From Acidimicrobiia bacterium (GTDB lineage: Bacteria; Actinomycetota; Acidimicrobiia; Acidimicrobiales; Bin134): a stretch of 64,000 nucleotides of DNA. The DNA lies in the NCBI GenBank assembly GCA_022826705.1, contig JAJDUJ010000009.1, forward strand, positions 1-64,000, written 5' to 3'. Shown here piece after piece: positions 1 through 64,000 of this stretch. Made by a program: the position numbers and the translations under genes. A model generated the notes under the pieces. That model worked only from the letters and a program-made list of their open reading frames with translations, had not been told where the DNA came from and did not search any database. The stretch's first letter is position 1, and each line of letters begins with the position of its first letter.

Positions 1-1
1 C

Positions 2-1078
2 AGCGTGGTCGACGTGGCGCTTCAGAACGTGCTCTACGACGGCGGCGAGAACACCACCGACGACGTGAACCGCCACGCCGCCGACTGGATCGCCGCCAAC
101 CGCGACGCCGTCGACGGCTGGCTCGCCGACGCACGCGGCGCCACCGAGTACGCGGTTACGCCTGTGGCGGCGCCCGCGCCCGCTGAGCCGTTCCGCGTCG
201 CGGTGGTGGCACCGAGCGCGAGCAACGACCTGGCGTTTACCCAGAGCATGTTCGATGCTGTGAACGCCCTGCTCGATGCTGGGCACATCAGTGAGTTCGC
301 CATCACCGACGGCACCTTCATCGTGGAGGATGCTGGGGCGGCTATCCGGGGCTATGCCGAGGACGGTTACGACCTGGTCATCGCTCACGGCTCCCAGTAC
401 GGCGGCCCGCTCCAGGAGATCGCCCCGGACTTCCCCGACGTATCGTTCGCCTGGGGCACCGCGGTCGACACCTTCGGCATTCCCAACGTGAACTCCTACT
501 CGGTTCGCTCCGATTTGGGCGGTTACGTCAACGGGACGGTGGCCGCTCAGCTCACCGAGAGCGGAGTGATCGGCGTGATCGGCCCGATTGAGGTGGGTGA
601 CGCCAAGCTCTATGTCGACGGGTTCGCAGCCGGCGCCACGGCCCAGAACCCTGATGTCGAGGTCAATATCGTCTACACCGGGTCGTTTGCCGACGTGGCA
701 CTGGCCGCCGAGGCCGCCCAATCGCATATCTCCGCAGGAGCGGACGTGCTGACTGGTTCGGCCCAGATGGTGGTGGGCGCCACCGGTGTCGCCCAGGAGA
801 ACGACGTGCTGTGGTTCGGCACCCAAGCCAACCAAACTGCCCTCGGTGAAGACATCGTGGTGGCCTCGCAGGTCTATCGCTGGGAGGTCATCCTGTCTCA
901 GGTGGTCGAGCAGGTGAAGTCCGGCACTTTGGGTGGCACGACCTTCATCATGACCTTCGAAGGCGGAGGACTGGAGATCCAGTTCAACGAGGCCATGGAC
1001 ATACCAGCCGCAGTGCTGGAGTCGGCTCAAGCGACCATCGACGGTCTGTCCGACGGGTCAATCTCCACCGGGCAGTAA
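2..1078 (+). CDS. OpuAC-BMP fusion ABC transporter substrate-binding protein (5'-truncated)
   Basis: The reading frame is open from the left edge, so the N-terminus and any signal peptide are missing. The first ~45 residues (ending WIAANRDAVDGWLADAR) look like the extreme C-terminus of an OpuAC/ProX glycine-betaine-type binding domain. An Ala/Pro linker (APAPAEP) follows, then about 300 residues of a BMP/PnrA-type periplasmic binding domain starting RVAVVAPSASNDLAFTQSMF. BMP proteins bind nucleosides or related ligands and deliver them to an ABC importer. The BMP ATPase starts 21 bp downstream, so the two are probably one operon. Finding both domains in one polypeptide is unusual. The BMP assignment is secure; the OpuAC part rests on a short C-terminal signature. 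Confidence 0.82.
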   Translation, partial: SVVDVALQNVLYDGGENTTDDVNRHAADWIAANRDAVDGWLADARGATEYAVTPVAAPAPAEPFRVAVVAPSASNDLAFTQSMFDAVNALLDAGHISEFAITDGTFIVEDAGAAIRGYAEDGYDLVIAHGSQYGGPLQEIAPDFPDVSFAWGTAVDTFGIPNVNSYSVRSDLGGYVNGTVAAQLTESGVIGVIGPIEVGDAKLYVDGFAAGATAQNPDVEVNIVYTGSFADVALAAEAAQSHISAGADVLTGSAQMVVGATGVAQENDVLWFGTQANQTALGEDIVVASQVYRWEVILSQVVEQVKSGTLGGTTFIMTFEGGGLEIQFNEAMDIPAAVLESAQATIDGLSDGSISTGQ

Positions 1079-1099
1079 CGCTCAACCGAAAAGCCAAAT

Positions 1100-2653
1100 A
1101 TGAATTCTGACTCGGCAGCGCCGAGGCCAGCACCGATGCTGGAGATGCGCGGGATAACCAAGCGCTTCCCCGGTGTTGTGGCCAACGAAGATGTTGACTT
1201 CACGGTGCTGCCGGGTCAGGTTCACACCCTTCTCGGAGAAAACGGGGCCGGCAAGAGCACGCTGGTGAAGATTCTTTACGGGCTCTACCAGCCCGACGAG
1301 GGGTCGATTACCTTCGACGGCTCCCCGGTGTACATCGACTCGCCTTCGGTGGCCATCCGCACCGGCATTGGCATGATCCACCAGCACTTCATGCTGGTGG
1401 ACACCTTGACCGTGGCCGAGAATGTGGCCTTGGGGCTGGGCAAGCCCCTCGGACTGACCAACTTGGCGCCCATCCGGCGCCGCATTAGAGAAGTCTCCGA
1501 AGAGTACGGCTTGCACGTCGACCCCGATGCCTATATCTGGCAAATGGCGGTGGGGGAGCGGCAGCGGGCCGAAATCCTCAAGGCGCTGTACCGCAACGTG
1601 AAGCTGCTGGTGCTAGACGAGCCCACCGCCGTGCTTACCCCGCCCGAGGTCACCGACCTGTTCGTCACCCTCCGGCAGCTCACCGCCGACGGCCGAGGGC
1701 TGGTTTTCATCTCTCACAAGCTGAACGAGGTGATGGAGATCTCCGACGAGATCACCGTGCTGCGTGATGGCCGGGTATCGGGGCGCACCACTCCCGCGGA
1801 GTCCAGCCGGGAGTCGCTGGCCATGATGATGGTGGGACGCCCAGTGGAGTTCACCCGCACCCTGGCTGAGCAGGAAGCAGGTGATCCCAAACTGGAGGTG
1901 AAGAGCCTTCGGGTCCGAGGTGACCGAGAAGAGCTGGCGGTACGCGATGTGAGCATCGACGTGCGGGCCGGCGAGATTGTGGGCATCGTTGGCGTCTCGG
2001 GCAACGGGCAACGCGAGCTGGCCGAGGCAATTGTGGGACTGCGGGAGATCGAGGCGGGCGAAATATCCATCGACGGCCAACCGGTGAAGGCTCCCACTCC
2101 CAAGCGGGTTCGGTCGATGGGGTTGGCCTACGTTCCCGAGGAGCGCATGAAATACGGCAGCATCGGCGACTTCACCGTGGCCGAGAACCTGGTCTTGGTG
2201 GACTACGACCAGGCGCCGTACGCGCGGGGCGGACTGTTGAGCCTCAGCTCAATCGAGTCGCGTAGCGAGCAGCTGGTGGGCGACTACTCCATTCGCACGC
2301 CGAGCACCGAGACCCTTACCCGCAAACTTTCAGGGGGCAATATCCAGAAGGTTGTGATTGCCCGGGAATTCAGCGGAGACGCCGACATGCTGCTGGTGGC
2401 CCAGCCCACCCGGGGAATCGACATCGGCGCCGCCGAGTACATTCACGAGCAACTACTTCTCCAGCGGTCTCAGGGCCGGGCCATCTTGTTGATCAGCGAG
2501 GACTTGGACGAGGTGATGGCGTTGTCCGACCGGCTGGTGGTGATGTACGAGGGTTCGGTGATGGGCCGAGTGAACCGGGAAGACGCCACCATCGAGCAGG
2601 TCGGCCTGTTGATGAGCGGTGTAGGCGAGCCGGAGGGCGCAGCAGTAGGCTGA
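1100..2653 (+). CDS. BMP-family (nucleoside-type) ABC importer ATP-binding protein
   Basis: A 517-residue double ATPase of the sugar/nucleoside importer type (YufO/NupO/RbsA-like). The first half has a Walker A GENGAGKST and a Walker B LLVLDEPTAVLTP. The second half has a degenerate P-loop (VSGNGQREL), a signature LSGGNIQKVVIAREF, and the altered Walker B LLVAQPTRGIDIGA common to this family. It would power import with two inner-membrane permeases. The binding protein lies immediately upstream but no permease gene follows. The only BMP-type permeases in the window are at 30.1-32.2 kb on the other strand. The ATG at 1100 fits the family N-terminus. Confidence 0.9.
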   Translation: MNSDSAAPRPAPMLEMRGITKRFPGVVANEDVDFTVLPGQVHTLLGENGAGKSTLVKILYGLYQPDEGSITFDGSPVYIDSPSVAIRTGIGMIHQHFMLVDTLTVAENVALGLGKPLGLTNLAPIRRRIREVSEEYGLHVDPDAYIWQMAVGERQRAEILKALYRNVKLLVLDEPTAVLTPPEVTDLFVTLRQLTADGRGLVFISHKLNEVMEISDEITVLRDGRVSGRTTPAESSRESLAMMMVGRPVEFTRTLAEQEAGDPKLEVKSLRVRGDREELAVRDVSIDVRAGEIVGIVGVSGNGQRELAEAIVGLREIEAGEISIDGQPVKAPTPKRVRSMGLAYVPEERMKYGSIGDFTVAENLVLVDYDQAPYARGGLLSLSSIESRSEQLVGDYSIRTPSTETLTRKLSGGNIQKVVIAREFSGDADMLLVAQPTRGIDIGAAEYIHEQLLLQRSQGRAILLISEDLDEVMALSDRLVVMYEGSVMGRVNREDATIEQVGLLMSGVGEPEGAAVG

Positions 2654-2662
2654 CCTCCCCTG

Positions 2663-2755
2663 GGAGGTGTTTGAGTACCTGGTGGGCTCCCCCGCCTTCA
2701 AAGCGGGTGGGACGGGCGATCCCCGTCCGGCGGGTTCGATTCCCGTCCACCTCCG
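2663..2755 (+). tRNA. selC: tRNA-Sec (anticodon TCA)
   Basis: Selenocysteine tRNA. The acceptor strand GGAGGTGT (2663-2670) pairs with CCACCTCC (2747-2754), with one T-C mismatch at the eighth pair that extends the arm beyond the usual seven. The anticodon stem CCCGC/GCGGG closes a loop CTTCAAA, giving anticodon TCA, which reads UGA. The long variable arm has a six-base stem GACGGG/CCCGTC. The T arm carries GGTTCGATTCC. The discriminator is G2755 and CCA is not encoded. It starts 9 bp after the ATPase stop codon. Its partner genes selA and selB are 15 kb away in the same window. Confidence 0.95.
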
Positions 2756-2846
2756 CGCGATCTACCGGTGGGTGGCCGGTTCGATCCAAGTTGGTTAGCG
2801 CAAAACCGGTGGGGCGGCGGGTCCTGTCCCGGCCCAGCCGCGGCTT

Positions 2847-3812
2847 CTAGACGGCTAGGAGGTCGCGGGCGCCGGTGTCGCTGCTGGGGTGGCGGAGTTT
2901 GGACATGGCTCTTGCCTCGATTTGGCGGATGCGCTCGCGGGTGAGGTTGAAGTGCTCGCCGACTTCTTCGAGGGTGCGCGGCTCGCCGCGGTCGAGGCCG
3001 AAGCGAAGCTTGAGGATTTCCCGCTCGCGCTCGTCGAGAGGGCCGAGCAGCCGGGTGATCTCCTCGGGCAACAGCGCGGTGGCGGCCACTTCGAAGGGGG
3101 ACTCGGCGGAGCGGTCCTCCACCACGTCGCCCAACTCGGCGTCGCCGTCTTCCCGAAGCGGCTCGCTCAACGAGAGCGGCTCGGCGGCGAAGCGCAGCGC
3201 CTCGGTCACCTTTTCCTCGGAGAGGTCTACCTCAACGGCCAACTCAGCCAGGGTGGCCGGGCGGCCCAGCTTCTTTTCCAGGTTGGCCCGGGCCTTCTGG
3301 AGGCGGGCCAGGGTGTCGCCGGCGTGGACCGGCAGGCGAATGGTGCGGCCGGTGTTGGCGATTCCCCGGGTGATGGCCTGACGGATCCACCAAGTGGCAT
3401 AGGTGGAGAACTTGAAGCCCTTGCGCCAGTCGAATTTCTCCACCGCGTGCATCAGGCCGAGGTTGCCCTCCTGGATCAGATCCAGCAGAGGCAGGCCGGA
3501 GGCCTGGTACTTCTTGGCAATGGACACCACCAAGCGGAGGTTGGACTGCACGAATCGGCGCTCGGCCGCCTCGCCGACTTTGACCTGGCGGCGCAGAATG
3601 CGGCGGCGGGCCGGCGAGAGCCGTTCCGAACTGTCGGAATCGCCTTCTTTGTCCTGGTCGAGGAGGGCTTGCGCTTCGTTGCCTTCCTCGATTTTCTGGG
3701 CTAGCTCAACCTCGTCGTCTTTGGTGAGCAGCGGGTATTGGCCGATGTCGGTCAGATAGAGGCGGACAAGATCTTCGTCGTCTCGCTCAACACGCTCTTT
3801 CGGCACAGTCAC
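2847..3812 (-). CDS. Sigma-70 family RNA polymerase sigma factor (RpoD/HrdB type)
   Basis: A 321-residue group 1/2 sigma factor. Region 1.2 (residues about 12-45) contains DLVRLYLTDIGQYPLLT. Region 2 contains NLRLVVSIAKKYQ, LDLIQEGNLGLMHAVEKFDW and FSTYATWWIRQAI, the core-binding and -10-recognition elements. Region 3 follows, and region 4 ends with a helix-turn-helix (TLEEVGEHFNLTRERIRQIE) for the -35 element. The N-terminus is short, with no long region 1.1, so it may be a SigB/group-2 paralogue rather than the housekeeping factor. The GTG start at 3812 is preceded by a GGAAGG ribosome-binding site. Confidence 0.93.
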   Translation of the reverse strand: MTVPKERVERDDEDLVRLYLTDIGQYPLLTKDDEVELAQKIEEGNEAQALLDQDKEGDSDSSERLSPARRRILRRQVKVGEAAERRFVQSNLRLVVSIAKKYQASGLPLLDLIQEGNLGLMHAVEKFDWRKGFKFSTYATWWIRQAITRGIANTGRTIRLPVHAGDTLARLQKARANLEKKLGRPATLAELAVEVDLSEEKVTEALRFAAEPLSLSEPLREDGDAELGDVVEDRSAESPFEVAATALLPEEITRLLGPLDEREREILKLRFGLDRGEPRTLEEVGEHFNLTRERIRQIEARAMSKLRHPSSDTGARDLLAV

Positions 3813-3945
3813 ACCTTCCCGAAAATCCTTTGGCCCGATAATCCGTGGACTCGATGATCCGTGGGGTTACCGATGCCGCTGTCGAACCGGTCGACGCTGA
3901 CCGAGCAGAGACACGGACAATGCTTAGCCAATAACGATACCCGCT

Positions 3946-4503
3946 TCATCGCGGATGCGTCACCAGTGGAGGCCATCTTTTTTCGCGATAGTCGTCGGCA
4001 AAGCCGATGATGAGCTCTTCGATGTCTCCACCAGAGGGGGTATTGGGGGGATTCCACACTTCCTTGGAGTCATATCGCTCCTCGGCCAAGTCAGCGGCCA
4101 CCATGCGGGCGGTGCGGATCACAGCTCCGTCGCACACCGGCGATAACTCCTGACCCAAATGCTCGATTACGAAGTCCAGCTGGGGCAGAGCAACCTCGTA
4201 GAGCACGGCAACGGTGTCCACCGGTGCTGCATCCTCGATGTAACCAACCAAGTGCTCCCATGCTTCCGTGGGACAGCCAATCCGATCGGTTCCGGCCAGT
4301 GCCGGCGAGTCAGGCAGCAGGTTCTTCCACCACTGGGCGTGCTGTCCATGACGACGGCTGGAGCGGGCCAGAAGTGCCCGGGTGCGGGCGTCCAGAGACT
4401 CGCCTTCGGCCGATTCAACGGCCAAATGGCCTTCGATCTGGAATAACTGTTCGGAAATCCAGGCCAAACCGCCGCAGGCGTCGGCCGACTGCTCGATGTC
4501 CAT
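3946..4503 (-). CDS. Hypothetical protein, possibly ferritin-like
   Basis: An acidic 185-residue protein with no family I recognise securely. It starts MDIEQSADACGGLAWISEQL, is predicted to be mostly helical, and has an early helix with EQLFQIEGHLAVESAEGE followed by ARSSRRHGQHAQWW. This spacing of Glu and His resembles ferritin-like or DUF-type helical bundles, but a full metal-ligand set is not obvious. There is no signal peptide or membrane segment. It lies downstream of nadE on the same strand, 64 bp from its stop, and upstream of the sigma factor, so co-transcription with nadE is possible. The coding frame is supported by third-position GC. Confidence 0.6.
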   Translation of the reverse strand: MDIEQSADACGGLAWISEQLFQIEGHLAVESAEGESLDARTRALLARSSRRHGQHAQWWKNLLPDSPALAGTDRIGCPTEAWEHLVGYIEDAAPVDTVAVLYEVALPQLDFVIEHLGQELSPVCDGAVIRTARMVAADLAEERYDSKEVWNPPNTPSGGDIEELIIGFADDYREKRWPPLVTHPR

Positions 4504-4567
4504 CCTCAGTCCCCACCCCGGTAGCGGCTAAGGCACCTAGCTGGCGTTTCTTGGAGTCCGATAGCCA

Positions 4568-6223
4568 TCAGTTCCCACCCCGATAGCGGTTGGTGATGGG
4601 CAAGCGGCGGTCGCGGCCGAAGGCTTTGGCGGTGATGCGCACCCCGGGGGGGTTCTGGCGGCGCTTGTACTCGGCACGGTCCACCAAGCCGGTGATGCGG
4701 TTCACCAACTCGGGGTCGTAGCCCTGGCCGCACAGGTCGGCGGGGGTGAGGTCGCCCTCCACATAGGCCTCCAACAGCGGATCGAGCACGTCGTAGGGGG
4801 GCAGGCTCTGGTCGTCTCGCTGGTCGGGGCGAAGCTCGGCTGATGGCGGTTTGACCAGCACATTCTCGGGGATCAAGTCGCGACCGGCCCGCTGGTTGCG
4901 GTAGCGGGCGAAGGCGTACACCTGGAGCTTCCACAGGTCTTTGATCACGGCGTAGGCCCCGGCGGTGTCGCCGTACAGGGTGGAGTAGCCCACCGCGCTC
5001 TCGCTCTTGTTCCCGGTGGTCAAGATGAGCCAGCCGAACTTGTTGGACAAGGCCATGAGCAGCGTCCCCCGAATGCGAGACTGCACGTTCTCCTCGGCCA
5101 GATCGGGGTCGAGCCCGTCGAACGACGGTGCCAGCATGTTCAGGAAGGCCTGATGGCCGGGCTCTACCGGGATGATCCGATGGTCGATGCCCAGGTTCCG
5201 GCACAGTGCCTCGGCGTCGGCCACCGAGTGATCGCTGGAATAGCGAGAGGGCATCAACACGCCGTGCACATGGTCGGCACCCAGAGCGTCGGTGGCGATG
5301 GCTGCCACCAGCGAGGAGTCGATTCCCCCCGACACGCCGATGCCCACATCGGTGAAGCCGTTCTTGTGCACATAGTCCCGGGTGGCCAGCACGAGGGCCT
5401 CGTACTGCTCGTCGAGTTCGTCCAATCCAGGATCCACCTGGTTGATCTCTTGGGGGATGGCCGGCGGGGCCGACAGTTCAGGCCGGTCGGCCACTTCTAC
5501 TTCGGCGATCAGCAGATGCTCTCGGAAGGGGGGTGCCTGGGCAATGACGCGACCGCCGGCGTCCAGCATCAGCGAGGCGCCGTCGAAGACCAGTTCGTCT
5601 TGGCCTCCCACCAAGTTGGCATAGGCGATAGCGCACCCCGTCTCCGAGACCCGCTGGCGGAGGACGCCCAGGCGCTGGTCCAGCTTGCCCACGTGATAGG
5701 GCGAGGCGTTCAGGTTGAAGATCACCTCGGCACCGGCTGCGGCCATCTGGCTCATCGGACCCCCCGACACCCACGCGTCCTCGCAGATCGACACGCCGAT
5801 GGCGACGCCAGCCACATCGTGCAGCACGGGATCGCCAGTGCCGGGGAGGAAGTAGCGGCGCTCATCGAACACCCCGTAGTTGGGCAGCTCCCGCTTGTGG
5901 TAGACGCCCTCAAGTCGGCCATTGGCTGCGACGCCGGCTGCGTTCTGGCACCCGTCGGTACCGTCCACAAATCCCACCACCGCGGCACACGATTCCGACT
6001 GGGCTGCAATGTGCCCCATCGCATCGCGGCTGTCCTGCACAAATCGCCGCTTGAGCACCAAGTCTTCCGGGGGATACCCGGTTACCGCCAGCTCTGGGAA
6101 AACCGCAGCATGGCACCCGGCCTCCTCGGCGGCAGCCAGCGCAGAGAGAATCCGCTTGGTGTTGGCGTCGATATCGCCAACCACTGAGTTGATCTGGCAC
6201 AGGGCCACCCGCAGCTTGGCCAC
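4568..6223 (-). CDS. nadE: Glutamine-dependent NAD+ synthetase
   Basis: A 551-residue two-domain enzyme that converts nicotinic acid adenine dinucleotide to NAD+ using ammonia released from glutamine. The N-terminal nitrilase-like amidase (residues about 1-260) has the Glu-Lys-Cys triad in FPELAVTGYPPEDL, YHKRELPNYGVF and VSICEDAW. The C-terminal synthetase has the PP-loop GVSGGIDSSLVAAI near residue 300 and STLYGDTAGAYAVIKDLWK. The length is normal for the actinobacterial two-domain form. It is transcribed on the minus strand, with glnA next upstream. A 21-bp near-copy of its 3' end lies just beyond its stop codon. Confidence 0.96.
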   Translation of the reverse strand: MAKLRVALCQINSVVGDIDANTKRILSALAAAEEAGCHAAVFPELAVTGYPPEDLVLKRRFVQDSRDAMGHIAAQSESCAAVVGFVDGTDGCQNAAGVAANGRLEGVYHKRELPNYGVFDERRYFLPGTGDPVLHDVAGVAIGVSICEDAWVSGGPMSQMAAAGAEVIFNLNASPYHVGKLDQRLGVLRQRVSETGCAIAYANLVGGQDELVFDGASLMLDAGGRVIAQAPPFREHLLIAEVEVADRPELSAPPAIPQEINQVDPGLDELDEQYEALVLATRDYVHKNGFTDVGIGVSGGIDSSLVAAIATDALGADHVHGVLMPSRYSSDHSVADAEALCRNLGIDHRIIPVEPGHQAFLNMLAPSFDGLDPDLAEENVQSRIRGTLLMALSNKFGWLILTTGNKSESAVGYSTLYGDTAGAYAVIKDLWKLQVYAFARYRNQRAGRDLIPENVLVKPPSAELRPDQRDDQSLPPYDVLDPLLEAYVEGDLTPADLCGQGYDPELVNRITGLVDRAEYKRRQNPPGVRITAKAFGRDRRLPITNRYRGGN

Positions 6224-6281
6224 GAGAACAGGCTAGAAGGGCCGCAGCCCGAACACAGATTGGAGCAGTTGGAGTGTCCGG

Positions 6282-7706
6282 TTAGACGGAGTAGTACAAC
6301 TCGTACTCGAGGGGATGGGGCCGCAAGTTGACAGCGTCCACCTCCTCTTGTTTGACCTCGATGTACGACTCGATCAGCGAGGTGTTGAACACATCGCCGG
6401 CCAGCAGGAAGTCGTGGTCGGCCTCGAGAGCACTCAGTGCGTCAGCCAGAGAACCGGGCACGGTCTCGATGCCGGCGGCCTCGTCAGGCGGCAGGTCGTA
6501 GATGTTCTTGTCGAGCGGATCGCCCGGATCCATCTGGTTCTGAATGCCGTCGATTCCGGCCATCAACATGGCAGCGAACGCCAGGTAGGGGTTGGCGCTG
6601 GGATCGGGGCAGCGGAACTCCAGGCGCTTGGCCTTGGGGTTGTCGGAGATAAGCGGGATGCGGATGGCCGCGGAGCGGTTCCGCTGGGAATAGGCCAGGT
6701 TCACCGGGGCCTCGTAGCCGGGCACCAGCCGCTTGTAGGAATTGGTGGTGGGAGCGGCGAAGGCCAGGATCGCCGGGGCGTGGGCCAACAGACCGCCGAT
6801 GTACCAGAGGGCCAGATCGGAAAGGCCGGCGTACCCCCGCTCGTCGTACATCAGAGTGTCGCCGTCCATCCACAGCGACTGGTGGGTGTGCATCCCCGAG
6901 CCGTTGTCGCCGTAAATGGGCTTGGGCATGAACGTGACGCTGCGACCGTGCTCGCGGGCCACGTTCTTCACCACGTACTTGTAGAGCTGCACTTTGTCGG
7001 CCATGGCCAGCATCTCGTCGAACACCATGTCGATCTCGGCCTGGCCCGCAGTGCCCACCTCGTGGTGTTGGACCTCGATGGGGATGCCCACCGATTCGAG
7101 GGCTACAACCATCTCCGAGCGCAGATCCTGGAAGGTGTCCATCGGCGACAGCGGGAAATACCCTCCCTTGTAGGGGATGCGGTGGCCGGGACTGGGAGCG
7201 CCGGTCACCGAGGGGCGACCGCTCTCGAAGATGCCCTCAGCCGAGCGAATCTGATAGCCGGACACGTCGGGCTGGTTCTGGAAGGCCACGCTGTCGAAGA
7301 TGAAGAACTCGGCTTCCGGCCCGAAGTAGGCGGCATCGGCGATGCCGGTGCTGGCCAGATAGGACAGGGAGCGGCGCACCACGCCCCGGGGATCTTTGCC
7401 GTACATCTCGCCAGTGACGGGATCCTTCACGTCGCACAGCAGCACCAAGGTCTTGCGCTTGGTGAACGGGTCGAAGATCGCGGTGTCGGGATCGGGGATG
7501 AGGAGCATGTCGGAGGCGTCGATGGTCTGGAATCCGCTCACCGACGATCCGTCGAAGCCGAGGCCCTCCTCGAACACCGATTCGGTCAGCTCGCGGATGG
7601 GCAGCGAGAAGTGGTGCTGCACACCGGGGACGTCGGTGAAGCGCATATCCACGAACTCCGCACCCTCTGATGCGGCTTGAGCAATGACTTCTTGGGGAGA
7701 TGACAC
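6282..7706 (-). CDS. glnA: Glutamine synthetase type I, adenylylatable
   Basis: A 474-residue GS-I catalysing glutamate plus ammonia plus ATP to glutamine. The start is set at GTG 7706 because TAAGGAGG lies just upstream and the product then begins SSPQEVIAQAA, matching family length; an upstream in-frame extension is not conserved-looking. The motifs GFDGSSVSGF, FMPKPIYGDNGSGMHTHQS (ammonia/ATP site) and NRSAAIRIP are present. The C-terminal region has LDKNIYDLPP, the tyrosine loop adenylylated by GlnE, and glnE is 4 kb away. The gene is divergent from glnA2 across a 166-bp intergenic region. Confidence 0.96.
   Translation of the reverse strand: MSSPQEVIAQAASEGAEFVDMRFTDVPGVQHHFSLPIRELTESVFEEGLGFDGSSVSGFQTIDASDMLLIPDPDTAIFDPFTKRKTLVLLCDVKDPVTGEMYGKDPRGVVRRSLSYLASTGIADAAYFGPEAEFFIFDSVAFQNQPDVSGYQIRSAEGIFESGRPSVTGAPSPGHRIPYKGGYFPLSPMDTFQDLRSEMVVALESVGIPIEVQHHEVGTAGQAEIDMVFDEMLAMADKVQLYKYVVKNVAREHGRSVTFMPKPIYGDNGSGMHTHQSLWMDGDTLMYDERGYAGLSDLALWYIGGLLAHAPAILAFAAPTTNSYKRLVPGYEAPVNLAYSQRNRSAAIRIPLISDNPKAKRLEFRCPDPSANPYLAFAAMLMAGIDGIQNQMDPGDPLDKNIYDLPPDEAAGIETVPGSLADALSALEADHDFLLAGDVFNTSLIESYIEVKQEEVDAVNLRPHPLEYELYYSV
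7697..7703 (-). promoter_or_regulatory. Note on glnA start: SD sequence lies at 7713-7721
   Basis: This entry covers the first coding bases after the GTG; the deciding site is just upstream. On the minus strand TAAGGAGGAACCCACT immediately precedes the GTG at 7706, giving an AGGAGG Shine-Dalgarno at usual spacing. This is the reason for rejecting the 40-residue-longer upstream start at 7826. Confidence 0.6.
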
Positions 7707-7801
7707 AGTGGGTTCCTCCTTATTCGCGCCCTTACTTTCCCACAAGCGACAAGGGCACTTCGCATCGTGCCAGAGCCGAGTTTCCAGAGATTTTCCCGAT
7801 T

Positions 7802-7817
7802 GTGAAAGGTTTGTGAA
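7802..7817. promoter_or_regulatory. Candidate GlnR-type operator half-sites between glnA and glnA2
   Basis: Two GTGAA pentamers (7802-7806 and 7813-7817) repeat with an 11-bp period. Actinobacterial GlnR boxes are built from five-base half-sites separated by six bases, so the spacing fits. The sequence is only similar to the a-site consensus and the alternating b-site (GAAAC) is not clear. The location, between the two divergent glutamine synthetase genes and next to a GlnR-like regulator, is the main support. Confidence 0.3.
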
Positions 7818-7872
7818 CGCCGCCAATGGGCTGGCGTTGACAACCGGCGGCGGGGCACTCTGGTGGTCTCCT

Positions 7873-9207
7873 ATGGAACCGCAAAAGGACTATGTGCTTC
7901 GCACCGTGGAGGAGCGGGGAGTGCGTCTCATCCGGCTCTGGTTCACCGACGTGCTGGGTCAGCTCAAGTCGGTGGCCATCTCTCCGGCGGAGTTGGCCGC
8001 CGCCTTCGACGAGGGACTGCAGTTCGACGGCTCGGCTATTGACGGCTTCTCCCGGGTGCAGGAGAGCGATGTGCTGGCCGTGCCCGACGCGTCCACATTC
8101 GAGCTGCTGCCGTGGGCCGACCCCGAAGAGCCCTCCGGACGCGTGTTCTGCGACATCCGCAACCCCGACGGCACCCCCTTTGAGGGCGATCCCCGCTGGG
8201 TGATGCGCCGCAGCCTGGCCAAGGCGGCCGAGATGGGCTACACGTTCTACACCGCTCCCGAAGTGGAGTTCTTCTACTTCCGGCATGGCGATCCCGACCA
8301 GCCGCTGACGCCGCTGGACAACGCCTCCTATTTCGATTTGACCACCGCGGATGTGGCCAGCCCGCTGCGCAAACGCACCATCACGATGTTGGAGGCCATG
8401 GGCATCCCGGTGGAGTACTCCTTCCACGAGGACAGCCCCAGCCAGCATGAGATCGACCTGCGCTACACCGAGGCGCTGAGCATGGCCGACAACGTGATGA
8501 CACTGAGGCTGGTGGTGCGCAAGCTGGCGCTCGACCGGGACCTGCACGCCACGTTCATGCCCAAGCCGCTCAACGGCGTACAGGGATCGGGCATGCACAC
8601 CCACATGTCGCTTTTCGAGAACGACGTCAACGCCTTCCACGACGCCGGAGACGACTACGGCCTGTCGAAAACGGCCAAGGCCTTTATCGCCGGCCTGCTG
8701 CACCACGCCCGGGAGATCACCGCGGTCACCAACCAGCTGGTGAACAGCTACAAGCGGCTGGTGACCGGTGATGAGGCGCCCACCTTCGTGTCGTGGGCCC
8801 GCAACAACCGCTCGGCGCTGGTGCGGGTGCCGGTGGTGAAGCCGGGCAAGGAATCGTCCACTCGAATCGAATACCGGGCGCTCGACTCGGCGGCCAACCC
8901 CTATTTGGCGTTCTCCGCAGTGTTGGCCGCCGGTTTGAAAGGGGTGCAGGAGGGCTATGAGCTGCCTCCTGAGGCAGCCGCCGACCTCTACACCATGACC
9001 AGGGGCCAAGCTCGGACCAAGGGTTTCGAGGAGCTGCCCATGTCGCTGTCGGAGGCTCTCGACGTGCTGGAAGAATCACCGCTGATGGTTGACGTGTTGG
9101 GCGAGCACATCCACGAGTGGTTCTTGCGCAACAAGCGGGCCGAATTCGCCGAGTACCGCCGGGAGGTCACGCCCTTCGAGCTCCGCCGGTACTTGAACAC
9201 CTGGTAG
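7873..9207 (+). CDS. glnA2: Glutamine synthetase-like protein, GlnA2 type
   Basis: A 444-residue GS-I paralogue starting MEPQKDYVLRTVEERGVRL at ATG 7873. It has DEGLQFDGSAIDGFSR, the active-site FMPKPLNGVQGSGMHTHMS and the phosphate-binding NNRSALVRVP. The tyrosine adenylylation motif of GlnA is absent: the aligned stretch reads ELPPEAAADLYTMTRGQ. It would therefore escape GlnE control, as do actinobacterial GlnA2 enzymes. It could be a true glutamine synthetase or a related gamma-glutamyl ligase. The 221-residue GlnR-like gene follows after 5 bp, so the two are likely co-transcribed. Confidence 0.92.
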   Translation: MEPQKDYVLRTVEERGVRLIRLWFTDVLGQLKSVAISPAELAAAFDEGLQFDGSAIDGFSRVQESDVLAVPDASTFELLPWADPEEPSGRVFCDIRNPDGTPFEGDPRWVMRRSLAKAAEMGYTFYTAPEVEFFYFRHGDPDQPLTPLDNASYFDLTTADVASPLRKRTITMLEAMGIPVEYSFHEDSPSQHEIDLRYTEALSMADNVMTLRLVVRKLALDRDLHATFMPKPLNGVQGSGMHTHMSLFENDVNAFHDAGDDYGLSKTAKAFIAGLLHHAREITAVTNQLVNSYKRLVTGDEAPTFVSWARNNRSALVRVPVVKPGKESSTRIEYRALDSAANPYLAFSAVLAAGLKGVQEGYELPPEAAADLYTMTRGQARTKGFEELPMSLSEALDVLEESPLMVDVLGEHIHEWFLRNKRAEFAEYRREVTPFELRRYLNTW

Positions 9208-9212
9208 TTGCT

Positions 9213-9878
9213 GTGACAGAGCGGCTGCTCGTTTTTCCCGATCCACCGCCGCCGGAGCTGGTGCGCACTCTGGATTTGGGGGGCTACAACTGGAAGGCGG
9301 TGGGCAGCGCCCAAGAGCCGGAGGGCCGGTGGCTGGGCGCGGTGGTGGCGGTGGATGAGAACCCCGAAGACGCGTTCGGATTCTGTCGTTCACTGAACCG
9401 AAGGGGCTTGGACATCCCGGTGCTGCTGCTTATCTCCGGTGCTCGTCTAGACGAACTGGAGATGCGCGACGACCTCTACACCGACTTCTGCCTCACCCCA
9501 TTCCACCAGCGGGAATTGGAAGCCCGGCTGGCCCACCTGGTGTGGCGATCGGGCACCGGGCTGCGCCCCGAGCTCATCGAATACGGCCCGCTGGTGCTGA
9601 ACGTGGAGACCTACCAGGCCACCATCACCGGCCGGCCGCTCGACCTCACCTACATGGAGTACGAATTGCTGAAGTTCCTGGCCAGTTCGCCGGGCAAGGT
9701 ATTCACCCGCGAGACGCTGCTCAGCCGGGTGTGGGGCTACGACTACTTCGGCGGCGCCCGCACCGTGGATGTCCACGTGCGCCGCCTGCGGGCCAAGCTC
9801 GGCGAGGAGCACGCCGGCCTCATCACCACCGTGCGGTCCGTCGGCTACCGCTTCGGCCTCTCCCGCTGGGAGCGCTAA
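9213..9878 (+). CDS. GlnR-like orphan OmpR-family regulator
   Basis: A 221-residue protein with an N-terminal degenerate receiver and a C-terminal OmpR/PhoB winged helix. The receiver reads GRWLGAVVAVDENPED where a phosphorylatable Asp pocket would normally be, and lacks the usual DD pair. The DNA-binding domain contains LDLTYMEYELLKFLASSPGKV and GYDYFGGARTVDVHVRRL, closely matching the GlnR winged helix of actinomycetes as I know it. GlnR controls nitrogen-assimilation genes without a cognate kinase. The adjacent glnA2, glnA and glnE support that role here. The GTG at 9213 is chosen because it follows the glnA2 stop closely; a longer form would overlap glnA2. Confidence 0.82.
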   Translation: MTERLLVFPDPPPPELVRTLDLGGYNWKAVGSAQEPEGRWLGAVVAVDENPEDAFGFCRSLNRRGLDIPVLLLISGARLDELEMRDDLYTDFCLTPFHQRELEARLAHLVWRSGTGLRPELIEYGPLVLNVETYQATITGRPLDLTYMEYELLKFLASSPGKVFTRETLLSRVWGYDYFGGARTVDVHVRRLRAKLGEEHAGLITTVRSVGYRFGLSRWER

Positions 9879-9887
9879 CTCCGTCGT

Positions 9888-10616
9888 CTATCTCGTGGCA
9901 AGATCAGGGTCATCAGACAGTGACTCCACAAAGGCTGCGTGTTCGTCACGGCTGAGGAGTTCGCTCAGCGAACGACTGCCCCCCTTTGGAACCCAGGACA
10001 AATAGTCGGTGTCATCGCGGACCAGATCGAACCGGCTCCTGTCGAGGTAGTGGTTCCAAATCCGGCGGCCAGGAACCCGCAGCGGGCCGCGGGGAGACTT
10101 TGGAACCCACCAAGTTGCAGTCTCTACGCGCTTGCCCACGCTGACGGCATCCTCCAGAGCGGGAAGAAGATCGGTATCAGCTGAAACGACAATTGCCACG
10201 TCATAGCTGTTGCTTCGAGCACCAATGGAGATGTCCAGCGCCATCATTACGTCTACGCCCTTCTCCTGCGCGACCCACTTGGCTTTACGGCCAGGGTTTG
10301 AAACCCGGTGGTACTTCAATGGACGTGTATGCACTGACACCCCGGGTGTCTCCCTCCAGGTAGCCACCTGCCGATCAAATGCTCGGCTGAGTTTGGCTCC
10401 GCTACGGCTATCAGGCTGCCCTCGGTAAACCCGGACACCGGCCAAACTGCGATGGGGATCTACCGCTTTGCCGAGATCACAGAGAAGCTCACCGAGGTGA
10501 CGGGGATGAACGCTTCCCAGCATGGATGGAGATTTGTCAACATCTCCGAACAGATCGCGAGCACAGTGGTAGACGTTCTGGTAGTCGATGAAGACGACGA
10601 CTCTCGTATCAGGCAT
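9888..10616 (-). CDS. NYN-domain (LabA/DUF88-like) putative RNase
   Basis: A protein of about 242 residues with a PIN-like NYN fold. It shows the three acidic blocks of the family: VFIDYQNVYH near the N-terminus, KGVDVMMALDIS in the middle, and VVSADTDLLPALEDAV. These aspartates bind metal in nucleases of this superfamily. The start is placed at ATG 10616; the sequence upstream codes nothing family-like. Base composition is lower in GC than the neighbours. It sits between the GlnR-like gene, convergent with it, and ridA, with no obvious partner, so it looks like an accessory insertion. Target RNA is unknown. Confidence 0.8.
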   Translation of the reverse strand: MPDTRVVVFIDYQNVYHCARDLFGDVDKSPSMLGSVHPRHLGELLCDLGKAVDPHRSLAGVRVYRGQPDSRSGAKLSRAFDRQVATWRETPGVSVHTRPLKYHRVSNPGRKAKWVAQEKGVDVMMALDISIGARSNSYDVAIVVSADTDLLPALEDAVSVGKRVETATWWVPKSPRGPLRVPGRRIWNHYLDRSRFDLVRDDTDYLSWVPKGGSRSLSELLSRDEHAAFVESLSDDPDLATR

Positions 10617-10820
10617 ACGCCACCAAGCGGTTAAAAGATAAACCCCCGCCATGCCCTGCAAAGCAGGCCAGACGGGGAAGATTGGTCACAAGATAACAGC
10701 GGACAGGACGACAAACAACCTCATTACAACAATTGCCGCAGAATGCTAGGTCATGTCGAAAGTCGCTACCGCTGGGAGCGGTGGCGGCCGACTACCTGTC
10801 CTGGTCTCCGTGATGTTGGG
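10617..10820. other. Intergenic region with a partial copy of the glnR-like 3' end
   Basis: This 204-bp gap holds no recognisable gene. At 10769-10780 it repeats CCGCTGGGAGCG, which also forms the last codons of the GlnR-like gene (9863-9874), and both copies have CTACCGC nearby upstream. The NYN gene lies between the copies. Confidence 0.35.
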
Positions 10821-11168
10821 TCAACCCGCGTAGGCCCAGAGTTCGATTTCTACTAGTGCCCCTAGGGGGAGGGCGGCGACGCCTACGGCGGAGCGGGCGG
10901 GGCGGTTGTCGCCGAAGCACTCGATGTAGGCCTGGTTCATGGCGCCGAAGTCGTCCATGTGCAGCAGGAACACGGTGGCCTTCACCACGTCGTCGAGCGT
11001 GGCCCCCTCGGTGGCCAGCACCGCCTCGGCGTTGGCCACCGCTTGGCGGAATTGCGCGATGAGCCCACCGGGCACCAGTGATCCGTCGGCGATACCGATC
11101 TGACCGGAGCAGATGAGAAAATCACCGGCGCGAACGATGGGGGAATACGGTCCGACTGGGGTGCTCAT
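10821..11168 (-). CDS. RidA family enamine/imine deaminase
   Basis: A 115-residue RidA/YjgF/YER057c protein that hydrolyses reactive enamine/imine intermediates from PLP enzymes. Family features include VGPYSPIVRAGDFLICSGQIG near the start, ATVFLLHMDDF in the middle, and the C-terminal RSAVGVAALPLGALVEIE with the substrate-binding arginine. The length is usual. The start region is unusual: the first ~35 bp of the gene exist in three tandem copies, so two short reading frames precede it and each ends in the next ATG. It is divergent from glnE. Confidence 0.93.
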   Translation of the reverse strand: MSTPVGPYSPIVRAGDFLICSGQIGIADGSLVPGGLIAQFRQAVANAEAVLATEGATLDDVVKATVFLLHMDDFGAMNQAYIECFGDNRPARSAVGVAALPLGALVEIELWAYAG

Positions 11169-11203
11169 GTCTGAGAAGAATACGGGCCTTGAGGGGTGCT
11201 CAT
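11165..11203 (-). other. Short upstream ORF 2 of ridA
   Basis: Thirteen codons encoding MSTPQGPYSSQT then TGA. The stop overlaps the ridA ATG as ATGA. It copies the RidA N-terminus (MSTPVGPYS). Translation is possible, with coupling to ridA, but no experimental evidence is available. Confidence 0.5.
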
Positions 11204-11238
11204 GTCTGAGAAGAATACGAATCTTCAGGAGTGCTCAT
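11200..11238 (-). other. Short upstream ORF 1 of ridA
   Basis: Thirteen codons encoding MSTPEDSYSSQT then TGA. Its stop overlaps the ATG of the second short frame. This is the most diverged of the three ridA-start copies. Confidence 0.45.
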
Positions 11239-11251
11239 AGCATGGGACCAT

Positions 11252-13957
11252 ATGGAAGCTGAAGGCCGAGATCAGCCGAACCGGGATGTCGAGCACCTGA
11301 TTGCCACCAGTCCATGGCCGGAGGATGCCCGTTCCCTCATCGACGACCTTGGCATCACCGACGAGCGCCGGGCCCGGGCCGCGGCCATGCTGGCCGGAGC
11401 TTCTCGCAGCATGAGCAAGGCGGTGCGGCGCGATCCCAGTCTGCTCGGAGTGCTCGACCCGCCCGCCGACTTCGCCGCCGAGAAAATCTCGCTGACCGCC
11501 CCCGACGACGATGATGCCCTCGACGGCCTGCGGCGGTGGAAGCGGCGCCAGCTTCTGCGCATCGCGCTGCGCGATCTGCTGGGCGAGGCCGACCTGGCCA
11601 CCGTGGGCCGGGAATTATCGCTGTTGGCCGACGCTTGTTTCGTCCGTGCCTTGGAGATCGCCGACGAAGGACCGCCGTTGGCCATCATCGGGATGGGCAA
11701 GCTGGGCGGCAACGAGCTGAACTACGCCAGCGATGTCGACATCGTCTTCGCCCACGAGGGCGACTCCACCGCAGCCGCCCGTCGAGCCCGGAAAGTGCTG
11801 GACATCCTGACCGCATTCACCCCCGAGGGGCAGGTGTACAGGGTGGACATCGAGTTGCGGCCCGAAGGAGGCGCTGGAGCTCTGAGCCGCACCCCAGAGG
11901 CGTTCGGAACCTACTTCGATCGCTGGGCGGTGCCCTGGGAGCGCCAGGCCTACATCAAGACTCGGCTGTCAGCCGGCGATCCTGAATTGGGCAACGCCTT
12001 TTTCGATGCCATCAAGCCCGGGGTGTGGGGCGAGAACCTCGAAGCCGACACGGTGCCCCACCTGCGAGCCCTGAAACTGCGGGTGGAGGAGTCGGCCAAG
12101 CTGAAGGGCGACCGGGAGCTCAAGAAGGGCCCTGGGGGTCTGCGAGACATCGAGTTCACCGTGCAGCTCCTGCAGTTGATTCACGGCCGCACCGATCCCA
12201 CCATCCGCTCCCCCAACACCCTCACTGCCCTTCGGCAGCTGAGTTGGGGGGAGTACATCGACCAGGCCGACGCCGTCCACTTCACCACCGCCTATATCCA
12301 TCTGCGCACGGTGGAGCATCGTGTGCAGCTCCGCGACGAGCGCCAGACCCACGAGCTGCCCACCGCCGATGCCGACCGGGAATGGGCGGCCCGAGCATCC
12401 GGCTTCGAAAGCTTGGAGGCATTCCAGGACTCCCACACCCGCCATCAGACCTCGGTTCGGGAGATCCACCAGCGGATCTTCTACCGTCAAACCCTCGACC
12501 GGATGCACGAGACCGGACTGGTGAGCGAGCTGCTTCCCGCTCACCTCGGGCAGCTGGGTTTCGCCGATCCCGATCGGGCCGCCGCCACTATCGAGCGCCT
12601 TACCGAGAACCTCGGCCGTCGGGCCAACGTGATGCAACAGGTTCTGGTCATCATGGTGGAGGCTCTGGCCACTACCCCCGATCCCGACCTAGGACTCGTC
12701 CGCCTGGCCTGGCTCTTAGACGGCTCCTTCCGAGTCGGCACCATTCTCCCGGTTTTGCGCGACTCCCCCATTGCCATCAGCGACATCGCCCGATTGCTGG
12801 GTTCCAGCCGAGTGGCCGCGGGGTGGATGCGCAACCACCCGGAGTTCGCCCGCTCGCTGATGAACCCCGAGGAGCTGGCCCATGCCCGCACTGCGGAGGC
12901 CCTGGTTGCCGAGGCCACCGAGGCCATGCAGTCAGCCGCTGGCGATCACGACCTCCAGATGGCCGAGCTGCGGCGGTTCGTGCGGCGCGAGCAGCTTCGG
13001 GTGGCGGCCCGAGACATCCTGGGGCTGGCCTCGATCATCGAGATTCCCCAGGAGCTGACCCTTATCGCCGACGCCGCGGTGGCGGCCGCCGTTGACTCGC
13101 TGGCCCCAGAGGTGCCCTTTGCTGTCATCGGAATGGGGCGCTATGGGGGCCTTGACCTTTCCTATGCCTCTGATCTGGATGTGATCTTCGTGTACGAGGG
13201 GGCGGGCTCTGATGACGCCAGGGCGGCCAACCGCACCGCCCGGGGCCTGCTCAAAGAAATCGGGGCTCAAACCGCCGAAGGCCGAGCCTGGGAGATTGAT
13301 GCTCGGTTGCGCCCTGAGGGGGAGAACGGACAGCTCGCCCGATCGCTGGAGGGGTACCAGCGGTACTACGAAGAGCGGGGTCAGCTATGGGAGCGCCAGT
13401 CTCTGCTCAAGCGCCGCTTCGTGGCGGGAGACGCCGATCTGGGAAACCGATTCCTCCAGTTGGCCGACAAGTGGTGCTATCAGCCAGAGTTCAGCGAGGC
13501 CGAGGCTGAAGAGATCCGGGTGATGAAGCGCCGCATCGAAGCTGAGCGCCTGGGCACCGGCAGCAAGGCCCGGGATGTGAAGCTCGGCGCGGGCGGGCTC
13601 AGCGACATCGAGTTCACCGTGCAGCTCATGCAGCTTCAGCACGGATTCGGAAGGACTTCGATCCGCGACAATCGCACGCTGCCCGCGCTGGCCGGGTTGT
13701 CGGAACACAACCTGCTGGACATCGGCGACCGGGCCACCCTGGATGTGGGCTATCGCTTCTGCCAGCGGTTCCGCAACGCCCGCTACCACCTCTCGGGACT
13801 GTCGTCGGACGTGTTCCCCGACGACGACCACGAGGAGCTGTTGCTGGCCCGACGACTCGGCTATCCCAGCAACCGGGACTTAGAAGCCGACTACCAGGAG
13901 ATCACCGACGCCGTTCGAGAAGTGACCGACCGTCTGCTCTACGGAGAGTCTGACTGA
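11252..13957 (+). CDS. glnE: Bifunctional glutamine synthetase adenylyltransferase/deadenylase
   Basis: About 900 residues with two nucleotidyltransferase domains that add AMP to, or remove it from, GlnA tyrosine. Each has the family signature: IGMGKLGGNELNYASDVDIVF near residue 150, and IGMGRYGGLDLSYASDLDVIF near residue 630. The linker regions include the GlnD-like segment ELKKGPGGLRDIEFTVQL and its repeat KLGAGGLSDIEFTVQLMQL. The ATG at 11252 is preferred; a GTG at 11231 is in frame but lies inside the ridA repeat. The target enzyme GlnA is encoded 4 kb upstream. The 3' end overlaps the convergent molybdenum-hydroxylase-like gene by 19 bp. Confidence 0.95.
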   Translation: MEAEGRDQPNRDVEHLIATSPWPEDARSLIDDLGITDERRARAAAMLAGASRSMSKAVRRDPSLLGVLDPPADFAAEKISLTAPDDDDALDGLRRWKRRQLLRIALRDLLGEADLATVGRELSLLADACFVRALEIADEGPPLAIIGMGKLGGNELNYASDVDIVFAHEGDSTAAARRARKVLDILTAFTPEGQVYRVDIELRPEGGAGALSRTPEAFGTYFDRWAVPWERQAYIKTRLSAGDPELGNAFFDAIKPGVWGENLEADTVPHLRALKLRVEESAKLKGDRELKKGPGGLRDIEFTVQLLQLIHGRTDPTIRSPNTLTALRQLSWGEYIDQADAVHFTTAYIHLRTVEHRVQLRDERQTHELPTADADREWAARASGFESLEAFQDSHTRHQTSVREIHQRIFYRQTLDRMHETGLVSELLPAHLGQLGFADPDRAAATIERLTENLGRRANVMQQVLVIMVEALATTPDPDLGLVRLAWLLDGSFRVGTILPVLRDSPIAISDIARLLGSSRVAAGWMRNHPEFARSLMNPEELAHARTAEALVAEATEAMQSAAGDHDLQMAELRRFVRREQLRVAARDILGLASIIEIPQELTLIADAAVAAAVDSLAPEVPFAVIGMGRYGGLDLSYASDLDVIFVYEGAGSDDARAANRTARGLLKEIGAQTAEGRAWEIDARLRPEGENGQLARSLEGYQRYYEERGQLWERQSLLKRRFVAGDADLGNRFLQLADKWCYQPEFSEAEAEEIRVMKRRIEAERLGTGSKARDVKLGAGGLSDIEFTVQLMQLQHGFGRTSIRDNRTLPALAGLSEHNLLDIGDRATLDVGYRFCQRFRNARYHLSGLSSDVFPDDDHEELLLARRLGYPSNRDLEADYQEITDAVREVTDRLLYGESD

Positions 13958-15495
13958 GCATCCAGCCGACCTGTCGGCCAGTCGGGGGGATGGCCGGCGG
14001 CCCGCCAGGTGGCTGCGGCCACGGCGGCGAACACGGCGTCGGAGCAGTTGACCGGCGGGCCGTCGGACGGCTCGATCTCCACCTCCACCGGGGGCATCCG
14101 AGATGCGGGCACGACGCCGAAAGAGCGGATAGTGAGGTCGTGGACCTCGCCGTCGGGGCCGACGGTGAGTGCCTCGGAGGTCACCCAGCTATAGGCCATA
14201 TGCGCGGCGCCGATGCAATAGGAGCGCAGCACGACCTCATCCAGCGGGTCGCCGCCGTGTACCTGAATCCGCAGGCTGCCTCCATGCCACTCGGCTCGGG
14301 CCGAGCCCCCGCTCGGAGAGGTGATCGGCTGAAAGCCATCGCCCAACGCGCTCAGCGCTACGGCGGCCTCAACCCACCCAGCCCCCCGAATGGCGATCGA
14401 GGTGGGAGGTCCGGCGATGTCCACTTCTTCTACCGCCAGACCCGGGCCAACCGACGCGACGGCATCGGCCACCCCCGGCGTGCGCACTACCCGAACCACC
14501 CCTTTGCCATCGGCGTTGATCCCAATGGCCACCGGCGGGCGTTTGGGACCGTGCCGCACGGTGTCCTCACGAGACCACAGCACCCGGACCGGACGGCCGT
14601 GCTCATCGGCCAACCGGCGGGCCACCTCCGGCAGCGGAGACGCCAGCTTGGCGCCGAATGCGCCGCCGTTGGCCAGTGGACTAGCCGGCTCGCCGCCGGG
14701 TACACACCACGAAGCGTCGGTTTCCAGATAGGCGGGCTCCACCCACGAGGTACGAAAGCGCACTGTCCAGTCGCCTTCAGGGAATTCCAACGGCATAGGC
14801 AGCTCTGTCGGTGTGCGTCGGCCCTGCACCTTTCCCGCTGCGGCCCGAGCCTCGGCCACCGTCTCTCCCAGCACCCAGCCGCCTCGGCCATCGGACAGCG
14901 CCACCAGCGCCCCGTTGGGCCCGGTGTCGTCGGCAAAACCGCCCTCTCCCAAGGCCACATCTGGCCCCACGGCCTGGGCAACGCCGCCCTCGATCTCGGC
15001 TCGTCGGGCCGCCTCGGTCCAATCCCGACCGGGGGCGTCGGCGCCGAAGTGCTCCCACGCCTCCAAGATGGTCTGCCATCCCGTGCAGCGACACAGATGG
15101 GCCGCGAGCGCGGTGGCCGCAGATGAGCGGGGGCGATCTTGGTCCAATCGGGCATCCAGACCGGCGAGGCGCATGATGATGCCAGGGGTGCAGAAGCCGC
15201 ATTGGCTGGCGCCGGCCGCGCAAAACGCCTCCCCCCAAGCGGCGCAGGTGTCGGATGGCAGCCCGGCCAGCGTGGTGATCTCCCGGCCGGCCACCCGGCG
15301 GGCGGGGGTCACGCAGGACACTCGAGGCTTCCCATCAACCCACACGGTGCAGCAACCGCATTGTCCTTGCGGGCTGCATCCGTCTTTCACCGTGCGGATG
15401 CCAAGCCGGTCGCGCAACACCTCCATGAGCGATGTGCCGTCGTCGGGCACTTCCACGGAGCGACCGTCGACGGTGAACTCCAAAGCGGCGGCCAT
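13939..15495 (-). CDS. Compact [2Fe-2S]/molybdenum hydroxylase-like fusion protein
   Basis: A 518-residue protein. Residues 1-160 form a CoxS/XdhC-type double [2Fe-2S] domain with CSPQGQCGCC and the C-terminal set CGFCTPG and HLCRCTGW. The remaining ~350 residues carry scattered pieces of a xanthine-dehydrogenase-type molybdopterin subunit: NGGAFGAK, SREDTVRHGPKRPP and a C-terminal GAAHMAYSWVTSEAL. A normal large subunit has about 750 residues, so most of it is missing. The active-site GVGE loop is not recognised; the aligned end reads PPVNCSDAVF. It may be a reduced paralogue with altered chemistry or a decayed gene, but the frame is intact. No FAD-subunit gene is nearby. Confidence 0.75.
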   Translation of the reverse strand: MAAALEFTVDGRSVEVPDDGTSLMEVLRDRLGIRTVKDGCSPQGQCGCCTVWVDGKPRVSCVTPARRVAGREITTLAGLPSDTCAAWGEAFCAAGASQCGFCTPGIIMRLAGLDARLDQDRPRSSAATALAAHLCRCTGWQTILEAWEHFGADAPGRDWTEAARRAEIEGGVAQAVGPDVALGEGGFADDTGPNGALVALSDGRGGWVLGETVAEARAAAGKVQGRRTPTELPMPLEFPEGDWTVRFRTSWVEPAYLETDASWCVPGGEPASPLANGGAFGAKLASPLPEVARRLADEHGRPVRVLWSREDTVRHGPKRPPVAIGINADGKGVVRVVRTPGVADAVASVGPGLAVEEVDIAGPPTSIAIRGAGWVEAAVALSALGDGFQPITSPSGGSARAEWHGGSLRIQVHGGDPLDEVVLRSYCIGAAHMAYSWVTSEALTVGPDGEVHDLTIRSFGVVPASRMPPVEVEIEPSDGPPVNCSDAVFAAVAAATWRAAGHPPDWPTGRLDAQSDSP

Positions 15496-15535
15496 TGGAT
15501 GAGGGTAGCCAGCGCCGGGCGGCGCGGCGATGGGG

Positions 15536-15862
15536 TTAGCTAAAGCTCTGTCCGCAGCCGCAGGTGCGCTGAGCGTTGGGGTTGGTGATGGAGAACCCTG
15601 CTTCGGTCAGACCGTCTTTGTAGTCAAGCACCGCGCCCTCCAGCAGGGCGGCGCTAGAAGAGTCAACCACCACCTTGACATCGCCAAAGAGAACTTCCTG
15701 GTCTTCGGAACCGAAGTCGGCGTCGAAATACATCTCGTAGCTGAATCCGGAGCAGCCGCCAGGGCGAACCGCCACCCGCAGGGCCAGTTCCTCGTCGTCG
15801 GCCTGCTCTTGGCGAACCAAGTCTCCCACTTTGCTGGTTGCTGAATCTGTGAGCGTGATCAC
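15536..15862 (-). CDS. HesB/IscA-family Fe-S cluster carrier (ErpA-like)
   Basis: A 108-residue A-type carrier that passes Fe-S clusters to apoproteins. The three conserved ligands are visible as Cys37 in RPGGCSGFSYE and Cys101/Cys103 in RTCGCGQSFS. The length is normal. The gene is divergent from mrp, another Fe-S assembly protein, across about 125 bp. It lies just upstream, on the same strand, of the [2Fe-2S] molybdenum-hydroxylase-like gene, so it may supply clusters to it, though a general role is more likely. Confidence 0.93.
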   Translation of the reverse strand: MITLTDSATSKVGDLVRQEQADDEELALRVAVRPGGCSGFSYEMYFDADFGSEDQEVLFGDVKVVVDSSSAALLEGAVLDYKDGLTEAGFSITNPNAQRTCGCGQSFS

Positions 15863-15986
15863 AAACTTCTCCCTACTCGGTGCTGCGACGCGTCTTCAGT
15901 TTACCCCCAGAAATGGTTGCCCAACACACCCAACCGCGGCGCACGTCTGTAGAGCCTCACACCCCTACCCGTTAGCATCATTGAGT

Positions 15987-17177
15987 GTGAGCGACGGATC
16001 GGCTTCCAATCAGCCAACGGCCGACGATGTGATGGCCGTGCTGCGCGGGGTGATCGACCCCGAGTTGGGCACCGACATCGTTGAGTTGGGCATGGCGCGA
16101 GGCGCGGTGGTCAATCCCGACGGCCTCGTCGAGGTGACGGTGGCGCTCACTACCGCGGGATGTCCGCTGCGGGCCCAGATCCAGCGAGATGTCCGCAGCC
16201 GGGTGGGCGGGTTGCCCGGCGTGGAGAAGGTCAAGATCCACTGGAGCGAGCTGACCCAGGAGGAGAAAGCCGCGGCCATGGCCAAAGCCCGCTTCAACGT
16301 GGCCCAGAACGCTCCCGACACCGAAGTGCCCCCCACCGCCAAGGTGGTGATGGTGGCATCGGGCAAAGGCGGGGTGGGCAAATCCACCGTGACTGTGAAT
16401 CTGGCTGCCGAACTGGCCCGAAGAGGCATGCGGGTCGGGGTGATGGATGCCGATATCTGGGGCTACTCGGTGCCCCGAATGCTGGGAGTGGAAGGCCGTT
16501 TGGCGGGGGCGGAAGACGAGAAGAAGATCGTTCCCAATGAGAAACAAGTGGGCGATGGCACCTTGGAAGTGGTGTCGATGGGCTTCCTTGTCGACCGGGA
16601 GGAGACCGCGCTGATGTGGCGGGGGCTCATTCTGAACCGAGCGGTCCAGCACTTCCTTGAGGACGTGCGCTGGGGTCCGGTGGACTATCTGTTGATCGAC
16701 ATGCCGCCGGGCACCGGCGACGTGCAGATGGGCATCGCCAAAATGCTCCCTCAAGCCGAGATGGTGGTGGTGACCACCCCGGCTCGCAGTGCCCAGAAAG
16801 TGGCCACCCGGGTGGCCTCAATGGGGCGTTCCAACTATCTCCGGATCGCCGGGGTGATCGAGAACATGAGCGCGTTCGTGGCTCCCGATGGGGCGTCGTA
16901 CGAGATTTTCGGCCAAGGAGGCGGACAAGAGCTCGCCGACGAACTCGGTGTGCCCCTGCTTGGTCAGGTGCCCATCGACGGCGCCGTGGCCCCTGGCGGG
17001 GACGAGGGGGCGCCGGTGGTGCTGGAGGACGCCCTTGGTCCCGCGGGTGATGCGTTGCGAACCATTGCCGATCGGCTGTTGGAAGAGATCCCTCCGGTGG
17101 ATATGGCCTCTTGTACCGCTCGGATTTTCGAGGCCGCTGAAGAGGCCCTGGCCAAACTCGACATCGTCTCGTCGTAG
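15987..17177 (+). CDS. mrp: Mrp/ApbC-type Fe-S cluster carrier ATPase
   Basis: A 396-residue protein with an N-terminal MIP18/DUF59 domain (DDVMAVLRGVIDPELGTDIV) and a C-terminal ParA-like P-loop domain. The deviant Walker A SGKGGVGKSTVTVNLA is near residue 126, followed by MDADIWGYSVPRML and DYLLIDMPPGTGDVQ. Such proteins load Fe-S clusters onto targets. The GTG start at 15987 follows a TAGCAT box (15973-15978) and suits the DUF59 N-terminus; the frame extends upstream but without conserved sequence. The usual CxxC near the C-terminus is not obvious. fxsA follows after 21 bp. Confidence 0.93.
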   Translation: MSDGSASNQPTADDVMAVLRGVIDPELGTDIVELGMARGAVVNPDGLVEVTVALTTAGCPLRAQIQRDVRSRVGGLPGVEKVKIHWSELTQEEKAAAMAKARFNVAQNAPDTEVPPTAKVVMVASGKGGVGKSTVTVNLAAELARRGMRVGVMDADIWGYSVPRMLGVEGRLAGAEDEKKIVPNEKQVGDGTLEVVSMGFLVDREETALMWRGLILNRAVQHFLEDVRWGPVDYLLIDMPPGTGDVQMGIAKMLPQAEMVVVTTPARSAQKVATRVASMGRSNYLRIAGVIENMSAFVAPDGASYEIFGQGGGQELADELGVPLLGQVPIDGAVAPGGDEGAPVVLEDALGPAGDALRTIADRLLEEIPPVDMASCTARIFEAAEEALAKLDIVSS

Positions 17178-17198
17178 GACTCAGCAAAGGAACTCGCC

Positions 17199-17627
17199 GT
17201 GGTCGTCTGGTTGGTGCTCCTGTTCATTGCGGTGCCACTGGTGGAGCTGTATGTGATTGTGGAGACCGCCCGAAGCATCGGAACGCTGGAGACCATCGGC
17301 CTGTTGATCGTGGTGAGCGTGGTGGGAGCGTGGATGGTGAAGGCCCAGGGGCTGGCGGTGCTCTGGCGGGTCAGGAGCAAGCTGGCCGAGGGCGTGATGC
17401 CCGGCCGGGAGTTGGTGGACGGTGCCTTGGTGCTGCTGGCTGGGGCACTCATGCTCACCCCTGGATTCGTGACCGACGCGGTGGGCCTGCTCTTGTTGTT
17501 CCCCCCCACCCGAATGGCGATCCGCCCGTTCATTATCCGTCGTTTTCGCCATCGCGTGACCTACATCGGTCCCGAGGGCACTCGGCCGGGAACCATCCAC
17601 GACACCGATCTTGCCGATGGGGATTGA
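17199..17627 (+). CDS. fxsA: FxsA family membrane protein
   Basis: A 142-residue FxsA-type protein. Four hydrophobic segments span about residues 1-20, 28-48, 75-95 and 96-110. The family features LVELYVIVETARSIGTLETI and GALMLTPGFVTDAVGLLLL are present. In Escherichia coli FxsA affects phage F exclusion; its cellular role is not known. The GTG at 17199 follows an AAAGGAA ribosome-binding site. It is close behind mrp and 46 bp before selA on the same strand. Confidence 0.9.
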   Translation: MVVWLVLLFIAVPLVELYVIVETARSIGTLETIGLLIVVSVVGAWMVKAQGLAVLWRVRSKLAEGVMPGRELVDGALVLLAGALMLTPGFVTDAVGLLLLFPPTRMAIRPFIIRRFRHRVTYIGPEGTRPGTIHDTDLADGD

Positions 17628-17660
17628 CCGGCCACAGATGACGGCATACCGCTAGCGCCA

Positions 17661-17673
17661 TACGCTGAGACCC
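17661..17673 (+). promoter_or_regulatory. -10 box and leaderless start of selA
   Basis: TACGCT (17661-17666) lies seven bases before the GTG at 17674, and no Shine-Dalgarno is visible. This is the layout of actinobacterial leaderless transcripts and places the transcription start at or next to the start codon. The -35 is not clear. Confidence 0.5.
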
Positions 17674-18945
17674 GTGAGACCCCCTTCGGTGGATGCCCTG
17701 GCCCGGTCGTTGACCGACACCGGGCTTCCCCATCCCCTGCTGGTGGACGCCGCCCGGGCGGCTATCGCCGACGGCGACACAGAAGGGGTGGAGGAGCGGG
17801 CCCGTGCCCACGCTCACGCCGTGGCTCGGTCGCTGCTTCAGCCCGTGGTGAACGCCACCGGGGTCCTGCTGCACACCAACCTGGGACGGGCGCCGCTGGC
17901 CATCGCCGCCGACGCGGCCTATACCAACCTGGAACTGGATCTGTCCTCGGGCCGAAGGGGATCCCGCCACGCCCGTGCCGCGGCGCTGCTCGCCCGGCTG
18001 TGCGGCGCCGACGACGCCATCGTGGTGAACAATGGGGCGTCGGCAGTGCTGTTGGTGCTGGCCGCGTTAGCCGCCGGACGAGGAGCGGCGGTGTCGCGGG
18101 GCGAGTTGGTGGAGATCGGCGGCGGGTTCCGGGTTCCAGAGGTCATGGAGCAGTCGGGGGCGCGGCTTGTGGAGGTGGGTACCACCAACCGCACTCGCAT
18201 GGCCGACTTCGCATCGGCCGTGGAGAATCCGGCCAACGACACCGCGCTCGCTCTCAAGGTGCACCAGTCGAACTACCGCATCGTGGGGTTCACCGAACAT
18301 GTGACCGTGGCCGAGATGGCCTCTCTCTCCGTCCCGGTAGTGGCCGACATCGGATCGGGATTGGTGGATGCCGCCTGCCCGTGGCTGGCCGACGGCCCCC
18401 CAGCGTGGCTGGCCGGCGAGCCCGCGGCCCGCCAGACCCTGGCCGACGGGGCGGCGCTGGTGGTGTTTTCGGGCGACAAGCTGTTCGGCGGTCCCCAAGC
18501 AGGGATCATCGCCGGGCGAGCCGACCTGGTGAGCCAATGCGCTCGACACCCCCTGGCCCGCGCGCTGCGACCGGGAAGCCTGGTGCTGAACGCCCTTCAA
18601 CAGGTGGCCTTGGCCTATTTGCGGCGAGACGGACAGGCCATCGAATTCTGGCGAATGGCGTCGCTGACCACCGCCGAGCTGGAACGCCGGGCCCACGCGG
18701 TGGTCGCCGAATCGGAGGCGGGCGAGGTGTCCAAGATGGCATCAGTGCCCGGCGGCGGCACGCTTCCCGGCACCGAGATCGACTCGCTCGGTGTGGTGTT
18801 GGACGGCGATCACACGGCTCTCCTGCGTGCCGGGTCACCCCCGATCATCGCCCGAGTGAGCGACCACCGCACTTGGCTTGACCTGAGGACGGTGGCTCCT
18901 GACGACGACCAGTACTTGATCGCCGCTCTGAAAGCCCTTGGGTGA
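17674..18945 (+). CDS. selA: L-seryl-tRNA(Sec) selenium transferase
   Basis: A 423-residue PLP enzyme converting Ser-tRNA(Sec) to Sec-tRNA(Sec) with selenophosphate. The N-terminal domain (RPPSVDALARSLTDTGLPHP) recognises the tRNA. The motif VVNATGVLLHTNLGRAPL and the PLP-lysine region FSGDKLFGGPQAGII (Lys near 269) are present. The length is slightly below the usual 460. selB overlaps its stop by four bases (GTGA), so they are translationally coupled, and selC is at 2.7 kb. No selD is present in this window. Confidence 0.96.
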   Translation: MRPPSVDALARSLTDTGLPHPLLVDAARAAIADGDTEGVEERARAHAHAVARSLLQPVVNATGVLLHTNLGRAPLAIAADAAYTNLELDLSSGRRGSRHARAAALLARLCGADDAIVVNNGASAVLLVLAALAAGRGAAVSRGELVEIGGGFRVPEVMEQSGARLVEVGTTNRTRMADFASAVENPANDTALALKVHQSNYRIVGFTEHVTVAEMASLSVPVVADIGSGLVDAACPWLADGPPAWLAGEPAARQTLADGAALVVFSGDKLFGGPQAGIIAGRADLVSQCARHPLARALRPGSLVLNALQQVALAYLRRDGQAIEFWRMASLTTAELERRAHAVVAESEAGEVSKMASVPGGGTLPGTEIDSLGVVLDGDHTALLRAGSPPIIARVSDHRTWLDLRTVAPDDDQYLIAALKALG

Positions 18946-20660
18946 GCATCGCCATCTCCACCGCCGGCCATGTGGACCACGGGAAGTCCACGCTGGTGGA
19001 GGCGCTCACCGGGGTTGACCCCGACCGGTTTGCCGAGGAGAAGGCTCGAGGGTTGACCATCGACCTGGGCTTCGGCTCCGCGCCGTTGCCTTCGGGCCGG
19101 TCGGTATCGATCATCGACGTTCCCGGCCATGAGCGGTTCATCCGCAACATGCTGGCCGGGGTGGGCGCAGTGGATGCCTGCCTGTTTGTGATCGCGGCCA
19201 ACGAAGGGTGGATGCCCCAGTCGGAAGAGCACCTCCGCATCCTGGAACTGCTGGGGGTGTCGCACGGATTGATTGCCCTGACCAAGGTGGGATTGTGCGA
19301 TCCCGACATCGTCGAGCTGGCTCGTTTGGAGGTGGAAGAGCGAGTCGAGGACACATTCTTGGCCGGTGCGCCGATGGTGGAAACCGACGTGGTGGATGGT
19401 TTGGGCATTGATGAGCTCCGCGCCGGGTTGGACGATTTGGTGGATCGAACCCCCGCGGCTGCCGACCAGCGCCGTCCCCGGCTGTGGGTAGACCGGGCGT
19501 TCGCCGCCCGAGGGGCAGGCACGGTGGTGACCGGCACCCTCACCGGCGGGCAAATCCGAGTGGACGACGAGTTGGAATTGCGGCCCAAGGGCGCGGCGGT
19601 GCGAATCCGGGCGTTGCAGAGCCACCACAGTCAGCGCACCAAAATCGGTCCGGGCAACCGGGTGGCGGTCAACTTGTCGGGCGTCGGCCACCAAGAGGTC
19701 GCCCGTGGCGATGTGCTCGTCCGGGCCGGACAGTGGCATCTCACCAATCGGTTCGACGCTTCTTTGACCGTGTTGAGCACCCTGGACCACGAAGTATCCC
19801 GCCGAGGGGCCCACGCCGTTTATGTGGGCGCGTGCGAGCTGCCGGCCCGAATGCGCATCCTCGGGCTTGAGGCGCTGTCGCCGGGCGAAGCCGGACTGGT
19901 GCGGTTGCATCTCCCCCGCCGGCTACCGCTGCTACCCGGAGACCGCTTCGTCTTGCGGGAGAGCGGCCGGGCCGAGACCATCGGGGGCGGCACCGTTCTC
20001 GATGTCGATCCGGTGCTACCCGCTTCGAAGGCCAAGCCCGACCTGTCCGTTGATCGAGTGGTGGCCGAGCGGGGATGGGTAGAGGCTGATCAACTGGCTC
20101 TGCTGACCGGGCAGCGGCGAGAGCCCGATGTCGACCGGTGGGTGGTGAGCGCGACCGTGCTGGAGGATGCGCTGACTCGGCTTCGGAACGCGGTGAAAGA
20201 CGCTGGTCCGCTTGGGTTGGACATCGCCGGATTGGATGAACGAGATCGAGCGGTGCTCAGTCTCATGGAGGACATGGCGACTGAGGGAGGCCGAGTACGC
20301 CTCGTCGGCCAGTCGGACCCGTTCGAGAATCACCGGTACACCGCGGCACTGGAAGCGGCGCCGTTCACCCCGCCCGACCCCGAAGCCGTGGGCGTGGACC
20401 GGAGCGAAGTGCGGGAGTTGGTGAAGCGAGGCTTGATTGTGGAACAAGATGGGGTGTTCTTTGCCGCCGCAGCAGTGCAGGAGGCTCAATCGGTGCTGGC
20501 CGAGATGTTGGCATCCCAGCCTGACGGGGTCACGGTGGCCGAAGTGCGAGAACGCTTGGCCACCACGCGCAAGTACGCCCTGCCGCTGCTGGCATGGATG
20601 GACGGGCATGGTGTGACCCGCCGAAGAGGTGATGTGAGAATCCCCGGCCCCCGCCTATGA
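18942..20660 (+). CDS. selB: Selenocysteine-specific elongation factor
   Basis: A 572-residue translational GTPase that carries Sec-tRNA(Sec) to UGA codons placed near a SECIS hairpin. The G1 motif GHVDHGKSTLVEAL, a G3 DVPGHERFIRNML and the G4-like region (ALTKVG) are visible in the first 140 residues. Domains II-III follow (GAGTVVTGTLTGGQI, RAGQWHL). The C-terminal winged helices that bind the SECIS RNA cover about residues 370-572. The protein is slightly short compared with E. coli SelB. The GTG start overlaps the selA stop. Confidence 0.96.
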   Translation: MSIAISTAGHVDHGKSTLVEALTGVDPDRFAEEKARGLTIDLGFGSAPLPSGRSVSIIDVPGHERFIRNMLAGVGAVDACLFVIAANEGWMPQSEEHLRILELLGVSHGLIALTKVGLCDPDIVELARLEVEERVEDTFLAGAPMVETDVVDGLGIDELRAGLDDLVDRTPAAADQRRPRLWVDRAFAARGAGTVVTGTLTGGQIRVDDELELRPKGAAVRIRALQSHHSQRTKIGPGNRVAVNLSGVGHQEVARGDVLVRAGQWHLTNRFDASLTVLSTLDHEVSRRGAHAVYVGACELPARMRILGLEALSPGEAGLVRLHLPRRLPLLPGDRFVLRESGRAETIGGGTVLDVDPVLPASKAKPDLSVDRVVAERGWVEADQLALLTGQRREPDVDRWVVSATVLEDALTRLRNAVKDAGPLGLDIAGLDERDRAVLSLMEDMATEGGRVRLVGQSDPFENHRYTAALEAAPFTPPDPEAVGVDRSEVRELVKRGLIVEQDGVFFAAAAVQEAQSVLAEMLASQPDGVTVAEVRERLATTRKYALPLLAWMDGHGVTRRRGDVRIPGPRL

Positions 20661-20685
20661 GGATGTGATCAGATCAACGGTGTGA

Positions 20686-20949
20686 TCAGTTCCGGCGGCC
20701 GTTGAGGATCTCCCGGCGCTCCAATTCGTTCAGACCGCCCCAGATGCCGTGTTGCTCGCGAATTTCCAGGGCATATTCGCGACATTCGTCAATGACACTG
20801 CATTCCTCGCAGATGGCCTTCGCCCGACTTTCCCGCTCGAGCTTCTCTTCTTTGCGCTCAAAAGAGGGGGGCGGGAAGAAGACAGCCGCGTGCGGTCCAC
20901 GGCAGGCTGCCTTGACTTGCCAGGCCCTTTCACTGGTAACAGCGCTCAC
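20686..20949 (-). CDS. WhiB-family Fe-S transcription factor
   Basis: An 87-residue WhiB-like protein, a family restricted to Actinobacteria and their phages. The four cluster cysteines are Cys16, Cys47, Cys50 and Cys56, in ACRGP, CEEC and ECREYA. The beta-turn GIWGG (residues 68-72) and the basic tail ELERREILNGRRN follow. Such proteins bind a [4Fe-4S] cluster and the primary sigma factor to control development or redox genes. It is a stand-alone gene between selB and nfeD, convergent with selB. Confidence 0.95.
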   Translation of the reverse strand: MSAVTSERAWQVKAACRGPHAAVFFPPPSFERKEEKLERESRAKAICEECSVIDECREYALEIREQHGIWGGLNELERREILNGRRN

Positions 20950-21048
20950 TCTTGCCTACCCCCTTTTGGCGGACCTTATAGGCGAAGTTGGCCGCGCACA
21001 AGATGAGGACAAAGCAATCGAAGATCACTTTTGGCTGATTTTCGGGCT

Positions 21049-22455
21049 TCAGGACGGCCCGGAGTCCTTTCGGCGGGGCTCTCGGTAGTCACGAGCGGCG
21101 CCCTCCAAAGGCTCCACTTCCAGCCACAAACCGTCTATTTCAGCCACTCTGACCTCGTCACCAGCGGTTACCGGCGTTGCCCGGTTGGCTCGAGCCCGCC
21201 ACAGGGCACCGCGAATTCGCACCACCCCGTCGGGGGAGACGTCTTCGACGACCTCTCCCCGTTCACCGATCATCCATTCCCGGCCAATGGTGGGCGTGGA
21301 AAAGCGGGTGCGCACCATCGACGGCATCCCCGAGAACATGGCCACCGCCACCGCCCCGGTCATCACCACCATGGGAATCCACGACATGGACACGCCGTCG
21401 TAGAGCCACCATGTTCCCGCCGCGAACATGACCAGTCCAGCGCCGGTCCAAAACCGGGGAACCGAGGTTTGGATGTCGATGCCGAACGCCACCATCGATA
21501 ACCCCAACAGGACCAATGCCCAAGTGTTGTGGGGCAGCACGGAGAGTCCGTAGCCGGCCAAGATGAACAGCACTGCGCCCACGACTCCGGCAACTCCGAT
21601 TCCCGCGGTGAAGAACTCGAACAGCATCAGGCCCATGCCGATGCTCAGCAGCAGATAGGCCACCGGGGGACTGGCCACGGTGTGGAACAACTGGTGGGCG
21701 AGCGACAAACCTCGGAACTGAACCTGGGTAATCGGCTCCAGGCGAGGTTGGCCGTCCACATTGACCAAGTTGGACACGAAGCCGAGATGGTCGAGGTCCA
21801 CCAGGAAGTCGCCGATGAGCGGCGCCACGCACTGTTCTTCTTGGGGGGGAACCCGCACGTTTTGGGGGTCGAAGGGGATGCCAGCCTCGTTGTACCGATC
21901 TCTAAGATCGTCGATGGTGAGGGGCTCACAGGCGATCACCCCCTCGGAGATGAGCTGTCGCCAACCGAGTTTCTGGTCTCGGATCAGGTCTTGGTTGGCC
22001 CAGGCGACGGGATAGTCGGCCAGCATCGGAAGCGGGGGGCCAAGATCACCCACGCCGGTGCCGGGGGCTATGCCCACCTCATCGGCAGTAGCGAAGAGCT
22101 GGGCGACTCTGCCTTCCAGAGAAGCACCGTTCGGGCCGACCCAAACCGCGATTGGCACCGGCGAGGTGGCAATGGCATCAGCCAGTTCTCCCAGGCGCTC
22201 GTCAGAAACCACCGAGCGGTTGCTGTCGACTCTGAAAACCAGAAGAGTGGCACCCGCGTTGGCAGCATCGGCCACCGTGTCCTCAATGAGCTCGGCCATG
22301 ACCGGGTCCAATAGGCCGGTGACCTCGACTACCACGGCCACACCGGGATCAGCAGGATCGCTGGACACCGCCGCACTGGCCGTCGAGCCGAACTGAGCCA
22401 ACACTGCGCCTCCGACGAGGCAGGCAGCAGCCAACTTCAACCGCGGGGTTCGCAC
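21049..22455 (-). CDS. NfeD/ClpP-class membrane serine protease-like protein
   Basis: A 468-residue protein with an N-terminal signal peptide (ACLVGGAVLAQFGSTASA), a ClpP/SppA-like domain to about residue 200, four to five transmembrane segments (VASPPVAYLLLSIGMGLML onward) and a C-terminal NfeD OB-fold (GERGEVVEDVSPDGVVRIRG). In canonical members the catalytic Ser sits in an SAG motif; here the region reads GPNGASLEGRVAQLFATADE, so the serine is present in an altered context. It may act with a stomatin/SPFH partner, which is not encoded here. A STAS gene is just upstream on the same strand. Confidence 0.85.
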   Translation of the reverse strand: MRTPRLKLAAACLVGGAVLAQFGSTASAAVSSDPADPGVAVVVEVTGLLDPVMAELIEDTVADAANAGATLLVFRVDSNRSVVSDERLGELADAIATSPVPIAVWVGPNGASLEGRVAQLFATADEVGIAPGTGVGDLGPPLPMLADYPVAWANQDLIRDQKLGWRQLISEGVIACEPLTIDDLRDRYNEAGIPFDPQNVRVPPQEEQCVAPLIGDFLVDLDHLGFVSNLVNVDGQPRLEPITQVQFRGLSLAHQLFHTVASPPVAYLLLSIGMGLMLFEFFTAGIGVAGVVGAVLFILAGYGLSVLPHNTWALVLLGLSMVAFGIDIQTSVPRFWTGAGLVMFAAGTWWLYDGVSMSWIPMVVMTGAVAVAMFSGMPSMVRTRFSTPTIGREWMIGERGEVVEDVSPDGVVRIRGALWRARANRATPVTAGDEVRVAEIDGLWLEVEPLEGAARDYREPRRKDSGPS

Positions 22456-22463
22456 TGTTGGAT

Positions 22464-22820
22464 CTACAACGCCTCAGGTGATTCGTCGCTGAGCAGTGAG
22501 GCCAGCGCTTCTTCAGGGGTCTCAGCCACGGGAACAATCCGGTCGAAGCCGGTGGTATGCAGCAGCCGGGCCAGGGCCCCTTCACCGCAGGCCACGACAA
22601 CCTCACCGTCGGAATCGCGGATCCGACGAATGCCGCCGATCAGTGCCCCCAAACCAGCGGAGTCCATGAACGGGACCGACCCCAAGTCGATGAGCAGGCG
22701 GGGTTCAAGGGCCAAGTCGCCGATCCGCTCCCGAAATTGGGCCACGGTGTAGGCGTCGATCTCACCACTGGGGCGAAGCACCGTGTGAGTGTCTAGATTT
22801 TCGACGTCGATCTCGAGCAA
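22464..22820 (-). CDS. STAS-domain anti-sigma factor antagonist
   Basis: A 118-residue SpoIIAA/RsbV-type protein. The phosphorylatable serine is Ser54 in MDSAGLGALIGGIRRI. Dephosphorylated antagonists free a sigma factor from its anti-sigma kinase. The start is TTG at 22820, preceded by a strong AGGGGAGG ribosome-binding site at normal spacing; no ATG or GTG fits better. It lies 8 bp upstream of the NfeD gene on the minus strand, so the two are probably co-transcribed. A second STAS protein with a kinase partner is encoded at 36.1 kb. Confidence 0.9.
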   Translation of the reverse strand: MLEIDVENLDTHTVLRPSGEIDAYTVAQFRERIGDLALEPRLLIDLGSVPFMDSAGLGALIGGIRRIRDSDGEVVVACGEGALARLLHTTGFDRIVPVAETPEEALASLLSDESPEAL

Positions 22821-22966
22821 TGCGCCTCCCCTTGACCGCCCCTGATGCTAACGCGACACAGCCCGAATGCCATCGCCAAACCTCGCAGGCCCACGCCATG
22901 GTCCGACAGTCCCAGCCACATTTCCCCAGCACGCTGTGGCGATATCGATTTGGATACCATCGTGGT

Positions 22967-23332
22967 GTGACCCACGTGCTCTTGGCCACTGACAGCGATT
23001 CCGTGTTCAACGCGGTAGATGCTGCTTTGGGCAGTGATGCCTCCGAGATCAGCAGGGTGCGGGCGGGGGTGGAAGTGCTGAACGCGGTGCGGGAGCAGGA
23101 GCCGGACGTGGTGATCTGCGATCTTCAGATCGGGAATATGGGGGGGATGGCGACTTGCCTGGATCTGCGTTTGGAGGCGGAGATGGGGCGGGCGCCGGAG
23201 ACTCGGGTTTTGATGTTGCTGGATCGTGAGGCTGATGTATATCTGGCGAAGCAGGCCAGGTCGGATGGGTGGATTGTTAAGCCGTTGGATGCGGTGAGTG
23301 TGCAACGGGCGGTATTAGCTGTTTTGGGCTAA
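22967..23332 (+). CDS. Single-domain response regulator (CheY-like receiver)
   Basis: A 121-residue receiver domain with no output domain. The phosphoacceptor is Asp52 in VVICDLQIGNMGG. The Thr/Ser position (VLMLLD) and the conserved Lys in WIVKPLDAVSV are present, though the acidic pair near the N-terminus reads LLATDSDS. The start is placed at GTG 22967 because the first beta-strand (VTHVLLATD) begins there; an upstream extension is not receiver-like. It is divergent from the STAS gene, and tRNA-Pro follows. Confidence 0.85.
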   Translation: MTHVLLATDSDSVFNAVDAALGSDASEISRVRAGVEVLNAVREQEPDVVICDLQIGNMGGMATCLDLRLEAEMGRAPETRVLMLLDREADVYLAKQARSDGWIVKPLDAVSVQRAVLAVLG

Positions 23333-23351
23333 GCCGATATATTTGAACGTA

Positions 23352-23425
<74 letters not shown>

Positions 23426-23471
23426 CCCAGGGTTTTCGCCCCTTGGCTAGTGTTTTGCCAAAGGGGGCGTC

Positions 23472-24758
23472 ATGAGTAAGCGCTATTTGGTTATTTCCTC
23501 GGACTGCCATGCGGGGCTGCCGAATTTGGAGTATCGGGACTATTTGGAATCGAAGCACCACGCTGCTTTCGACGACTTCTTGGCGCGGCGGGAGGCGATC
23601 CGCAACCAGGGCAACATCATGGGTAACGCCGAGTTCGAAGAAGAGTGGTTCGGCGAGAACGAGGAGGGGTTGCGAGGGGCTTGGAACGCAGCCCGACGTG
23701 ATGCCGAATTGGACGGAGACGGTGTCGCCGGCGAGGTGATCTTTCCCGATGCTGATGCAGTGACCGGGGGTGCTTCGGCGCCGTTTGGAGCCGGGCTGGG
23801 CATGTCGTTTGCCGAAGACCCCGAGCTGTTGATGGCGGGGGCTCGGGCCCACAACCGGTGGTTGGCCGAACTGTGTGCCGACAGCCCTGAGCGTCGGGCC
23901 GGAGTGGCGGTGGTGCCGATCATCGACGACGTAGACGCTGCGGTTGGCGAGATCTCCCGAGCCCGGGGGTCGGGGCTTCGGGGTGGAATTCTCATCGCCT
24001 CCATGTGGAACGAGGGCCCGGGCTACCACGAGCGCCGCTACGACCCGGTATGGGCTGCCTGTCAGGACCTGGAGATGCCGGTTCACACCCACTCAGGGGC
24101 CGCCCCTCGCAGCGACTACGGCACGGGTCCGGGTTTCATTGGCATGTACGTGGCCGAAGTGCGGTGGTGGACCACCCGTCCGCTGTGGTTCTTGCTGTAT
24201 TCCGGCGTGTTCGAACGGTATCCAGGGCTGCGCTATGCAGTCACTGAGTGCGGCTGTTTCTGGGCCGCCGACATGCTCTGGACGATGGATGCCACCTATT
24301 CCCGGGAGCACGGCGGTGCGCAGAAGCTGGCCGCCGATGCCTACGGTCATCTGAGCCTGCGGCCCAGCGATTACTTCGATCGCAACTGCGCCATCGGGGC
24401 GGCCAGCACCAAGCGGCGGGAGCTGGCTAGGCGGTTCGAGATCGGCGTGGGCAACATCATGTGGGGCAACGACTTTCCCCACCCCGAAGGCACGTGGCCG
24501 CACACTCGCAAGGCCTTGGCCGAGACGTTCTGGGACATTCCGGCTTACGACTCAGCGGCCATTCTGGGTTTGAACGCCGCAGAGTTCTACGGCTTCGACA
24601 CCGAGGCGCTGGCGCCGCTGGTCGAGCAGATCGGCCCGACTCCCGAGGAGTTGGGGCAATCCGATCCCGCCGAGGCTGAAGAAAAATGGGAGGCGCTCGC
24701 CAGGGCGGGACGGCCGTGGATTACTGGAGTTGAGGCGGTGCCTCTGTCGATGGACTAA
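23472..24758 (+). CDS. Amidohydrolase-2 family metal-dependent hydrolase
   Basis: A 428-residue TIM-barrel hydrolase of the ACMSD/amidohydrolase-2 superfamily, which decarboxylates or hydrolyses aromatic or carboxylic substrates. It opens YLVISSDCHAGLPNLEYRDY, with the DxH-type metal site. Other conserved blocks are VHTHSGAAP (metal-binding His), VTECGCFWAADML and GNDFPHPEGTWP near the C-terminus. An AAGGGGG ribosome-binding site precedes ATG 23472. The 3' end overlaps the convergent SDR by 38 bp. Two paralogues are at 26.9 and 53.9 kb. The substrate is unknown. Confidence 0.88.
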   Translation: MSKRYLVISSDCHAGLPNLEYRDYLESKHHAAFDDFLARREAIRNQGNIMGNAEFEEEWFGENEEGLRGAWNAARRDAELDGDGVAGEVIFPDADAVTGGASAPFGAGLGMSFAEDPELLMAGARAHNRWLAELCADSPERRAGVAVVPIIDDVDAAVGEISRARGSGLRGGILIASMWNEGPGYHERRYDPVWAACQDLEMPVHTHSGAAPRSDYGTGPGFIGMYVAEVRWWTTRPLWFLLYSGVFERYPGLRYAVTECGCFWAADMLWTMDATYSREHGGAQKLAADAYGHLSLRPSDYFDRNCAIGAASTKRRELARRFEIGVGNIMWGNDFPHPEGTWPHTRKALAETFWDIPAYDSAAILGLNAAEFYGFDTEALAPLVEQIGPTPEELGQSDPAEAEEKWEALARAGRPWITGVEAVPLSMD

Positions 24759-25659
24759 GACGTTCGTACGCCGGCATCACCGTATTGCGCATGTGGTCGT
24801 TGGTCGAGGTCGGGACGGTGAAGCTTGTTAGGCCCATGATCTGATCCCAGTGGTCGCGGCAGGACTCGGGGGTGGGAGCTAGGTCGGTGTGGCCCTCGCT
24901 GGCGACCCAGCCCAGGCGGGCCATGCGGCCCCCGTCCACGGTGAACGACTCGCCGGTGGTCGGGCAGTCTTCGTGGGCCAGCCAAACAACCGCCGGGGCG
25001 ACATTCTCGGGGCGCATGTGGGCATCGATGATGGCGCCGAACTCGTCGCCGGAGCGGTCGGGGCTTGGATCGGTAACCGCCCAGGGGAGAGCGCAATTGA
25101 CCTGTACGCCGTGATAGCGGCCTTCTCGGGCCAGCGTGCGGGTCAGCCCCATCACCCCGGCCTTGCAGGCGGCATAGGCCGATTGGCCCCGCAAGCCCCA
25201 CACCGCCCCTGAGGCGATGTTCACCACCCGGCCATAGCCCTGCTCCACCATGGCGGGCCACAGCGGCCACAGCACATGGCACGGCCCCAGCAAGTGGATG
25301 GCGATCATCTCATTGAACAGATCCGGGCCGGACTCCGTTGTCATGTCGGCAAACTCGCCGGCTCGATTCACGCCTGCGTTGTTGATCACGATGTGTACCG
25401 CGCCGAACGCATCTTGGGCCTGCTCCGCTAATCCAACGCCACCATCGGCGGTGGCCACACTGTGGTGGTCGGCAATGGCGATGCCGCCCGCCGCCTCGAT
25501 CTCGCCCACCACGGCATCGGCCGAGTGGGCCGCGATGTCGTTCACCACCACCTGTGCCCCCCGTTCGGCTAGCAGCTTGGCGTAGGCCCGCCCCAACCCC
25601 TGGCCCGCGCCGGTGATCACCGCGGTGCGCCCGTCGAAGCGAAGCGGAGGCTGCGCCAT
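24721..25659 (-). CDS. SDR family short-chain dehydrogenase/reductase
   Basis: A 312-residue Rossmann oxidoreductase. The nucleotide site TGAGQGLGRAYAKLLAERG, the NNAGVNRAG strand and the catalytic YAACK tyrosine/lysine with a preceding Ser (NIASGAVWG) are visible. The C-terminus has FTVDGGRMARLG. The family resembles the dehydrogenase part of peroxisomal multifunctional enzyme, 17-beta-HSD type 4. Its ATG directly follows the CoA-transferase stop codon, so the amidohydrolase, CoA transferase and SDR form one minus-strand operon. The role is probably oxidation of a hydroxyacyl-CoA or alcohol. Confidence 0.9.
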   Translation of the reverse strand: MAQPPLRFDGRTAVITGAGQGLGRAYAKLLAERGAQVVVNDIAAHSADAVVGEIEAAGGIAIADHHSVATADGGVGLAEQAQDAFGAVHIVINNAGVNRAGEFADMTTESGPDLFNEMIAIHLLGPCHVLWPLWPAMVEQGYGRVVNIASGAVWGLRGQSAYAACKAGVMGLTRTLAREGRYHGVQVNCALPWAVTDPSPDRSGDEFGAIIDAHMRPENVAPAVVWLAHEDCPTTGESFTVDGGRMARLGWVASEGHTDLAPTPESCRDHWDQIMGLTSFTVPTSTNDHMRNTVMPAYERLSPSTEAPPQLQ

Positions 25660-26897
25660 CAGCCGATAACGCCGTCGGACCGGAGCTCGGCGATTGCTTC
25701 TTCGCCCAGACCGAGTTCAGCAGCCAACACCTCGTCGGTGTGCTCGCCCAACCACGGCGGCCGGGTGTCGGGTCCCTCGCTGACCGCTGACATCTTCACC
25801 GGATTGCCAGGGGTCAGCACCGGGGTGTCGGCGTCGGCGCGGGGAATCTCCACCATCATGTGGCGGGCAGCCACATGGGGATCGTCGATCACGTCGGGGG
25901 CCTCGAACACCGGGGCGGCCGCCAATCCGGCGGCAGCCAGGTCGTTGGCCGCTGCCACGGTGGTGCGGTTGCCGGCCCACGCCCGGACCGCAGCGCGAAT
26001 CTCGTCGAGATGATCCCGCCATCCGTCGCGGGTGGAGAATCTCTCGTCTTCCAGCCACTCGGGGCGACCGATGAGATGGCACAGGCGCTCGAACTGGTGC
26101 TCTCGGCCAATCTGCATTACCAGCTCGCCGGAGTCGATGGGAAAGCCGTCGTTGATGATGGCGGTGGGGAGCCGGGGGTCGGCACCCAGCGACCAGTAGT
26201 TGGGCACCATGTCGCCAAAAGCCACCATGGCGTCGAACATGGCGATGTCCACGTGCTGGCCATGGCCGTGGCGCTCCCGCTGGCGCAACGCCATAAGCAC
26301 TCCGATCACCGCGTAGAGACCCGAGCCGGTGTCGCCCAGCGCTCCCACCGGGGACACTTTCACATGCTCACCTTCGGCGCGATTGATGGAGTAAAGGCCG
26401 CCCATGGCCTCGGCGATGGGGGCATAGGCTGGCCAATGGCCATAGGGCGACTCGTTCAAGTTCCCGAAGCCCGACACCGACAGGTAAATGAGGCCGGGGT
26501 GCAGTTCAGATAAGTCCTCGTAGCCCAAGCCGCTCCTGTCCAGGGTTCCGGGCTTTAGATTCTCGGCCAGCACATCGAAGTTGGTGATCATCTGGCGGAT
26601 GAGGTCGATGGCTTTGGGGTTCTTCAAGTCCATCCCCACCGAGCGCTTGTTGAGGTTGTTCCGCAGGTAGGTGTTCCCCACCTGCCGGCCGTCGGGATCG
26701 GCAATACCGGGTGTCGAGCCCCGGCCCAGGTCACCTCGCACCGGGTGCTCGATTTTGACCACTTCCGCGCCCATGCGAGCCATGAGCTGGGTGGCGTAAG
26801 GGAGCGACTGCATCTGCTCGATGGCCAGGATGCGGACGCCATCGAGAGGCTTGCCGTGGGCGGTGTGCTCGGGAGCAGTGATGTCGCCAACTCTCAT
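25659..26897 (-). CDS. Family III CoA transferase (CaiB/BaiF type)
   Basis: A 412-residue formyl-CoA transferase-like enzyme that moves CoA between carboxylic acids. It starts MRVGDITAPEHTAHGKPLDG at ATG 26897; a longer in-frame extension runs antisense into the next gene and is rejected. The motifs are LDGVRILAIEQMQSLPYATQ, KIEHPVRGDLGRG, the catalytic Asp in GALGDTGSGLYAVIGVLMAL and GHGQHVDIAMFDAMVAFGD. The ATG overlaps the upstream amidohydrolase stop codon as ATGA, so translation is coupled. With the SDR downstream it suggests activation of a carboxylate to a CoA thioester and further oxidation. Confidence 0.93.
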   Translation of the reverse strand: MRVGDITAPEHTAHGKPLDGVRILAIEQMQSLPYATQLMARMGAEVVKIEHPVRGDLGRGSTPGIADPDGRQVGNTYLRNNLNKRSVGMDLKNPKAIDLIRQMITNFDVLAENLKPGTLDRSGLGYEDLSELHPGLIYLSVSGFGNLNESPYGHWPAYAPIAEAMGGLYSINRAEGEHVKVSPVGALGDTGSGLYAVIGVLMALRQRERHGHGQHVDIAMFDAMVAFGDMVPNYWSLGADPRLPTAIINDGFPIDSGELVMQIGREHQFERLCHLIGRPEWLEDERFSTRDGWRDHLDEIRAAVRAWAGNRTTVAAANDLAAAGLAAAPVFEAPDVIDDPHVAARHMMVEIPRADADTPVLTPGNPVKMSAVSEGPDTRPPWLGEHTDEVLAAELGLGEEAIAELRSDGVIG

Positions 26898-28000
26898 GGG
26901 CTCACTTCCTGTCCGTAAATCCTGAGAGCGTTGCCCGCCAGGATGGAGTGCCGCTCGTCGTCGGGCACCCCCTCGAAGTGGCTGTCTATGGTTTGACGGG
27001 AATCCGGCCAATCCGAACCGCCGTGGGGAAAGTCGCTGGACCACATCATCTGGGTGACGCCGATGTGGTGGCGATTGACGATGCCGTAGTAGTCGGTGAT
27101 GAACGTGGAGGCGATGTTGGTGTCGAAGTACTCGCCGGGCGACCGCTGTATGGGCGCCCGGGTTGCCGGGTTGGCTCGGCGGAAGCGGTCGTCCATCTGC
27201 TCTCGCAGGTAGGGGAACCAGGAGCTGTCGGTCTCCACCGCCAAGAACTGGAGTTCGGGGAATCGGTCGAAAACGCCGCCTTCGATGAGCTGGGTGATCC
27301 TTACCGGCATGTCGAAGAACCGCATGGAGCCGGTGAGCTTCATCTTGGCCACGTCCCCTTGAGCGTGGGTGGCGAATGCCACGTGTATGGACAGTGGCAA
27401 TCCGGCTTCGGCGGCCGCGGCGAACACCGGGTCGTCGTCGGCCGACAGCACCTCGTCGCCACTGGGCCACCGTCCGAGCATCACTCCTCTGATCCCCGAA
27501 TGTGCCGCGACCCGGCGCACCTCAGCTACCGCATCGTTCGTCCCAACATTGGGAAGAATGGCCACTCCCCACAAACGGTCAGGGTTGTGGGAACAGAACT
27601 CGGCCAGCCAGTCGTTGTAGGCCCTTATGCAGGTGATATGAAAATCGACATCTTCGCGGTGCCACACGAGTTGGTTGCCGATCCGGGGGGTGGGATACAA
27701 GATCTCCAGGTCCACGCCATCCTGGTCTTGCTCGGCGATTCGAGCTGCTGGGTCGTAGCCACCAGCCCGGACGTCATCCCAGCGCACCCACCCCGAACGC
27801 TGGTCAATCGGCAGTCCTGCCGAGCAGTTGCCGCCGAAGTTGATGGGATCATGAGCTCCTTCCAGCACCCAGGCATCCCCCTGCTCGAAACTCTCCATGC
27901 GCGGCGCCCGATCCCTGTAGCGAGCAGGCACCCGATCGGTCCAAAGGTCGGGCGGCTCATTTACATGGGAGTCGGCTGATACCAACTGGTACTGCGTCAC
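26894..28000 (-). CDS. Amidohydrolase-2 family metal-dependent hydrolase
   Basis: A 368-residue paralogue of the 23.5-kb gene. It begins TQYQLVSADSHVNEPPDLW with the DxH site, and contains DQDGVDLEILYPTPR, FLAVETDSSWFPYLREQMD and MMWSSDFPHGGSDWPDS, the C-terminal catalytic Asp region. Its substrate is unknown; the family includes decarboxylases of aromatic acids. It is the first gene of the operon with the CoA transferase and SDR, overlapping the former by four bases. Confidence 0.9.
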   Translation of the reverse strand: MTQYQLVSADSHVNEPPDLWTDRVPARYRDRAPRMESFEQGDAWVLEGAHDPINFGGNCSAGLPIDQRSGWVRWDDVRAGGYDPAARIAEQDQDGVDLEILYPTPRIGNQLVWHREDVDFHITCIRAYNDWLAEFCSHNPDRLWGVAILPNVGTNDAVAEVRRVAAHSGIRGVMLGRWPSGDEVLSADDDPVFAAAAEAGLPLSIHVAFATHAQGDVAKMKLTGSMRFFDMPVRITQLIEGGVFDRFPELQFLAVETDSSWFPYLREQMDDRFRRANPATRAPIQRSPGEYFDTNIASTFITDYYGIVNRHHIGVTQMMWSSDFPHGGSDWPDSRQTIDSHFEGVPDDERHSILAGNALRIYGQEVSP

Positions 28001-28040
28001 GCCGACACCGTACCCGCCCTGCTAGGGGCGTTCTAAGGGA

Positions 28041-28625
28041 TCAGTTGAGACCAAGTGGGGGGAACTTGTCAGTGAGCAGGGCCCAATAGGCATTGGTCCG
28101 GATACTGAAGCGGTTGACTCCGACAATGAAATTGAGCAGTCCCTTGGGCCAGCGGCCGAGGATCAGCACGGCGAAAAAGCCGACGATAGAAACAAGCCAC
28201 GCCAGTAGCCCCCAGATCATCCCCATAATCACGATCGGAATGAGCAGGATGAAGCGAAAAAACACGCTCAAACGGCTGCGTCCCTCGTACTCAGGCGCGA
28301 AGTTCACAACCACCTCTGGGTCTTGGCCGTTGTCTTGTGTCGAGGTGTCAAAGTCAAATGGCGGATAAGACCCGCGCAGGAAGTTCTGATACGTGGCCAC
28401 CCTGGCGGCGTAGCGAAGCATCATGCAGTTGACCCCGGCCAGCCCGGCGGGCAGCTTCCCGGTGAACACGATGGCAAACCAGGAAAAGACATCGACAACC
28501 AGCGAAAAGAGCCCCAGAGCGTAGAGCACAATGAAGTGGGGAATCGACAAGATGATGTTGCCGATGACCCTCCAGCGAGCCACCCTCTCCGGTGCGTTGA
28601 ACTCAAACGTGGCGGGATAATCCAT
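28041..28625 (-). CDS. DUF4389 membrane protein with duplicated domain
   Basis: A 194-residue membrane protein of the DUF4389 family. It contains two copies of a unit with two transmembrane helices: residues about 17-75 (RVIGNIILSIPHFIVLYALG, FTGKLPAGLAGVNCMMLRY) and about 115-185 (FRFILLIPIVIMGMIWGLLA, LGRWPKGLLNFIVGVNRFS). The conserved Lys/Trp-Pro-x-Gly-Leu turn appears in both halves. The function is unknown. It is downstream of the MFS gene on the same strand, 65 bp apart. Confidence 0.85.
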   Translation of the reverse strand: MDYPATFEFNAPERVARWRVIGNIILSIPHFIVLYALGLFSLVVDVFSWFAIVFTGKLPAGLAGVNCMMLRYAARVATYQNFLRGSYPPFDFDTSTQDNGQDPEVVVNFAPEYEGRSRLSVFFRFILLIPIVIMGMIWGLLAWLVSIVGFFAVLILGRWPKGLLNFIVGVNRFSIRTNAYWALLTDKFPPLGLN

Positions 28626-28690
28626 GACCGTCTCCTCTCAGCCGGTGCCAGTCTTACAGATTCGCCAATTCCCGGACCGCGACTCTCCGA

Positions 28691-30061
28691 TCAGCGCCCG
28701 ATAGAGGGGCGGCGGGGGAGGGATAGGGCGACGAATACGCCTAACACCGAAAGCACCACCAGCACGGTCCAGATCTGTTGGAAGCGGTCGAATAGCTCGG
28801 CTTCGGACACGTTGCCCAATAGGCCGAAGGCGACGGCCAACCCGGTCAGCGCTCCCACTTGGCGGGCGGTGGACAGCACTCCCATGCCCAGGCTGTAGGT
28901 CTCGTTGTCGAGGTCTCGGGCCCCTATGGCGTTGATCATGGGCAACCCCATTCCCCATCCACCGATGCCTCCCAACATGATGGGCACGAAGAACGCCGTC
29001 CAGTAGGCAGGATCGGGGCCGGGTACCAGCCTCAGCCACACCACCGCCACCGTGGTGGTGGCCATGGCAGCTACCGCAATTGTGCGCTCGTCGAAGCGGC
29101 GGCTCAACCGTCCGGCCAACACGCTGGCCAGGGTGGCCGCGGCAGGGAAGGGCAGGAGAGCCAGCCCCGCCCTCAGCGGCCGGTAGTCCCAGACTTGCTC
29201 GAGGTACTGCACCATCATCACGAAATAGGGGAACAAGAAGCTGGGAATGGCGATGGCGATGAACAGCGCCCGCCGATAGGTCCGCAGCTTGAGCAAACGC
29301 GGTTCGACGATGGGTGCCGGATGGCCCACGATACGCTGGCGTATCAGAGGCACCAGCGCGAAGGCCAGGGCGAAGGCAACGATGATGCGGCTGTCGCTCC
29401 AGCCCCATGTCCGGCCTTGCACCAGGCTTAGGGTCAACATGCCGAGGCTGGCCGCGACCATGAGCGCCCCGACAAAGTCGGGCAGCCGAGAAGCAACCTT
29501 GCGCTCGGTTTCGGTGAGCAGGGCGCGGGCGGCGACAAATGATGGCACCCCGATAACCACGCTCAGCCCATAGGCCGCCCGCCAGCCCCAGATGTCGATG
29601 AGCAATCCGCCCAAGGTCGGGGCCAGGGCTCCGGCAACGCCGCCTACAGCTGTCCAGGCGGTGATTGCCCTGGTTTGGTCGTCTTCGGGCCACACCGCCA
29701 GGATCAAGCCGAGTGATGCCGGCATCACGAATGCCGCCCCTGCCCCCTGTAGTGATCGGCACAGAACCAGCACCCACAATTCGGGTGCCAGCCAACCCCC
29801 CACCGAGCCGAGAACATACAAGGCCAACCCGACAAGGAAACTCTGTCGACGACCGGTCCGATCGGCGAGGCGCCCGGCAGCCACAACAAACGTGGCCAGC
29901 GAGATGGAGAAGGCGCTCAGCACCCAGGCGGTCGAGGGGCGGCTGGCGTCGAAGCTCTCTCCGATGCTTACCAGAGCCAGCGGTTGCAGGGTGGCGTCCA
30001 GAGTGACCAGGAACACCGCTCCCATGCACACCCAGAAGACCGCCCAGTGACGCGCCAGCAC
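28691..30061 (-). CDS. MFS drug/solute exporter (DHA2-like)
   Basis: A 456-residue major facilitator with about 12-14 transmembrane segments. The conserved loop after helix 2 reads AGRLADRTGRRQSFLVGLALY, typical of the family, and the region LCRSLQGAGAAFVMPASLGLI matches motif C of proton-coupled exporters. The GTG start at 30061 (LARHWAVFWVCMG) is followed by the first helix. A second frame covers the same stretch but has no hydrophobic pattern and is rejected. The substrate cannot be predicted. It lies downstream of the BMP-type permeases on the same strand. Confidence 0.9.
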   Translation of the reverse strand: MLARHWAVFWVCMGAVFLVTLDATLQPLALVSIGESFDASRPSTAWVLSAFSISLATFVVAAGRLADRTGRRQSFLVGLALYVLGSVGGWLAPELWVLVLCRSLQGAGAAFVMPASLGLILAVWPEDDQTRAITAWTAVGGVAGALAPTLGGLLIDIWGWRAAYGLSVVIGVPSFVAARALLTETERKVASRLPDFVGALMVAASLGMLTLSLVQGRTWGWSDSRIIVAFALAFALVPLIRQRIVGHPAPIVEPRLLKLRTYRRALFIAIAIPSFLFPYFVMMVQYLEQVWDYRPLRAGLALLPFPAAATLASVLAGRLSRRFDERTIAVAAMATTTVAVVWLRLVPGPDPAYWTAFFVPIMLGGIGGWGMGLPMINAIGARDLDNETYSLGMGVLSTARQVGALTGLAVAFGLLGNVSEAELFDRFQQIWTVLVVLSVLGVFVALSLPRRPSIGR

Positions 30062-30095
30062 GGCCCAACCGTACGCTTCCTACGTTGTCAGCTAA

Positions 30096-31031
30096 TCAAC
30101 TGTCCCGGGTGAATGGTCGGGTGAGGGCGGCTGGTTGACCGATGCGTCGGCTCACCACCACGAGCACGATCACGGTCAAGACTGCGGGGGCCATGTTGGC
30201 GATGGATGCCACTGATCCGGAGATCACGTCTTGCACCTGGAGTTGCAGCACGGTGGAAGACACGATGCCGAACAGCAGAGAGCCGGCCATCACTCCAACC
30301 GGCCGCCACGCCCCGAAGTACACCAGGGCGATGGCGATGAACCCGCGGCCGGCGGTGAGGTTCTGCTGGAAAATCCCTATTTCCAGAGCCAGAGCTGCCC
30401 CGGCCAGCCCGGCCATGGTGTTGCCGATGACGATGGCCGCGGTCCGAATGCCGTTCACGCTCACGCCCAGGGTGTCGGCCGCTTGCGGGTTTTCCCCCAC
30501 GGCCCTCACGTTGAGGCCGAAGGTGGTTCGGGTGATGAGGAAATAGATCACGGGCACCAGCAAGAAAGCGACATAGGTCAAGATGGTGTGGCTGAACAGC
30601 AGCTCGCCCGCCCGCCCGGTGTCGTCGGCCAGCCAGTCGAAGGGCTTGGTTTGCAACCCGCTGATGGGCCTCGGGGTGCCTACCTGCTTCTGGAACAACA
30701 GATCGGTGAAGCCCAATCCGAACAGATAGATCCCGATTCCGCTGATGCCCTGTTCGGCGTGCATCACCACGGTGATGAAGGCGTAGATGAGGCCCATCAC
30801 CATTCCCACCACGAGCCCCATAAGCAGCCCGAAAGCAGCACTGCCTGATTCCAGTGCGGTGTAGTAGGCCGCGAACGCGCCGATGAGCATGACGCCCTCC
30901 ACGCCCAGGTTCAGCACGCCAGCCCTCTGGCCCACCGCCTCACCGAGCGCGGCCAGCAGGAAGGGCACCGCCAGTCGGATGCCCGACGCCAGGGTGGCGG
31001 TGATGATGGCGACGGTGAAGAAATCGTTCAT
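30096..31031 (-). CDS. BMP-type ABC transporter permease 2 (YufQ/NupQ-like)
   Basis: A 311-residue inner-membrane permease with about eight to nine hydrophobic segments. The family blocks AAYYTALESGSAAFG, GVEGVMLIGAF, TRTTFGLNVRAVGENPQAAD (the cytoplasmic coupling loop with a conserved Gly-Glu-Asn-Pro) and AGLAGAALALEIG are present. It is the second gene of a two-gene operon and overlaps the permease upstream by four bases. No ATPase or binding protein adjoins; the best candidates in the window are at 0-2.7 kb. Confidence 0.92.
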   Translation of the reverse strand: MNDFFTVAIITATLASGIRLAVPFLLAALGEAVGQRAGVLNLGVEGVMLIGAFAAYYTALESGSAAFGLLMGLVVGMVMGLIYAFITVVMHAEQGISGIGIYLFGLGFTDLLFQKQVGTPRPISGLQTKPFDWLADDTGRAGELLFSHTILTYVAFLLVPVIYFLITRTTFGLNVRAVGENPQAADTLGVSVNGIRTAAIVIGNTMAGLAGAALALEIGIFQQNLTAGRGFIAIALVYFGAWRPVGVMAGSLLFGIVSSTVLQLQVQDVISGSVASIANMAPAVLTVIVLVVVSRRIGQPAALTRPFTRDS

Positions 31032-32161
31032 GCCCGATCCTCCATCTGGATATCGCCCTCAGCCCATCGCTGTACTCGGGTTCGCAGTTTGAGGCTCCCC
31101 ACCACGAACACCACCACCACGCCGTTGAGGGCGATCACCAAGGCCTGAGGCACCTGCACCGCTCGCTGGAGAGAGATGCCTCCGGCCAGCATTCCGCCGA
31201 ACAGATAGGACGACAGCACGGTGAACAGCGGGTGCAGCCCGCCGAACAACGCGGTCACAATGCCGTTGAATCCCGCGCTCTGGGTGAAGGCCAACGGGCC
31301 TCCCTCGCCGATCAGCCGGTGCGATTCGCTGCCGAACACCAGCACGGCGCCGGCGATACCGGCGCAGGCGCCGCTGAAGGCCAATGCCTGGGTGATGCTG
31401 AGCTCCACCTTCATGCCCGCGGCCCGCGACGCGTGGGGATTGTGGCCCACCGCCCGCAAGCGCATGCCCAGGCTGCTGCGGAACAGCAACAGGTACCCCA
31501 GGATGGCCACGATCAGGGCCACCACAATGCCCAGGTGCAGGCGCGTCCCCCCCGGCAGGATGGGCAGGTCGGCGTTGTGGGTTAAGCGCTTGGTCTGCTG
31601 GATTCTGATGGCGCCGGGTTCGATGAGCCAGTCTTCGAGCAAGAAGCTCATGAAGAACCCGGCGATGATGTTCATCATGATGGTGCTGAGGATTTCGTTG
31701 ACCCCGCTGTAGGCCTTCAGTGCGCCGGGGATCGCCCCCCAGATCCCCCCGCCGATGCCTCCGGCGATCATCACCAGCGGCACCAGGATCGGGCGGGGGA
31801 CATCGGGCAGGGCCAACGCCACCAGCGTGGCCAGGATGGCGCCCATGATGATCTGCCCCTCGCCGCCGATGTTGATGACACCGGTGCGAAAGGCGATGCA
31901 GATGCCAACGCCCACCAGCATGAGGGGTATGGATTTCAAGGCGGTAGCGGCCAGTTCGTCTGGGCCTCCGAATGCCCCGGTGAACAGTTCCCGATAACCG
32001 GTGAGCGGGTTGGCCCCGAACACCCCCAACAGGATGGCCCCCACCGCCAGAGCGGCGATCACCGCCCCCGCAGGCACTGCCAGCCCGGCGAAAGGCCGTA
32101 GCAGACGGCCAATGTCGAGCCCAGAGGAGAATCTCTGTTGATTATCAGTCATTTTCAACAT
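31028..32161 (-). CDS. BMP-type ABC transporter permease 1 (YufP/NupP-like)
   Basis: A 377-residue permease, the longer partner of the pair. It contains GVGICIAFRTGVINIGGEGQI, KAYSGVNEILSTIMMNII, the coupling loop SSLGMRLRAVGHNPHASRAAG and FNGIVTALFGGLHPLFTVLS. It is thought to form the heterodimeric channel with the 311-residue permease. Its start at ATG 32161 lies in a 55-bp divergent region opposite the Tad operon, so the two operons may share regulatory sequence. Confidence 0.92.
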   Translation of the reverse strand: MLKMTDNQQRFSSGLDIGRLLRPFAGLAVPAGAVIAALAVGAILLGVFGANPLTGYRELFTGAFGGPDELAATALKSIPLMLVGVGICIAFRTGVINIGGEGQIIMGAILATLVALALPDVPRPILVPLVMIAGGIGGGIWGAIPGALKAYSGVNEILSTIMMNIIAGFFMSFLLEDWLIEPGAIRIQQTKRLTHNADLPILPGGTRLHLGIVVALIVAILGYLLLFRSSLGMRLRAVGHNPHASRAAGMKVELSITQALAFSGACAGIAGAVLVFGSESHRLIGEGGPLAFTQSAGFNGIVTALFGGLHPLFTVLSSYLFGGMLAGGISLQRAVQVPQALVIALNGVVVVFVVGSLKLRTRVQRWAEGDIQMEDRA

Positions 32162-32206
32162 AGATTGTTCTGAGTTCCCCTCTGTTCGCCGAAGCGATCA
32201 ACTCGC

Positions 32207-32211
32207 GGAGG
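32207..32211 (+). promoter_or_regulatory. Shine-Dalgarno of the CpaE-like gene
   Basis: GGAGG, five bases before ATG 32217. The Tad operon therefore starts with a conventional leadered transcript, unlike the leaderless genes elsewhere. Confidence 0.7.
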
Positions 32212-32216
32212 TTTTC

Positions 32217-32894
32217 ATGCTGGTGACCTGTTGGTCAACCAAGGGGGGTTCGGGCACAACGGTGATCGCGGCCCTTGTCAGCTTACATGCCGCCCAAGAT
32301 CGCGACCGGCCCGTTCTGCTCGTCGACCTGTGCGGTGATCTGCCCGCGGTGTTCGGCAGCGCCGAGCCCGTGTCGGGTCTGGCTCAGTGGCTGAGCAGCG
32401 ACCTCGCCCCCTGTTCGCTGGAGCGGGTGCTCGAGGAGCTGACCCCCAACCTGTCGCTGCTTCCCCGGGGCCAGGGGCCGCTGAGCGCTCGAAGGGCCGA
32501 CGAACTCGTGGATTGGCTGGCCTCCGGTGCCGTCGTGGTGGTGGACGCGGGGGTGTTGACGGCCAAAGGGGAGGCGTCTGACCTTGGTTCAGACCACGAG
32601 CTTCGCTGGCGGCTGGCCGCCGAGGCCGATCGGTCGGTGCTGGTTACCCGGGCCTGTTATCTGGCTCTGCGCCGCACGGTGTCGCTCTCGGTCCGGCCCA
32701 GTGGGGTGGTGCTGGTGGCCGAGGCTGGTCGGGCTCTGACCCGATCCGATTGCGAGCGAGCCATCGGCGCGCCGGTGCTCGCCACCGTGGCCGTCGACCC
32801 CGACATCGCTCGAGCGGTGGATGCCGGGATGTTGAGGACACGGGTGCCCAAGGGTGCGATCAAGGTGCTCGGCCGTATCACCGAGGAGCTCTGA
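32217..32894 (+). CDS. CpaE/ParA-like P-loop protein of the Tad pilus locus
   Basis: A 225-residue protein with a ParA/MinD-like N-terminal P-loop (CWSTKGGSGTTVIAALVSL) and a Walker B-like VVVVDAG. It resembles septum-site or pilus-localisation proteins such as CpaE and Ssd. The gene is first in a tight operon with the CpaF/TadA ATPase three bases downstream, TadB and TadC and two pilin-like genes. Its probable role is positioning the pilus machine. A receiver domain, present in longer CpaE homologues, is absent. Confidence 0.8.
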   Translation: MLVTCWSTKGGSGTTVIAALVSLHAAQDRDRPVLLVDLCGDLPAVFGSAEPVSGLAQWLSSDLAPCSLERVLEELTPNLSLLPRGQGPLSARRADELVDWLASGAVVVVDAGVLTAKGEASDLGSDHELRWRLAAEADRSVLVTRACYLALRRTVSLSVRPSGVVLVAEAGRALTRSDCERAIGAPVLATVAVDPDIARAVDAGMLRTRVPKGAIKVLGRITEEL

Positions 32895-32897
32895 ACC

Positions 32898-33914
32898 GTG
32901 GTCTGGAGTCGCAGTGGGGGCGGCAAGGAGGCCATTGAGCCGTTCCTGCGAGATCCGTCGGTGTCGGAGATCATGGTGAACGGCCCCGGTCCGGTGTGGA
33001 TCGAGCGTCGCGGCCGCTTGGAGACCACCAACACGATCTTGGACACCGAGACCATCGAACTGCTCATCGAGCAGACGGTGGCACCGTTGGGCCGTCGCAT
33101 CGATCGCAGCTCACCGATGGTGGACGCTCGACTCCCCGACGGCTCTCGCCTCAACGCTGTGGTGCCGCCGGTGGCGGTGGACGGCCCCTATGTGACCATT
33201 CGCCGTTTCTCGGTCCGCCCGGTGCCCCTAGAAGAGTTCGCCCCTCCGGGAGTAGTGGCGGCGCTGCGGTGGGCCGTGGCCGCTCGCTGCAACCTGGTGG
33301 TGTCGGGTGGCGCGGGGGCGGGCAAAACCACCCTGCTGAATGCGCTGGCCGTATCCATCCCTCAGGGCGAACGCGTGGTCACGGTGGAGGACGCCGCCGA
33401 ACTGGCTCTGGGCAGCGACCATGTCGTGCGCCTTGAGGCTCGGCCGGTGGATGCCGACGGAGTGGCGCCGGTCACCATCCGCCAACTGGTGCGCAACGCC
33501 CTGCGGATGAGGCCTGACCGCATCATCGTGGGAGAAGTCCGGGGAGCGGAGACCCTCGACATGCTCCAAGCCATGAACACCGGCCACGAGGGATCGCTTT
33601 CCACCTGCCACGCCAACAGCCCGGCCGACGCCGTCAGCCGGCTGGAGACCATGGTGCTCCTCGATGGCGGCGCTGTGCCCCTGGCCGCAGTGCGAGAGCA
33701 GATCACCGCGGCGGTGGATCTGGTGGTCCATGTCGCCCGTCGCCCTCAAGGCCAGCGCCGCATCACTTCGCTGGCCGAAATCGACCGCTCTGGCGACGGC
33801 AGCCGGCCCCGGTTGTGCCCGATCGCCGACGAGTTCCAATTGCGCAGCCTGCCCGCGGTCAGGGCCCGAGTGCCTGACGCTGCCGATCCCGATCCCCAGT
33901 GGCTTGACCAATGA
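32898..33914 (+). CDS. CpaF/TadA-type pilus assembly ATPase
   Basis: A 338-residue secretion ATPase of the type II/IV superfamily powering Flp pilus extension. It contains [20 protein letters not shown], a Walker [17 protein letters not shown] near residue 137, the Asp box [10 protein letters not shown], and the signature [19 protein letters not shown]. The N-terminal domain is shorter than in CpaF of proteobacteria, as is typical of actinobacteria. The GTG start at 32898 is three bases after the previous stop. The next gene overlaps by four bases. Confidence 0.94.
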
Positions 33915-34681
33915 CTGAGGTTCGAGCAGGTCTGGCCACGGTGGTCGAGCGGGTGCAAGCCATGGCATTCCAGGCTGGTTTGAGCCTGACCCCGGCCCAA
34001 ATCTGGAGGGGACTGGGAGCGATAGCGCTTTTGGGTGCCGGTTTCGGCGCGGTCCAGGCGGGTGTTGCTGGCGCTTGCATTGGCGTTGCTGTGGGCATCG
34101 CCGTCGCATTGGCGGCGCTAAGGGCTAATCGCCATCGTCGCGACCGGGTGATCGAGGCGCAGCTTCCCGGCTTCTTGGAGGCCATCGCCCGGGGGCTGCG
34201 GACCGGTTTGCAGCTCGGTCCCGCCGCGGTGGAGGCCGCCACGAGCACTCCGCCTCCGCTGCACCAAGAGGTGGTGCCGTTGGCCGATGAGCTTCGCCGA
34301 GGGCTTCGCAGCGCCGACGTATTCGACCGCTGGGCCAGTCGGCGTCCCGACAGCGGTGCGGGCCTGGCCGCGGCGGCAATGGCGTTCGCCGCCACCGCGG
34401 GCGGGGCCCGGGCTCGGGCCATCGATGGAGTGGCCGCCACTCTGCGGGATCGGGCGGCGCTTGAGTTGGAGGTGCGCTCGCTCACGTCGCAGGCCCGGGT
34501 GTCGGCCATGATGATCGCCGCTCTGCCCCTCGGGTTCATGCTCTTGTCGGCCGGCGTGGGCGACCATACGGCTGGCTTCTTGTTCACCACCCGCCTCGGC
34601 TTGGCAATCCTCGCCCTCGGTTTGGGCCTCGATGCAGTCGGCGCGCTGTGGATGCGCCGGATTGTCAACGCCCGGGACTGA
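33911..34681 (+). CDS. TadB-like pilus inner-membrane protein
   Basis: A 256-residue GspF-type membrane platform protein. Two hydrophobic stretches near the N-terminus (LGAIALLGAGFGAVQAGVAG, IGVAVGIAVALAALRANRHR) and two near the C-terminus flank a helical cytoplasmic region (LPGFLEAIARGLRTGLQLGP). Such proteins pair with TadC to anchor the CpaF ATPase. The ATG overlaps the ATPase stop (ATGA), and the tadC-like gene starts immediately after its stop. Confidence 0.85.
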   Translation: MTEVRAGLATVVERVQAMAFQAGLSLTPAQIWRGLGAIALLGAGFGAVQAGVAGACIGVAVGIAVALAALRANRHRRDRVIEAQLPGFLEAIARGLRTGLQLGPAAVEAATSTPPPLHQEVVPLADELRRGLRSADVFDRWASRRPDSGAGLAAAAMAFAATAGGARARAIDGVAATLRDRAALELEVRSLTSQARVSAMMIAALPLGFMLLSAGVGDHTAGFLFTTRLGLAILALGLGLDAVGALWMRRIVNARD

Positions 34682-34731
34682 AGTGGCGCTACCGACTGTT
34701 CTGGGGTTCGCGAGCGAAGTGGCGCTACCGA
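34680..34731 (+). repeat. 36-bp in-frame duplication at the tadC-like start
   Basis: GAAGTGGCGCTACCGA occurs at 34680-34695 and again at 34716-34731, a period of 36 bp. The period is a multiple of three, so the frame is kept and two alternative GTG starts result. Confidence 0.8.
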
Positions 34732-35423
34732 TCGCTCTGGGGTTGCTGTGGACGGCCGTGGTGGTGCTGTGGGGTTGGCACCGGCGGCCTCGACAAGTCC
34801 GGTCTCCCTCTCCGAGCCGACCGCGGGCCCACTCGGTGCTCGCCGCTCCCACTGTCGGGTTCGCACTGGCCGCCGTGATCGCATTGGCCGTCCATCCGGT
34901 GCTGGGGGTGGGTATGGGATTGCTGGTATGGATCACTCCTCACCGCCGACGGGCCCAACGGCATCGCCGGAAGCAGGCTGAGATCATCGAAGAGCTTCCC
35001 GAAGCCATCGACCTGCTCCGTCTGGCCGTCTCGTCGGGGCTCAATGTCCATCTTGCGGTGGCCGCGGTGGGGGAGCGTCTCCGCGGTCCAGTGGGACTCG
35101 GACTGGCCGAGGCCGTTCAGCGGGCCCACAGCGGGATGCGCCTGGCCGATGCCCTGGAGCCGCTTCCCGACCGCGTGGGCGAGCCGGTGCGCCCATTGGC
35201 CAGGGTGCTGATCGACGGCGATCGCTACGGCACCGAGTTGGAGCCCGCCCTGGAGCAACTGGCCGCCGACAGCCGCCTCCTGCGCCGCCGCCGAGCTGAA
35301 GAGCAAGCTCGTCGATTGCCCCTGCGGCTGCTGCTGCCTTTGGTGTCTTGCATTCTGCCCGCGTTCATCCTCCTCACCTTGGCCCCAGTGCTGGCCGAGA
35401 CCCTGACCGTGCTGCGTCGATGA
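34683..35423 (+). CDS. TadC-like pilus inner-membrane protein
   Basis: A protein of about 246 residues, GspF-like, with hydrophobic segments at the start and end and a central RRKQAEIIEELPEAIDLLRLAVSSGLNVHLAV. The start is uncertain because the beginning contains a duplicated 36-bp unit, each copy having its own GTG (34683 and 34719) followed by VALP. Both are in frame, giving proteins differing by 12 residues. It follows TadB with one base between. Confidence 0.83.
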   Translation: MALPTVLGFASEVALPIALGLLWTAVVVLWGWHRRPRQVRSPSPSRPRAHSVLAAPTVGFALAAVIALAVHPVLGVGMGLLVWITPHRRRAQRHRRKQAEIIEELPEAIDLLRLAVSSGLNVHLAVAAVGERLRGPVGLGLAEAVQRAHSGMRLADALEPLPDRVGEPVRPLARVLIDGDRYGTELEPALEQLAADSRLLRRRRAEEQARRLPLRLLLPLVSCILPAFILLTLAPVLAETLTVLRR

Positions 35424-35472
35424 CCAGGGCCCCCACTTCCCCCGCCGCGTCCATCCCAAACAGGTACACCGA

Positions 35473-35679
35473 ATGATTTTGCTTCGATGGCTGCTCGCCC
35501 TGCATTCGTGGCTGGCCCGACTGCGGTCCGACCGTGGTCAGGCTACGGCCGAGTATGCCCTCATCCTCTTGGGGGCTGCCGCGGTGGCCATGCTCCTCGT
35601 GTCCTGGGTCACCAAGACCAACCGCATCGCCAACCTTCTCGACGCCGTATTCCGACACATCACCGGCCTCGTCAGCTGA
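35473..35679 (+). CDS. Flp-type pilin (DUF4244-like)
   Basis: A 68-residue prepilin-like protein. After a short basic leader (LRSDRGQATAEYALILLG) the hydrophobic stretch AAAVAMLLVSWVTK follows, with the Glu at position five of the mature form as in class III Flp pilins. Cleavage would probably be at the Gly-Gln junction by a prepilin peptidase, which is not encoded in the window. It follows TadC by 49 bp. It is the likely major pilus subunit. Confidence 0.85.
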   Translation: MILLRWLLALHSWLARLRSDRGQATAEYALILLGAAAVAMLLVSWVTKTNRIANLLDAVFRHITGLVS

Positions 35680-35682
35680 TCG

Positions 35683-36081
35683 GTGGCGGCAAACGCCCGG
35701 TTGGATGCGGGTTTGCCGCGTCGCGACCGGGGTCAGGCCGCGGTGGAGACCGCGCTGGTGCTGCCCCTGATCATGGCGGTGGCATTGGTGTTGGTACAGG
35801 TCGGTTTGCTGGTGCGCGACCATGTACTGGTGGTCCACGCGGCCCGGGAAGCGGCCCGAGCCGCCGCGGTCGAACCCACCACCGAAGCGGCCCGAGCCGC
35901 CGCGGTTACCGCAACCGGGCTGGATGCAAGTCGATTGCAGGTGGAAACTGCTGGGAGTCGCACTACTGGTGGCCTGCTTCGGGTGACGGTGCGCTATCGC
36001 CCCGAACCCGCCGTGCCCATCGTGGGCCGCCTGTTTCCCTCCGTGACCATCCAAGAGGCGTTAACCGTCCGGGTGGAATAG
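35683..36081 (+). CDS. TadE-like pseudopilin
   Basis: A 132-residue protein with a TadE/TadG-type N-terminus: RRDRGQAAVETALVLPLIMAV, then a single transmembrane helix and an extracellular tail. It lies three bases after the pilin gene. TadE proteins are minor pilins processed by the same peptidase. The GTG at 35683 is used. It is the last gene of the pilus operon here; no TadG or TadV is seen. Confidence 0.83.
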   Translation: MAANARLDAGLPRRDRGQAAVETALVLPLIMAVALVLVQVGLLVRDHVLVVHAAREAARAAAVEPTTEAARAAAVTATGLDASRLQVETAGSRTTGGLLRVTVRYRPEPAVPIVGRLFPSVTIQEALTVRVE

Positions 36082-36128
36082 GTGCCGCTGACAGAAACGG
36101 AAACTGCATCCAACTAGTCTGATATTTC

Positions 36129-36473
36129 GTGGAATTCGGTGTCACCGTTGCCTCTCACGGGCGATGGGAAGTTCTGACGGTCACCGGCGAGATCGACATG
36201 GCCACTGCGCCCCGCTTCCGCCAACGGCTGTTGGCGGTGATCGGCACCGGGGCGCAGAACGTGGTGATCGATCTCTCCGGGGTGGACTTCATCGATTCCA
36301 CCGGGCTGGGCGTGCTCATGGGCGGGGCCAAGCGAGTGCGAAGTGCCGGGGGAGACATTCGGCTGGTGATGGCGGGCACCCGACTCGCCGACCTGATCGA
36401 GCTCACTCGACTCGACCGCGTCTTAGATGTGTTCGACTCGGTCTCGGCGGCCATTGAGGACTCCAGCTCATGA
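36129..36473 (+). CDS. STAS-domain anti-sigma factor antagonist
   Basis: A 114-residue RsbV/SpoIIAA-type protein with the phosphorylated Ser57 in FIDSTGLGVLMGGAK and LTVTGEIDMATAPRFRQRL at the N-terminus. Its kinase partner follows with a four-base overlap, so the two form a classic partner-switching pair. The GTG start is eight bases behind TAGTCT (36115-36120), again a leaderless arrangement. NhaA is the third gene. Confidence 0.92.
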   Translation: MEFGVTVASHGRWEVLTVTGEIDMATAPRFRQRLLAVIGTGAQNVVIDLSGVDFIDSTGLGVLMGGAKRVRSAGGDIRLVMAGTRLADLIELTRLDRVLDVFDSVSAAIEDSSS

Positions 36474-36919
36474 CATCCGATCCAGCCCGCTTCGACTTCG
36501 AGATTCCGGCTCGCCCCGAATACCTTTCGCTGGTTCGATCGTTGGTGGTGGAGGCGGCGGAGATGGACTCAACCCTAAGTCGAGAGCGCATCGAAGACTT
36601 CAAGGTGGCTGTCTCCGAGGCCACCACCAACGCCATTGAAGCCCATGCCCGAGCCTGTCGTGACGATTCCATTCACATTCGCTGCACGATCACAGATGAC
36701 CGGCTTGAGTTCCATATCACTGATCGGGGCTTTGGCTTCTACCCCGATCAGATTCAGGTTCTCCCCGAGCCCGACGATCCCAGCCGCTTGAATTTCGAGC
36801 GGGGTTTGGGCATCTATCTCATGCGGGTGCTCTCCGACGATGTAGAGATTCACAGCGGGCCTGACGGCACCGAGGTTTCTCTGGCCATCCATCTCACCTC
36901 CAACAACTCCGATGGCTGA
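36470..36919 (+). CDS. RsbW/SpoIIAB-like anti-sigma factor kinase
   Basis: A 149-residue GHKL ATPase. The N box FKVAVSEATTNAIEAHAR and G1/G2-like segments ITDRGFGFYPDQ and RGLGIYLMRVLSDDV are visible. It would bind and phosphorylate the STAS protein and hold a sigma factor. No sigma factor adjoins. It overlaps the STAS gene by four and nhaA by eight bases, so expression is coupled with a sodium/proton antiporter. Confidence 0.9.
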   Translation: MTSDPARFDFEIPARPEYLSLVRSLVVEAAEMDSTLSRERIEDFKVAVSEATTNAIEAHARACRDDSIHIRCTITDDRLEFHITDRGFGFYPDQIQVLPEPDDPSRLNFERGLGIYLMRVLSDDVEIHSGPDGTEVSLAIHLTSNNSDG

Positions 36920-38249
36920 GAAAAACCCTCTCAGCGATCTGACCTTCCTGGGTGGCCAAAGTCGACTGGCTCGATTCATCGGTCGACCCATTCTCCATTT
37001 CGCGGCCATCGAAGCTGCTGGCGGCGTTCTCATGCTCATCGCCACCGTGGCCGCCCTCGTCTGGGTCAACTCACCATGGCAGGACTCCTACTACGACTTC
37101 TGGCACACCTACGTGACGTTCTCGGTAGGCGACTACCACTTTGCGGAGAACCTCGAGCACATCGTTCAAGACGGCCTGATGGCCGTGTTCTTCTTCGTGA
37201 TCGGACTGGAGATCAAACGGGAGATGGTAACCGGCCAGCTCCGGGACCCCCGCTTTGCCGCACTGCCCGCGGTGGCCGCGCTCGGCGGCATGGTGGTGCC
37301 TGCCCTCGTCTACTTCGCCTTCAATCCCAGCGGCCCGGGCCAAGACGGCTGGGGCATCCCCATGGCCACCGACATCGCCTTTGCCATAGGCGTCCTATCT
37401 CTGCTGGGCAATCGCATTTCTCGACAGATGAAGGTGTTCCTGCTGACGCTGGCCATCGTGGACGACATCGGCGCGATTCTGGTGATCGCCATCTTCTACA
37501 CCAGTGATCTCTCGAGCAACTGGCTGCTCACCGCCGCCATATTGCTGGCGGGCATTCTCGTCCTCCGCCGACTCCATGTTTGGTATCTGCCGGTGTACAT
37601 CGTGATCGGGGTGGCCTTCTGGCTGGCCGTGTATGAATCCGGTGTTCACGCCACCATTGCCGGGGTGATCCTCGGTCTGGTCACGCCAGCCAAGCCCCTC
37701 CAGTCCGAAGACGAGGCTCGTCGCTGGGCGAATTGGCTCCAGATGCAAAACGAGGTTCACCTCGACGACGTGCGCCGAGTGGGATTCCACATGCGGGAGT
37801 CGCAGCCGGTCAGCCAGCGGATTGAAGAGCTGCTCCACCCCGTCGCCGGCTACATCATCATCCCCATCTTCGCTCTGTCTGCCGCCGGGGTTGAGCTTTC
37901 TGGAGAAGTGCTCTCCGATGCGGTTACCTCGCGGGTGACGCTGGGAGTGGCAATCGGGCTGGTGGTGGGCAAGACCGCGGGGATCTCGTTGTTCTCATGG
38001 ATCGCCCACCGGTTGGGATGGGTCACCATTCCCAAGTCGCTGGCTGGTAGCCACATGGTGGGGCTGGCCATGGTGGCCGGCATCGGTTTCACCGTGTCGC
38101 TCTTCATCTCCCGATTGGCCTTCGATGACCCCGCTGTCGCCGATGAGTCCAGGATCGGCATTCTGGTGGGATCGCTGATCGCCGCGGTTGTCGGCCTGGC
38201 GATTCTGTCCCGTACCGAGCCCCGCCCGAAGTACTCAGACAAGACCTGA
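36912..38249 (+). CDS. nhaA: Na+/H+ antiporter NhaA
   Basis: A 445-residue NhaA-type antiporter with 12 predicted helices. The two essential aspartates are in LAIVDDIGAILVIAIFY, and the unwound helix region is MATDIAFAIGVLSLLGN. IGLEIKREMVTGQLRDPR and GVELSGEVLSDA are also typical. It exports sodium for protons under alkaline or saline stress. The start overlaps the kinase gene, which suggests control by the STAS/kinase module or by the same promoter. Confidence 0.95.
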   Translation: MAEKNPLSDLTFLGGQSRLARFIGRPILHFAAIEAAGGVLMLIATVAALVWVNSPWQDSYYDFWHTYVTFSVGDYHFAENLEHIVQDGLMAVFFFVIGLEIKREMVTGQLRDPRFAALPAVAALGGMVVPALVYFAFNPSGPGQDGWGIPMATDIAFAIGVLSLLGNRISRQMKVFLLTLAIVDDIGAILVIAIFYTSDLSSNWLLTAAILLAGILVLRRLHVWYLPVYIVIGVAFWLAVYESGVHATIAGVILGLVTPAKPLQSEDEARRWANWLQMQNEVHLDDVRRVGFHMRESQPVSQRIEELLHPVAGYIIIPIFALSAAGVELSGEVLSDAVTSRVTLGVAIGLVVGKTAGISLFSWIAHRLGWVTIPKSLAGSHMVGLAMVAGIGFTVSLFISRLAFDDPAVADESRIGILVGSLIAAVVGLAILSRTEPRPKYSDKT

Positions 38250-38285
38250 TCCCCAGATTTGTCACCGGTTGGGTTTAGGGTCTGT

Positions 38286-38322
38286 TTGACAACCACTCCC
38301 TCCCAACCCCTACTTTCTCCCC
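38286..38322 (+). promoter_or_regulatory. topA promoter, leaderless
   Basis: TTGACA (38286-38291) and TACTTT (38311-38316) are 19 bp apart. Six bases later comes the GTG at 38323, so transcription should start at the start codon. Confidence 0.55.
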
Positions 38323-41082
38323 GTGTCCAACGCCCTCGTGATCGTCGAGTCTCCGGCCAAGGCCAAGACCATCGCGGGCTATTTGGGTACCGGCTACGTG
38401 GTGGAGTCGTCAATCGGACACATCAGAGATCTGCCCAGCAACGCCAGCGAGGTGCCGGCGGCTTATCGGAATGAGTCGTGGTCCCGCTTGGGAATCGACG
38501 TCGACAACGACTTCAAGCCGCTGTATGTGGTGCCCTCCGACAAGAAGTCTCAGATTCGCAAGCTGAAGCAGCTGCTCAAGGAGGCCGACGAGCTGTATCT
38601 CGCCACCGACGAAGACCGCGAGGGAGAGGCAATCGCCTGGCACCTGCTCGAAGTGCTGTCCCCCAAGGCCGACGTCAACGTGAAGCGGATGGTGTTCCAC
38701 GAGATAACCCCGTCGGCCATCCAGGAGGCCATCGAATCCCCCCGGGATCTGGACCGCCGCCTGGTGGATGCCCAAGAAGCCCGCCGGCTGTTAGACCGGC
38801 TGTACGGCTACGAAGTGTCGCCTGTGCTGTGGAAGAAGGTGCTGCCCCGCCTCTCAGCCGGCCGGGTGCAGAGCGTGGCCACCCGCATCGTGGTTGAGCG
38901 GGAGAGGGAGCGCATGGCTTTCACCGCGGCCGACTACTGGAGCCTTAGCGCGGAATTCCGAGTGCTGGGCGAACTGGATCCCGGTGATCCCCCAACGTTC
39001 AACGCCACGCTTACCGCGGTGGACGGGGCCAAAGTGGCCACTGGCAAGGACTTTGCCAGCGACGGCCAACTCCGCAGTTCCGACACCGTCCATCTCGACG
39101 AGGAGGCGGCTCACGGATTGGCCCGGGGGCTGGCCGACGCCGAGATCAGCGTGCGAGCTGTAGAGGTCAAGCCCTACCGCCGCCGGCCCGCGGCGCCGTT
39201 CATGACCTCCACCTTCCAGCAGGAGGCCGGACGCAAGCTGCGCCTGTCGGCGGCCATGGCCATGAGGGCGGCTCAGTCGCTGTACGAGAAGGGCTACATC
39301 ACCTATATGCGCACCGACAGCACCACCCTGTCGGACACTGCCTTGCGGGCGGCGCGAGCCGTGGTCTCGGATCGCTACGGCGCTTCCTTTTTGCCCGACG
39401 AGCCCCGCCGCTATGCCAAGAAGGTCAAAAACGCCCAGGAGGCCCACGAGGCCATTCGCCCTTCCGGTGACCAGTTCCGCTCTCCTGAGGAAGTGCGGGC
39501 CGAGGTGCCCAAGTTGGAGGCCCAGGTCTACGAGCTGATCTGGCAGCGCACGGTGGCTTCCCAGATGACCGACACGGTGGGCGAGACCGTCCACGTCGAC
39601 CTCGGTGGAGCAGCCAGCGACGGGCGCGACGCCGCCTTCTCGGCGGCCGGGACGGTGATCACCCACGAAGGCTTCCGCCGGGTGTACACCGAGGGCACCG
39701 ACGACGAGGCCGACCAGGAGGAGGCGGAGCGGCGGATGCCGTCGTTGACGGCCGGTGATCCGCTGGCCATCGAGGAACTGGCGCCCTCCGGCCACGCCAC
39801 CCAGCCCCCGGCTCGCTATACCGAGGCATCACTGGTGCGGAGGCTGGAGGAGCTGGGGGTCGGCCGTCCGTCCACCTACGCCAGCATCATGAACACCATC
39901 GTCGACCGGGGCTACGTGTGGAAGAAGGGTTCGGCGCTGGTGCCCTCGTTCACGGCGTTTTCGGTGGTCAGCCTGCTGGAGCAGCATTTTCCCAACCTGG
40001 TGGACTACGCCTTCACCGCTCGCATGGAGGATGATCTCGACGGCATCGCCTCGGGCGACCGTGAGTCCATTCCCTGGTTGAGCAGGTTCTATTTCGGGCC
40101 TGCCGATGGCGAGCTCGACGACAAGTCTGCCCACGGTGTGGCCAAGTACGGACTTCGCACCGCGGTGTCTGATCGCTTGGGCGACATCGACGCCCGGGCG
40201 GTGAACTCCATTCCCATCGGCGCCGACGAAAGCGGTGAGCCGGTGGTGGTCAGGGTCGGGCGCTATGGGCCCTATGTGCAGCGCGGCGACGACCGGGCCA
40301 GCCTTCCCGACGACCTGCCCCCCGACGAGCTGACCTTGGATCGGGCGCTGGATTTCATCGCGGCGCCGTCCGGCGATCGAACCCTGGGTGACGACCCGGA
40401 AACCGGCCTCCCGGTGGTTGTGCGTACCGGCCGGTTCGGCCCCTATGTCCAAGTTGGCGAAGATCCAGCCAACGGCGGGGAAAAGCCCAAGCGGGCATCG
40501 CTGCTGGCCGACATGCAGCCCGACACGGTCACCCTGGAAGAGGCCCTCAAGGTGCTATCGCTGCCTCGGGTGGTGGGCGTCGATCCCGCCGACGACACCG
40601 AGGTTGTGGTTCAGAACGGGCGCTATGGGCCGTACCTCAGCAAGGGCAAGGAGAATCGGAGCCTCGAATCCGAAGACCAGCTGTTCACCATCACGCTGGA
40701 GCAGTGCCTGGAGCTGTTGGCCCAGCCCCGTCGGCGGCGAGGCCAGACGGCCAAGCCGCCCCTTCGCGACCTGGGCCCCGATCCGGCCACCGACAAGCCG
40801 ATGGTGGTCAAGGACGGCCGCTATGGCCCCTATGTGACCGATGGCGAAGTGAACGCCTCGTTGGGCAAGGGCGACTCGGTGGAAGCCCTCACCGTGGAGC
40901 GGGCTGCGGAGCTGCTCCAGGTCCGGCGGGACAAAGTGGCTGCCGGTGGCGGCAAACCTGCGGCTCGTCGGAAGTCCACGGCCAAGAAGAAGACTGCGGC
41001 AAAATCAGGGGCGGCCAAGAAGAAGACTGCGGCCAAGTCGGGGGCGGCAAAGAAAAAGCCGTCGCCTCGGTCGGAATCGTAG
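38323..41082 (+). CDS. topA: DNA topoisomerase I
   Basis: A 919-residue type IA topoisomerase that relaxes negative supercoils. The Toprim domain opens ALVIVESPAKAKTI and contains ATDEDREGEAIAWHL. The catalytic Tyr is Tyr328 in YITYMRTDSTTLS. Zinc fingers are replaced by four C-terminal repeats of the type VVVRVGRYGPYV (residues about 640-850). The tail is a Lys/Ala-rich stretch (KKKTAAKSGAAKKKTAAKSG) that may aid DNA binding, as in other actinobacteria. The GTG at 38323 is supported by the leaderless promoter. Confidence 0.97.
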   Translation: MSNALVIVESPAKAKTIAGYLGTGYVVESSIGHIRDLPSNASEVPAAYRNESWSRLGIDVDNDFKPLYVVPSDKKSQIRKLKQLLKEADELYLATDEDREGEAIAWHLLEVLSPKADVNVKRMVFHEITPSAIQEAIESPRDLDRRLVDAQEARRLLDRLYGYEVSPVLWKKVLPRLSAGRVQSVATRIVVERERERMAFTAADYWSLSAEFRVLGELDPGDPPTFNATLTAVDGAKVATGKDFASDGQLRSSDTVHLDEEAAHGLARGLADAEISVRAVEVKPYRRRPAAPFMTSTFQQEAGRKLRLSAAMAMRAAQSLYEKGYITYMRTDSTTLSDTALRAARAVVSDRYGASFLPDEPRRYAKKVKNAQEAHEAIRPSGDQFRSPEEVRAEVPKLEAQVYELIWQRTVASQMTDTVGETVHVDLGGAASDGRDAAFSAAGTVITHEGFRRVYTEGTDDEADQEEAERRMPSLTAGDPLAIEELAPSGHATQPPARYTEASLVRRLEELGVGRPSTYASIMNTIVDRGYVWKKGSALVPSFTAFSVVSLLEQHFPNLVDYAFTARMEDDLDGIASGDRESIPWLSRFYFGPADGELDDKSAHGVAKYGLRTAVSDRLGDIDARAVNSIPIGADESGEPVVVRVGRYGPYVQRGDDRASLPDDLPPDELTLDRALDFIAAPSGDRTLGDDPETGLPVVVRTGRFGPYVQVGEDPANGGEKPKRASLLADMQPDTVTLEEALKVLSLPRVVGVDPADDTEVVVQNGRYGPYLSKGKENRSLESEDQLFTITLEQCLELLAQPRRRRGQTAKPPLRDLGPDPATDKPMVVKDGRYGPYVTDGEVNASLGKGDSVEALTVERAAELLQVRRDKVAAGGGKPAARRKSTAKKKTAAKSGAAKKKTAAKSGAAKKKPSPRSES

Positions 41083-41119
41083 GCCAGTAGCTACCCTGAG
41101 CGGGTGGAGGCGGCCCGGC

Positions 41120-42490
41120 ATGGCTTTTGACGAGTCCTCTGGGGTTGCCTCTGCTCGAGTTGACCGGATTTTCGGCAGCGCCCAGTACTTCAGGCTGTGG
41201 ATTGCCCAGATCTTCTCCTCCGGCGGCGACTGGTTAGCCCTGTTCGCCATCCTCATCACCGCCAACCGCGTCGGCGGCGGCACCCCGGAGGCCTCGGTGG
41301 CCTATGTGATGATCGCCCGCTTCCTGCCCGGTCTCATCTTCGGCTCGGCGGCCGGAGTGCTGGTGGACCGCTGGGATCGCAAACGGACGATGGTGGTGTG
41401 CGATCTGGGCCGGGCCGCCACTTTGCTCTGGCTGCCGTTTGTGGACTTCGTCTGGCAGCTCGTGCTGGCCTCGCTGATCCTGGAGGGATTCGCCCTGCTG
41501 TGGGCCCCGGCCAAAGAGGCCTCGGTACCCAATCTGGTACCCCGGGAGAAGCTGACCGCAGTCAACTCCCTCTCCCTGGTTGCCGCCTATGGCACGTTCC
41601 CGATTGCCGCGGGCATCTTCATCGGCCTCGCTGATTTGGCCAACGTCATCGATGACATCGGCGCGGTTGATTTCCTGCGCATTGACACAGAGTCGATTGC
41701 GTTCTACCTCGACGCCGCGTCATTCGCGGTGGCCGCGGCGATTGTCTCTCGACTCGCCCTGCCCCGGGGCCCTCAGTCAACCGGTGCTCAGCCCGACGAC
41801 TCAACCCGGCTGTGGGCTCCCGAACAGGTCTTTCAAGACTTGCGGGAGGGCTGGAGCTTCATCTTCGTGAACCCCACCGTTCGGACGGTGAACGTCGCCC
41901 TCGCGGTGGGTTTGATCGGCGGGGGAATGATCATTCCCTTGGGTCCGGTGTTCGCTGAAGATGTGCTCGACGTGGATGGCGGTGACGGGTTCCTTACCTT
42001 CATGGTGGCTCTGGGAATCGGTGTGGCTCTGGGAATTGCCGGGTTGGCCGCGAAACAGAGCCAATTGCACAAAGAGCGGGTCTTCGTAGCCGCGGTATTC
42101 GGGGCCGGCATCTGCCTATTTGTCGCGACGTCGATGTGGACGCTGCTCGGGTCAGCCCTGCTTGTCGGCGGGCTCGGGGTGTGCGCGGGAACGGTCTACG
42201 TCTTGGGAATCACCCTGCTCCAGGAGAACGCCACGGAGGAGCTGCGCGCTCGCGTCTTTGCCGGGCTGTTCACGCTGGTGCGGTCGTCGGTGATGCTCGC
42301 CCTGCTGCTCGGCCCCGCGCTGGCCCTGTTCCTGAACGGGCTGTCGGACAAGTTCTTCGACAAAGATGTGAACATTCTCGGCTTTGACGTGATCATCCCC
42401 GGCGTTCGCCTCACGTTGTGGCTTGCCGCACTCATCATGGTGGCTGCTGGTTTCTTGACCCTGGTATCCAGGCGAGGGGCCAAGTCATGA
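41120..42490 (+). CDS. MFS transporter (DUF894/MFS_3 type)
   Basis: A 456-residue membrane protein with about 12 hydrophobic segments. FRLWIAQIFSSGGDWLALFA is typical of the MFS_3 N-terminus, and the inter-helix loop GVLVDRWDRKRTMVVCDLGR gives the conserved acidic-basic motif. A loop of about 40 polar residues (DFLRIDTESIAF and GPQSTGAQPDDST) separates parts. The ATG at 41120 is chosen; a longer in-frame form is antisense-like. Its stop overlaps the tmk ATG. The substrate is unknown. Confidence 0.87.
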   Translation: MAFDESSGVASARVDRIFGSAQYFRLWIAQIFSSGGDWLALFAILITANRVGGGTPEASVAYVMIARFLPGLIFGSAAGVLVDRWDRKRTMVVCDLGRAATLLWLPFVDFVWQLVLASLILEGFALLWAPAKEASVPNLVPREKLTAVNSLSLVAAYGTFPIAAGIFIGLADLANVIDDIGAVDFLRIDTESIAFYLDAASFAVAAAIVSRLALPRGPQSTGAQPDDSTRLWAPEQVFQDLREGWSFIFVNPTVRTVNVALAVGLIGGGMIIPLGPVFAEDVLDVDGGDGFLTFMVALGIGVALGIAGLAAKQSQLHKERVFVAAVFGAGICLFVATSMWTLLGSALLVGGLGVCAGTVYVLGITLLQENATEELRARVFAGLFTLVRSSVMLALLLGPALALFLNGLSDKFFDKDVNILGFDVIIPGVRLTLWLAALIMVAAGFLTLVSRRGAKS

Positions 42491-43161
42491 CCGGCCGCCT
42501 GATTGCCTTCGAAGGCGGCGAGGCCGTGGGCAAGAGCACGCAGGCCAAGCTGCTGGCTGAGCGTTTGGGGGCTGAGTTGACTCGGGAACCTGGCGGTACC
42601 GAAATCGGGAATCTCATCCGTGCCATGGTGCTGGACGCATCCGGCCTACATCTGTCTCCCAGAGCTGAAGCTCTACTCATGGCAGCAGACAGGGCTCAAC
42701 ACGTTGCTGAAATGATTCGCCCCATTCTTGAAGAGGGCAAGCATGTAGTGACTGATCGATTTATCGGTTCGTCATTGGCTTATCAGGGCTTCGGCCGGCA
42801 ATTGGGCGTGAAAGACATTCTTGCTCTGTCTCTGTTCGCTACCGACGGCCTTGATTGCGATCTAGTTGTTCTGCTTGAGGCAGGCGACGATGCTGCTCAG
42901 TCGCGGCTTCATGTTCGACAGCGCTTTGACTTTTGGGGGCCTTATGGGGAACCGGACGCCAAGGGCTCTGAGTACCTATTGGCATTGCCCGATGATCGCA
43001 TTGGCTCTGAGGACTTTGAGTTTCACCGTAGGGTCTTGGAAGGGTATCGAGTTCTAGCCGAGCAGAACCCCGACCAGTGGGTGGTTGTCGACGGGAGTGG
43101 CCCGGTTGACGAAGTAGCTGAGGCGGTGTACGCCGCGGTTCGGGATCGACTCGGTGTCTGA
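42487..43161 (+). CDS. tmk: Thymidylate kinase
   Basis: A 224-residue dTMP kinase with the P-loop FEGGEAVGKSTQAKLLAE. The Asp-Arg motif is VVTDRFIGSSLAYQG (Phe in place of the usual Tyr), and TREPGGTEIGNLIR binds the phosphoryl group. An insert of about 20 residues precedes the LID-helix HRRVLEGYRV. The ATGA overlap with the MFS stop supports the start. The base composition is a little lower in GC than its neighbours. holB overlaps the 3' end, as is common. Confidence 0.93.
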   Translation: MTGRLIAFEGGEAVGKSTQAKLLAERLGAELTREPGGTEIGNLIRAMVLDASGLHLSPRAEALLMAADRAQHVAEMIRPILEEGKHVVTDRFIGSSLAYQGFGRQLGVKDILALSLFATDGLDCDLVVLLEAGDDAAQSRLHVRQRFDFWGPYGEPDAKGSEYLLALPDDRIGSEDFEFHRRVLEGYRVLAEQNPDQWVVVDGSGPVDEVAEAVYAAVRDRLGV

Positions 43162-44254
43162 CCTGCTGAGCCAGGATGAACGGCACTCCGATTCGCCGGG
43201 CGACTCGCTGCCCGGCATCGATGACGCCGTAGACGACGTCTGGGCCGTGTTGGAGGGACAGCCGCGGGCAGCCGAGCTCTTGGCCTCAGCTGCGGCCCAG
43301 CCGGTGCACGCCTATCTGTTCTGCGGCCCGCGGGGTACCGGCAAGCGCACCGCCGCCCTGGCCTTTGCCGCCGCGTTGATCGGAGACGATTCGCGAAGCC
43401 GTCGCTTGGCTTTGGCCGGTCGCCACCCCGACGTGGCCATCCACGAGCCCGAGGGCCGGACCCTGAGGGTGGCCGAGGCCGACGAGATCATCTTCGAGGC
43501 GTCCCGCAGCCCGGTGGAAGGCCGCCTCAAGGTGATCGTCTGCGACCGGTTCCAAACCGCCGAGCCCGAAGCCGTGGCCAGTCTGCTCAAGACCATCGAA
43601 GAGCCGCCCCCCACCGCGGTCATCGTGCTGTTGAGCGAGGAGATCCCCCCCGATCACACCACCGTGGCCTCCCGATGCGTCATCGTGGAGTTCGACCCCG
43701 TGCCCGACGACGATGTGCGCCGCATTCTCGAGCGCGAGGGGGTGAGCTCCGAGGGCCTGGACGACATCGTGGCCGCCGCGGCGGGAGACGTGAGCCGGGC
43801 TCGGCTGTTGGCCACCGACGAGGGCCTCGGTGCCCGTCGCCAGGCATGGGCCGCTGCGCCGTCCCGGCTAGACGGCACCGGTACCACCGTGTCGGCCCTG
43901 GTCGACGAACTGCGATCACTCATCGATGAAGCCCAAGCCCCTCTGACCGCTCGCCAGCAGGCCGAGTCCGAAGACCTCGCCCGAATCGAAGCCGACGTAG
44001 GCGCCCAAGCCCGACTGCGCCGGGAAATGGACGCCCGCCACCGCCGAGAACAACGCCTCCTGCGAGCCGACGAACTCCGCTTCGGCCTAGCCACCCTGGC
44101 CGCCTTCTACCGCAAACAAATGGCCGACGATCGCCACGCCCCCGAGGCTGTCGCCGCCATAACCCGCATCCGCGACACCCACGCCTGCCTAGTCAGAAAC
44201 CCCAACGAACCCCTCCTCCTCCAGTCCCTTTTCCTATCTCTCCCCCGCCAATAG
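43154..44254 (+). CDS. holB: DNA polymerase III delta-prime subunit
   Basis: A 366-residue clamp-loader subunit. The AAA+ Walker A reads YLFCGPRGTGKRTAALAFA. The sequence ASLLKTIEEPPPTAVIVLLS matches the sensor-1 region of delta-prime. As usual for this subunit, the ATP site is degenerate. The C-terminus is helical and Arg-rich. It overlaps tmk by eight bases (GTG at 43154), a widespread tmk-holB pairing. tRNA-Thr follows after 21 bp. Confidence 0.92.
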   Translation: MSDLLSQDERHSDSPGDSLPGIDDAVDDVWAVLEGQPRAAELLASAAAQPVHAYLFCGPRGTGKRTAALAFAAALIGDDSRSRRLALAGRHPDVAIHEPEGRTLRVAEADEIIFEASRSPVEGRLKVIVCDRFQTAEPEAVASLLKTIEEPPPTAVIVLLSEEIPPDHTTVASRCVIVEFDPVPDDDVRRILEREGVSSEGLDDIVAAAAGDVSRARLLATDEGLGARRQAWAAAPSRLDGTGTTVSALVDELRSLIDEAQAPLTARQQAESEDLARIEADVGAQARLRREMDARHRREQRLLRADELRFGLATLAAFYRKQMADDRHAPEAVAAITRIRDTHACLVRNPNEPLLLQSLFLSLPRQ

Positions 44255-44275
44255 GGCTGGTAGCCTGACCCCCGC

Positions 44276-44348
44276 GCCCGAGTAGCTCAGTCGGCAGAGC
44301 AATTCATTCGTAATGAATAGGTCAGGAGTTCGATTCTCCTCTCGGGCT
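44276..44348 (+). tRNA. tRNA-Thr (anticodon CGT)
   Basis: The acceptor GCCCGAG/CTCGGGC closes the cloverleaf. The D arm is AGCTCAGTCGGCAGAGC. The anticodon arm ATTCA-TTCGTAA-TGAAT gives anticodon CGT (codon ACG), and the T arm is AGGAGTTCGATTCTCCT. The discriminator is T and no CCA is encoded. The last 26 bases before the acceptor end recur at 51.2 kb. Confidence 0.96.
44321..44346 (+). repeat. Left 26-bp direct repeat (candidate attL) in tRNA-Thr
   Basis: Starts GTCAGGAGTTCGATTCTCCT and covers the T arm and 3' acceptor strand of tRNA-Thr. An exact copy is at 51180-51205. Placement in the 3' half of a tRNA gene matches the usual site of tyrosine-recombinase integration. Confidence 0.75.
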
Positions 44349-44352
44349 CGGC

Positions 44353-44365
44353 GGGATGATCTCCA
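44353..44365 (+). repeat. Left terminal inverted repeat of an insertion element
   Basis: GGGATGATCTCCA is the exact reverse complement of 49176-49188. The similarity continues imperfectly to about 44374 on this side. A second related motif, TGATCTCCAATTAG, lies at 44380-44393 and matches the right end in 13 of 14 bases. It begins five bases after the tRNA. Confidence 0.65.
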
Positions 44366-44562
44366 CTTGCGGGCTTTACTGATCTCCAATTAGGTGCGAG
44401 CAGGGGTTTTGGCCCTCTGGGGGGGTCCGAAGCGGGTTTTCGGGGTCGGCGGGAGGGTCGGCGGCGGGCTAGCGGGGGCGGTGCGGGTCCGCTGTTGGTG
44501 TGCGGGCGCGGCGGAGCTGGCGGCTGGTGGCCGCCAGGCTCACGGGTGGGGGTTGGGGCTGG

Positions 44563-46488
44563 CTACGGGGACCGGCCGGTCGCAGCCGCAGCGGCGGGCT
44601 CGTCGTCGGAGGGCTCGCGGGCCGTTGCGGTCTTGTCGGAGGGCTCGCCGGCTGTTGCGGTCTCGTCGGCGGCTTTGGGGGTTTTGGCCGGATCGGCGGG
44701 CCGGGGCGGTTCTTTGTTCTCGGGTTTGTCGGCGATGGCCATGTTGTAGGCGACTGCGAGCATGATGGCGCCGACCTCGATGGTGACGTGCTCGACTGAA
44801 CGGCACCACCCTGTTTTGAGGCCATTTTCGTCTTTGAGGCCTTTGATGCCGTTCTCGGACTGGTTCCGCGACGTGTAGGCGTGTTTCTGCGCGGGGGTTC
44901 CGTATGGGAACGGCTGGACGTTGGCCCGCTCGGCGGCGGTGAGGGTGACCGTGGATCCTTTGCAGCAGTACTCGCCCGGTTTGACGTCGGCGGCGACGAG
45001 GGGTGCGGCGGGGGAGCTGTTCTTCTTCCTGGGTTTCCGGGGCGGCGGGTTCGCGGTCTTGGCTTTGGTTCTTATGCGGCCCGCGCATTGGGGGCATTTG
45101 AGCGTGATGGCGCCGTCTGGGCGGCGGTGTGTGACGATCCACGCGTATTTGGACCGTTCGGCGTACCACTCGGCGTGAGCTTTGGGCGCGAGCCGTTTGG
45201 GCAGAGTCAGCAAGCGGTGGGGCATCCACACGGGGAAGTATGACCCGGCGTTCTCGACGAGCGGCTGGTTCTTACCCCTTCCGACGACGATTGTCTTGGC
45301 GCGTCTGACGGCGTCCTTGGGCTGGTCCATGAATATGTCGAGGTTCGCCTTGTGGAGGGGCAGCTTGAATCTGGGCTTGGTTGTGTACCCCATGTCGGCG
45401 TACACCTGTTTGAGGTTCGGGGCGATCTTCTGCGCTCCGAACACGACTTCCACTCCCTTGAGGCCGGTGCTGTCCCCTGCTTTGGTCAGGCCGATGTCGA
45501 GTATGTAGGGCGGCACCTGGTCCTTGAACCCGACTTTGCGGGGGTCGCCGTTCCCCACGGCTGTCCTGCAGGCCACAACCAGATGGGCGAGGCGCCCGAA
45601 GAAGATCCCTTTGTCCCGTGTGGAAGTCCCGCTCCGGTAGCCGAGGGAGGCGACAAGATCAGCGCTGACGATTTTGCCGTCGACTTTGGTCCAGGTCGCC
45701 CACGCGGGGACGTCGGTGGCGTCTAGGGCGCCGCCTCTGATCTGTTTCGCAACGTGCTTGGGGATGCTGGCCGCCAGGAGGCTCAACCTGAACCATGCGA
45801 GATTGACCGTGGTGCCGTCCCCGGCTTTCTCGCCTTTCTTCAGCGCTCGTTCCAGGCGTTTGAGCTGCTTGCAGAGCGTCTTGTAGGAGGGAAGGTTCCA
45901 GCCGCCGCGGGTGCAGGCGCCGAGCTCGAACGCGATGTGCGGGTCGAGCCCGGCGAGCAGGGCCGCGACGACGGTCCTCTTCGCGCTGTCGCACAGCATT
46001 GCGGCCAGCACCATCCCGACGAGCAGCAGCTTCACATCGACTCCCGACAGCAACCCGTGGTGCCTGTCGAGAATTTCTTGCAGATAGTGCTCTGTGCCGG
46101 AGTGGTCGACGAGATCGACAGCGGCGCGGCCCTGGTTCTGCTAGGAGCAGATCGGCCCCTTCTGGGCGCTCGGATGGTAGACGGGCATCTTCCGCCGCAC
46201 GCTCAGCCTCTCGTACTGCTCCGGGGTAAGCCGCTGCTTGGCGGCTGCCCTCTGACGGCGGCGCCGCCCCGCCCGGTCCACCGTCCCGACAGCTTCTTTG
46301 CGGGTGGTGGCGCCGTGTCCCCGATGGGAACACCGGCGTGAGGTACGCCTGCCTGGTGGGGGCCGGCGGGCGGTGTGCCGGACTGTCGGCAGTGCTCCTT
46401 TGGGAGCGGGCAGCTTGGGAGGCGCGGGCTGCTCTTCCTGCCCGGGCGTGAGGGATGGGGGCTTTCTGGTTGACGCTGCCGATTGCAC
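44563..46488 (-). pseudogene. Transposase with in-frame amber stop
   Basis: A DDE-type transposase. The intact part (44563-46053 by TTG start) is 496 residues with acidic candidates DATDVPAWA, VYADMGYTT and RNQSENGIKGLK, and an internal zinc-like insertion CPQCAGRIR followed by EYCC. The same frame continues upstream through QNQGRAAVDLVDHSG to a TAG at 46141-46143, and beyond it a further 115 residues (ending MPVYHPSAQKGPICS) stay open. A single nonsense mutation in an otherwise normal gene is the simplest reading. The C-terminal tail is Ala/Thr/Glu-rich. Confidence 0.7.
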
Positions 46489-46644
46489 AACACTTCCCGA
46501 ATCGGAATGGTTCTCCGATGGCGGCTTTCGTTGCGGCTTGATGCCTGTCAGAAGCCGTAGGACGAGCGCCTAGCTGGCGCCGAGGCGGCGGAACGCTTCG
46601 AACGGGGCGGCCTGTACCGGGGCTGAGGCGGGCATATAGGCTTC

Positions 46645-48798
46645 GTGCCCATGTCTTTTCCGGGGAGGCTCAGGACAGAAAGGGCGGTCGCGCTGGCGGT
46701 TGTGGCGCTTGCCGCCGTTGTGGTTGTGCCCGTTGTCTCAGTTTCGGTTTCGGCTCAGAGCGTTGCCGATGTGGAGGCCCGGGACAGTCTTATCGCCGAC
46801 CAGGAGAACTTGCTGAACACCTATCGGTGCCTGTTCGGCGTCGACACCGGCGTGGTCCCGGGCGGGTGCCCTAACCCGGATCGGGTGTCTCCCGGGGTAG
46901 CGCCGGAGAGCCCGACGAAGTTGGACGTCATGGTGCGGGACGAGCTCATCGGTAGCCAGGAGGCGCTGTTGAACGTGTACCGGTGCCGGTTCGACGTCGA
47001 CACTCAGCTTGTGCCCGGCGGCTGCGTCGACGGCGCCCCGGCGCCCCCCGAGATTGTGCCCGCGGACCCGGTCGCTGCTCCTGCTGTGACCGCTGGGCGG
47101 GAGCATTCGTGCGCGATCAGAGCCGACCGGAGCGTCGTGTGCTGGGGTGATGGCGAGCTCGGCCAGCTCGACGCCCCGTCGGGCCAGTTCAGCACTATTT
47201 CGGCGGGATGGGAGCACTCCTGTGCGATCAGAGTCGACTGGACCGCGGTGTGCTGGGGCCTCGACCGCGCCGGGAAGGCCGACGCCCCATCGGGCAGGCT
47301 GATCGAGGTCTCCGCGGGCGGTTCGCACTCCTGCGGGATCAGAGCCGACCGCACCGCGGTTTGCTGGGGCTTGAACTCCAGCGGCCAGGCCGACGCCCCA
47401 TCGGGCGAGTTCGCCGACATTTCCGCGGGAGGTTTCTACTCGTGCGGGATCAGAGCCGACCGCACCGCTGTCTGCTGGGGCCAGAACACCCATGGCCAGG
47501 CCGACGCCCCATCGGGCGAGTTCCTGGCGGTCTCCGCGGGATGGCGGCATACCTGCGGGATCAAAGCGGACCGCACCGCGGTCTGCTGGGGCGACAATGC
47601 TTCGGGCCGGGCCGATGCCCCTTCGGGCGAGTTCACGGATATCTCGGCCGACGATTTCCACTCCTGCGGGATCAGAGCCGACCGCACCGCGGTCTGCTGG
47701 GGCAGCAGCCCCAAAGGCAAGACCGATTCCCCATCTGCGGAGTATGCGGACGTCGCCGCGGGCGGCGGGCATTCCTGCGCCATCTCAGCCTCGTATTCCA
47801 TCGTGTGCTGGGGCGATCATGCAGGCGGGCGGGAAGACGCTTTCTTCTCCGGGGACATCGGCGGCCCCGAGGACTGCCCGGACGCCGGAGGGGCGTCCAC
47901 CGTCCCGATCGACAGCGACGGCGACGGGGTGGCCGACCAGTGCTCGGCGACGTACACCGAGGTGGCCGCCGGCACAGCCCATTCCTGCGCCATCCGGGCC
48001 GACCAGACCGTGCAGTGCTGGGGGAGCAACACCAACCACAAGGGCGACACAGTTGGCCAGTCGGCCGCCCCCGAGGGGACGTTCACCGCTGTTTCCGCGG
48101 GCCGGAACAGCTCGTGCGCCATCCGCGCCGACCAGACCGTCGAGTGCTGGGGCGAGCCGATCCTCGACGGATCCGGCAACCAGGCCGCGCCGCCCGACGG
48201 GGAGTTCACCGCGGTGGCCGCCGGCGGGCCCATAGCCTGCGCCATCCGCGCCGACCAGACCGTGGAATGCTGGGGGCGGATCGTCGAATCGTGCCTGTTG
48301 GGAGGGCCGTGCGAGTACACCGACATCGGAACATTCGACGATACGTTTACAGCCATACTCGCCACCCCCCAGTTCGCCTGCGGAGTCACGACCGGCCGCA
48401 AGTTCGAATGCTGGGGATACCGGCCGGCAATCCGCTCCTTCGGCCGCGGCTTCACAGGGGCATTCGTCGCCACCTCGTTGGGCGAATCGCACTTCTGCGG
48501 GCTCAGACCAGGCCGCGCCGCGGTCTGCTGGGGCGACAACGCCCACGGCCAAGCCGACGCCCCACCGGGCGAATTCTCCTCAATCTCAGTCGGAGACTCC
48601 CACACCTGCGGAATCACACGACCCGGCCGCGCCGCGGTCTGCTGGGGCGACAACGCCCACGGCCAAGCCGACGTCCCACCGGGCGAATTCTCCTCGATCT
48701 CAGCGGGAGCCTCCCACACCTGCGGAATCCGCCCCGAAGGGAACATCGTCTGCTGGGGCGACAACGCCCACGGCCAAGCCGAGCAGCCGACCGGCTGA
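46645..48798 (+). CDS. Secreted RCC1-repeat (beta-propeller-like) protein
   Basis: A 717-residue protein. Residues 1-38 are a signal peptide (VALAVVALAAVVVVPVVSVS). Two copies of an RDxLIxxQExLLNxYRCxF motif with a following VPGGC cover about 45-125. Then 14 RCC1-type repeats of about 38 residues follow, each built as AGxxHSCGIRADRTAVCWG with a pair of cysteines 9-10 residues apart. Between repeats 7 and 8 a DSDGDGVADQC segment resembles a calcium-binding loop. The last repeats are nearly identical at the DNA level. It probably binds a ligand or partner outside the cell; function unknown. Confidence 0.85.
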   Translation: MPMSFPGRLRTERAVALAVVALAAVVVVPVVSVSVSAQSVADVEARDSLIADQENLLNTYRCLFGVDTGVVPGGCPNPDRVSPGVAPESPTKLDVMVRDELIGSQEALLNVYRCRFDVDTQLVPGGCVDGAPAPPEIVPADPVAAPAVTAGREHSCAIRADRSVVCWGDGELGQLDAPSGQFSTISAGWEHSCAIRVDWTAVCWGLDRAGKADAPSGRLIEVSAGGSHSCGIRADRTAVCWGLNSSGQADAPSGEFADISAGGFYSCGIRADRTAVCWGQNTHGQADAPSGEFLAVSAGWRHTCGIKADRTAVCWGDNASGRADAPSGEFTDISADDFHSCGIRADRTAVCWGSSPKGKTDSPSAEYADVAAGGGHSCAISASYSIVCWGDHAGGREDAFFSGDIGGPEDCPDAGGASTVPIDSDGDGVADQCSATYTEVAAGTAHSCAIRADQTVQCWGSNTNHKGDTVGQSAAPEGTFTAVSAGRNSSCAIRADQTVECWGEPILDGSGNQAAPPDGEFTAVAAGGPIACAIRADQTVECWGRIVESCLLGGPCEYTDIGTFDDTFTAILATPQFACGVTTGRKFECWGYRPAIRSFGRGFTGAFVATSLGESHFCGLRPGRAAVCWGDNAHGQADAPPGEFSSISVGDSHTCGITRPGRAAVCWGDNAHGQADVPPGEFSSISAGASHTCGIRPEGNIVCWGDNAHGQAEQPTG
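48511..48694 (+). repeat. Near-identical tandem repeats in the RCC1 gene
   Basis: The 70-bp segments 48511-48580 and 48625-48694 differ at one base; the period is 114 bp, which is 38 codons. A third copy of the 3' part lies downstream. This indicates recent duplication of blades. Confidence 0.85.
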
Positions 48799-49175
48799 AA
48801 CAGCCACAAGCCAGCCGCCTGCCAGGCGCAGACGGGTTCGCGGCGATCAGTCGTTCTAGTTCGGGGCCGGCAGCGAGGTCAGCGCCACGCCGGGCGAGCG
48901 GGCCGAGTGCTTGTGCGCCCCTCTGCTTGTGCGGGATCGGCTGTGGCGACGTAGCTGTTCGGTGGTCTACCCAGGGGGGCCGCTTTCCGGCGGGTCGCGC
49001 CAGGTCGGGAGGTTCGGGTCTACGCCCGGGGGTGAGAACCGGTGAGGTAGCGAATGCCCAGGTCAGGATATGCAATGTGAAACCCCCCCTCTTCGAATGT
49101 GAAATAGCGGTGTCGGCTCTCAGGGCGCCATTCCCACGGGGGCCGCACACAGGGGTTTCGCGGGGCCTCGCTAAC

Positions 49176-49188
49176 TGGAGATCATCCC
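49176..49188 (-). repeat. Right terminal inverted repeat
   Basis: Reads GGGATGATCTCCA on the minus strand, exactly matching the left end. Homology extends to TGATCTCCAGTTAGCGAG. Confidence 0.65.
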
Positions 49189-49265
49189 TCGGCGGGGGGA
49201 CATCAACGGTGCAGACTGAAAGCCCGACTTGCCCGACTCGGGATTCGCCCTGAATCAGAGGCTAG

Positions 49266-49279
49266 TACTGTCTCCCGCT
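49266..49279 (+). promoter_or_regulatory. -10 box of the enoyl-CoA hydratase gene
   Basis: TACTGT (49266-49271) eight bases before ATG 49280, without a Shine-Dalgarno sequence; a probable leaderless start. Confidence 0.4.
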
Positions 49280-50095
49280 ATGTCCTCCACAGACGATTTC
49301 GTACTGATTGACCACCCCAGGCCCGATATCGCGCTGGTCACGCTGAACCGGCCCGAGCGCATGAACGCCATGGCCTTCGATGTGATGGTGCCCCTCGCTG
49401 AGGCCCTGCGGGACGTCAATAACGACAACGACATTCGGGCGGTGGTGGTCACCGGCGCCGGCCACGGCTTCTGCTCCGGCGCTGACCTGGTGAGCGCGGG
49501 CCGGGTGCCTTACATCGATGGTCTCACTCCTTCAACGATCGCCCACCGGGCCGCCGACCGTCTTCACGAGGTCATCGAGTTGATAGGCGACCTGCACCAG
49601 CCGGTGATTGCTGCCATCAACGGCGCGGCCATCGGCGGGGGGATGTGCCTCGCTCTGGCCTGCGACATACGCATTGCGTCCACCGAGGCCTACTTTCGTG
49701 CTGCTGGCATCAACAACGGCCTCACTGCGGCCGAGTTGGGCCTCAGCTTCACCTTGCCCAGGGCGATCGGGTCGTCGCGTGCCTTCGAGATAATGCTCAC
49801 CGGAAGAGACGTCGATGCCGGTGAAGCGGCCCGCATCGGCCTCGTGAGCGAGACGGTGCCGCCGGCCGACCTGTTGGAGCGTTGCTACGAGATCGGCACC
49901 GGCATCGCCGCCTTCAGCCGTCCCGGCACCGAGCTCACCAAGCGAATGCTCTGGGCCGGCCTGGAGGCGTCCAGCTACTCGGCCCACATGCGCTCGGAGA
50001 TGAACGCACAGCTGCTGGTGCGAATGACCACCCGCAACTTCGAAGAAGCCATCCTGGCCCGTTCCGAGAAGCGCCCACCGGTCTTCGAGGATTGA
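49280..50095 (+). CDS. Enoyl-CoA hydratase/isomerase family protein
   Basis: A 271-residue crotonase-fold enzyme. The oxyanion hole is formed by HGFCSGADL and INGAAIGGGMCLALACDIRIAS. The family Glu at the second active site appears in LTAAELGLSFTLPRAIG. It hydrates or isomerises an acyl-CoA. Start ATG 49280 follows a TACTGT box. It lies inside the tRNA-flanked island, just right of the insertion element, and may be cargo or a residue of the host chromosome. A second crotonase is at 56.0 kb. Confidence 0.9.
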   Translation: MSSTDDFVLIDHPRPDIALVTLNRPERMNAMAFDVMVPLAEALRDVNNDNDIRAVVVTGAGHGFCSGADLVSAGRVPYIDGLTPSTIAHRAADRLHEVIELIGDLHQPVIAAINGAAIGGGMCLALACDIRIASTEAYFRAAGINNGLTAAELGLSFTLPRAIGSSRAFEIMLTGRDVDAGEAARIGLVSETVPPADLLERCYEIGTGIAAFSRPGTELTKRMLWAGLEASSYSAHMRSEMNAQLLVRMTTRNFEEAILARSEKRPPVFED

Positions 50096-50121
50096 CGCCC
50101 ATAACGCATTGACGTCCATAA

Positions 50122-50141
50122 TATATCTGTTTGGATATACT
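50122..50141 (+). promoter_or_regulatory. Operator/promoter of the XRE-nucleotidyltransferase pair
   Basis: An inverted repeat TATATC-TGTTTG-GATATA spans 50122-50139 and overlaps a -10 box TATACT (50136-50141). Six bases then separate it from the ATG at 50148. The palindrome is a probable binding site for the XRE protein itself, and the start is leaderless. Confidence 0.6.
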
Positions 50142-50147
50142 AGGGAC

Positions 50148-50642
50148 ATGAACTTGGTCCAGACTATTCGCGCCGTGGCTGGCATGACCCAGCGCCAATT
50201 AGCTGATGCCTCTGAGACTTCCCAGCCCGCAGTGGCTGCTTATGAGGCTGGGGCCAAGAGCCCGACGTGGCGCACCGTAGAGCGGATGGCTCGTTCGGTG
50301 GGCCTCGCGTGCTATCCGTTGGTGGCGGAACCGCTTACGCGAGATCAAGCGAGAAGCCTGGTTCTCCACACCGCGATCTCCCGGGAATTGAGGAAACGGG
50401 AAGACGGGGTTATTGGCACTGCTCGCCGCAACATCTCCCGGATGCGTTCGCTCAATCCCCATGCCTCGCCATTGCTTGATGAGTGGGAGCGGATTCTCGA
50501 AGGGACGAATGACCAGATCGTTGCTCGAATGCTCGACCCCAGCGAGCACGGGCGAGACCTCCGCCAAGTCACCCCGTTTGCCGGAGTGCTCTCTCCGGAA
50601 AAACGCGCCGCTGCCTACAGGTCGTTCCGGGGTGCAGCGTGA
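50148..50642 (+). CDS. XRE-family helix-turn-helix regulator (putative antitoxin)
   Basis: A 164-residue protein with an N-terminal XRE domain: RAVAGMTQRQLADASETSQP then AVAAYEAGAKSPTWRTVERM. The C-terminal half is helical and not recognised. The gene overlaps the following nucleotidyltransferase gene by four bases (GTGA). Such XRE/nucleotidyltransferase pairs often act as toxin-antitoxin or abortive-infection modules. It is lower in GC than the core genes and lies at the right end of the island. The ATG at 50148 is fixed by the promoter spacing. Confidence 0.85.
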   Translation: MNLVQTIRAVAGMTQRQLADASETSQPAVAAYEAGAKSPTWRTVERMARSVGLACYPLVAEPLTRDQARSLVLHTAISRELRKREDGVIGTARRNISRMRSLNPHASPLLDEWERILEGTNDQIVARMLDPSEHGRDLRQVTPFAGVLSPEKRAAAYRSFRGAA

Positions 50643-51178
50643 ATCGCGATGCGTTTGACCATGCGGTCCGAGCTGCCGGGGCGATCCTTGGTGAGAACGA
50701 GCTCCTGGTGATTGGTAGCCAGGCTCTCCACGCTTCCATCTCGACTGATCTACCTCCTGAGGCTCTCCGCTCAGTGGAGGCCGACATTGTTGCGCTCGAC
50801 GACCCAGGTCAAGAGAAGGCCGACCTAATTGACGGAGCGATCGGTGAAGCGTCGATCTTCCACGAGACCTTCGGCTACTACGCCCAGGGTGTCGCCCAGT
50901 CCACAGCTGTCCTTCCTCACGGATGGCAGGACCGTCTCATCAGATATGAGACGCCGAGCACCAACGGCGTGGTGGCCTGGTGCCTTGAAATACACGATCT
51001 CTGGATTTCCAAGGCTGTTGCTCTGCGGCCGAAGGACATTGAATTCTGTACGGCATTAGTTGCTGAAGAACTTGTGGCTATTTTCACCCTTCACAACCGC
51101 CTCGAAGACGTTGCCGAGATTGACGATGAGAGACGATCCCACATCGCAGGTCTGATCGAGCGGCTCTCTCGGTTCTGA
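50639..51178 (+). CDS. DUF6036/AbiEii-like nucleotidyltransferase (putative toxin)
   Basis: A 179-residue protein. The region ELLVIGSQALHASI followed by RSVEADIVALDD matches the GS and acidic strand of minimal nucleotidyltransferases. The second half (HDLWISKAVALRPKDIEFC) is like DUF6036 and AbiEii family C-termini. It may modify RNA or another nucleotide target. Translation is coupled to the XRE gene by a GTGA overlap. The stop codon ends two bases before the 26-bp repeat of tRNA-Thr. Confidence 0.78.
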   Translation: MNRDAFDHAVRAAGAILGENELLVIGSQALHASISTDLPPEALRSVEADIVALDDPGQEKADLIDGAIGEASIFHETFGYYAQGVAQSTAVLPHGWQDRLIRYETPSTNGVVAWCLEIHDLWISKAVALRPKDIEFCTALVAEELVAIFTLHNRLEDVAEIDDERRSHIAGLIERLSRF

Positions 51179-51179
51179 A

Positions 51180-51205
51180 GTCAGGAGTTCGATTCTCCTC
51201 TCGGG
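51180..51205 (+). repeat. Right 26-bp direct repeat (candidate attR)
   Basis: An exact copy of 44321-44346, the 3' end of tRNA-Thr, but without the rest of the tRNA. It bounds the 6.8-kb island on the right. The sequences on either side differ, so the repeat is not part of a longer duplication. Confidence 0.75.
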
Positions 51206-51253
51206 TTCTATGGCGTCTTCGCCGGTTCAGGTGCCCTGCCACTACGGGCGGGG

Positions 51254-53008
51254 TCAGCAGGCGACGAGCTGGTCGCTTGGGCGTTCGGCTACGTGGGGCA
51301 GTTCTTCGCCGCGTGCCCAAAAGAGGGCGATGTCGGCCAGCATTCGCAGACCGCCGCAGCGGCCGCGTCGGGCGATGAAGATGATCTGGGGGGCTATGCG
51401 CTGGTCGCAGGTGTTGTGCCGCTGGCCGATGTTGGAGCCGGGGGCGATCGCCCCGACGAGGTCGCGGCATTTCTCCATCCAGGTGCAGTAGGTGGTCTTC
51501 CCCCACTCGTAGTCCACCACCCCGTTCTCGTCGAAGTAGAACTGGGCGAGCCCCCACTCCTCCCATGAGGGAGAGCGGGATATGTCGGACAGGTAGCCGC
51601 TGATGTCGAGGTCGGCGCACCATGCGGGGATGTCCCGCTCGGGCTGCGGGTCAAGCCAGCTAGAGCACCTCTCGGCCCACCCGGACTGGGCGCTGGGCAG
51701 ATATGCCCGCCCGCCGGCCAGCCAGAGCCGGGCGAAGCTGCCCCACACGCAGTTGACGTCGGTGGCGCCGAGATGGTTCACGGCGTAGGAGGTCTCCTTC
51801 CACACGGCGCTGCACGCCTGCGCCGGAGTGGCGGTGAACTGGTACGAGCGGGAGAGCGACGGGACGAAGTCGTCCCAGCTCCGCAAGCAGCCGGTCAGGT
51901 AGGTGAGGGCGACCGCGTCGTCCACGTCGGGCGCATTCGGGTTGAGGCCTCTTCGGAAACCGCCGGAGGCGACGAGCTCCTCGTGGGAGACGATGCGGGT
52001 GGCGTATACCAGCCCGTCGGTTCCGAACCGGCACGGCGGGTTGTCGCCGGTGCAGCCCAGCTCTGCGGCGGACAGCCCTGAGCCGGGCGGCGGGCAGTCG
52101 AAGGGCTCGCCGGGCGGCGGGAGGTTCTCGCCGGGGCGGACCATGTCGTTCGTCGGCTCGCCGCCGTCGCCCACGCTGGACGACCACCCGTTGTCCCACC
52201 AGCGCCACGGATGGCGGCACGTCGGGTCGGGATACCAGCCCGCCGCCGCCACGGTCGGCTCCGGCTCGGTGGTCACGGTTGTCTCGGGCTTGGGGGTCGA
52301 TTCGGCGGTCGGCTCAGGTTCGGCTGGGCAGTCGGGCGGGTCTGAGGGGTTGGTCTGGTTGTCGGCAGCGGTAAGCGGGTCGGTGTGCTCGTTGGTTCCG
52401 TCGCCTGTTGTGTCGGTCCACGCGAGGCCGTCCCACCAGCGCCACGCGTAGCGGCACGCCGGGTCGGTATACCAGCCGGCCGTCGGGCAGCTCGACGGCG
52501 GGGCGGCTGGCCCGGCGTGGTTGTCGGCGGTGGTCAGCCGGTCGGTGAACCCGACTTGGCCGTCGCCCGTCAAGTCAGTCCACGTCGCGCCGTCCCACCA
52601 GCGCCACAGGTAGCGGCACGCCGGGTCGCGGTACCAGCCGGCAGGCTCAGTACCGGACGGCCGCGGCGCGGCGGGATCGGACACCGTAGGTGTCGGCCCC
52701 GCAGTCGACCCTGCTGGCACCGTAACTGTTGGCTGGGCGGAGGCTGTGGCGGTCGGAGTACCCGAAGGCTCGGCGGGGACTGTGGCGGTCGGAGTACCCG
52801 AAGGCTCGGCGGTCGGACTGGTCTCCGACGCTGGCTCGGGCGCGGCCTGCGCCCCAGGAGTGGAGGTCGCGGCGGTTTCCGCTGTGGGGGTCGGCACTGC
52901 GGCGGTCGGGTCGCGGTTGTCGCTGCCACACGCCGAGGCGACCAAAGCGACTAGGACAGCTCCCGTCGCTACCACGCGCAAAGATCGTGGCCCGACCAAG
53001 AGAACCAT
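51254..53008 (-). CDS. Lipoprotein with three DUF2510 modules
   Basis: A 584-residue lipoprotein. The lipobox LVASACGS is near residue 27 and is followed by a Pro/Thr-rich linker of about 80 residues. Three copies of GWYxDPxCRxxWRWWDG, the DUF2510 signature, occur at about residues 120, 165 and 250; each also has a Cys. The C-terminal ~300 residues form a Cys-rich domain (CTGDNPPCRFG, GGFRRGLNPNAPDVDDAVAL, TWMEKCRDLVGAIAPG) that I do not recognise. DUF2510 is common in actinobacterial surface proteins; its role is unknown. The start ATG 53008 is set by the signal sequence. Confidence 0.82.
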   Translation of the reverse strand: MVLLVGPRSLRVVATGAVLVALVASACGSDNRDPTAAVPTPTAETAATSTPGAQAAPEPASETSPTAEPSGTPTATVPAEPSGTPTATASAQPTVTVPAGSTAGPTPTVSDPAAPRPSGTEPAGWYRDPACRYLWRWWDGATWTDLTGDGQVGFTDRLTTADNHAGPAAPPSSCPTAGWYTDPACRYAWRWWDGLAWTDTTGDGTNEHTDPLTAADNQTNPSDPPDCPAEPEPTAESTPKPETTVTTEPEPTVAAAGWYPDPTCRHPWRWWDNGWSSSVGDGGEPTNDMVRPGENLPPPGEPFDCPPPGSGLSAAELGCTGDNPPCRFGTDGLVYATRIVSHEELVASGGFRRGLNPNAPDVDDAVALTYLTGCLRSWDDFVPSLSRSYQFTATPAQACSAVWKETSYAVNHLGATDVNCVWGSFARLWLAGGRAYLPSAQSGWAERCSSWLDPQPERDIPAWCADLDISGYLSDISRSPSWEEWGLAQFYFDENGVVDYEWGKTTYCTWMEKCRDLVGAIAPGSNIGQRHNTCDQRIAPQIIFIARRGRCGGLRMLADIALFWARGEELPHVAERPSDQLVAC

Positions 53009-53085
53009 GAGGTTGGAGACTAGCCGCCCCCGATACCGGGCCGTGGGCTGGGAATACCCGCAAGGCCCGCGAAAACCCAGGTTGT

Positions 53086-53856
53086 CTACGAGCCGTCTAC
53101 CAGGCGCATGGGGAGCATGGTTAGGGCGGAGAGGCTGCCGTCTGCGGCGGAGTCGGTGAAGCCGGTGAGGGTTGCCCATTGGCCGGAGGCGGGGCGTTGA
53201 TCGAAGGGGAGGGGAGTCTCGAAGGGGAGGTTCTCGCCCAGTGCTCCTCCTTGGGCCAAGGCCAGGCCCAACAGGCCGTCTTGGTCTTCGATCTGGAACA
53301 CGATTGTGCCCTCGAAGCCCCGGCCCTCGCCCACCACAACGGTGCCGCCGGCGAGGAGTTCGCCCACCATTGGGGATTCCACCACGATGTCGTCCGACTG
53401 GGCGCTGATCACCACCCAGGTCAGCGTGCCGTCGTCAAGTTGAACTTGCTGCATATGGATGGTGGAGGCCAGCCCGAACGGCGAGCCGTCCTCGGCCAGC
53501 CGGGGCAGCTCTGCGGTGGCGGTGGCGCCGTTCTGCACCGCGGGACGGGGCTCGGCGGCCCTTTCTCCCCGTGCCACTTGCCGCGCAAAGGCCGCCGCCG
53601 CCTCGTCAGGAGTGCGCGGCCACGCCTCAGGCTCGAAGGTGGGCCATACCAGCAGCTCCGGAAGGGGGAGGGCAGTGGGTTCAGGAGTTGGGGTCGGAGT
53701 GGCGGGCATAGGTGTCGGCGTCGGGTCGGCCACTGTCGGAATCTCGTCCAGGTCCACGGTCTCAACCACGACCACCTCAGGCTCTTCTGCGTCGTTGCCG
53801 CAGGCAGCCATCACGAGGACTGCCACAAGCAACAGAGCCCACATCCGGCTAATCAC
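53086..53856 (-). CDS. Lipoprotein with Gmad2-like immunoglobulin domain
   Basis: A 256-residue lipoprotein. The signal and lipobox are WALLLVAVLVMAACGN. A Pro/Thr-rich linker (TPTPMPATPTPTPEPT) follows. The C-terminal ~90 residues (VVESPMVGELLAGGTVVVGE, GFEGTIVFQIEDQDG) match the Gmad2 immunoglobulin-like fold seen in spore-germination and actinobacterial surface proteins. It is upstream of the DUF2510 lipoprotein on the same strand, 77 bp apart. The function is unknown. Confidence 0.75.
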   Translation of the reverse strand: MISRMWALLLVAVLVMAACGNDAEEPEVVVVETVDLDEIPTVADPTPTPMPATPTPTPEPTALPLPELLVWPTFEPEAWPRTPDEAAAAFARQVARGERAAEPRPAVQNGATATAELPRLAEDGSPFGLASTIHMQQVQLDDGTLTWVVISAQSDDIVVESPMVGELLAGGTVVVGEGRGFEGTIVFQIEDQDGLLGLALAQGGALGENLPFETPLPFDQRPASGQWATLTGFTDSAADGSLSALTMLPMRLVDGS

Positions 53857-53866
53857 ACCCGAACAC

Positions 53867-53881
53867 TATCCTGGGGCGTCC
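53867..53881 (+). promoter_or_regulatory. -10 box of the 53.9-kb amidohydrolase
   Basis: TATCCT (53867-53872) nine bases before ATG 53882; a possible leaderless start. Confidence 0.35.
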
Positions 53882-55003
53882 ATGCTCCCAGCCGACGTCA
53901 AACCCATATCGGTTGACGATCACGTCATCGAGCCGCCCCATCTGTGGCAGAGCCGCCTGCCTGCGGCCTACCGCGACCGCGGCCCCCGAGTCGTCGAGTT
54001 GGAGAACGGCACCGAGGCGTGGCTGTACGAAGACCAGGTGGTCCAAACGGTGCGGGGCAACACCCGCACACTGCCGGGATACGACGACGACCCGCTGGGC
54101 GTGGCCCGATTCAGCGAGATGCGCCCCGGCTGTTACGACCCCTCAGCCCGCCTAGACGACATGGATCTCGACGGAATCTGGGCCCAGGTGAACTTCCCCG
54201 ACTTCAGCCGGTTCGCCGGCCACCGTTTCGTGGTGAGCAATGACTTCGATCTGGCCGCGCTGTGCGTGCGGGCCTACAACGACTTCATTTTGGAGGAGTG
54301 GTGCGCCACCGACCCTCAGCGGCTCATCCCCCTGATTGTGGTGCCGCTGTGGGATCCGGCCGCCGCTGCTGAGGAGGTACGGCGCACCGCGGCCATGGGC
54401 GCCCGGGCGGTGGCCTTCTCGGAGAATCCCACCTCGCTGGGTCTGCCGTCGGTGTTCACCGACCATTGGGAGCCGCTGTGGTCCGCGGTGGACGAGACCG
54501 GCCTGGTGGTGTGCCTGCACATAGGCTCGTCGTCCAAGCTCATCAAGTCGTCCGACGATGCCCCTCCGTGCCTCGTGCTGCCCTACGTGGGAGCCAACTC
54601 CATGATTGCCTGCTCCGACTGGCTGTTCTCCGGCATTTTGGACCGCCATCGGTCTATTCAGGTCGCCTTCTCCGAAGGCGGCGCCGGCTGGGCTCCCTAC
54701 CTGCTGGAACAGTCCAGTCAAGTGTTCAACAACTTCCGAGTGCAGCTCCCCGCCGAGCGCCCCCCACGGGAGACCTTCGCCGAGCACATGACGGTGTGCA
54801 TGCTGCGCGACGACACCGCCATCGCCGCCCTCGACGCGATCGGCGAGGACAACATCACCTGGGAGTCCGACTACCCCCACGAGTCCACCCTGTTCCCCAA
54901 CAGCATGGAGTCCCTCAAACACACCACCGCTCCTATGGCCGAGGACGTTGCCCGCAAATTCGCCGAGACCAACGCCCGCCGACTATTCAAGATCGGCATC
55001 TGA
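53882..55003 (+). CDS. Amidohydrolase-2 family metal-dependent hydrolase
   Basis: A 373-residue member of the same superfamily as the genes at 23.5 and 26.9 kb. It begins LPADVKPISVDDHVIEPPHL with the DxH metal site; the middle has LVVCLHIGSSSKLIKS and SIQVAFSEGGAGWAPYLLEQ, and the end has NITWESDYPHESTLFPNS with the catalytic Asp. The start is ATG 53882. bioB follows after 51 bp but belongs to a different pathway. The substrate is unknown. Confidence 0.9.
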   Translation: MLPADVKPISVDDHVIEPPHLWQSRLPAAYRDRGPRVVELENGTEAWLYEDQVVQTVRGNTRTLPGYDDDPLGVARFSEMRPGCYDPSARLDDMDLDGIWAQVNFPDFSRFAGHRFVVSNDFDLAALCVRAYNDFILEEWCATDPQRLIPLIVVPLWDPAAAAEEVRRTAAMGARAVAFSENPTSLGLPSVFTDHWEPLWSAVDETGLVVCLHIGSSSKLIKSSDDAPPCLVLPYVGANSMIACSDWLFSGILDRHRSIQVAFSEGGAGWAPYLLEQSSQVFNNFRVQLPAERPPRETFAEHMTVCMLRDDTAIAALDAIGEDNITWESDYPHESTLFPNSMESLKHTTAPMAEDVARKFAETNARRLFKIGI

Positions 55004-55054
55004 TCCACAGATCCGCAAGAACGGTGAATTCCCCCAATCATCAGGAGTGCGCGA

Positions 55055-56023
55055 ATGACCACGATTGAGTTTCTTCTCCGACCCAGACACAACTGGAGCG
55101 CTGATGAGGCTGAAGCGTTGATCGCCCGCCCGTTTCACGACCTCCTGGCCGATGCCCACCAAATCCACCGGGCCCGCCATGATCCCCATGAGGTGGAGGC
55201 CGCCATGCTGCTGTCCATCAAGACGGGGGCGTGTCCTGAGGACTGTGCCTATTGCCCGCAGTCGGCCAAGTGGAACACCGGCCTCAAGCCCGAGCGGCTC
55301 ATGCCCACCAGCGACATTGTCGCAGCCGCAGAGAAAGCCCAACGGGCGGGCGCAACCCGCTTCTGCATGGGTGCGGCGTGGCGGGAGCCGAACGACCAGC
55401 AGGTCGAGGAGGTCAGCCACGCAGTCCGCGAGGTGGGCGCGCTCGGTTTGGAGACCTGTGCGACTCTGGGCATGCTCACCGCCGAGCAGGCCAACACGCT
55501 GGCCGACGCGGGCCTCGACTACTACAACCACAACCTCGATACCTCGCCCGAGTTCTACGGCGAGATCATCACCACCCGCGTCTACCAAGACCGCCTGACC
55601 ACGCTGGCCCATGTCCGCGATTCCGGTGTGAAGCTGTGTACCGGCGGAATCGTCGGCATGGGGGAGTCAAGGCGCGACCGCGCTGGCCTGCTGGCGGAAC
55701 TAGCGCAACTCGATCCGCATCCCGAGAGCGTCCCCATCAACTTGCTGGTTCAAGTTCCGGGCACCCCGCTGTTCGGCACCGAGAAACTCGATCCCCTCGA
55801 ACTGGTCAGAACGATTGCGGCGGCACGGCTGATGATGCCGGAATCGGTGGTTCGGCTGTCAGCCGGTCGCAACGAGATGACCGACGAGCTCCAAGCCCTG
55901 TGTCTACACGCCGGGGCCAGCAGCATCTTCCTCGGTGATCGACTCCTCACCACTGCCAATCCCGGCGCCACCCGCGACGAGGCGCTGTTGGAGAAACTCG
56001 ATGTCCAACTAGTGGAGCTGTGA
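55055..56023 (+). CDS. bioB: Biotin synthase
   Basis: A 322-residue radical SAM enzyme that inserts sulfur into dethiobiotin. The SAM [4Fe-4S] cysteines Cys60, Cys64 and Cys67 are in [11 protein letters not shown]. Further blocks are [33 protein letters not shown] and [28 protein letters not shown] provides the C-terminal arginine for the [2Fe-2S] cluster. The length is normal. No other biotin gene is nearby. A 6-bp stem (56024-56041) between it and the convergent crotonase could end transcription. Confidence 0.96.
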
Positions 56024-56041
56024 TAGCTCTCTAACGAGCTA
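56024..56041. terminator. Possible bidirectional stem-loop
   Basis: TAGCTC-TCTAAC-GAGCTA forms a six-base stem directly after the bioB stop and over the stop of the convergent gene. It has no U-tract, so support is weak. Confidence 0.25.
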
Positions 56042-56851
56042 CTTCTTGTCAGGCTCGCGCCCGAAGCGCTCCATTGACTTCTCGAACTCTGCCACCGAGG
56101 AGTACACCGCCACCCGGTCGAACTGCCGTTGGATGTTCCGGTCGGTCACGTCGGCGTGTACGTCCACTGCCATCTTGGCCAGTCCCAGCGCCTCAGTGGG
56201 CAGCGACATCAGGTGCCGGCAGAAGGCATACACCTCGTCCATCAGCGACTCAGCCGGATACACCTCATGCACCAACCCGATCGACTTGGCCTGCTCAGCG
56301 TCGATCTCCATGGTGGCCATGGCCATCCATTTGGCCCAGCTCGGGCCGATCAACCGGGTAAGCCTGCTGGTGCCGCCGCTGCCGGCGATACCGCCCAGCT
56401 TCACCTCGGGCAGAGCAAACGATGCTTCTGGCGTGCAGAACCGGAAGTCCACCGAGCCGGCCATCTCCACCCCGGCCCCCAAACACCGCGCTTGGATGGC
56501 CATGATCACCGGCTTCTCCACCGCCTCCATCTCGTCGTAGAGCAGGTGGTGGCTGCGGTAGTCGCGGCGAAAGTTCCAGCCCGGATGCTGGTCCATTGTC
56601 TCGGGATTGCCAGGACGGTTCCCCGCCGGGCTGGAAATGTCCTGTCCGGCGGTGAAGTAGCGGCCCTTGGCCGTGATCACCAGGCATTTCAGGTCATCGC
56701 GGTCGCCCAGCGCCAGCACGGCCTCCCATAGAGCCGCGGTCATGTCGTGGCTGATGGCGTTCAGCTTGTCGGGCCGGTCGAGGGTGACCGTGATGATCCC
56801 GTCGTCTACATCGATGACGGCGTTGGGATGGCCTTTGAGCTCTCCTGCCAC
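56039..56851 (-). CDS. Enoyl-CoA hydratase family protein
   Basis: A 270-residue crotonase. The motifs KGRYFTAGQDISSP and IQARCLGAGVEMAGSVDFRF form the oxyanion hole region. It hydrates or otherwise converts a CoA thioester; the exact substrate is unknown. One base separates it from the LLM oxidoreductase upstream, so they are co-transcribed on the minus strand. Confidence 0.9.
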   Translation of the reverse strand: MAGELKGHPNAVIDVDDGIITVTLDRPDKLNAISHDMTAALWEAVLALGDRDDLKCLVITAKGRYFTAGQDISSPAGNRPGNPETMDQHPGWNFRRDYRSHHLLYDEMEAVEKPVIMAIQARCLGAGVEMAGSVDFRFCTPEASFALPEVKLGGIAGSGGTSRLTRLIGPSWAKWMAMATMEIDAEQAKSIGLVHEVYPAESLMDEVYAFCRHLMSLPTEALGLAKMAVDVHADVTDRNIQRQFDRVAVYSSVAEFEKSMERFGREPDKK

Positions 56852-57976
56852 CTAGCCAGCTTCGCGCAGGCGGGTGGTGCGGTGCACCGGGTCGGTGTCG
56901 ATCTTCGGGATCACGTGCTCGCCCATGAGCTGGATCATCTTGAGGTCGTCGGCCCGCTCAGCCGAGCCCAGTCCGAACACCAATTGGTCGGCCCCGGCGT
57001 CGGCCCACGCCTGGGCGCCCTTCAGCGCCTGGTCGGGGTTGCCCATCACGGCACCCGGTTGGCCGATCATCCCCTGTGCCTCCTCGATAGTGGGCATGGG
57101 AAGGGTCTGGGGCCACGGAGGCACCCACTCGGGCCGGGGGAAGGTGTCGTGGTAGCGGAACACGTTGGACTGGAGGTAGGCCATCGACGACCGCATGATG
57201 GCGTCCACAGCCTCCTCGGTGGTCTCGGCCACGAACGCCCCGCTGGTCACCATGATGTTGTCGTTCACGAATGCCCCCACCGGCTCGGCGTTGCCGATCT
57301 CGTTCTTGTAGGCCTCCAGCACCGGGGCCAGCTCGGCGAGCTCTCCCACCGAGAAGCCCAGCACGCCGAGGCCCTTGCGGGCGGCCATGGCATAGCTGGT
57401 GGTGTTGCCCGCCGCGTACCACATGGCGGGGTGGCCCTTGCCCCACGGCTTGGGCAGCACCTTGCGGGGAGGCAGCGACCAGAACTTGCCCTCGTAGCCC
57501 TCATAGGTGTCCTGGGTCCACATCTTGGCGAACTCGCCGATCACGTCCTCCCAGATCTCCTTGGTGGCGGTGGTGTCGGTGATGCCCTCTTTGTGCAAAA
57601 AGCCGAGGATCTCGTGGCTGCCAGCGCCCCGTCCGGTGCCGAACTCGAAGCGGCCTCCGGAGAGGTGGTCGAGCATGGCCACCCGCTCGGCCACCTTGGC
57701 CGGGTGGTTCACCTGGGGCAGGGGGTTGAAGATGCCCGACCCGATGTGGATGCGCTCGGTGGCATGCGCCAGATAGCCGGCTACCGCATCGTTGGCCGAC
57801 AAGTGGGAGTACTCGTCGAGGAAGTGGTGCTCGGTGAGCCACACGTACTTGAACCCGGCCTTGTCGGCCGCGATCACCAGCTCCAATTCCTCCATGAACA
57901 TCTTGTGCTCAGCATCGGGATCGCCCTCCCGGCGGAACTGGGGGTTGTACCCCTGGATGAAGACTCCAAATTCCAT
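56852..57976 (-). CDS. LLM class flavin-dependent oxidoreductase, copy 1
   Basis: A 374-residue luciferase-like monooxygenase using FMNH2 or F420. It starts MEFGVFIQGYNPQFRREGDP and contains VWLTEHHFLDEYSHLSANDA, ERIHIGSGIFNPLPQVNHP and FEFGTGRGAGSHEI, the flavin-binding barrel strands. It is very similar, roughly 85% by eye, to copy 2 upstream. The 46-bp spacing and same strand suggest one operon with the downstream crotonase. The substrate is unknown. Confidence 0.9.
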   Translation of the reverse strand: MEFGVFIQGYNPQFRREGDPDAEHKMFMEELELVIAADKAGFKYVWLTEHHFLDEYSHLSANDAVAGYLAHATERIHIGSGIFNPLPQVNHPAKVAERVAMLDHLSGGRFEFGTGRGAGSHEILGFLHKEGITDTTATKEIWEDVIGEFAKMWTQDTYEGYEGKFWSLPPRKVLPKPWGKGHPAMWYAAGNTTSYAMAARKGLGVLGFSVGELAELAPVLEAYKNEIGNAEPVGAFVNDNIMVTSGAFVAETTEEAVDAIMRSSMAYLQSNVFRYHDTFPRPEWVPPWPQTLPMPTIEEAQGMIGQPGAVMGNPDQALKGAQAWADAGADQLVFGLGSAERADDLKMIQLMGEHVIPKIDTDPVHRTTRLREAG

Positions 57977-58022
57977 GTCAGCCTCTTTTCTGGGTGCTTT
58001 TGGTTGTTCCTTCTCAGTGGCG

Positions 58023-59150
58023 CTAGGCCGCGGCCTCGCGCAGGCGGGTGGTGCGGTGTACCGGGTCGGTGTCGATCTTGGGGATCACGTGCTTGCCCAG
58101 CAGCTCGATGGTCTTCAGGTCGTCGGCCCGTTCACTGGAGCCCATGCCGAACACCAGCTGGTCGGCCCCGGCGTCAGCCCATTGCTGGCAGGCCTTGAGG
58201 GCCTGGTCGGGGTCGCCCATCACGCTGCCCGGCTGGCCCACGGTCTCCCACAGGTCATCGGCGCTGGGCATGGGGATGGTCTGGGGCCACGGCGGCACCC
58301 ACTCGGGCCGGGGGAATGTGTCGTGGTAGCGGAACACATTGGACTGGAGGTAGGTCATCGACGACCGCAGCGCGTGGTCCACCGCTCCCTGGTCGGTTTC
58401 GGCAACGAACGCTCCCGTGGTCACCATGAGGTTGTCGTTCACGAACGCCCCCACCGGCTCGGCATTGCCGATGTCGCGCTTGTAGGCCTCCAGCACTGGG
58501 GCCAGCTCGTCTAGGGCTCCTACTGAGAAGCCGAGCACGCCGAGGCCCTTGCGGGCGGCCATGGCGTAGCTGGTCACGTTTCCGGCCGCGTACCACATGG
58601 CCGGGTGGCCCTTGCCCCACGGCTTGGGCAGCACTTTGCGGGGCGGCAGCGACCAGAACTTGCCCTCGTAGCCCTCGTAGGTGTCCTGGGTCCACATCTT
58701 GGCGAACTCGCCGATCACGTCTTCCCAGATCTCCTTGGTGTGAGAGGTGTCGGTGATGCCCTCGCGGTGCAGGAAACCCAGAATCTCGTGGCTGCCGGCG
58801 CCCCGTCCGGTGCCGAACTCGAACCGACCGCCGGTGAGGTGGTCGAGCATGGCCACCCGCTCGGCCACCTTGGCCGGGTGGTTCACCTGGGGCAGCGGGT
58901 TGAAGATGCCCGATCCGATGTGGATGCGCTCGGTGGCATGCGCCAGATAGCCGGCGATGGCGTCGTTGGCCGACATGTGGGAGTACTCGTCGAGGAAGTG
59001 GTGCTCGGGCAGCCACACGTACTTGAACCCGGCCTTGTCGGCTGCGATCACCAGGTCGAGCTCCTCCATGAACGCAGTGTGCTCGGCATCGGGGTCGGTG
59101 TCCCGGCGGTGCTGGGGCACGTATCCCTGGATGAAAAGTCCAAACTCCAT
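58023..59150 (-). CDS. LLM class flavin-dependent oxidoreductase, copy 2
   Basis: A 375-residue paralogue. It differs from copy 1 mainly at the ends of barrel helices (for example VPQHRRDTDPDAEHTAFM, MPSADDLWETVGQPG). The two halves share long identical blocks such as HIGSGIFNPLPQVNHPAKV. Tandem duplication is the obvious origin; a heteromeric enzyme, as in bacterial luciferase, is possible. It is the first gene of its operon, divergent from the alpha/beta hydrolase at 59240. Confidence 0.9.
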   Translation of the reverse strand: MEFGLFIQGYVPQHRRDTDPDAEHTAFMEELDLVIAADKAGFKYVWLPEHHFLDEYSHMSANDAIAGYLAHATERIHIGSGIFNPLPQVNHPAKVAERVAMLDHLTGGRFEFGTGRGAGSHEILGFLHREGITDTSHTKEIWEDVIGEFAKMWTQDTYEGYEGKFWSLPPRKVLPKPWGKGHPAMWYAAGNVTSYAMAARKGLGVLGFSVGALDELAPVLEAYKRDIGNAEPVGAFVNDNLMVTTGAFVAETDQGAVDHALRSSMTYLQSNVFRYHDTFPRPEWVPPWPQTIPMPSADDLWETVGQPGSVMGDPDQALKACQQWADAGADQLVFGMGSSERADDLKTIELLGKHVIPKIDTDPVHRTTRLREAAA

Positions 59151-59225
59151 GTCGGCCTCTCTGTCGACTTTCGGCTGATATTTCCTAACATCCCGCCCGC
59201 CTCAGGGCATAAGTGCGGGAGCGAA

Positions 59226-59239
59226 TAGGCTGCCGGGCC
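59226..59239 (+). promoter_or_regulatory. -10 box of the alpha/beta-hydrolase operon
   Basis: TAGGCT (59226-59231) eight bases before GTG 59240, without a Shine-Dalgarno. It supports this start over an upstream GTG at 59213. Confidence 0.4.
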
Positions 59240-60205
59240 GTGCCTCCCATTCGCCCCGAGCAACCGCCAACCCCGCCCCGAGATGCCTTCGCCATCCACC
59301 GGGCCCCGGTCGACGGCGACCTGTCGCTGGCTTACATCCGCGAGGGAGTGGGCGGCTACCCCTTGGTGCTGGTCCACGGCTATCCCGAGACCAAGCGCAT
59401 CTGGTGGCGCAACATCATCCCGCTGGCCGAGGCTGGCTACGAGGTGATCGTTCCCGACCTGCGGGGCTACGGCGACTCCGATCTGTCCGAAGACGACCAG
59501 TACGACCTGGTGCTGTACTCCCGAGACATCCACACCCTGGTTCACGACGTGCTCGGCCACCAGCGGGTCGGGCTGCTGGGCGGTGATGTGGGCGGCGCGG
59601 TGATCGTGGACATGGCCAACCGCTGGCCCGAGTTCGCAGAGCGGATGGTGTTCTTCAACACCGTGGCCCCCTTCATCGTCGACCAGGTCGACTGGTACAC
59701 CGAGCGGGGACTGTCGCTGAACCCGCTGCCCCACGGGCCCACCGGCGACTATCGCATCCGCCAAGGCCGCGACCCCGACAAATTGCGAGCCGAGCTCGAC
59801 ACCCCCGAGCGCTGCCGTCGCTACGTGAAGGACTTCTACGAGCATCGGCTATTGGCCTCCCAGTACTCCTTCGAGGAGGACGACTACGACTTCATGACCG
59901 AGCCGTTTGCCGACTTGGAGCGGCTGGCCTCGGGCTGGTCGGTGTACCAGCTGGAGTACGGCCGGCCGATGACTGAGCCGCCCATGATGGGCACTCAGGT
60001 GCAGGCCCCCACGCTCATCCTGTACGGCCCCGACGACCAGATCGTGCCCAAGGACTTCCCCAAACGCTGCGAGATCTCCTTCGCCAACCGGGTGGGGCCA
60101 GTGGTGATCCCCGAATGCGGCCACTTCCTCCAGTGGGAGCGGGCCGACGTGTTCAACGAGCTGGTGAAGTACTTCTACGCCGATCTGAGGGAAGGGAAGG
60201 GCTGA
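59240..60205 (+). CDS. Alpha/beta hydrolase, epoxide-hydrolase-like
   Basis: A protein of about 321 residues. The oxyanion-loop motif LVLVHGYPETKRIWW (HGxP) and the nucleophile Asp in GLLGGDVGGAVIVDM are typical of epoxide hydrolases or haloalkane dehalogenases. The C-terminus has the acid and His residues in ILYGPDDQIVPKD and VIPECGHFLQWERAD. The GTG start is supported by TAGGCT eight bases upstream. It overlaps the next gene (TGATG). Confidence 0.88.
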   Translation: MPPIRPEQPPTPPRDAFAIHRAPVDGDLSLAYIREGVGGYPLVLVHGYPETKRIWWRNIIPLAEAGYEVIVPDLRGYGDSDLSEDDQYDLVLYSRDIHTLVHDVLGHQRVGLLGGDVGGAVIVDMANRWPEFAERMVFFNTVAPFIVDQVDWYTERGLSLNPLPHGPTGDYRIRQGRDPDKLRAELDTPERCRRYVKDFYEHRLLASQYSFEEDDYDFMTEPFADLERLASGWSVYQLEYGRPMTEPPMMGTQVQAPTLILYGPDDQIVPKDFPKRCEISFANRVGPVVIPECGHFLQWERADVFNELVKYFYADLREGKG

Positions 60206-61158
60206 TGCACCTCAACGAGTTCGCCGACACCGTCGAGCCGCTGGACATGACGGCCACCGCCGAGTTCGAGAGCCTGTGTACCAGCGCCGCCGACCTGGGC
60301 ATCGCCCACGGCTCAAACATCTCTTATGTGTCCCGCAACATCGTGGCCCGCCATCATCGATTCCACTTCTCCGAGTGGGGCAGCCCCGACGCCCCCACAG
60401 TGCTGCTGCTCCACGGCGGCAATCAGTCGTGCCACTCCTGGGACTTGGTGAGCCTGGCGCTGGCCGACCGCTACCACGTGCTGGCCCTCGACCAGCGGGG
60501 CCACGGCGACAGTGAATGGGCCCGCGACGCCGACTACTCCTCGGGGGCCATGGCCGCCGACGCCGCCGCCTTCTGCGAGGCGCTCGGGGTGACCGACCCC
60601 ATCGTGATGGGCCACTCCATGGGGGGCATGAACACCATGCGCCTCACCCTCGACCACCCGGAGCTGGCCAAGGCCATCGTGTTGGTGGACATCGGCCCGG
60701 AGATCTCCGAGGTCGGCACCCAAGTAATCCGCACCTTCGTCACCGAGAACCGGGAGTTCCAAGACTTGGACGACTTCGTGGCCGCGGTGCAGAAGTACGA
60801 CCCCTATCGCAGCCGGGAGCACATCGAGCGAACCGTCAAGTACAACCTGCTCCAGCGGGTGGACGGCACCTACATCTCCAAGGTGGACCACGGCCCCCGG
60901 CTGGCCCACGGTGCCGAGCACCGCCGGGCCGGCGACCGCTTCACCCTGGAGGACGCCGAGCGAATCGCCCAGCCAGTGCTGCTGGTGCGGGGTGCCGACT
61001 CCTGGGTGCTCACCGAAGAGGCCGCCGAGCGATTCGCCGACACCCTGCCCCACGGCCAGCTCGTGACCGTCCCCGATTGCAGCCACAACGTCCACGGTCA
61101 GAACACCCCCGGCTTTCTGGCCGCGGTGGAGCCGTTCTTGGCAAGCTTCACGCCATGA
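60205..61158 (+). CDS. Alpha/beta hydrolase (serine nucleophile)
   Basis: A 317-residue hydrolase. The oxyanion strand is VLLLHGGNQSCHSWD, the nucleophile elbow is MGHSMGGMNTMRL, and the C-terminal His is VPDCSHNVHGQ. It starts at ATG 60205 inside the overlap with the upstream stop. The next gene overlaps by four bases (ATGA), so the three genes are translationally coupled. The substrate is unknown. Confidence 0.9.
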   Translation: MHLNEFADTVEPLDMTATAEFESLCTSAADLGIAHGSNISYVSRNIVARHHRFHFSEWGSPDAPTVLLLHGGNQSCHSWDLVSLALADRYHVLALDQRGHGDSEWARDADYSSGAMAADAAAFCEALGVTDPIVMGHSMGGMNTMRLTLDHPELAKAIVLVDIGPEISEVGTQVIRTFVTENREFQDLDDFVAAVQKYDPYRSREHIERTVKYNLLQRVDGTYISKVDHGPRLAHGAEHRRAGDRFTLEDAERIAQPVLLVRGADSWVLTEEAAERFADTLPHGQLVTVPDCSHNVHGQNTPGFLAAVEPFLASFTP

Positions 61159-62327
61159 GCGACATCAGTGCCGCGGTAGAAGCCTGGGATGAGTGGTGCG
61201 ACCTGCTCAAGCGGATGGGCCATGAGGTGGTTGCCCCGCCCTATCCGACAGACGACGGCGGCGACATGGAGATGCTCGAGCACCTGGCCGACAACGTGGA
61301 GGCGTTCTTGGGCTGGGAGGTATTCCACGCCGACCCCACCCGCCCGTTCTTCAACCGCCAGAACGACCTGACCGTCCAGTGGGGCGGACCCAACGCCGAC
61401 AACGTGTACCGCCACGCCCGCATCGAGCCCGGTCGCCGCTACCGCATCACCGGCAACGTGCACGGGTGCGACGATTTCATCATCGCCCTGCGGGCCGGGT
61501 TCATGCACAACGACATCTGGGGCACCAAGGCCACCATCACCGCCCACGACCTCGGCCTCGCCCGCCACGACGACTTCGAGATCCTGCTGGGCGGCGATGA
61601 GCCCGGCGCGGTGGCCATTCCCGACGGGGTGCTGTCGGCGTCGATCCGGGAGTACTACTTCGACTGGACCGCCGATGAGCCGGCCTTCTTCACCATCGAG
61701 TGCCTTGACCCCGAGCCCGCCCCCCTGCTCGACGGCCCCACCTTCGCCAACCGAGTGCGCCGAGCCATGATGCAGATGACCGACTCCATCGAGCGGTGGA
61801 ACGCCTACATGGTGATGAACCGGGCCGAGCGCATCGACAACACCTTCACCAACCGCACCCTGGAGGTGTCCAAGGGCCTGTCCATGGCCCGCTACGAGTT
61901 CTGCTTCTGGGATCTAGAGCCCGACCAGGCCCTGATCGTGACCGCCGAAGTGCCCGAGGCCCACTACTGGGGCGCCCAGCTCTACATGATGGGCACCTTC
62001 GAGCTGGTCGACACCTACGCCCACATCTCCTGTCGCAACCAGACTCAGACCACCGTCTCCTCCGACGGCAAAGTGCGCTACGTGGTGTGCGGCACCGACC
62101 CCGGCCTGGCCAACTGGCTCGACAACGCCAACCGCCGCAACGGCCTGTGTACTCTCCGATGGTTCTGGCCCACCGGCGACCAAGCTATGGCCCCCACCAC
62201 CGAGGTCGTCCCCCTCGCCGACGTGGCCGCCGCCCTCCCCGACGACCACCCCGCCGTCACCCCTGAAGAGCACGCTGCCGACCTAGCCACCCGCCAGGCC
62301 CACCTCCGCCACCGCTTCAGGACGTAG
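61155..62327 (+). CDS. DUF1214-like domain protein
   Basis: A 390-residue protein that starts MSDISAAVEAWDEWCDLLKR. The C-terminal half (YWGAQLYMMGTFELVDTYAH and DPGLANWLDNANRRNGL) resembles the DUF1214 domain of uncharacterised bacterial proteins, often near oxidoreductases. Residues about 75-110 contain NRQNDLTVQWGGPNADNVY, also typical of the N-terminal companion domain. The function is unknown. It ends the three-gene operon. Confidence 0.78.
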   Translation: MSDISAAVEAWDEWCDLLKRMGHEVVAPPYPTDDGGDMEMLEHLADNVEAFLGWEVFHADPTRPFFNRQNDLTVQWGGPNADNVYRHARIEPGRRYRITGNVHGCDDFIIALRAGFMHNDIWGTKATITAHDLGLARHDDFEILLGGDEPGAVAIPDGVLSASIREYYFDWTADEPAFFTIECLDPEPAPLLDGPTFANRVRRAMMQMTDSIERWNAYMVMNRAERIDNTFTNRTLEVSKGLSMARYEFCFWDLEPDQALIVTAEVPEAHYWGAQLYMMGTFELVDTYAHISCRNQTQTTVSSDGKVRYVVCGTDPGLANWLDNANRRNGLCTLRWFWPTGDQAMAPTTEVVPLADVAAALPDDHPAVTPEEHAADLATRQAHLRHRFRT

Positions 62328-62330
62328 TTG

Positions 62331-63089
62331 TTAGGGCCGCATCAGGCCGCCGCCGTCCACCTGGAATGTCTCGCCGGTGACGTATTGGCTGGCGTCGGAC
62401 AGCAGGAAGCCGATCACCGGGGCGATGTCGGCCACCGGGTCTCCGTCTCGGCCCATGGGGTGGTTGTCGAACAGAGCCTTGTAGGACGCCATGCGGTCGG
62501 GGTCATCCTCGGGGGGCGCCCGGTGCGCCACCGACGCCGGGTTCACGCAGTTCACGGTGATGCCGTCGCGGCCCCATTCCCGGGCCGCAGTGCGGGTCAG
62601 CGAGCGGATGGCTTCCTTCGATGCCCCGTAGGGTCCGTAGCCCGGCCCGCCGGTGATCCCCACGTTGGTGCCAAAGGTGATGATGCGCCCCCGGCCCTTG
62701 GCCGCCATGTGGGGGTGAACCGCCTGCATGAACCACAGCGTGCCCTTGGGCCCGGTGTTGAGCAGCAGGTCCATGTCTGACTCGTCCACATCCAAGAGCG
62801 GCATTGTCGGGCGGAACGACTGGGCGTTGGCCACCAAACCGTCCACCGTGCCCCACCGCTCCACTGTGCGGTCAACCACCTCATTGGTGTGGTCCTGGTC
62901 GCCCACCGACCCGGCTACCGCCAGCACATCACCGCCCCGCTCCCGCAGCTCGGCCGCGGTGGCCTCGATCCGCTCGGGCTTGCGGCTGGTCACCGTCAGC
63001 TTCACGCCCTCGTCCACCAAGTACTCCGCGATACCCCGGCCAATCCCCTTCGAGGCTCCGGTGAGGATCACGACCAGACCTTCCAGCAT
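62331..63089 (-). CDS. SDR family oxidoreductase
   Basis: A 252-residue short-chain dehydrogenase. The nucleotide site is TGASKGIGRGIAEYL; the usual NNAG reads VANAQSF. The catalytic pair is YGASK, and the Ser position 13 before the Tyr is Thr (FGTNVG). The C-terminus ends VTGETFQVDGGGLMRP. The start is at ATG 63089; a longer in-frame form lacks SDR features. It converges on the DUF1214-like gene with three bases between. Confidence 0.9.
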   Translation of the reverse strand: MLEGLVVILTGASKGIGRGIAEYLVDEGVKLTVTSRKPERIEATAAELRERGGDVLAVAGSVGDQDHTNEVVDRTVERWGTVDGLVANAQSFRPTMPLLDVDESDMDLLLNTGPKGTLWFMQAVHPHMAAKGRGRIITFGTNVGITGGPGYGPYGASKEAIRSLTRTAAREWGRDGITVNCVNPASVAHRAPPEDDPDRMASYKALFDNHPMGRDGDPVADIAPVIGFLLSDASQYVTGETFQVDGGGLMRP

Positions 63090-63147
63090 CGTCTGAGCGT
63101 ACTGTTCTAAGCAGTGCAAACTCGCTTCAGCCTGCAATGCGGCGGCC

Positions 63148-64000
63148 ATGAGCTGGTCCCCTGATCCTCGGCCCGACTGGGTAGCCGCCGTGAACCGGGG
63201 CGACGCCGGTCCGGTGGTCGACGAAGCCCGTCGCCCGTTCGACCCCCACTTGCTGATGGCCGAGGCCCTGGTGCGCCAAGGCCGAGCCCCCGACGACCGG
63301 GCCGCGCTCGGCGACGGTGCCTTCGTCGAACCCCTCACCCTGTTCTGTCACGGGCTGGAGCACGAAGCCGACCTCACCGTCATGGGCCGATGGATGTCCC
63401 GCCGCATGATCCTGCGGCTCCTAGAAGTCCGCATCCAGATCAACGACTATCTGGCCGCCGATCCCGGCACCCTCGACGAACCCATCGACCAGCCCATTTT
63501 CGTGATCGGCGCCCCCCGAACCGGCACCACCGTCATGCACGGAATACTGGCCCAGGATCCCGCCCACCGGGCCCCCGAGGGCTGGGAGCTGCTGCGCCCC
63601 GTGCCCCCGCCCGATCCCGATCCCGACGTCCGGGCCACCGACCCCCGCATCGCCCTGGCCGGTGCCGAACTGGTCATGCCCCAGACGGTGGCCAGCGGGA
63701 TGCTGGCCATCCACGAGTACTCCGGGCGCATGTTCAAGGAGTGCCTGTCGGCCATGTCGTTCGAGTTCCGCTCCGAGGAGATGGTCAGCCGCACCGACGT
63801 GCCCACCTACCAAGCCTGGTACGACACCGCCGATCTGCGCCCCGCCTATCGCACCTACAGCCGAGTGCTCCAGATCTTGCAGCGGCGCATGCCCACCCGC
63901 CGGTGGGTGCTCAAGTCGCCCGCCCACCTCCAGGGCCTGCCAGCGCTCCTAGAAGTGTTCGACGACGCCCGCTTCGTGATCACCCACCGCGACCCCACCG
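63148..64000 (+). CDS. Sulfotransferase family protein (3'-truncated by window)
   Basis: An open frame beginning MSWSPDPRPDWVAAVNRGDA that runs off the right edge after 284 codons. The 5'-phosphosulfate loop IFVIGAPRTGTTVMHGILAQ and the later RWVLKSPAHLQGLPALLEVF with ARFVITHRDPT (3'-phosphate binding) mark a PAPS-dependent sulfotransferase of the Sulfotransfer_3 type. It is divergent from the SDR, 58 bp apart. The acceptor cannot be predicted. Confidence 0.88.
   Translation, partial: MSWSPDPRPDWVAAVNRGDAGPVVDEARRPFDPHLLMAEALVRQGRAPDDRAALGDGAFVEPLTLFCHGLEHEADLTVMGRWMSRRMILRLLEVRIQINDYLAADPGTLDEPIDQPIFVIGAPRTGTTVMHGILAQDPAHRAPEGWELLRPVPPPDPDPDVRATDPRIALAGAELVMPQTVASGMLAIHEYSGRMFKECLSAMSFEFRSEEMVSRTDVPTYQAWYDTADLRPAYRTYSRVLQILQRRMPTRRWVLKSPAHLQGLPALLEVFDDARFVITHRDPT

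Follow-up and report, generated by a model that had tools for sequence, protein, structure and literature searches.

Tandem copies of a putative leaderless promoter-start at ridA in an Acidimicrobiia bacterium, and start-codon ladders at other genes of its genus

The window analysed here, the whole stretch of 64,000 nucleotides from positions 1 to 64,000 of contig JAJDUJ010000009.1 of an Acidimicrobiia bacterium (GCA_022826705.1; G000 among the genomes compared), contains ridA, a gene of the Rid family, divergently oriented to glnE, and between the two genes the start of ridA is repeated in tandem (Table 1).

Table 1. Features of the ridA-glnE start region, in positions of the window.
Feature	Position	Strand	Basis
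ridA (Rid family / YjgF-YER057c-UK114), 115 aa	10821..11168	-	Pfam PF01042, E 3.5e-33
Third copy: the first 35 bp of ridA itself (codons 1-11 plus two bases)	11134..11168	-	TRF, sequence
Repeat unit 2, ATG at 11203, mini-ORF MSTPQGPYSSQT, TGA overlapping the ridA ATG	11169..11203	-	sequence
Repeat unit 1, ATG at 11238, mini-ORF MSTPEDSYSSQT, TGA overlapping the unit 2 ATG	11204..11238	-	sequence
Putative -10 box TATTCT, 8 nt before the ridA ATG	11177..11182	-	sequence
Putative -10 box TATTCT, 8 nt before the unit 2 ATG	11212..11217	-	sequence
Original (P1) -10 box TATGGT, 8 nt before the first ATG, overlapping the A of the glnE ATG	11247..11252	-	sequence
Putative glnE -10 box TAGCAT, 8 nt before the glnE ATG	11238..11243	+	sequence
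glnE (glutamine synthetase adenylyltransferase), divergent from ridA	11252..13957	+	NCBIfam NF010707, 717.9 bits

The tandem repetition of the ridA start, first noticed in the initial annotation, was recovered by TRF (11158-11238, period 35, 2.3 copies, 89% match, score 127), and the 26-bp core of the repeat, which occurs twice exactly, had 0 matches in 100 dinucleotide shuffles. Minus-strand ATGs are found at 11238, 11203 and 11168, the last being that of ridA, and the ATG of glnE on the opposite strand is 13 bp from the first of them. The earlier count of three copies of about 35 bp stands for the two full upstream units; the third is ridA coding sequence, which resembles the unit only over its first ~27 bp. 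Similarly, a TATTCT box described before every ATG is present 8 nt before the second ATG and that of ridA, but the first has TATGGT at the same spacing. The two upstream ATGs do open 12-codon reading frames, each with a TGA that overlaps the next ATG, and this arrangement is automatic because 35 is 2 mod 3 and the unit begins with ATGA. Only two arrays with periods of 15-80 that are not multiples of 3 were found in 445 kb of this genome, and the ridA array is the sole one of them to span a start. Elsewhere, 111/114-bp repeat arrays at 47160-48782 of the window apparently encode RCC1-like repeats, and an open frame of 24188 aa reported around a tRNA-synthetase-like match (G000:C6:232105-232347) may be a masked-base run.

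The divergent ridA-glnE pair is present in 21 of the 22 genus genomes compared, and no glnE-like match beside ridA was found in the more distant loci examined. The copy-number variation among relatives that was to be looked for is indeed present: 13 of the 21 species have one unit, three have two (G006, G009 and G021) and five have three (this genome, G002, G003, G011 and G018). In 18 of the 21 species the start-to-start distance between ridA and glnE is exactly 14, 49 or 84, corresponding to one, two or three units in steps of 35 without insertions or deletions, and the start codons of single-unit species are 13 bp apart; within the 35-bp units themselves there are no indels in any of the eight multi-unit species. 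Of the remaining species, G004 has its glnE start located elsewhere, and the distance is lengthened by separate duplications in G012 (27; a 13-bp tandem duplication in the ridA-glnE spacer, L257) and in G017 (23; an in-frame 9-bp duplication at the same spot, L258). The 13-bp copy of G012 also opens a short ORF before glnE.

In all 21 species a TANNNT box precedes the ridA start by exactly 8 nt (G017 being counted at its first ATG). In Actinobacteria, TANNNT shortly before the start codon has been published as a mark of leaderless genes (PMC3160421, PMC3898074), and ridA carries it at the characteristic distance of ~10-14 nt upstream of the start codon in 21/21 species. The same signature is visible genome-wide: among 260-273 long ORFs in each of two genomes, TANNNT occurs 6-8 nt before candidate starts at 3.8/2.0/2.3% in this genome, versus 0.00-0.05% at internal positions, and G007 is similar (internal rate in both genomes overall, 0.00-0.07%). 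A Shine-Dalgarno peak accompanies the TANNNT peak before starts in both genomes. Because the box is kept in all species and such boxes are enriched before starts, ridA looks like a leaderless gene, and the description of the array as copies of a promoter plus a start agrees with the sequences.

The boxes differ according to unit number. In single-unit species the ridA box is TATGAT, TATCAT or TAATAT, and the proximal box of multi-unit species is TATTCT or TATCCT (TATNCT in 8/8). The original box, P1, is TATGAT in 10/13 single-unit rows versus 1/8 multi-unit species (Fisher p 0.0075, kinship ignored), a comparison to be read with the provisos that the species are not phylogenetically independent and that the alleles recombine. 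The old ridA -10 lacks TANNNT in three of the eight multi-unit species; the glnE box TAGCAT is kept in all eight and, read by eye, in most single-unit species. Decay has also affected the mini-ORFs, since 7/13 upstream unit starts are ACG. As the proximal box is conserved and the upstream starts and old -10 have decayed, we conclude that the putative proximal promoter-start is what matters at ridA.

Start arrays are not confined to ridA. Searches with ATGAGC-N29-ATGAGC-N29-ATGAGC, followed by variable-gap versions of ATGAGC, ATGACC and ATGGCC, revealed further arrays at the starts of holA (unit length 35), pyrC-like (23), aroQ-like (38), aroB-like (35), rimI-like (35), lnt-like (41), trpB-like (38) and other genes (17 to 50); apart from holA, these names are what we take the genes to be from recognition of their translations. 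The pyrC-like ladder (G000:C6:128418, L283; also L279, L284 and L295) consists of two or three copies of 23-nt mini-cistrons before a dihydroorotase-like gene in four species. In most such arrays the first ATG is overlapped by the TGA of the upstream gene. The two ATGA patterns yielded, within the genus, a hand-curated list of 22 distinct array loci that misses two-copy arrays, and their unit lengths are 2 mod 3 at 16, 1 mod 3 at one and in frame at five (p ~0.0003 for the 2-mod-3 excess, whether tested against 1/3 or as 16 v 1). Exactly 35 nt is the length at 7 of the 16 loci in the 2-mod-3 class, and the microhomology explanation given below covers ridA only. At trpB (L398) and elsewhere, another junction geometry shifts the frame rule, the mini-ORF ending at a duplicated stop just before the next start. 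The ATGGCC search had been meant as a control; almost all its matches are coding, but it is no clean negative control because the genuine 38-bp ladder at trpB turned up in it. At several loci, among them most of the operon loci examined, the unit combines the 5' end of the downstream gene with the 3' end of the upstream gene, and units of different loci are at most 0.45 identical outside ATGAGC; being hybrids of adjacent genes and unrelated between loci, the units arose locally. Repeats of other kinds were also encountered: two genomes of the same order (G045 and G218) have many arrays each of related 41- or 44-bp units (ATGAGCCGCACGGCGCGAAGC... and ATGAGCACCAGCGAGGACCG...), possibly a dispersed MIRU-like family, and G007 has 7.7 near-identical 35-bp copies with an inverted repeat (CCCGGCGATAATCCGCCGGG; L128, 220-487), apparently away from a gene start.

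The folP-holA junction was read in all 20 genomes with holA, without selection for repeats (L413-L432). Mini-cistrons are absent from six species, which have a plain ATGA overlap; nine species carry a single one and five carry two, and this genome has one, MSAPITGWELPQ (G000:C6:11414). In the holA arrays detected by pattern, the leading ATGAGC belongs to the tail of folP and was rejected as a mini-ORF. The mini-cistrons are exactly 35 nt long in 18/19 cases and 44 nt in one, and in 19/19 an ATG, GTG or TTG overlaps the preceding TGA and an in-frame TGA overlaps the next start. They encode 16 distinct peptides with little in common past the first residues, and contain no premature stops (chance ~0.016 for random codons of the same composition). 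Termination-reinitiation coupling needs an overlap or a very short distance (PMC10666635), and for this reason the folP-holA junctions look as if they may be held by selection for hand-over rather than for the peptide; the operon-ladder data fit a neutral, frame-filtered origin equally well. The frame-filtered ladder lengths are as expected if ribosomes hand over between tiny reading frames. A reading of all 35-bp ladders as promoter duplications was dropped, since holA, inside an operon, has the same geometry.

Three alternatives for the ridA array were weighed. It is barely credible that the array arose from misassembly of a short repeat in a metagenome-assembled genome: the source is apparently a draft of 31 contigs, but the copies differ from one another and seven other genomes, assembled separately, carry two or three diverged units at the same locus, which excludes a simple artefact. 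The initial annotation had suggested that ATGA coupling could tune the level of RidA; on this view ribosomes initiating at the first ATG would reach ridA by two ATGA reinitiations and the number of units would set the output. Such a ladder would profit from the intact ORFs and overlaps of this genome, from the retention of the same geometry at folP-holA and from the over-representation of leaderless RTGA-coupled small ORFs in M. tuberculosis (PMC4633059), yet it is not borne out at ridA. The full ATGA chain exists in this genome only among the multi-unit species; in each of the other seven, one upstream start per array is ACG; the three two-unit species lack a mini-ORF start altogether, and the upstream ORF remaining in G003 and G018 runs past the next start and overlaps ridA out of frame. 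Coupling is an unlikely account of the ridA array; at holA, pyrC, aroQ, aroB and trpB of the same genus it has good support.

Neutral slippage at a duplication-prone site, in which the units are harmless and the promoters and mini-ORFs of the array irrelevant, would accommodate the independent 13-bp and 9-bp duplications in the same place, the commonness of single-unit species and the recurrence of short tandem duplications at starts in the genus. It is made rather improbable by the absence of any indel from the 35-bp units of eight species, by the retention of the proximal TATNCT in 8/8 while the flanking positions and the old promoter decay, and by the frame bias of the other arrays.

The probable explanation, favoured because the ATGA chain is not conserved at ridA, is that a compact leaderless promoter-start module was duplicated in tandem to give the array, and so moved away from glnE, by way of microhomology. 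In the single-unit state the two predicted promoters would overlap, because the starts lie on opposite strands 13 bp apart and each box is 8 nt before its ATG. One TAT opens the ridA -10 at position -14 and another, the Tyr8 codon, lies at +22, a distance of exactly 35 nt. The duplication probably took place between these two TATs; given that spacing, the unit would carry TATnnn, 8 nt and ATG, recreating TANNNT before the new ATG. In the last 9 nt (right half) of the unit, 6/9 match the upstream flank of the single-unit species G019 and G008, and 1-3/9 match ridA coding sequence. RidA would then most likely be made from a transcript starting at the proximal copy, with relief from the glnE overlap as the presumed advantage, and the older upstream starts would become optional, often turning into ACG, while the old -10 decays and the glnE box stays. 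In this genome, where both upstream ATGs are intact, a ribosome on a longer transcript could still cross the two 12-codon ORFs by ATGA reinitiation. Several observations count against the promoter relocation: the proximal -10 is short and lacks an established -35, the 8-nt spacing slightly exceeds the 6 nt most common in these genomes, both upstream ATGs and the entire ATGA chain persist in G000 itself as coupling predicts, and 13 species live with one unit, which speaks against an advantage.

The one-, two- and three-unit alleles have apparently been swapped between species by recombination. Unit number is discordant with a tree of rpoB, gyrA and leuS, in which G000 and G018 (three units) group with G005 (one), and G003 (three) with G013 (one). 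G005 and G013 are identical to each other over 71 bp flanking the site (two windows of 35-36 bp), and the sisters of each carry another allele; the identity of these two species to G000 is 70-84% at the flanks of the site and ~98% in the glnE blocks just beyond. Since unit number departs from the species tree and the G005 and G013 flanks are identical, local exchange of ridA alleles between species would be the simplest reading. The rpoB-gyrA-leuS tree was used instead of a tree of the ridA-glnE region alone, which was poorly resolved, partly because one G007 copy has a broken glnE, and was dropped. That genome has a ~3.1-kb tandem duplication with two equally matching ridA copies (L254; G007:C1, about 1106981 and 1110067), in one of which glnE is truncated or broken. 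Positions 8001-14000 of the window are mostly 95-97% identical to G008, versus ~80-88% outside, and differ again in the ridA-glnE spacer; by these identities, this is a putative recombined tract between species. A gene for an NYN-domain protein (PF01936) lies at 9888-10661 on the minus strand of the window, and G013 alone among the relatives compared has it within the 10-kb surroundings of ridA.

The ridA array resembles several known systems in part. Leaderless RTGA-coupled small ORFs, which are over-represented in mycobacteria (Shell et al. 2015, PMC4633059), likewise consist of a short ORF at the presumed end of a leaderless transcript with a TGA overlapping the next ATG, an overlap found in both mini-ORFs of the window. 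The ridA short ORFs differ in being copied in tandem from the 5' end of ridA itself and arranged in series, in varying in number between species, and in that conservation of the small ORF in relatives was not found at ridA (7/13 upstream starts being ACG). MIRUs vary in tandem copy number. As summarized in PMC12548453 (citing Supply et al. 1997), they are small coupled ORFs with 4-nt start/stop overlaps, sited at start codons, and mobile repeats described at many intergenic sites with little disturbance downstream. Measured against that summary, the internal ORF at ridA is similarly joined to the next by a 4-nt overlap, but the units of different loci here are local duplications without homology (identity at most 0.45); the siting of MIRUs between co-directional operon genes is absent at ridA, where glnE is divergent, and present at holA, pyrC, aroQ and others. 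To the extent of that summary, the operon ladders have their closest analogue in MIRUs. The ridA array partly works like RTGA-coupled ORFs and MIRUs, and by the features tested is a member of neither class.

Two further comparisons concern the overlaps and the boxes. ATGA overlaps are shared with coupled gene pairs (PMC6728339, PMC10666635), and the dependence of coupling on an overlap or short distance would account for unit lengths in which stop and start stay together; the two studies deal with pairs of genes, whereas the ladders here are serial units, and a text search of them found no mention of duplication. In having TANNNT ~6-8 nt before the start and no Shine-Dalgarno sequence, ridA is like the leaderless genes of Actinobacteria (PMC3160421, PMC3898074), from which it differs by tandem duplication of the module beside a divergent, overlapping one. 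No description of start duplications of such a kind was found in the literature searched, a body whose coverage leaves out most subscription journals.

The ridA locus is a natural series in which one gene start is found with one, two or three promoter-start copies, and as such it would illustrate the copying and relocation of a leaderless promoter in one small event whose extent microhomology dictates. The wider class of arrays (holA, pyrC, aroQ, aroB, trpB and others) provides a natural test of termination-reinitiation: the peptides are free to diverge, whereas unit length, start and stop are locked. It is conceivable, though we advance this tentatively, that serial mini-cistrons arise repeatedly in this genus, and probably in the order, by tandem duplication across an overlapping stop and start under a frame filter, and that their number (0 to at least 5) sets the translation passed from gene to gene; such ladders might then be evolvable translational relays, of which ridA would be the leaderless-promoter version.
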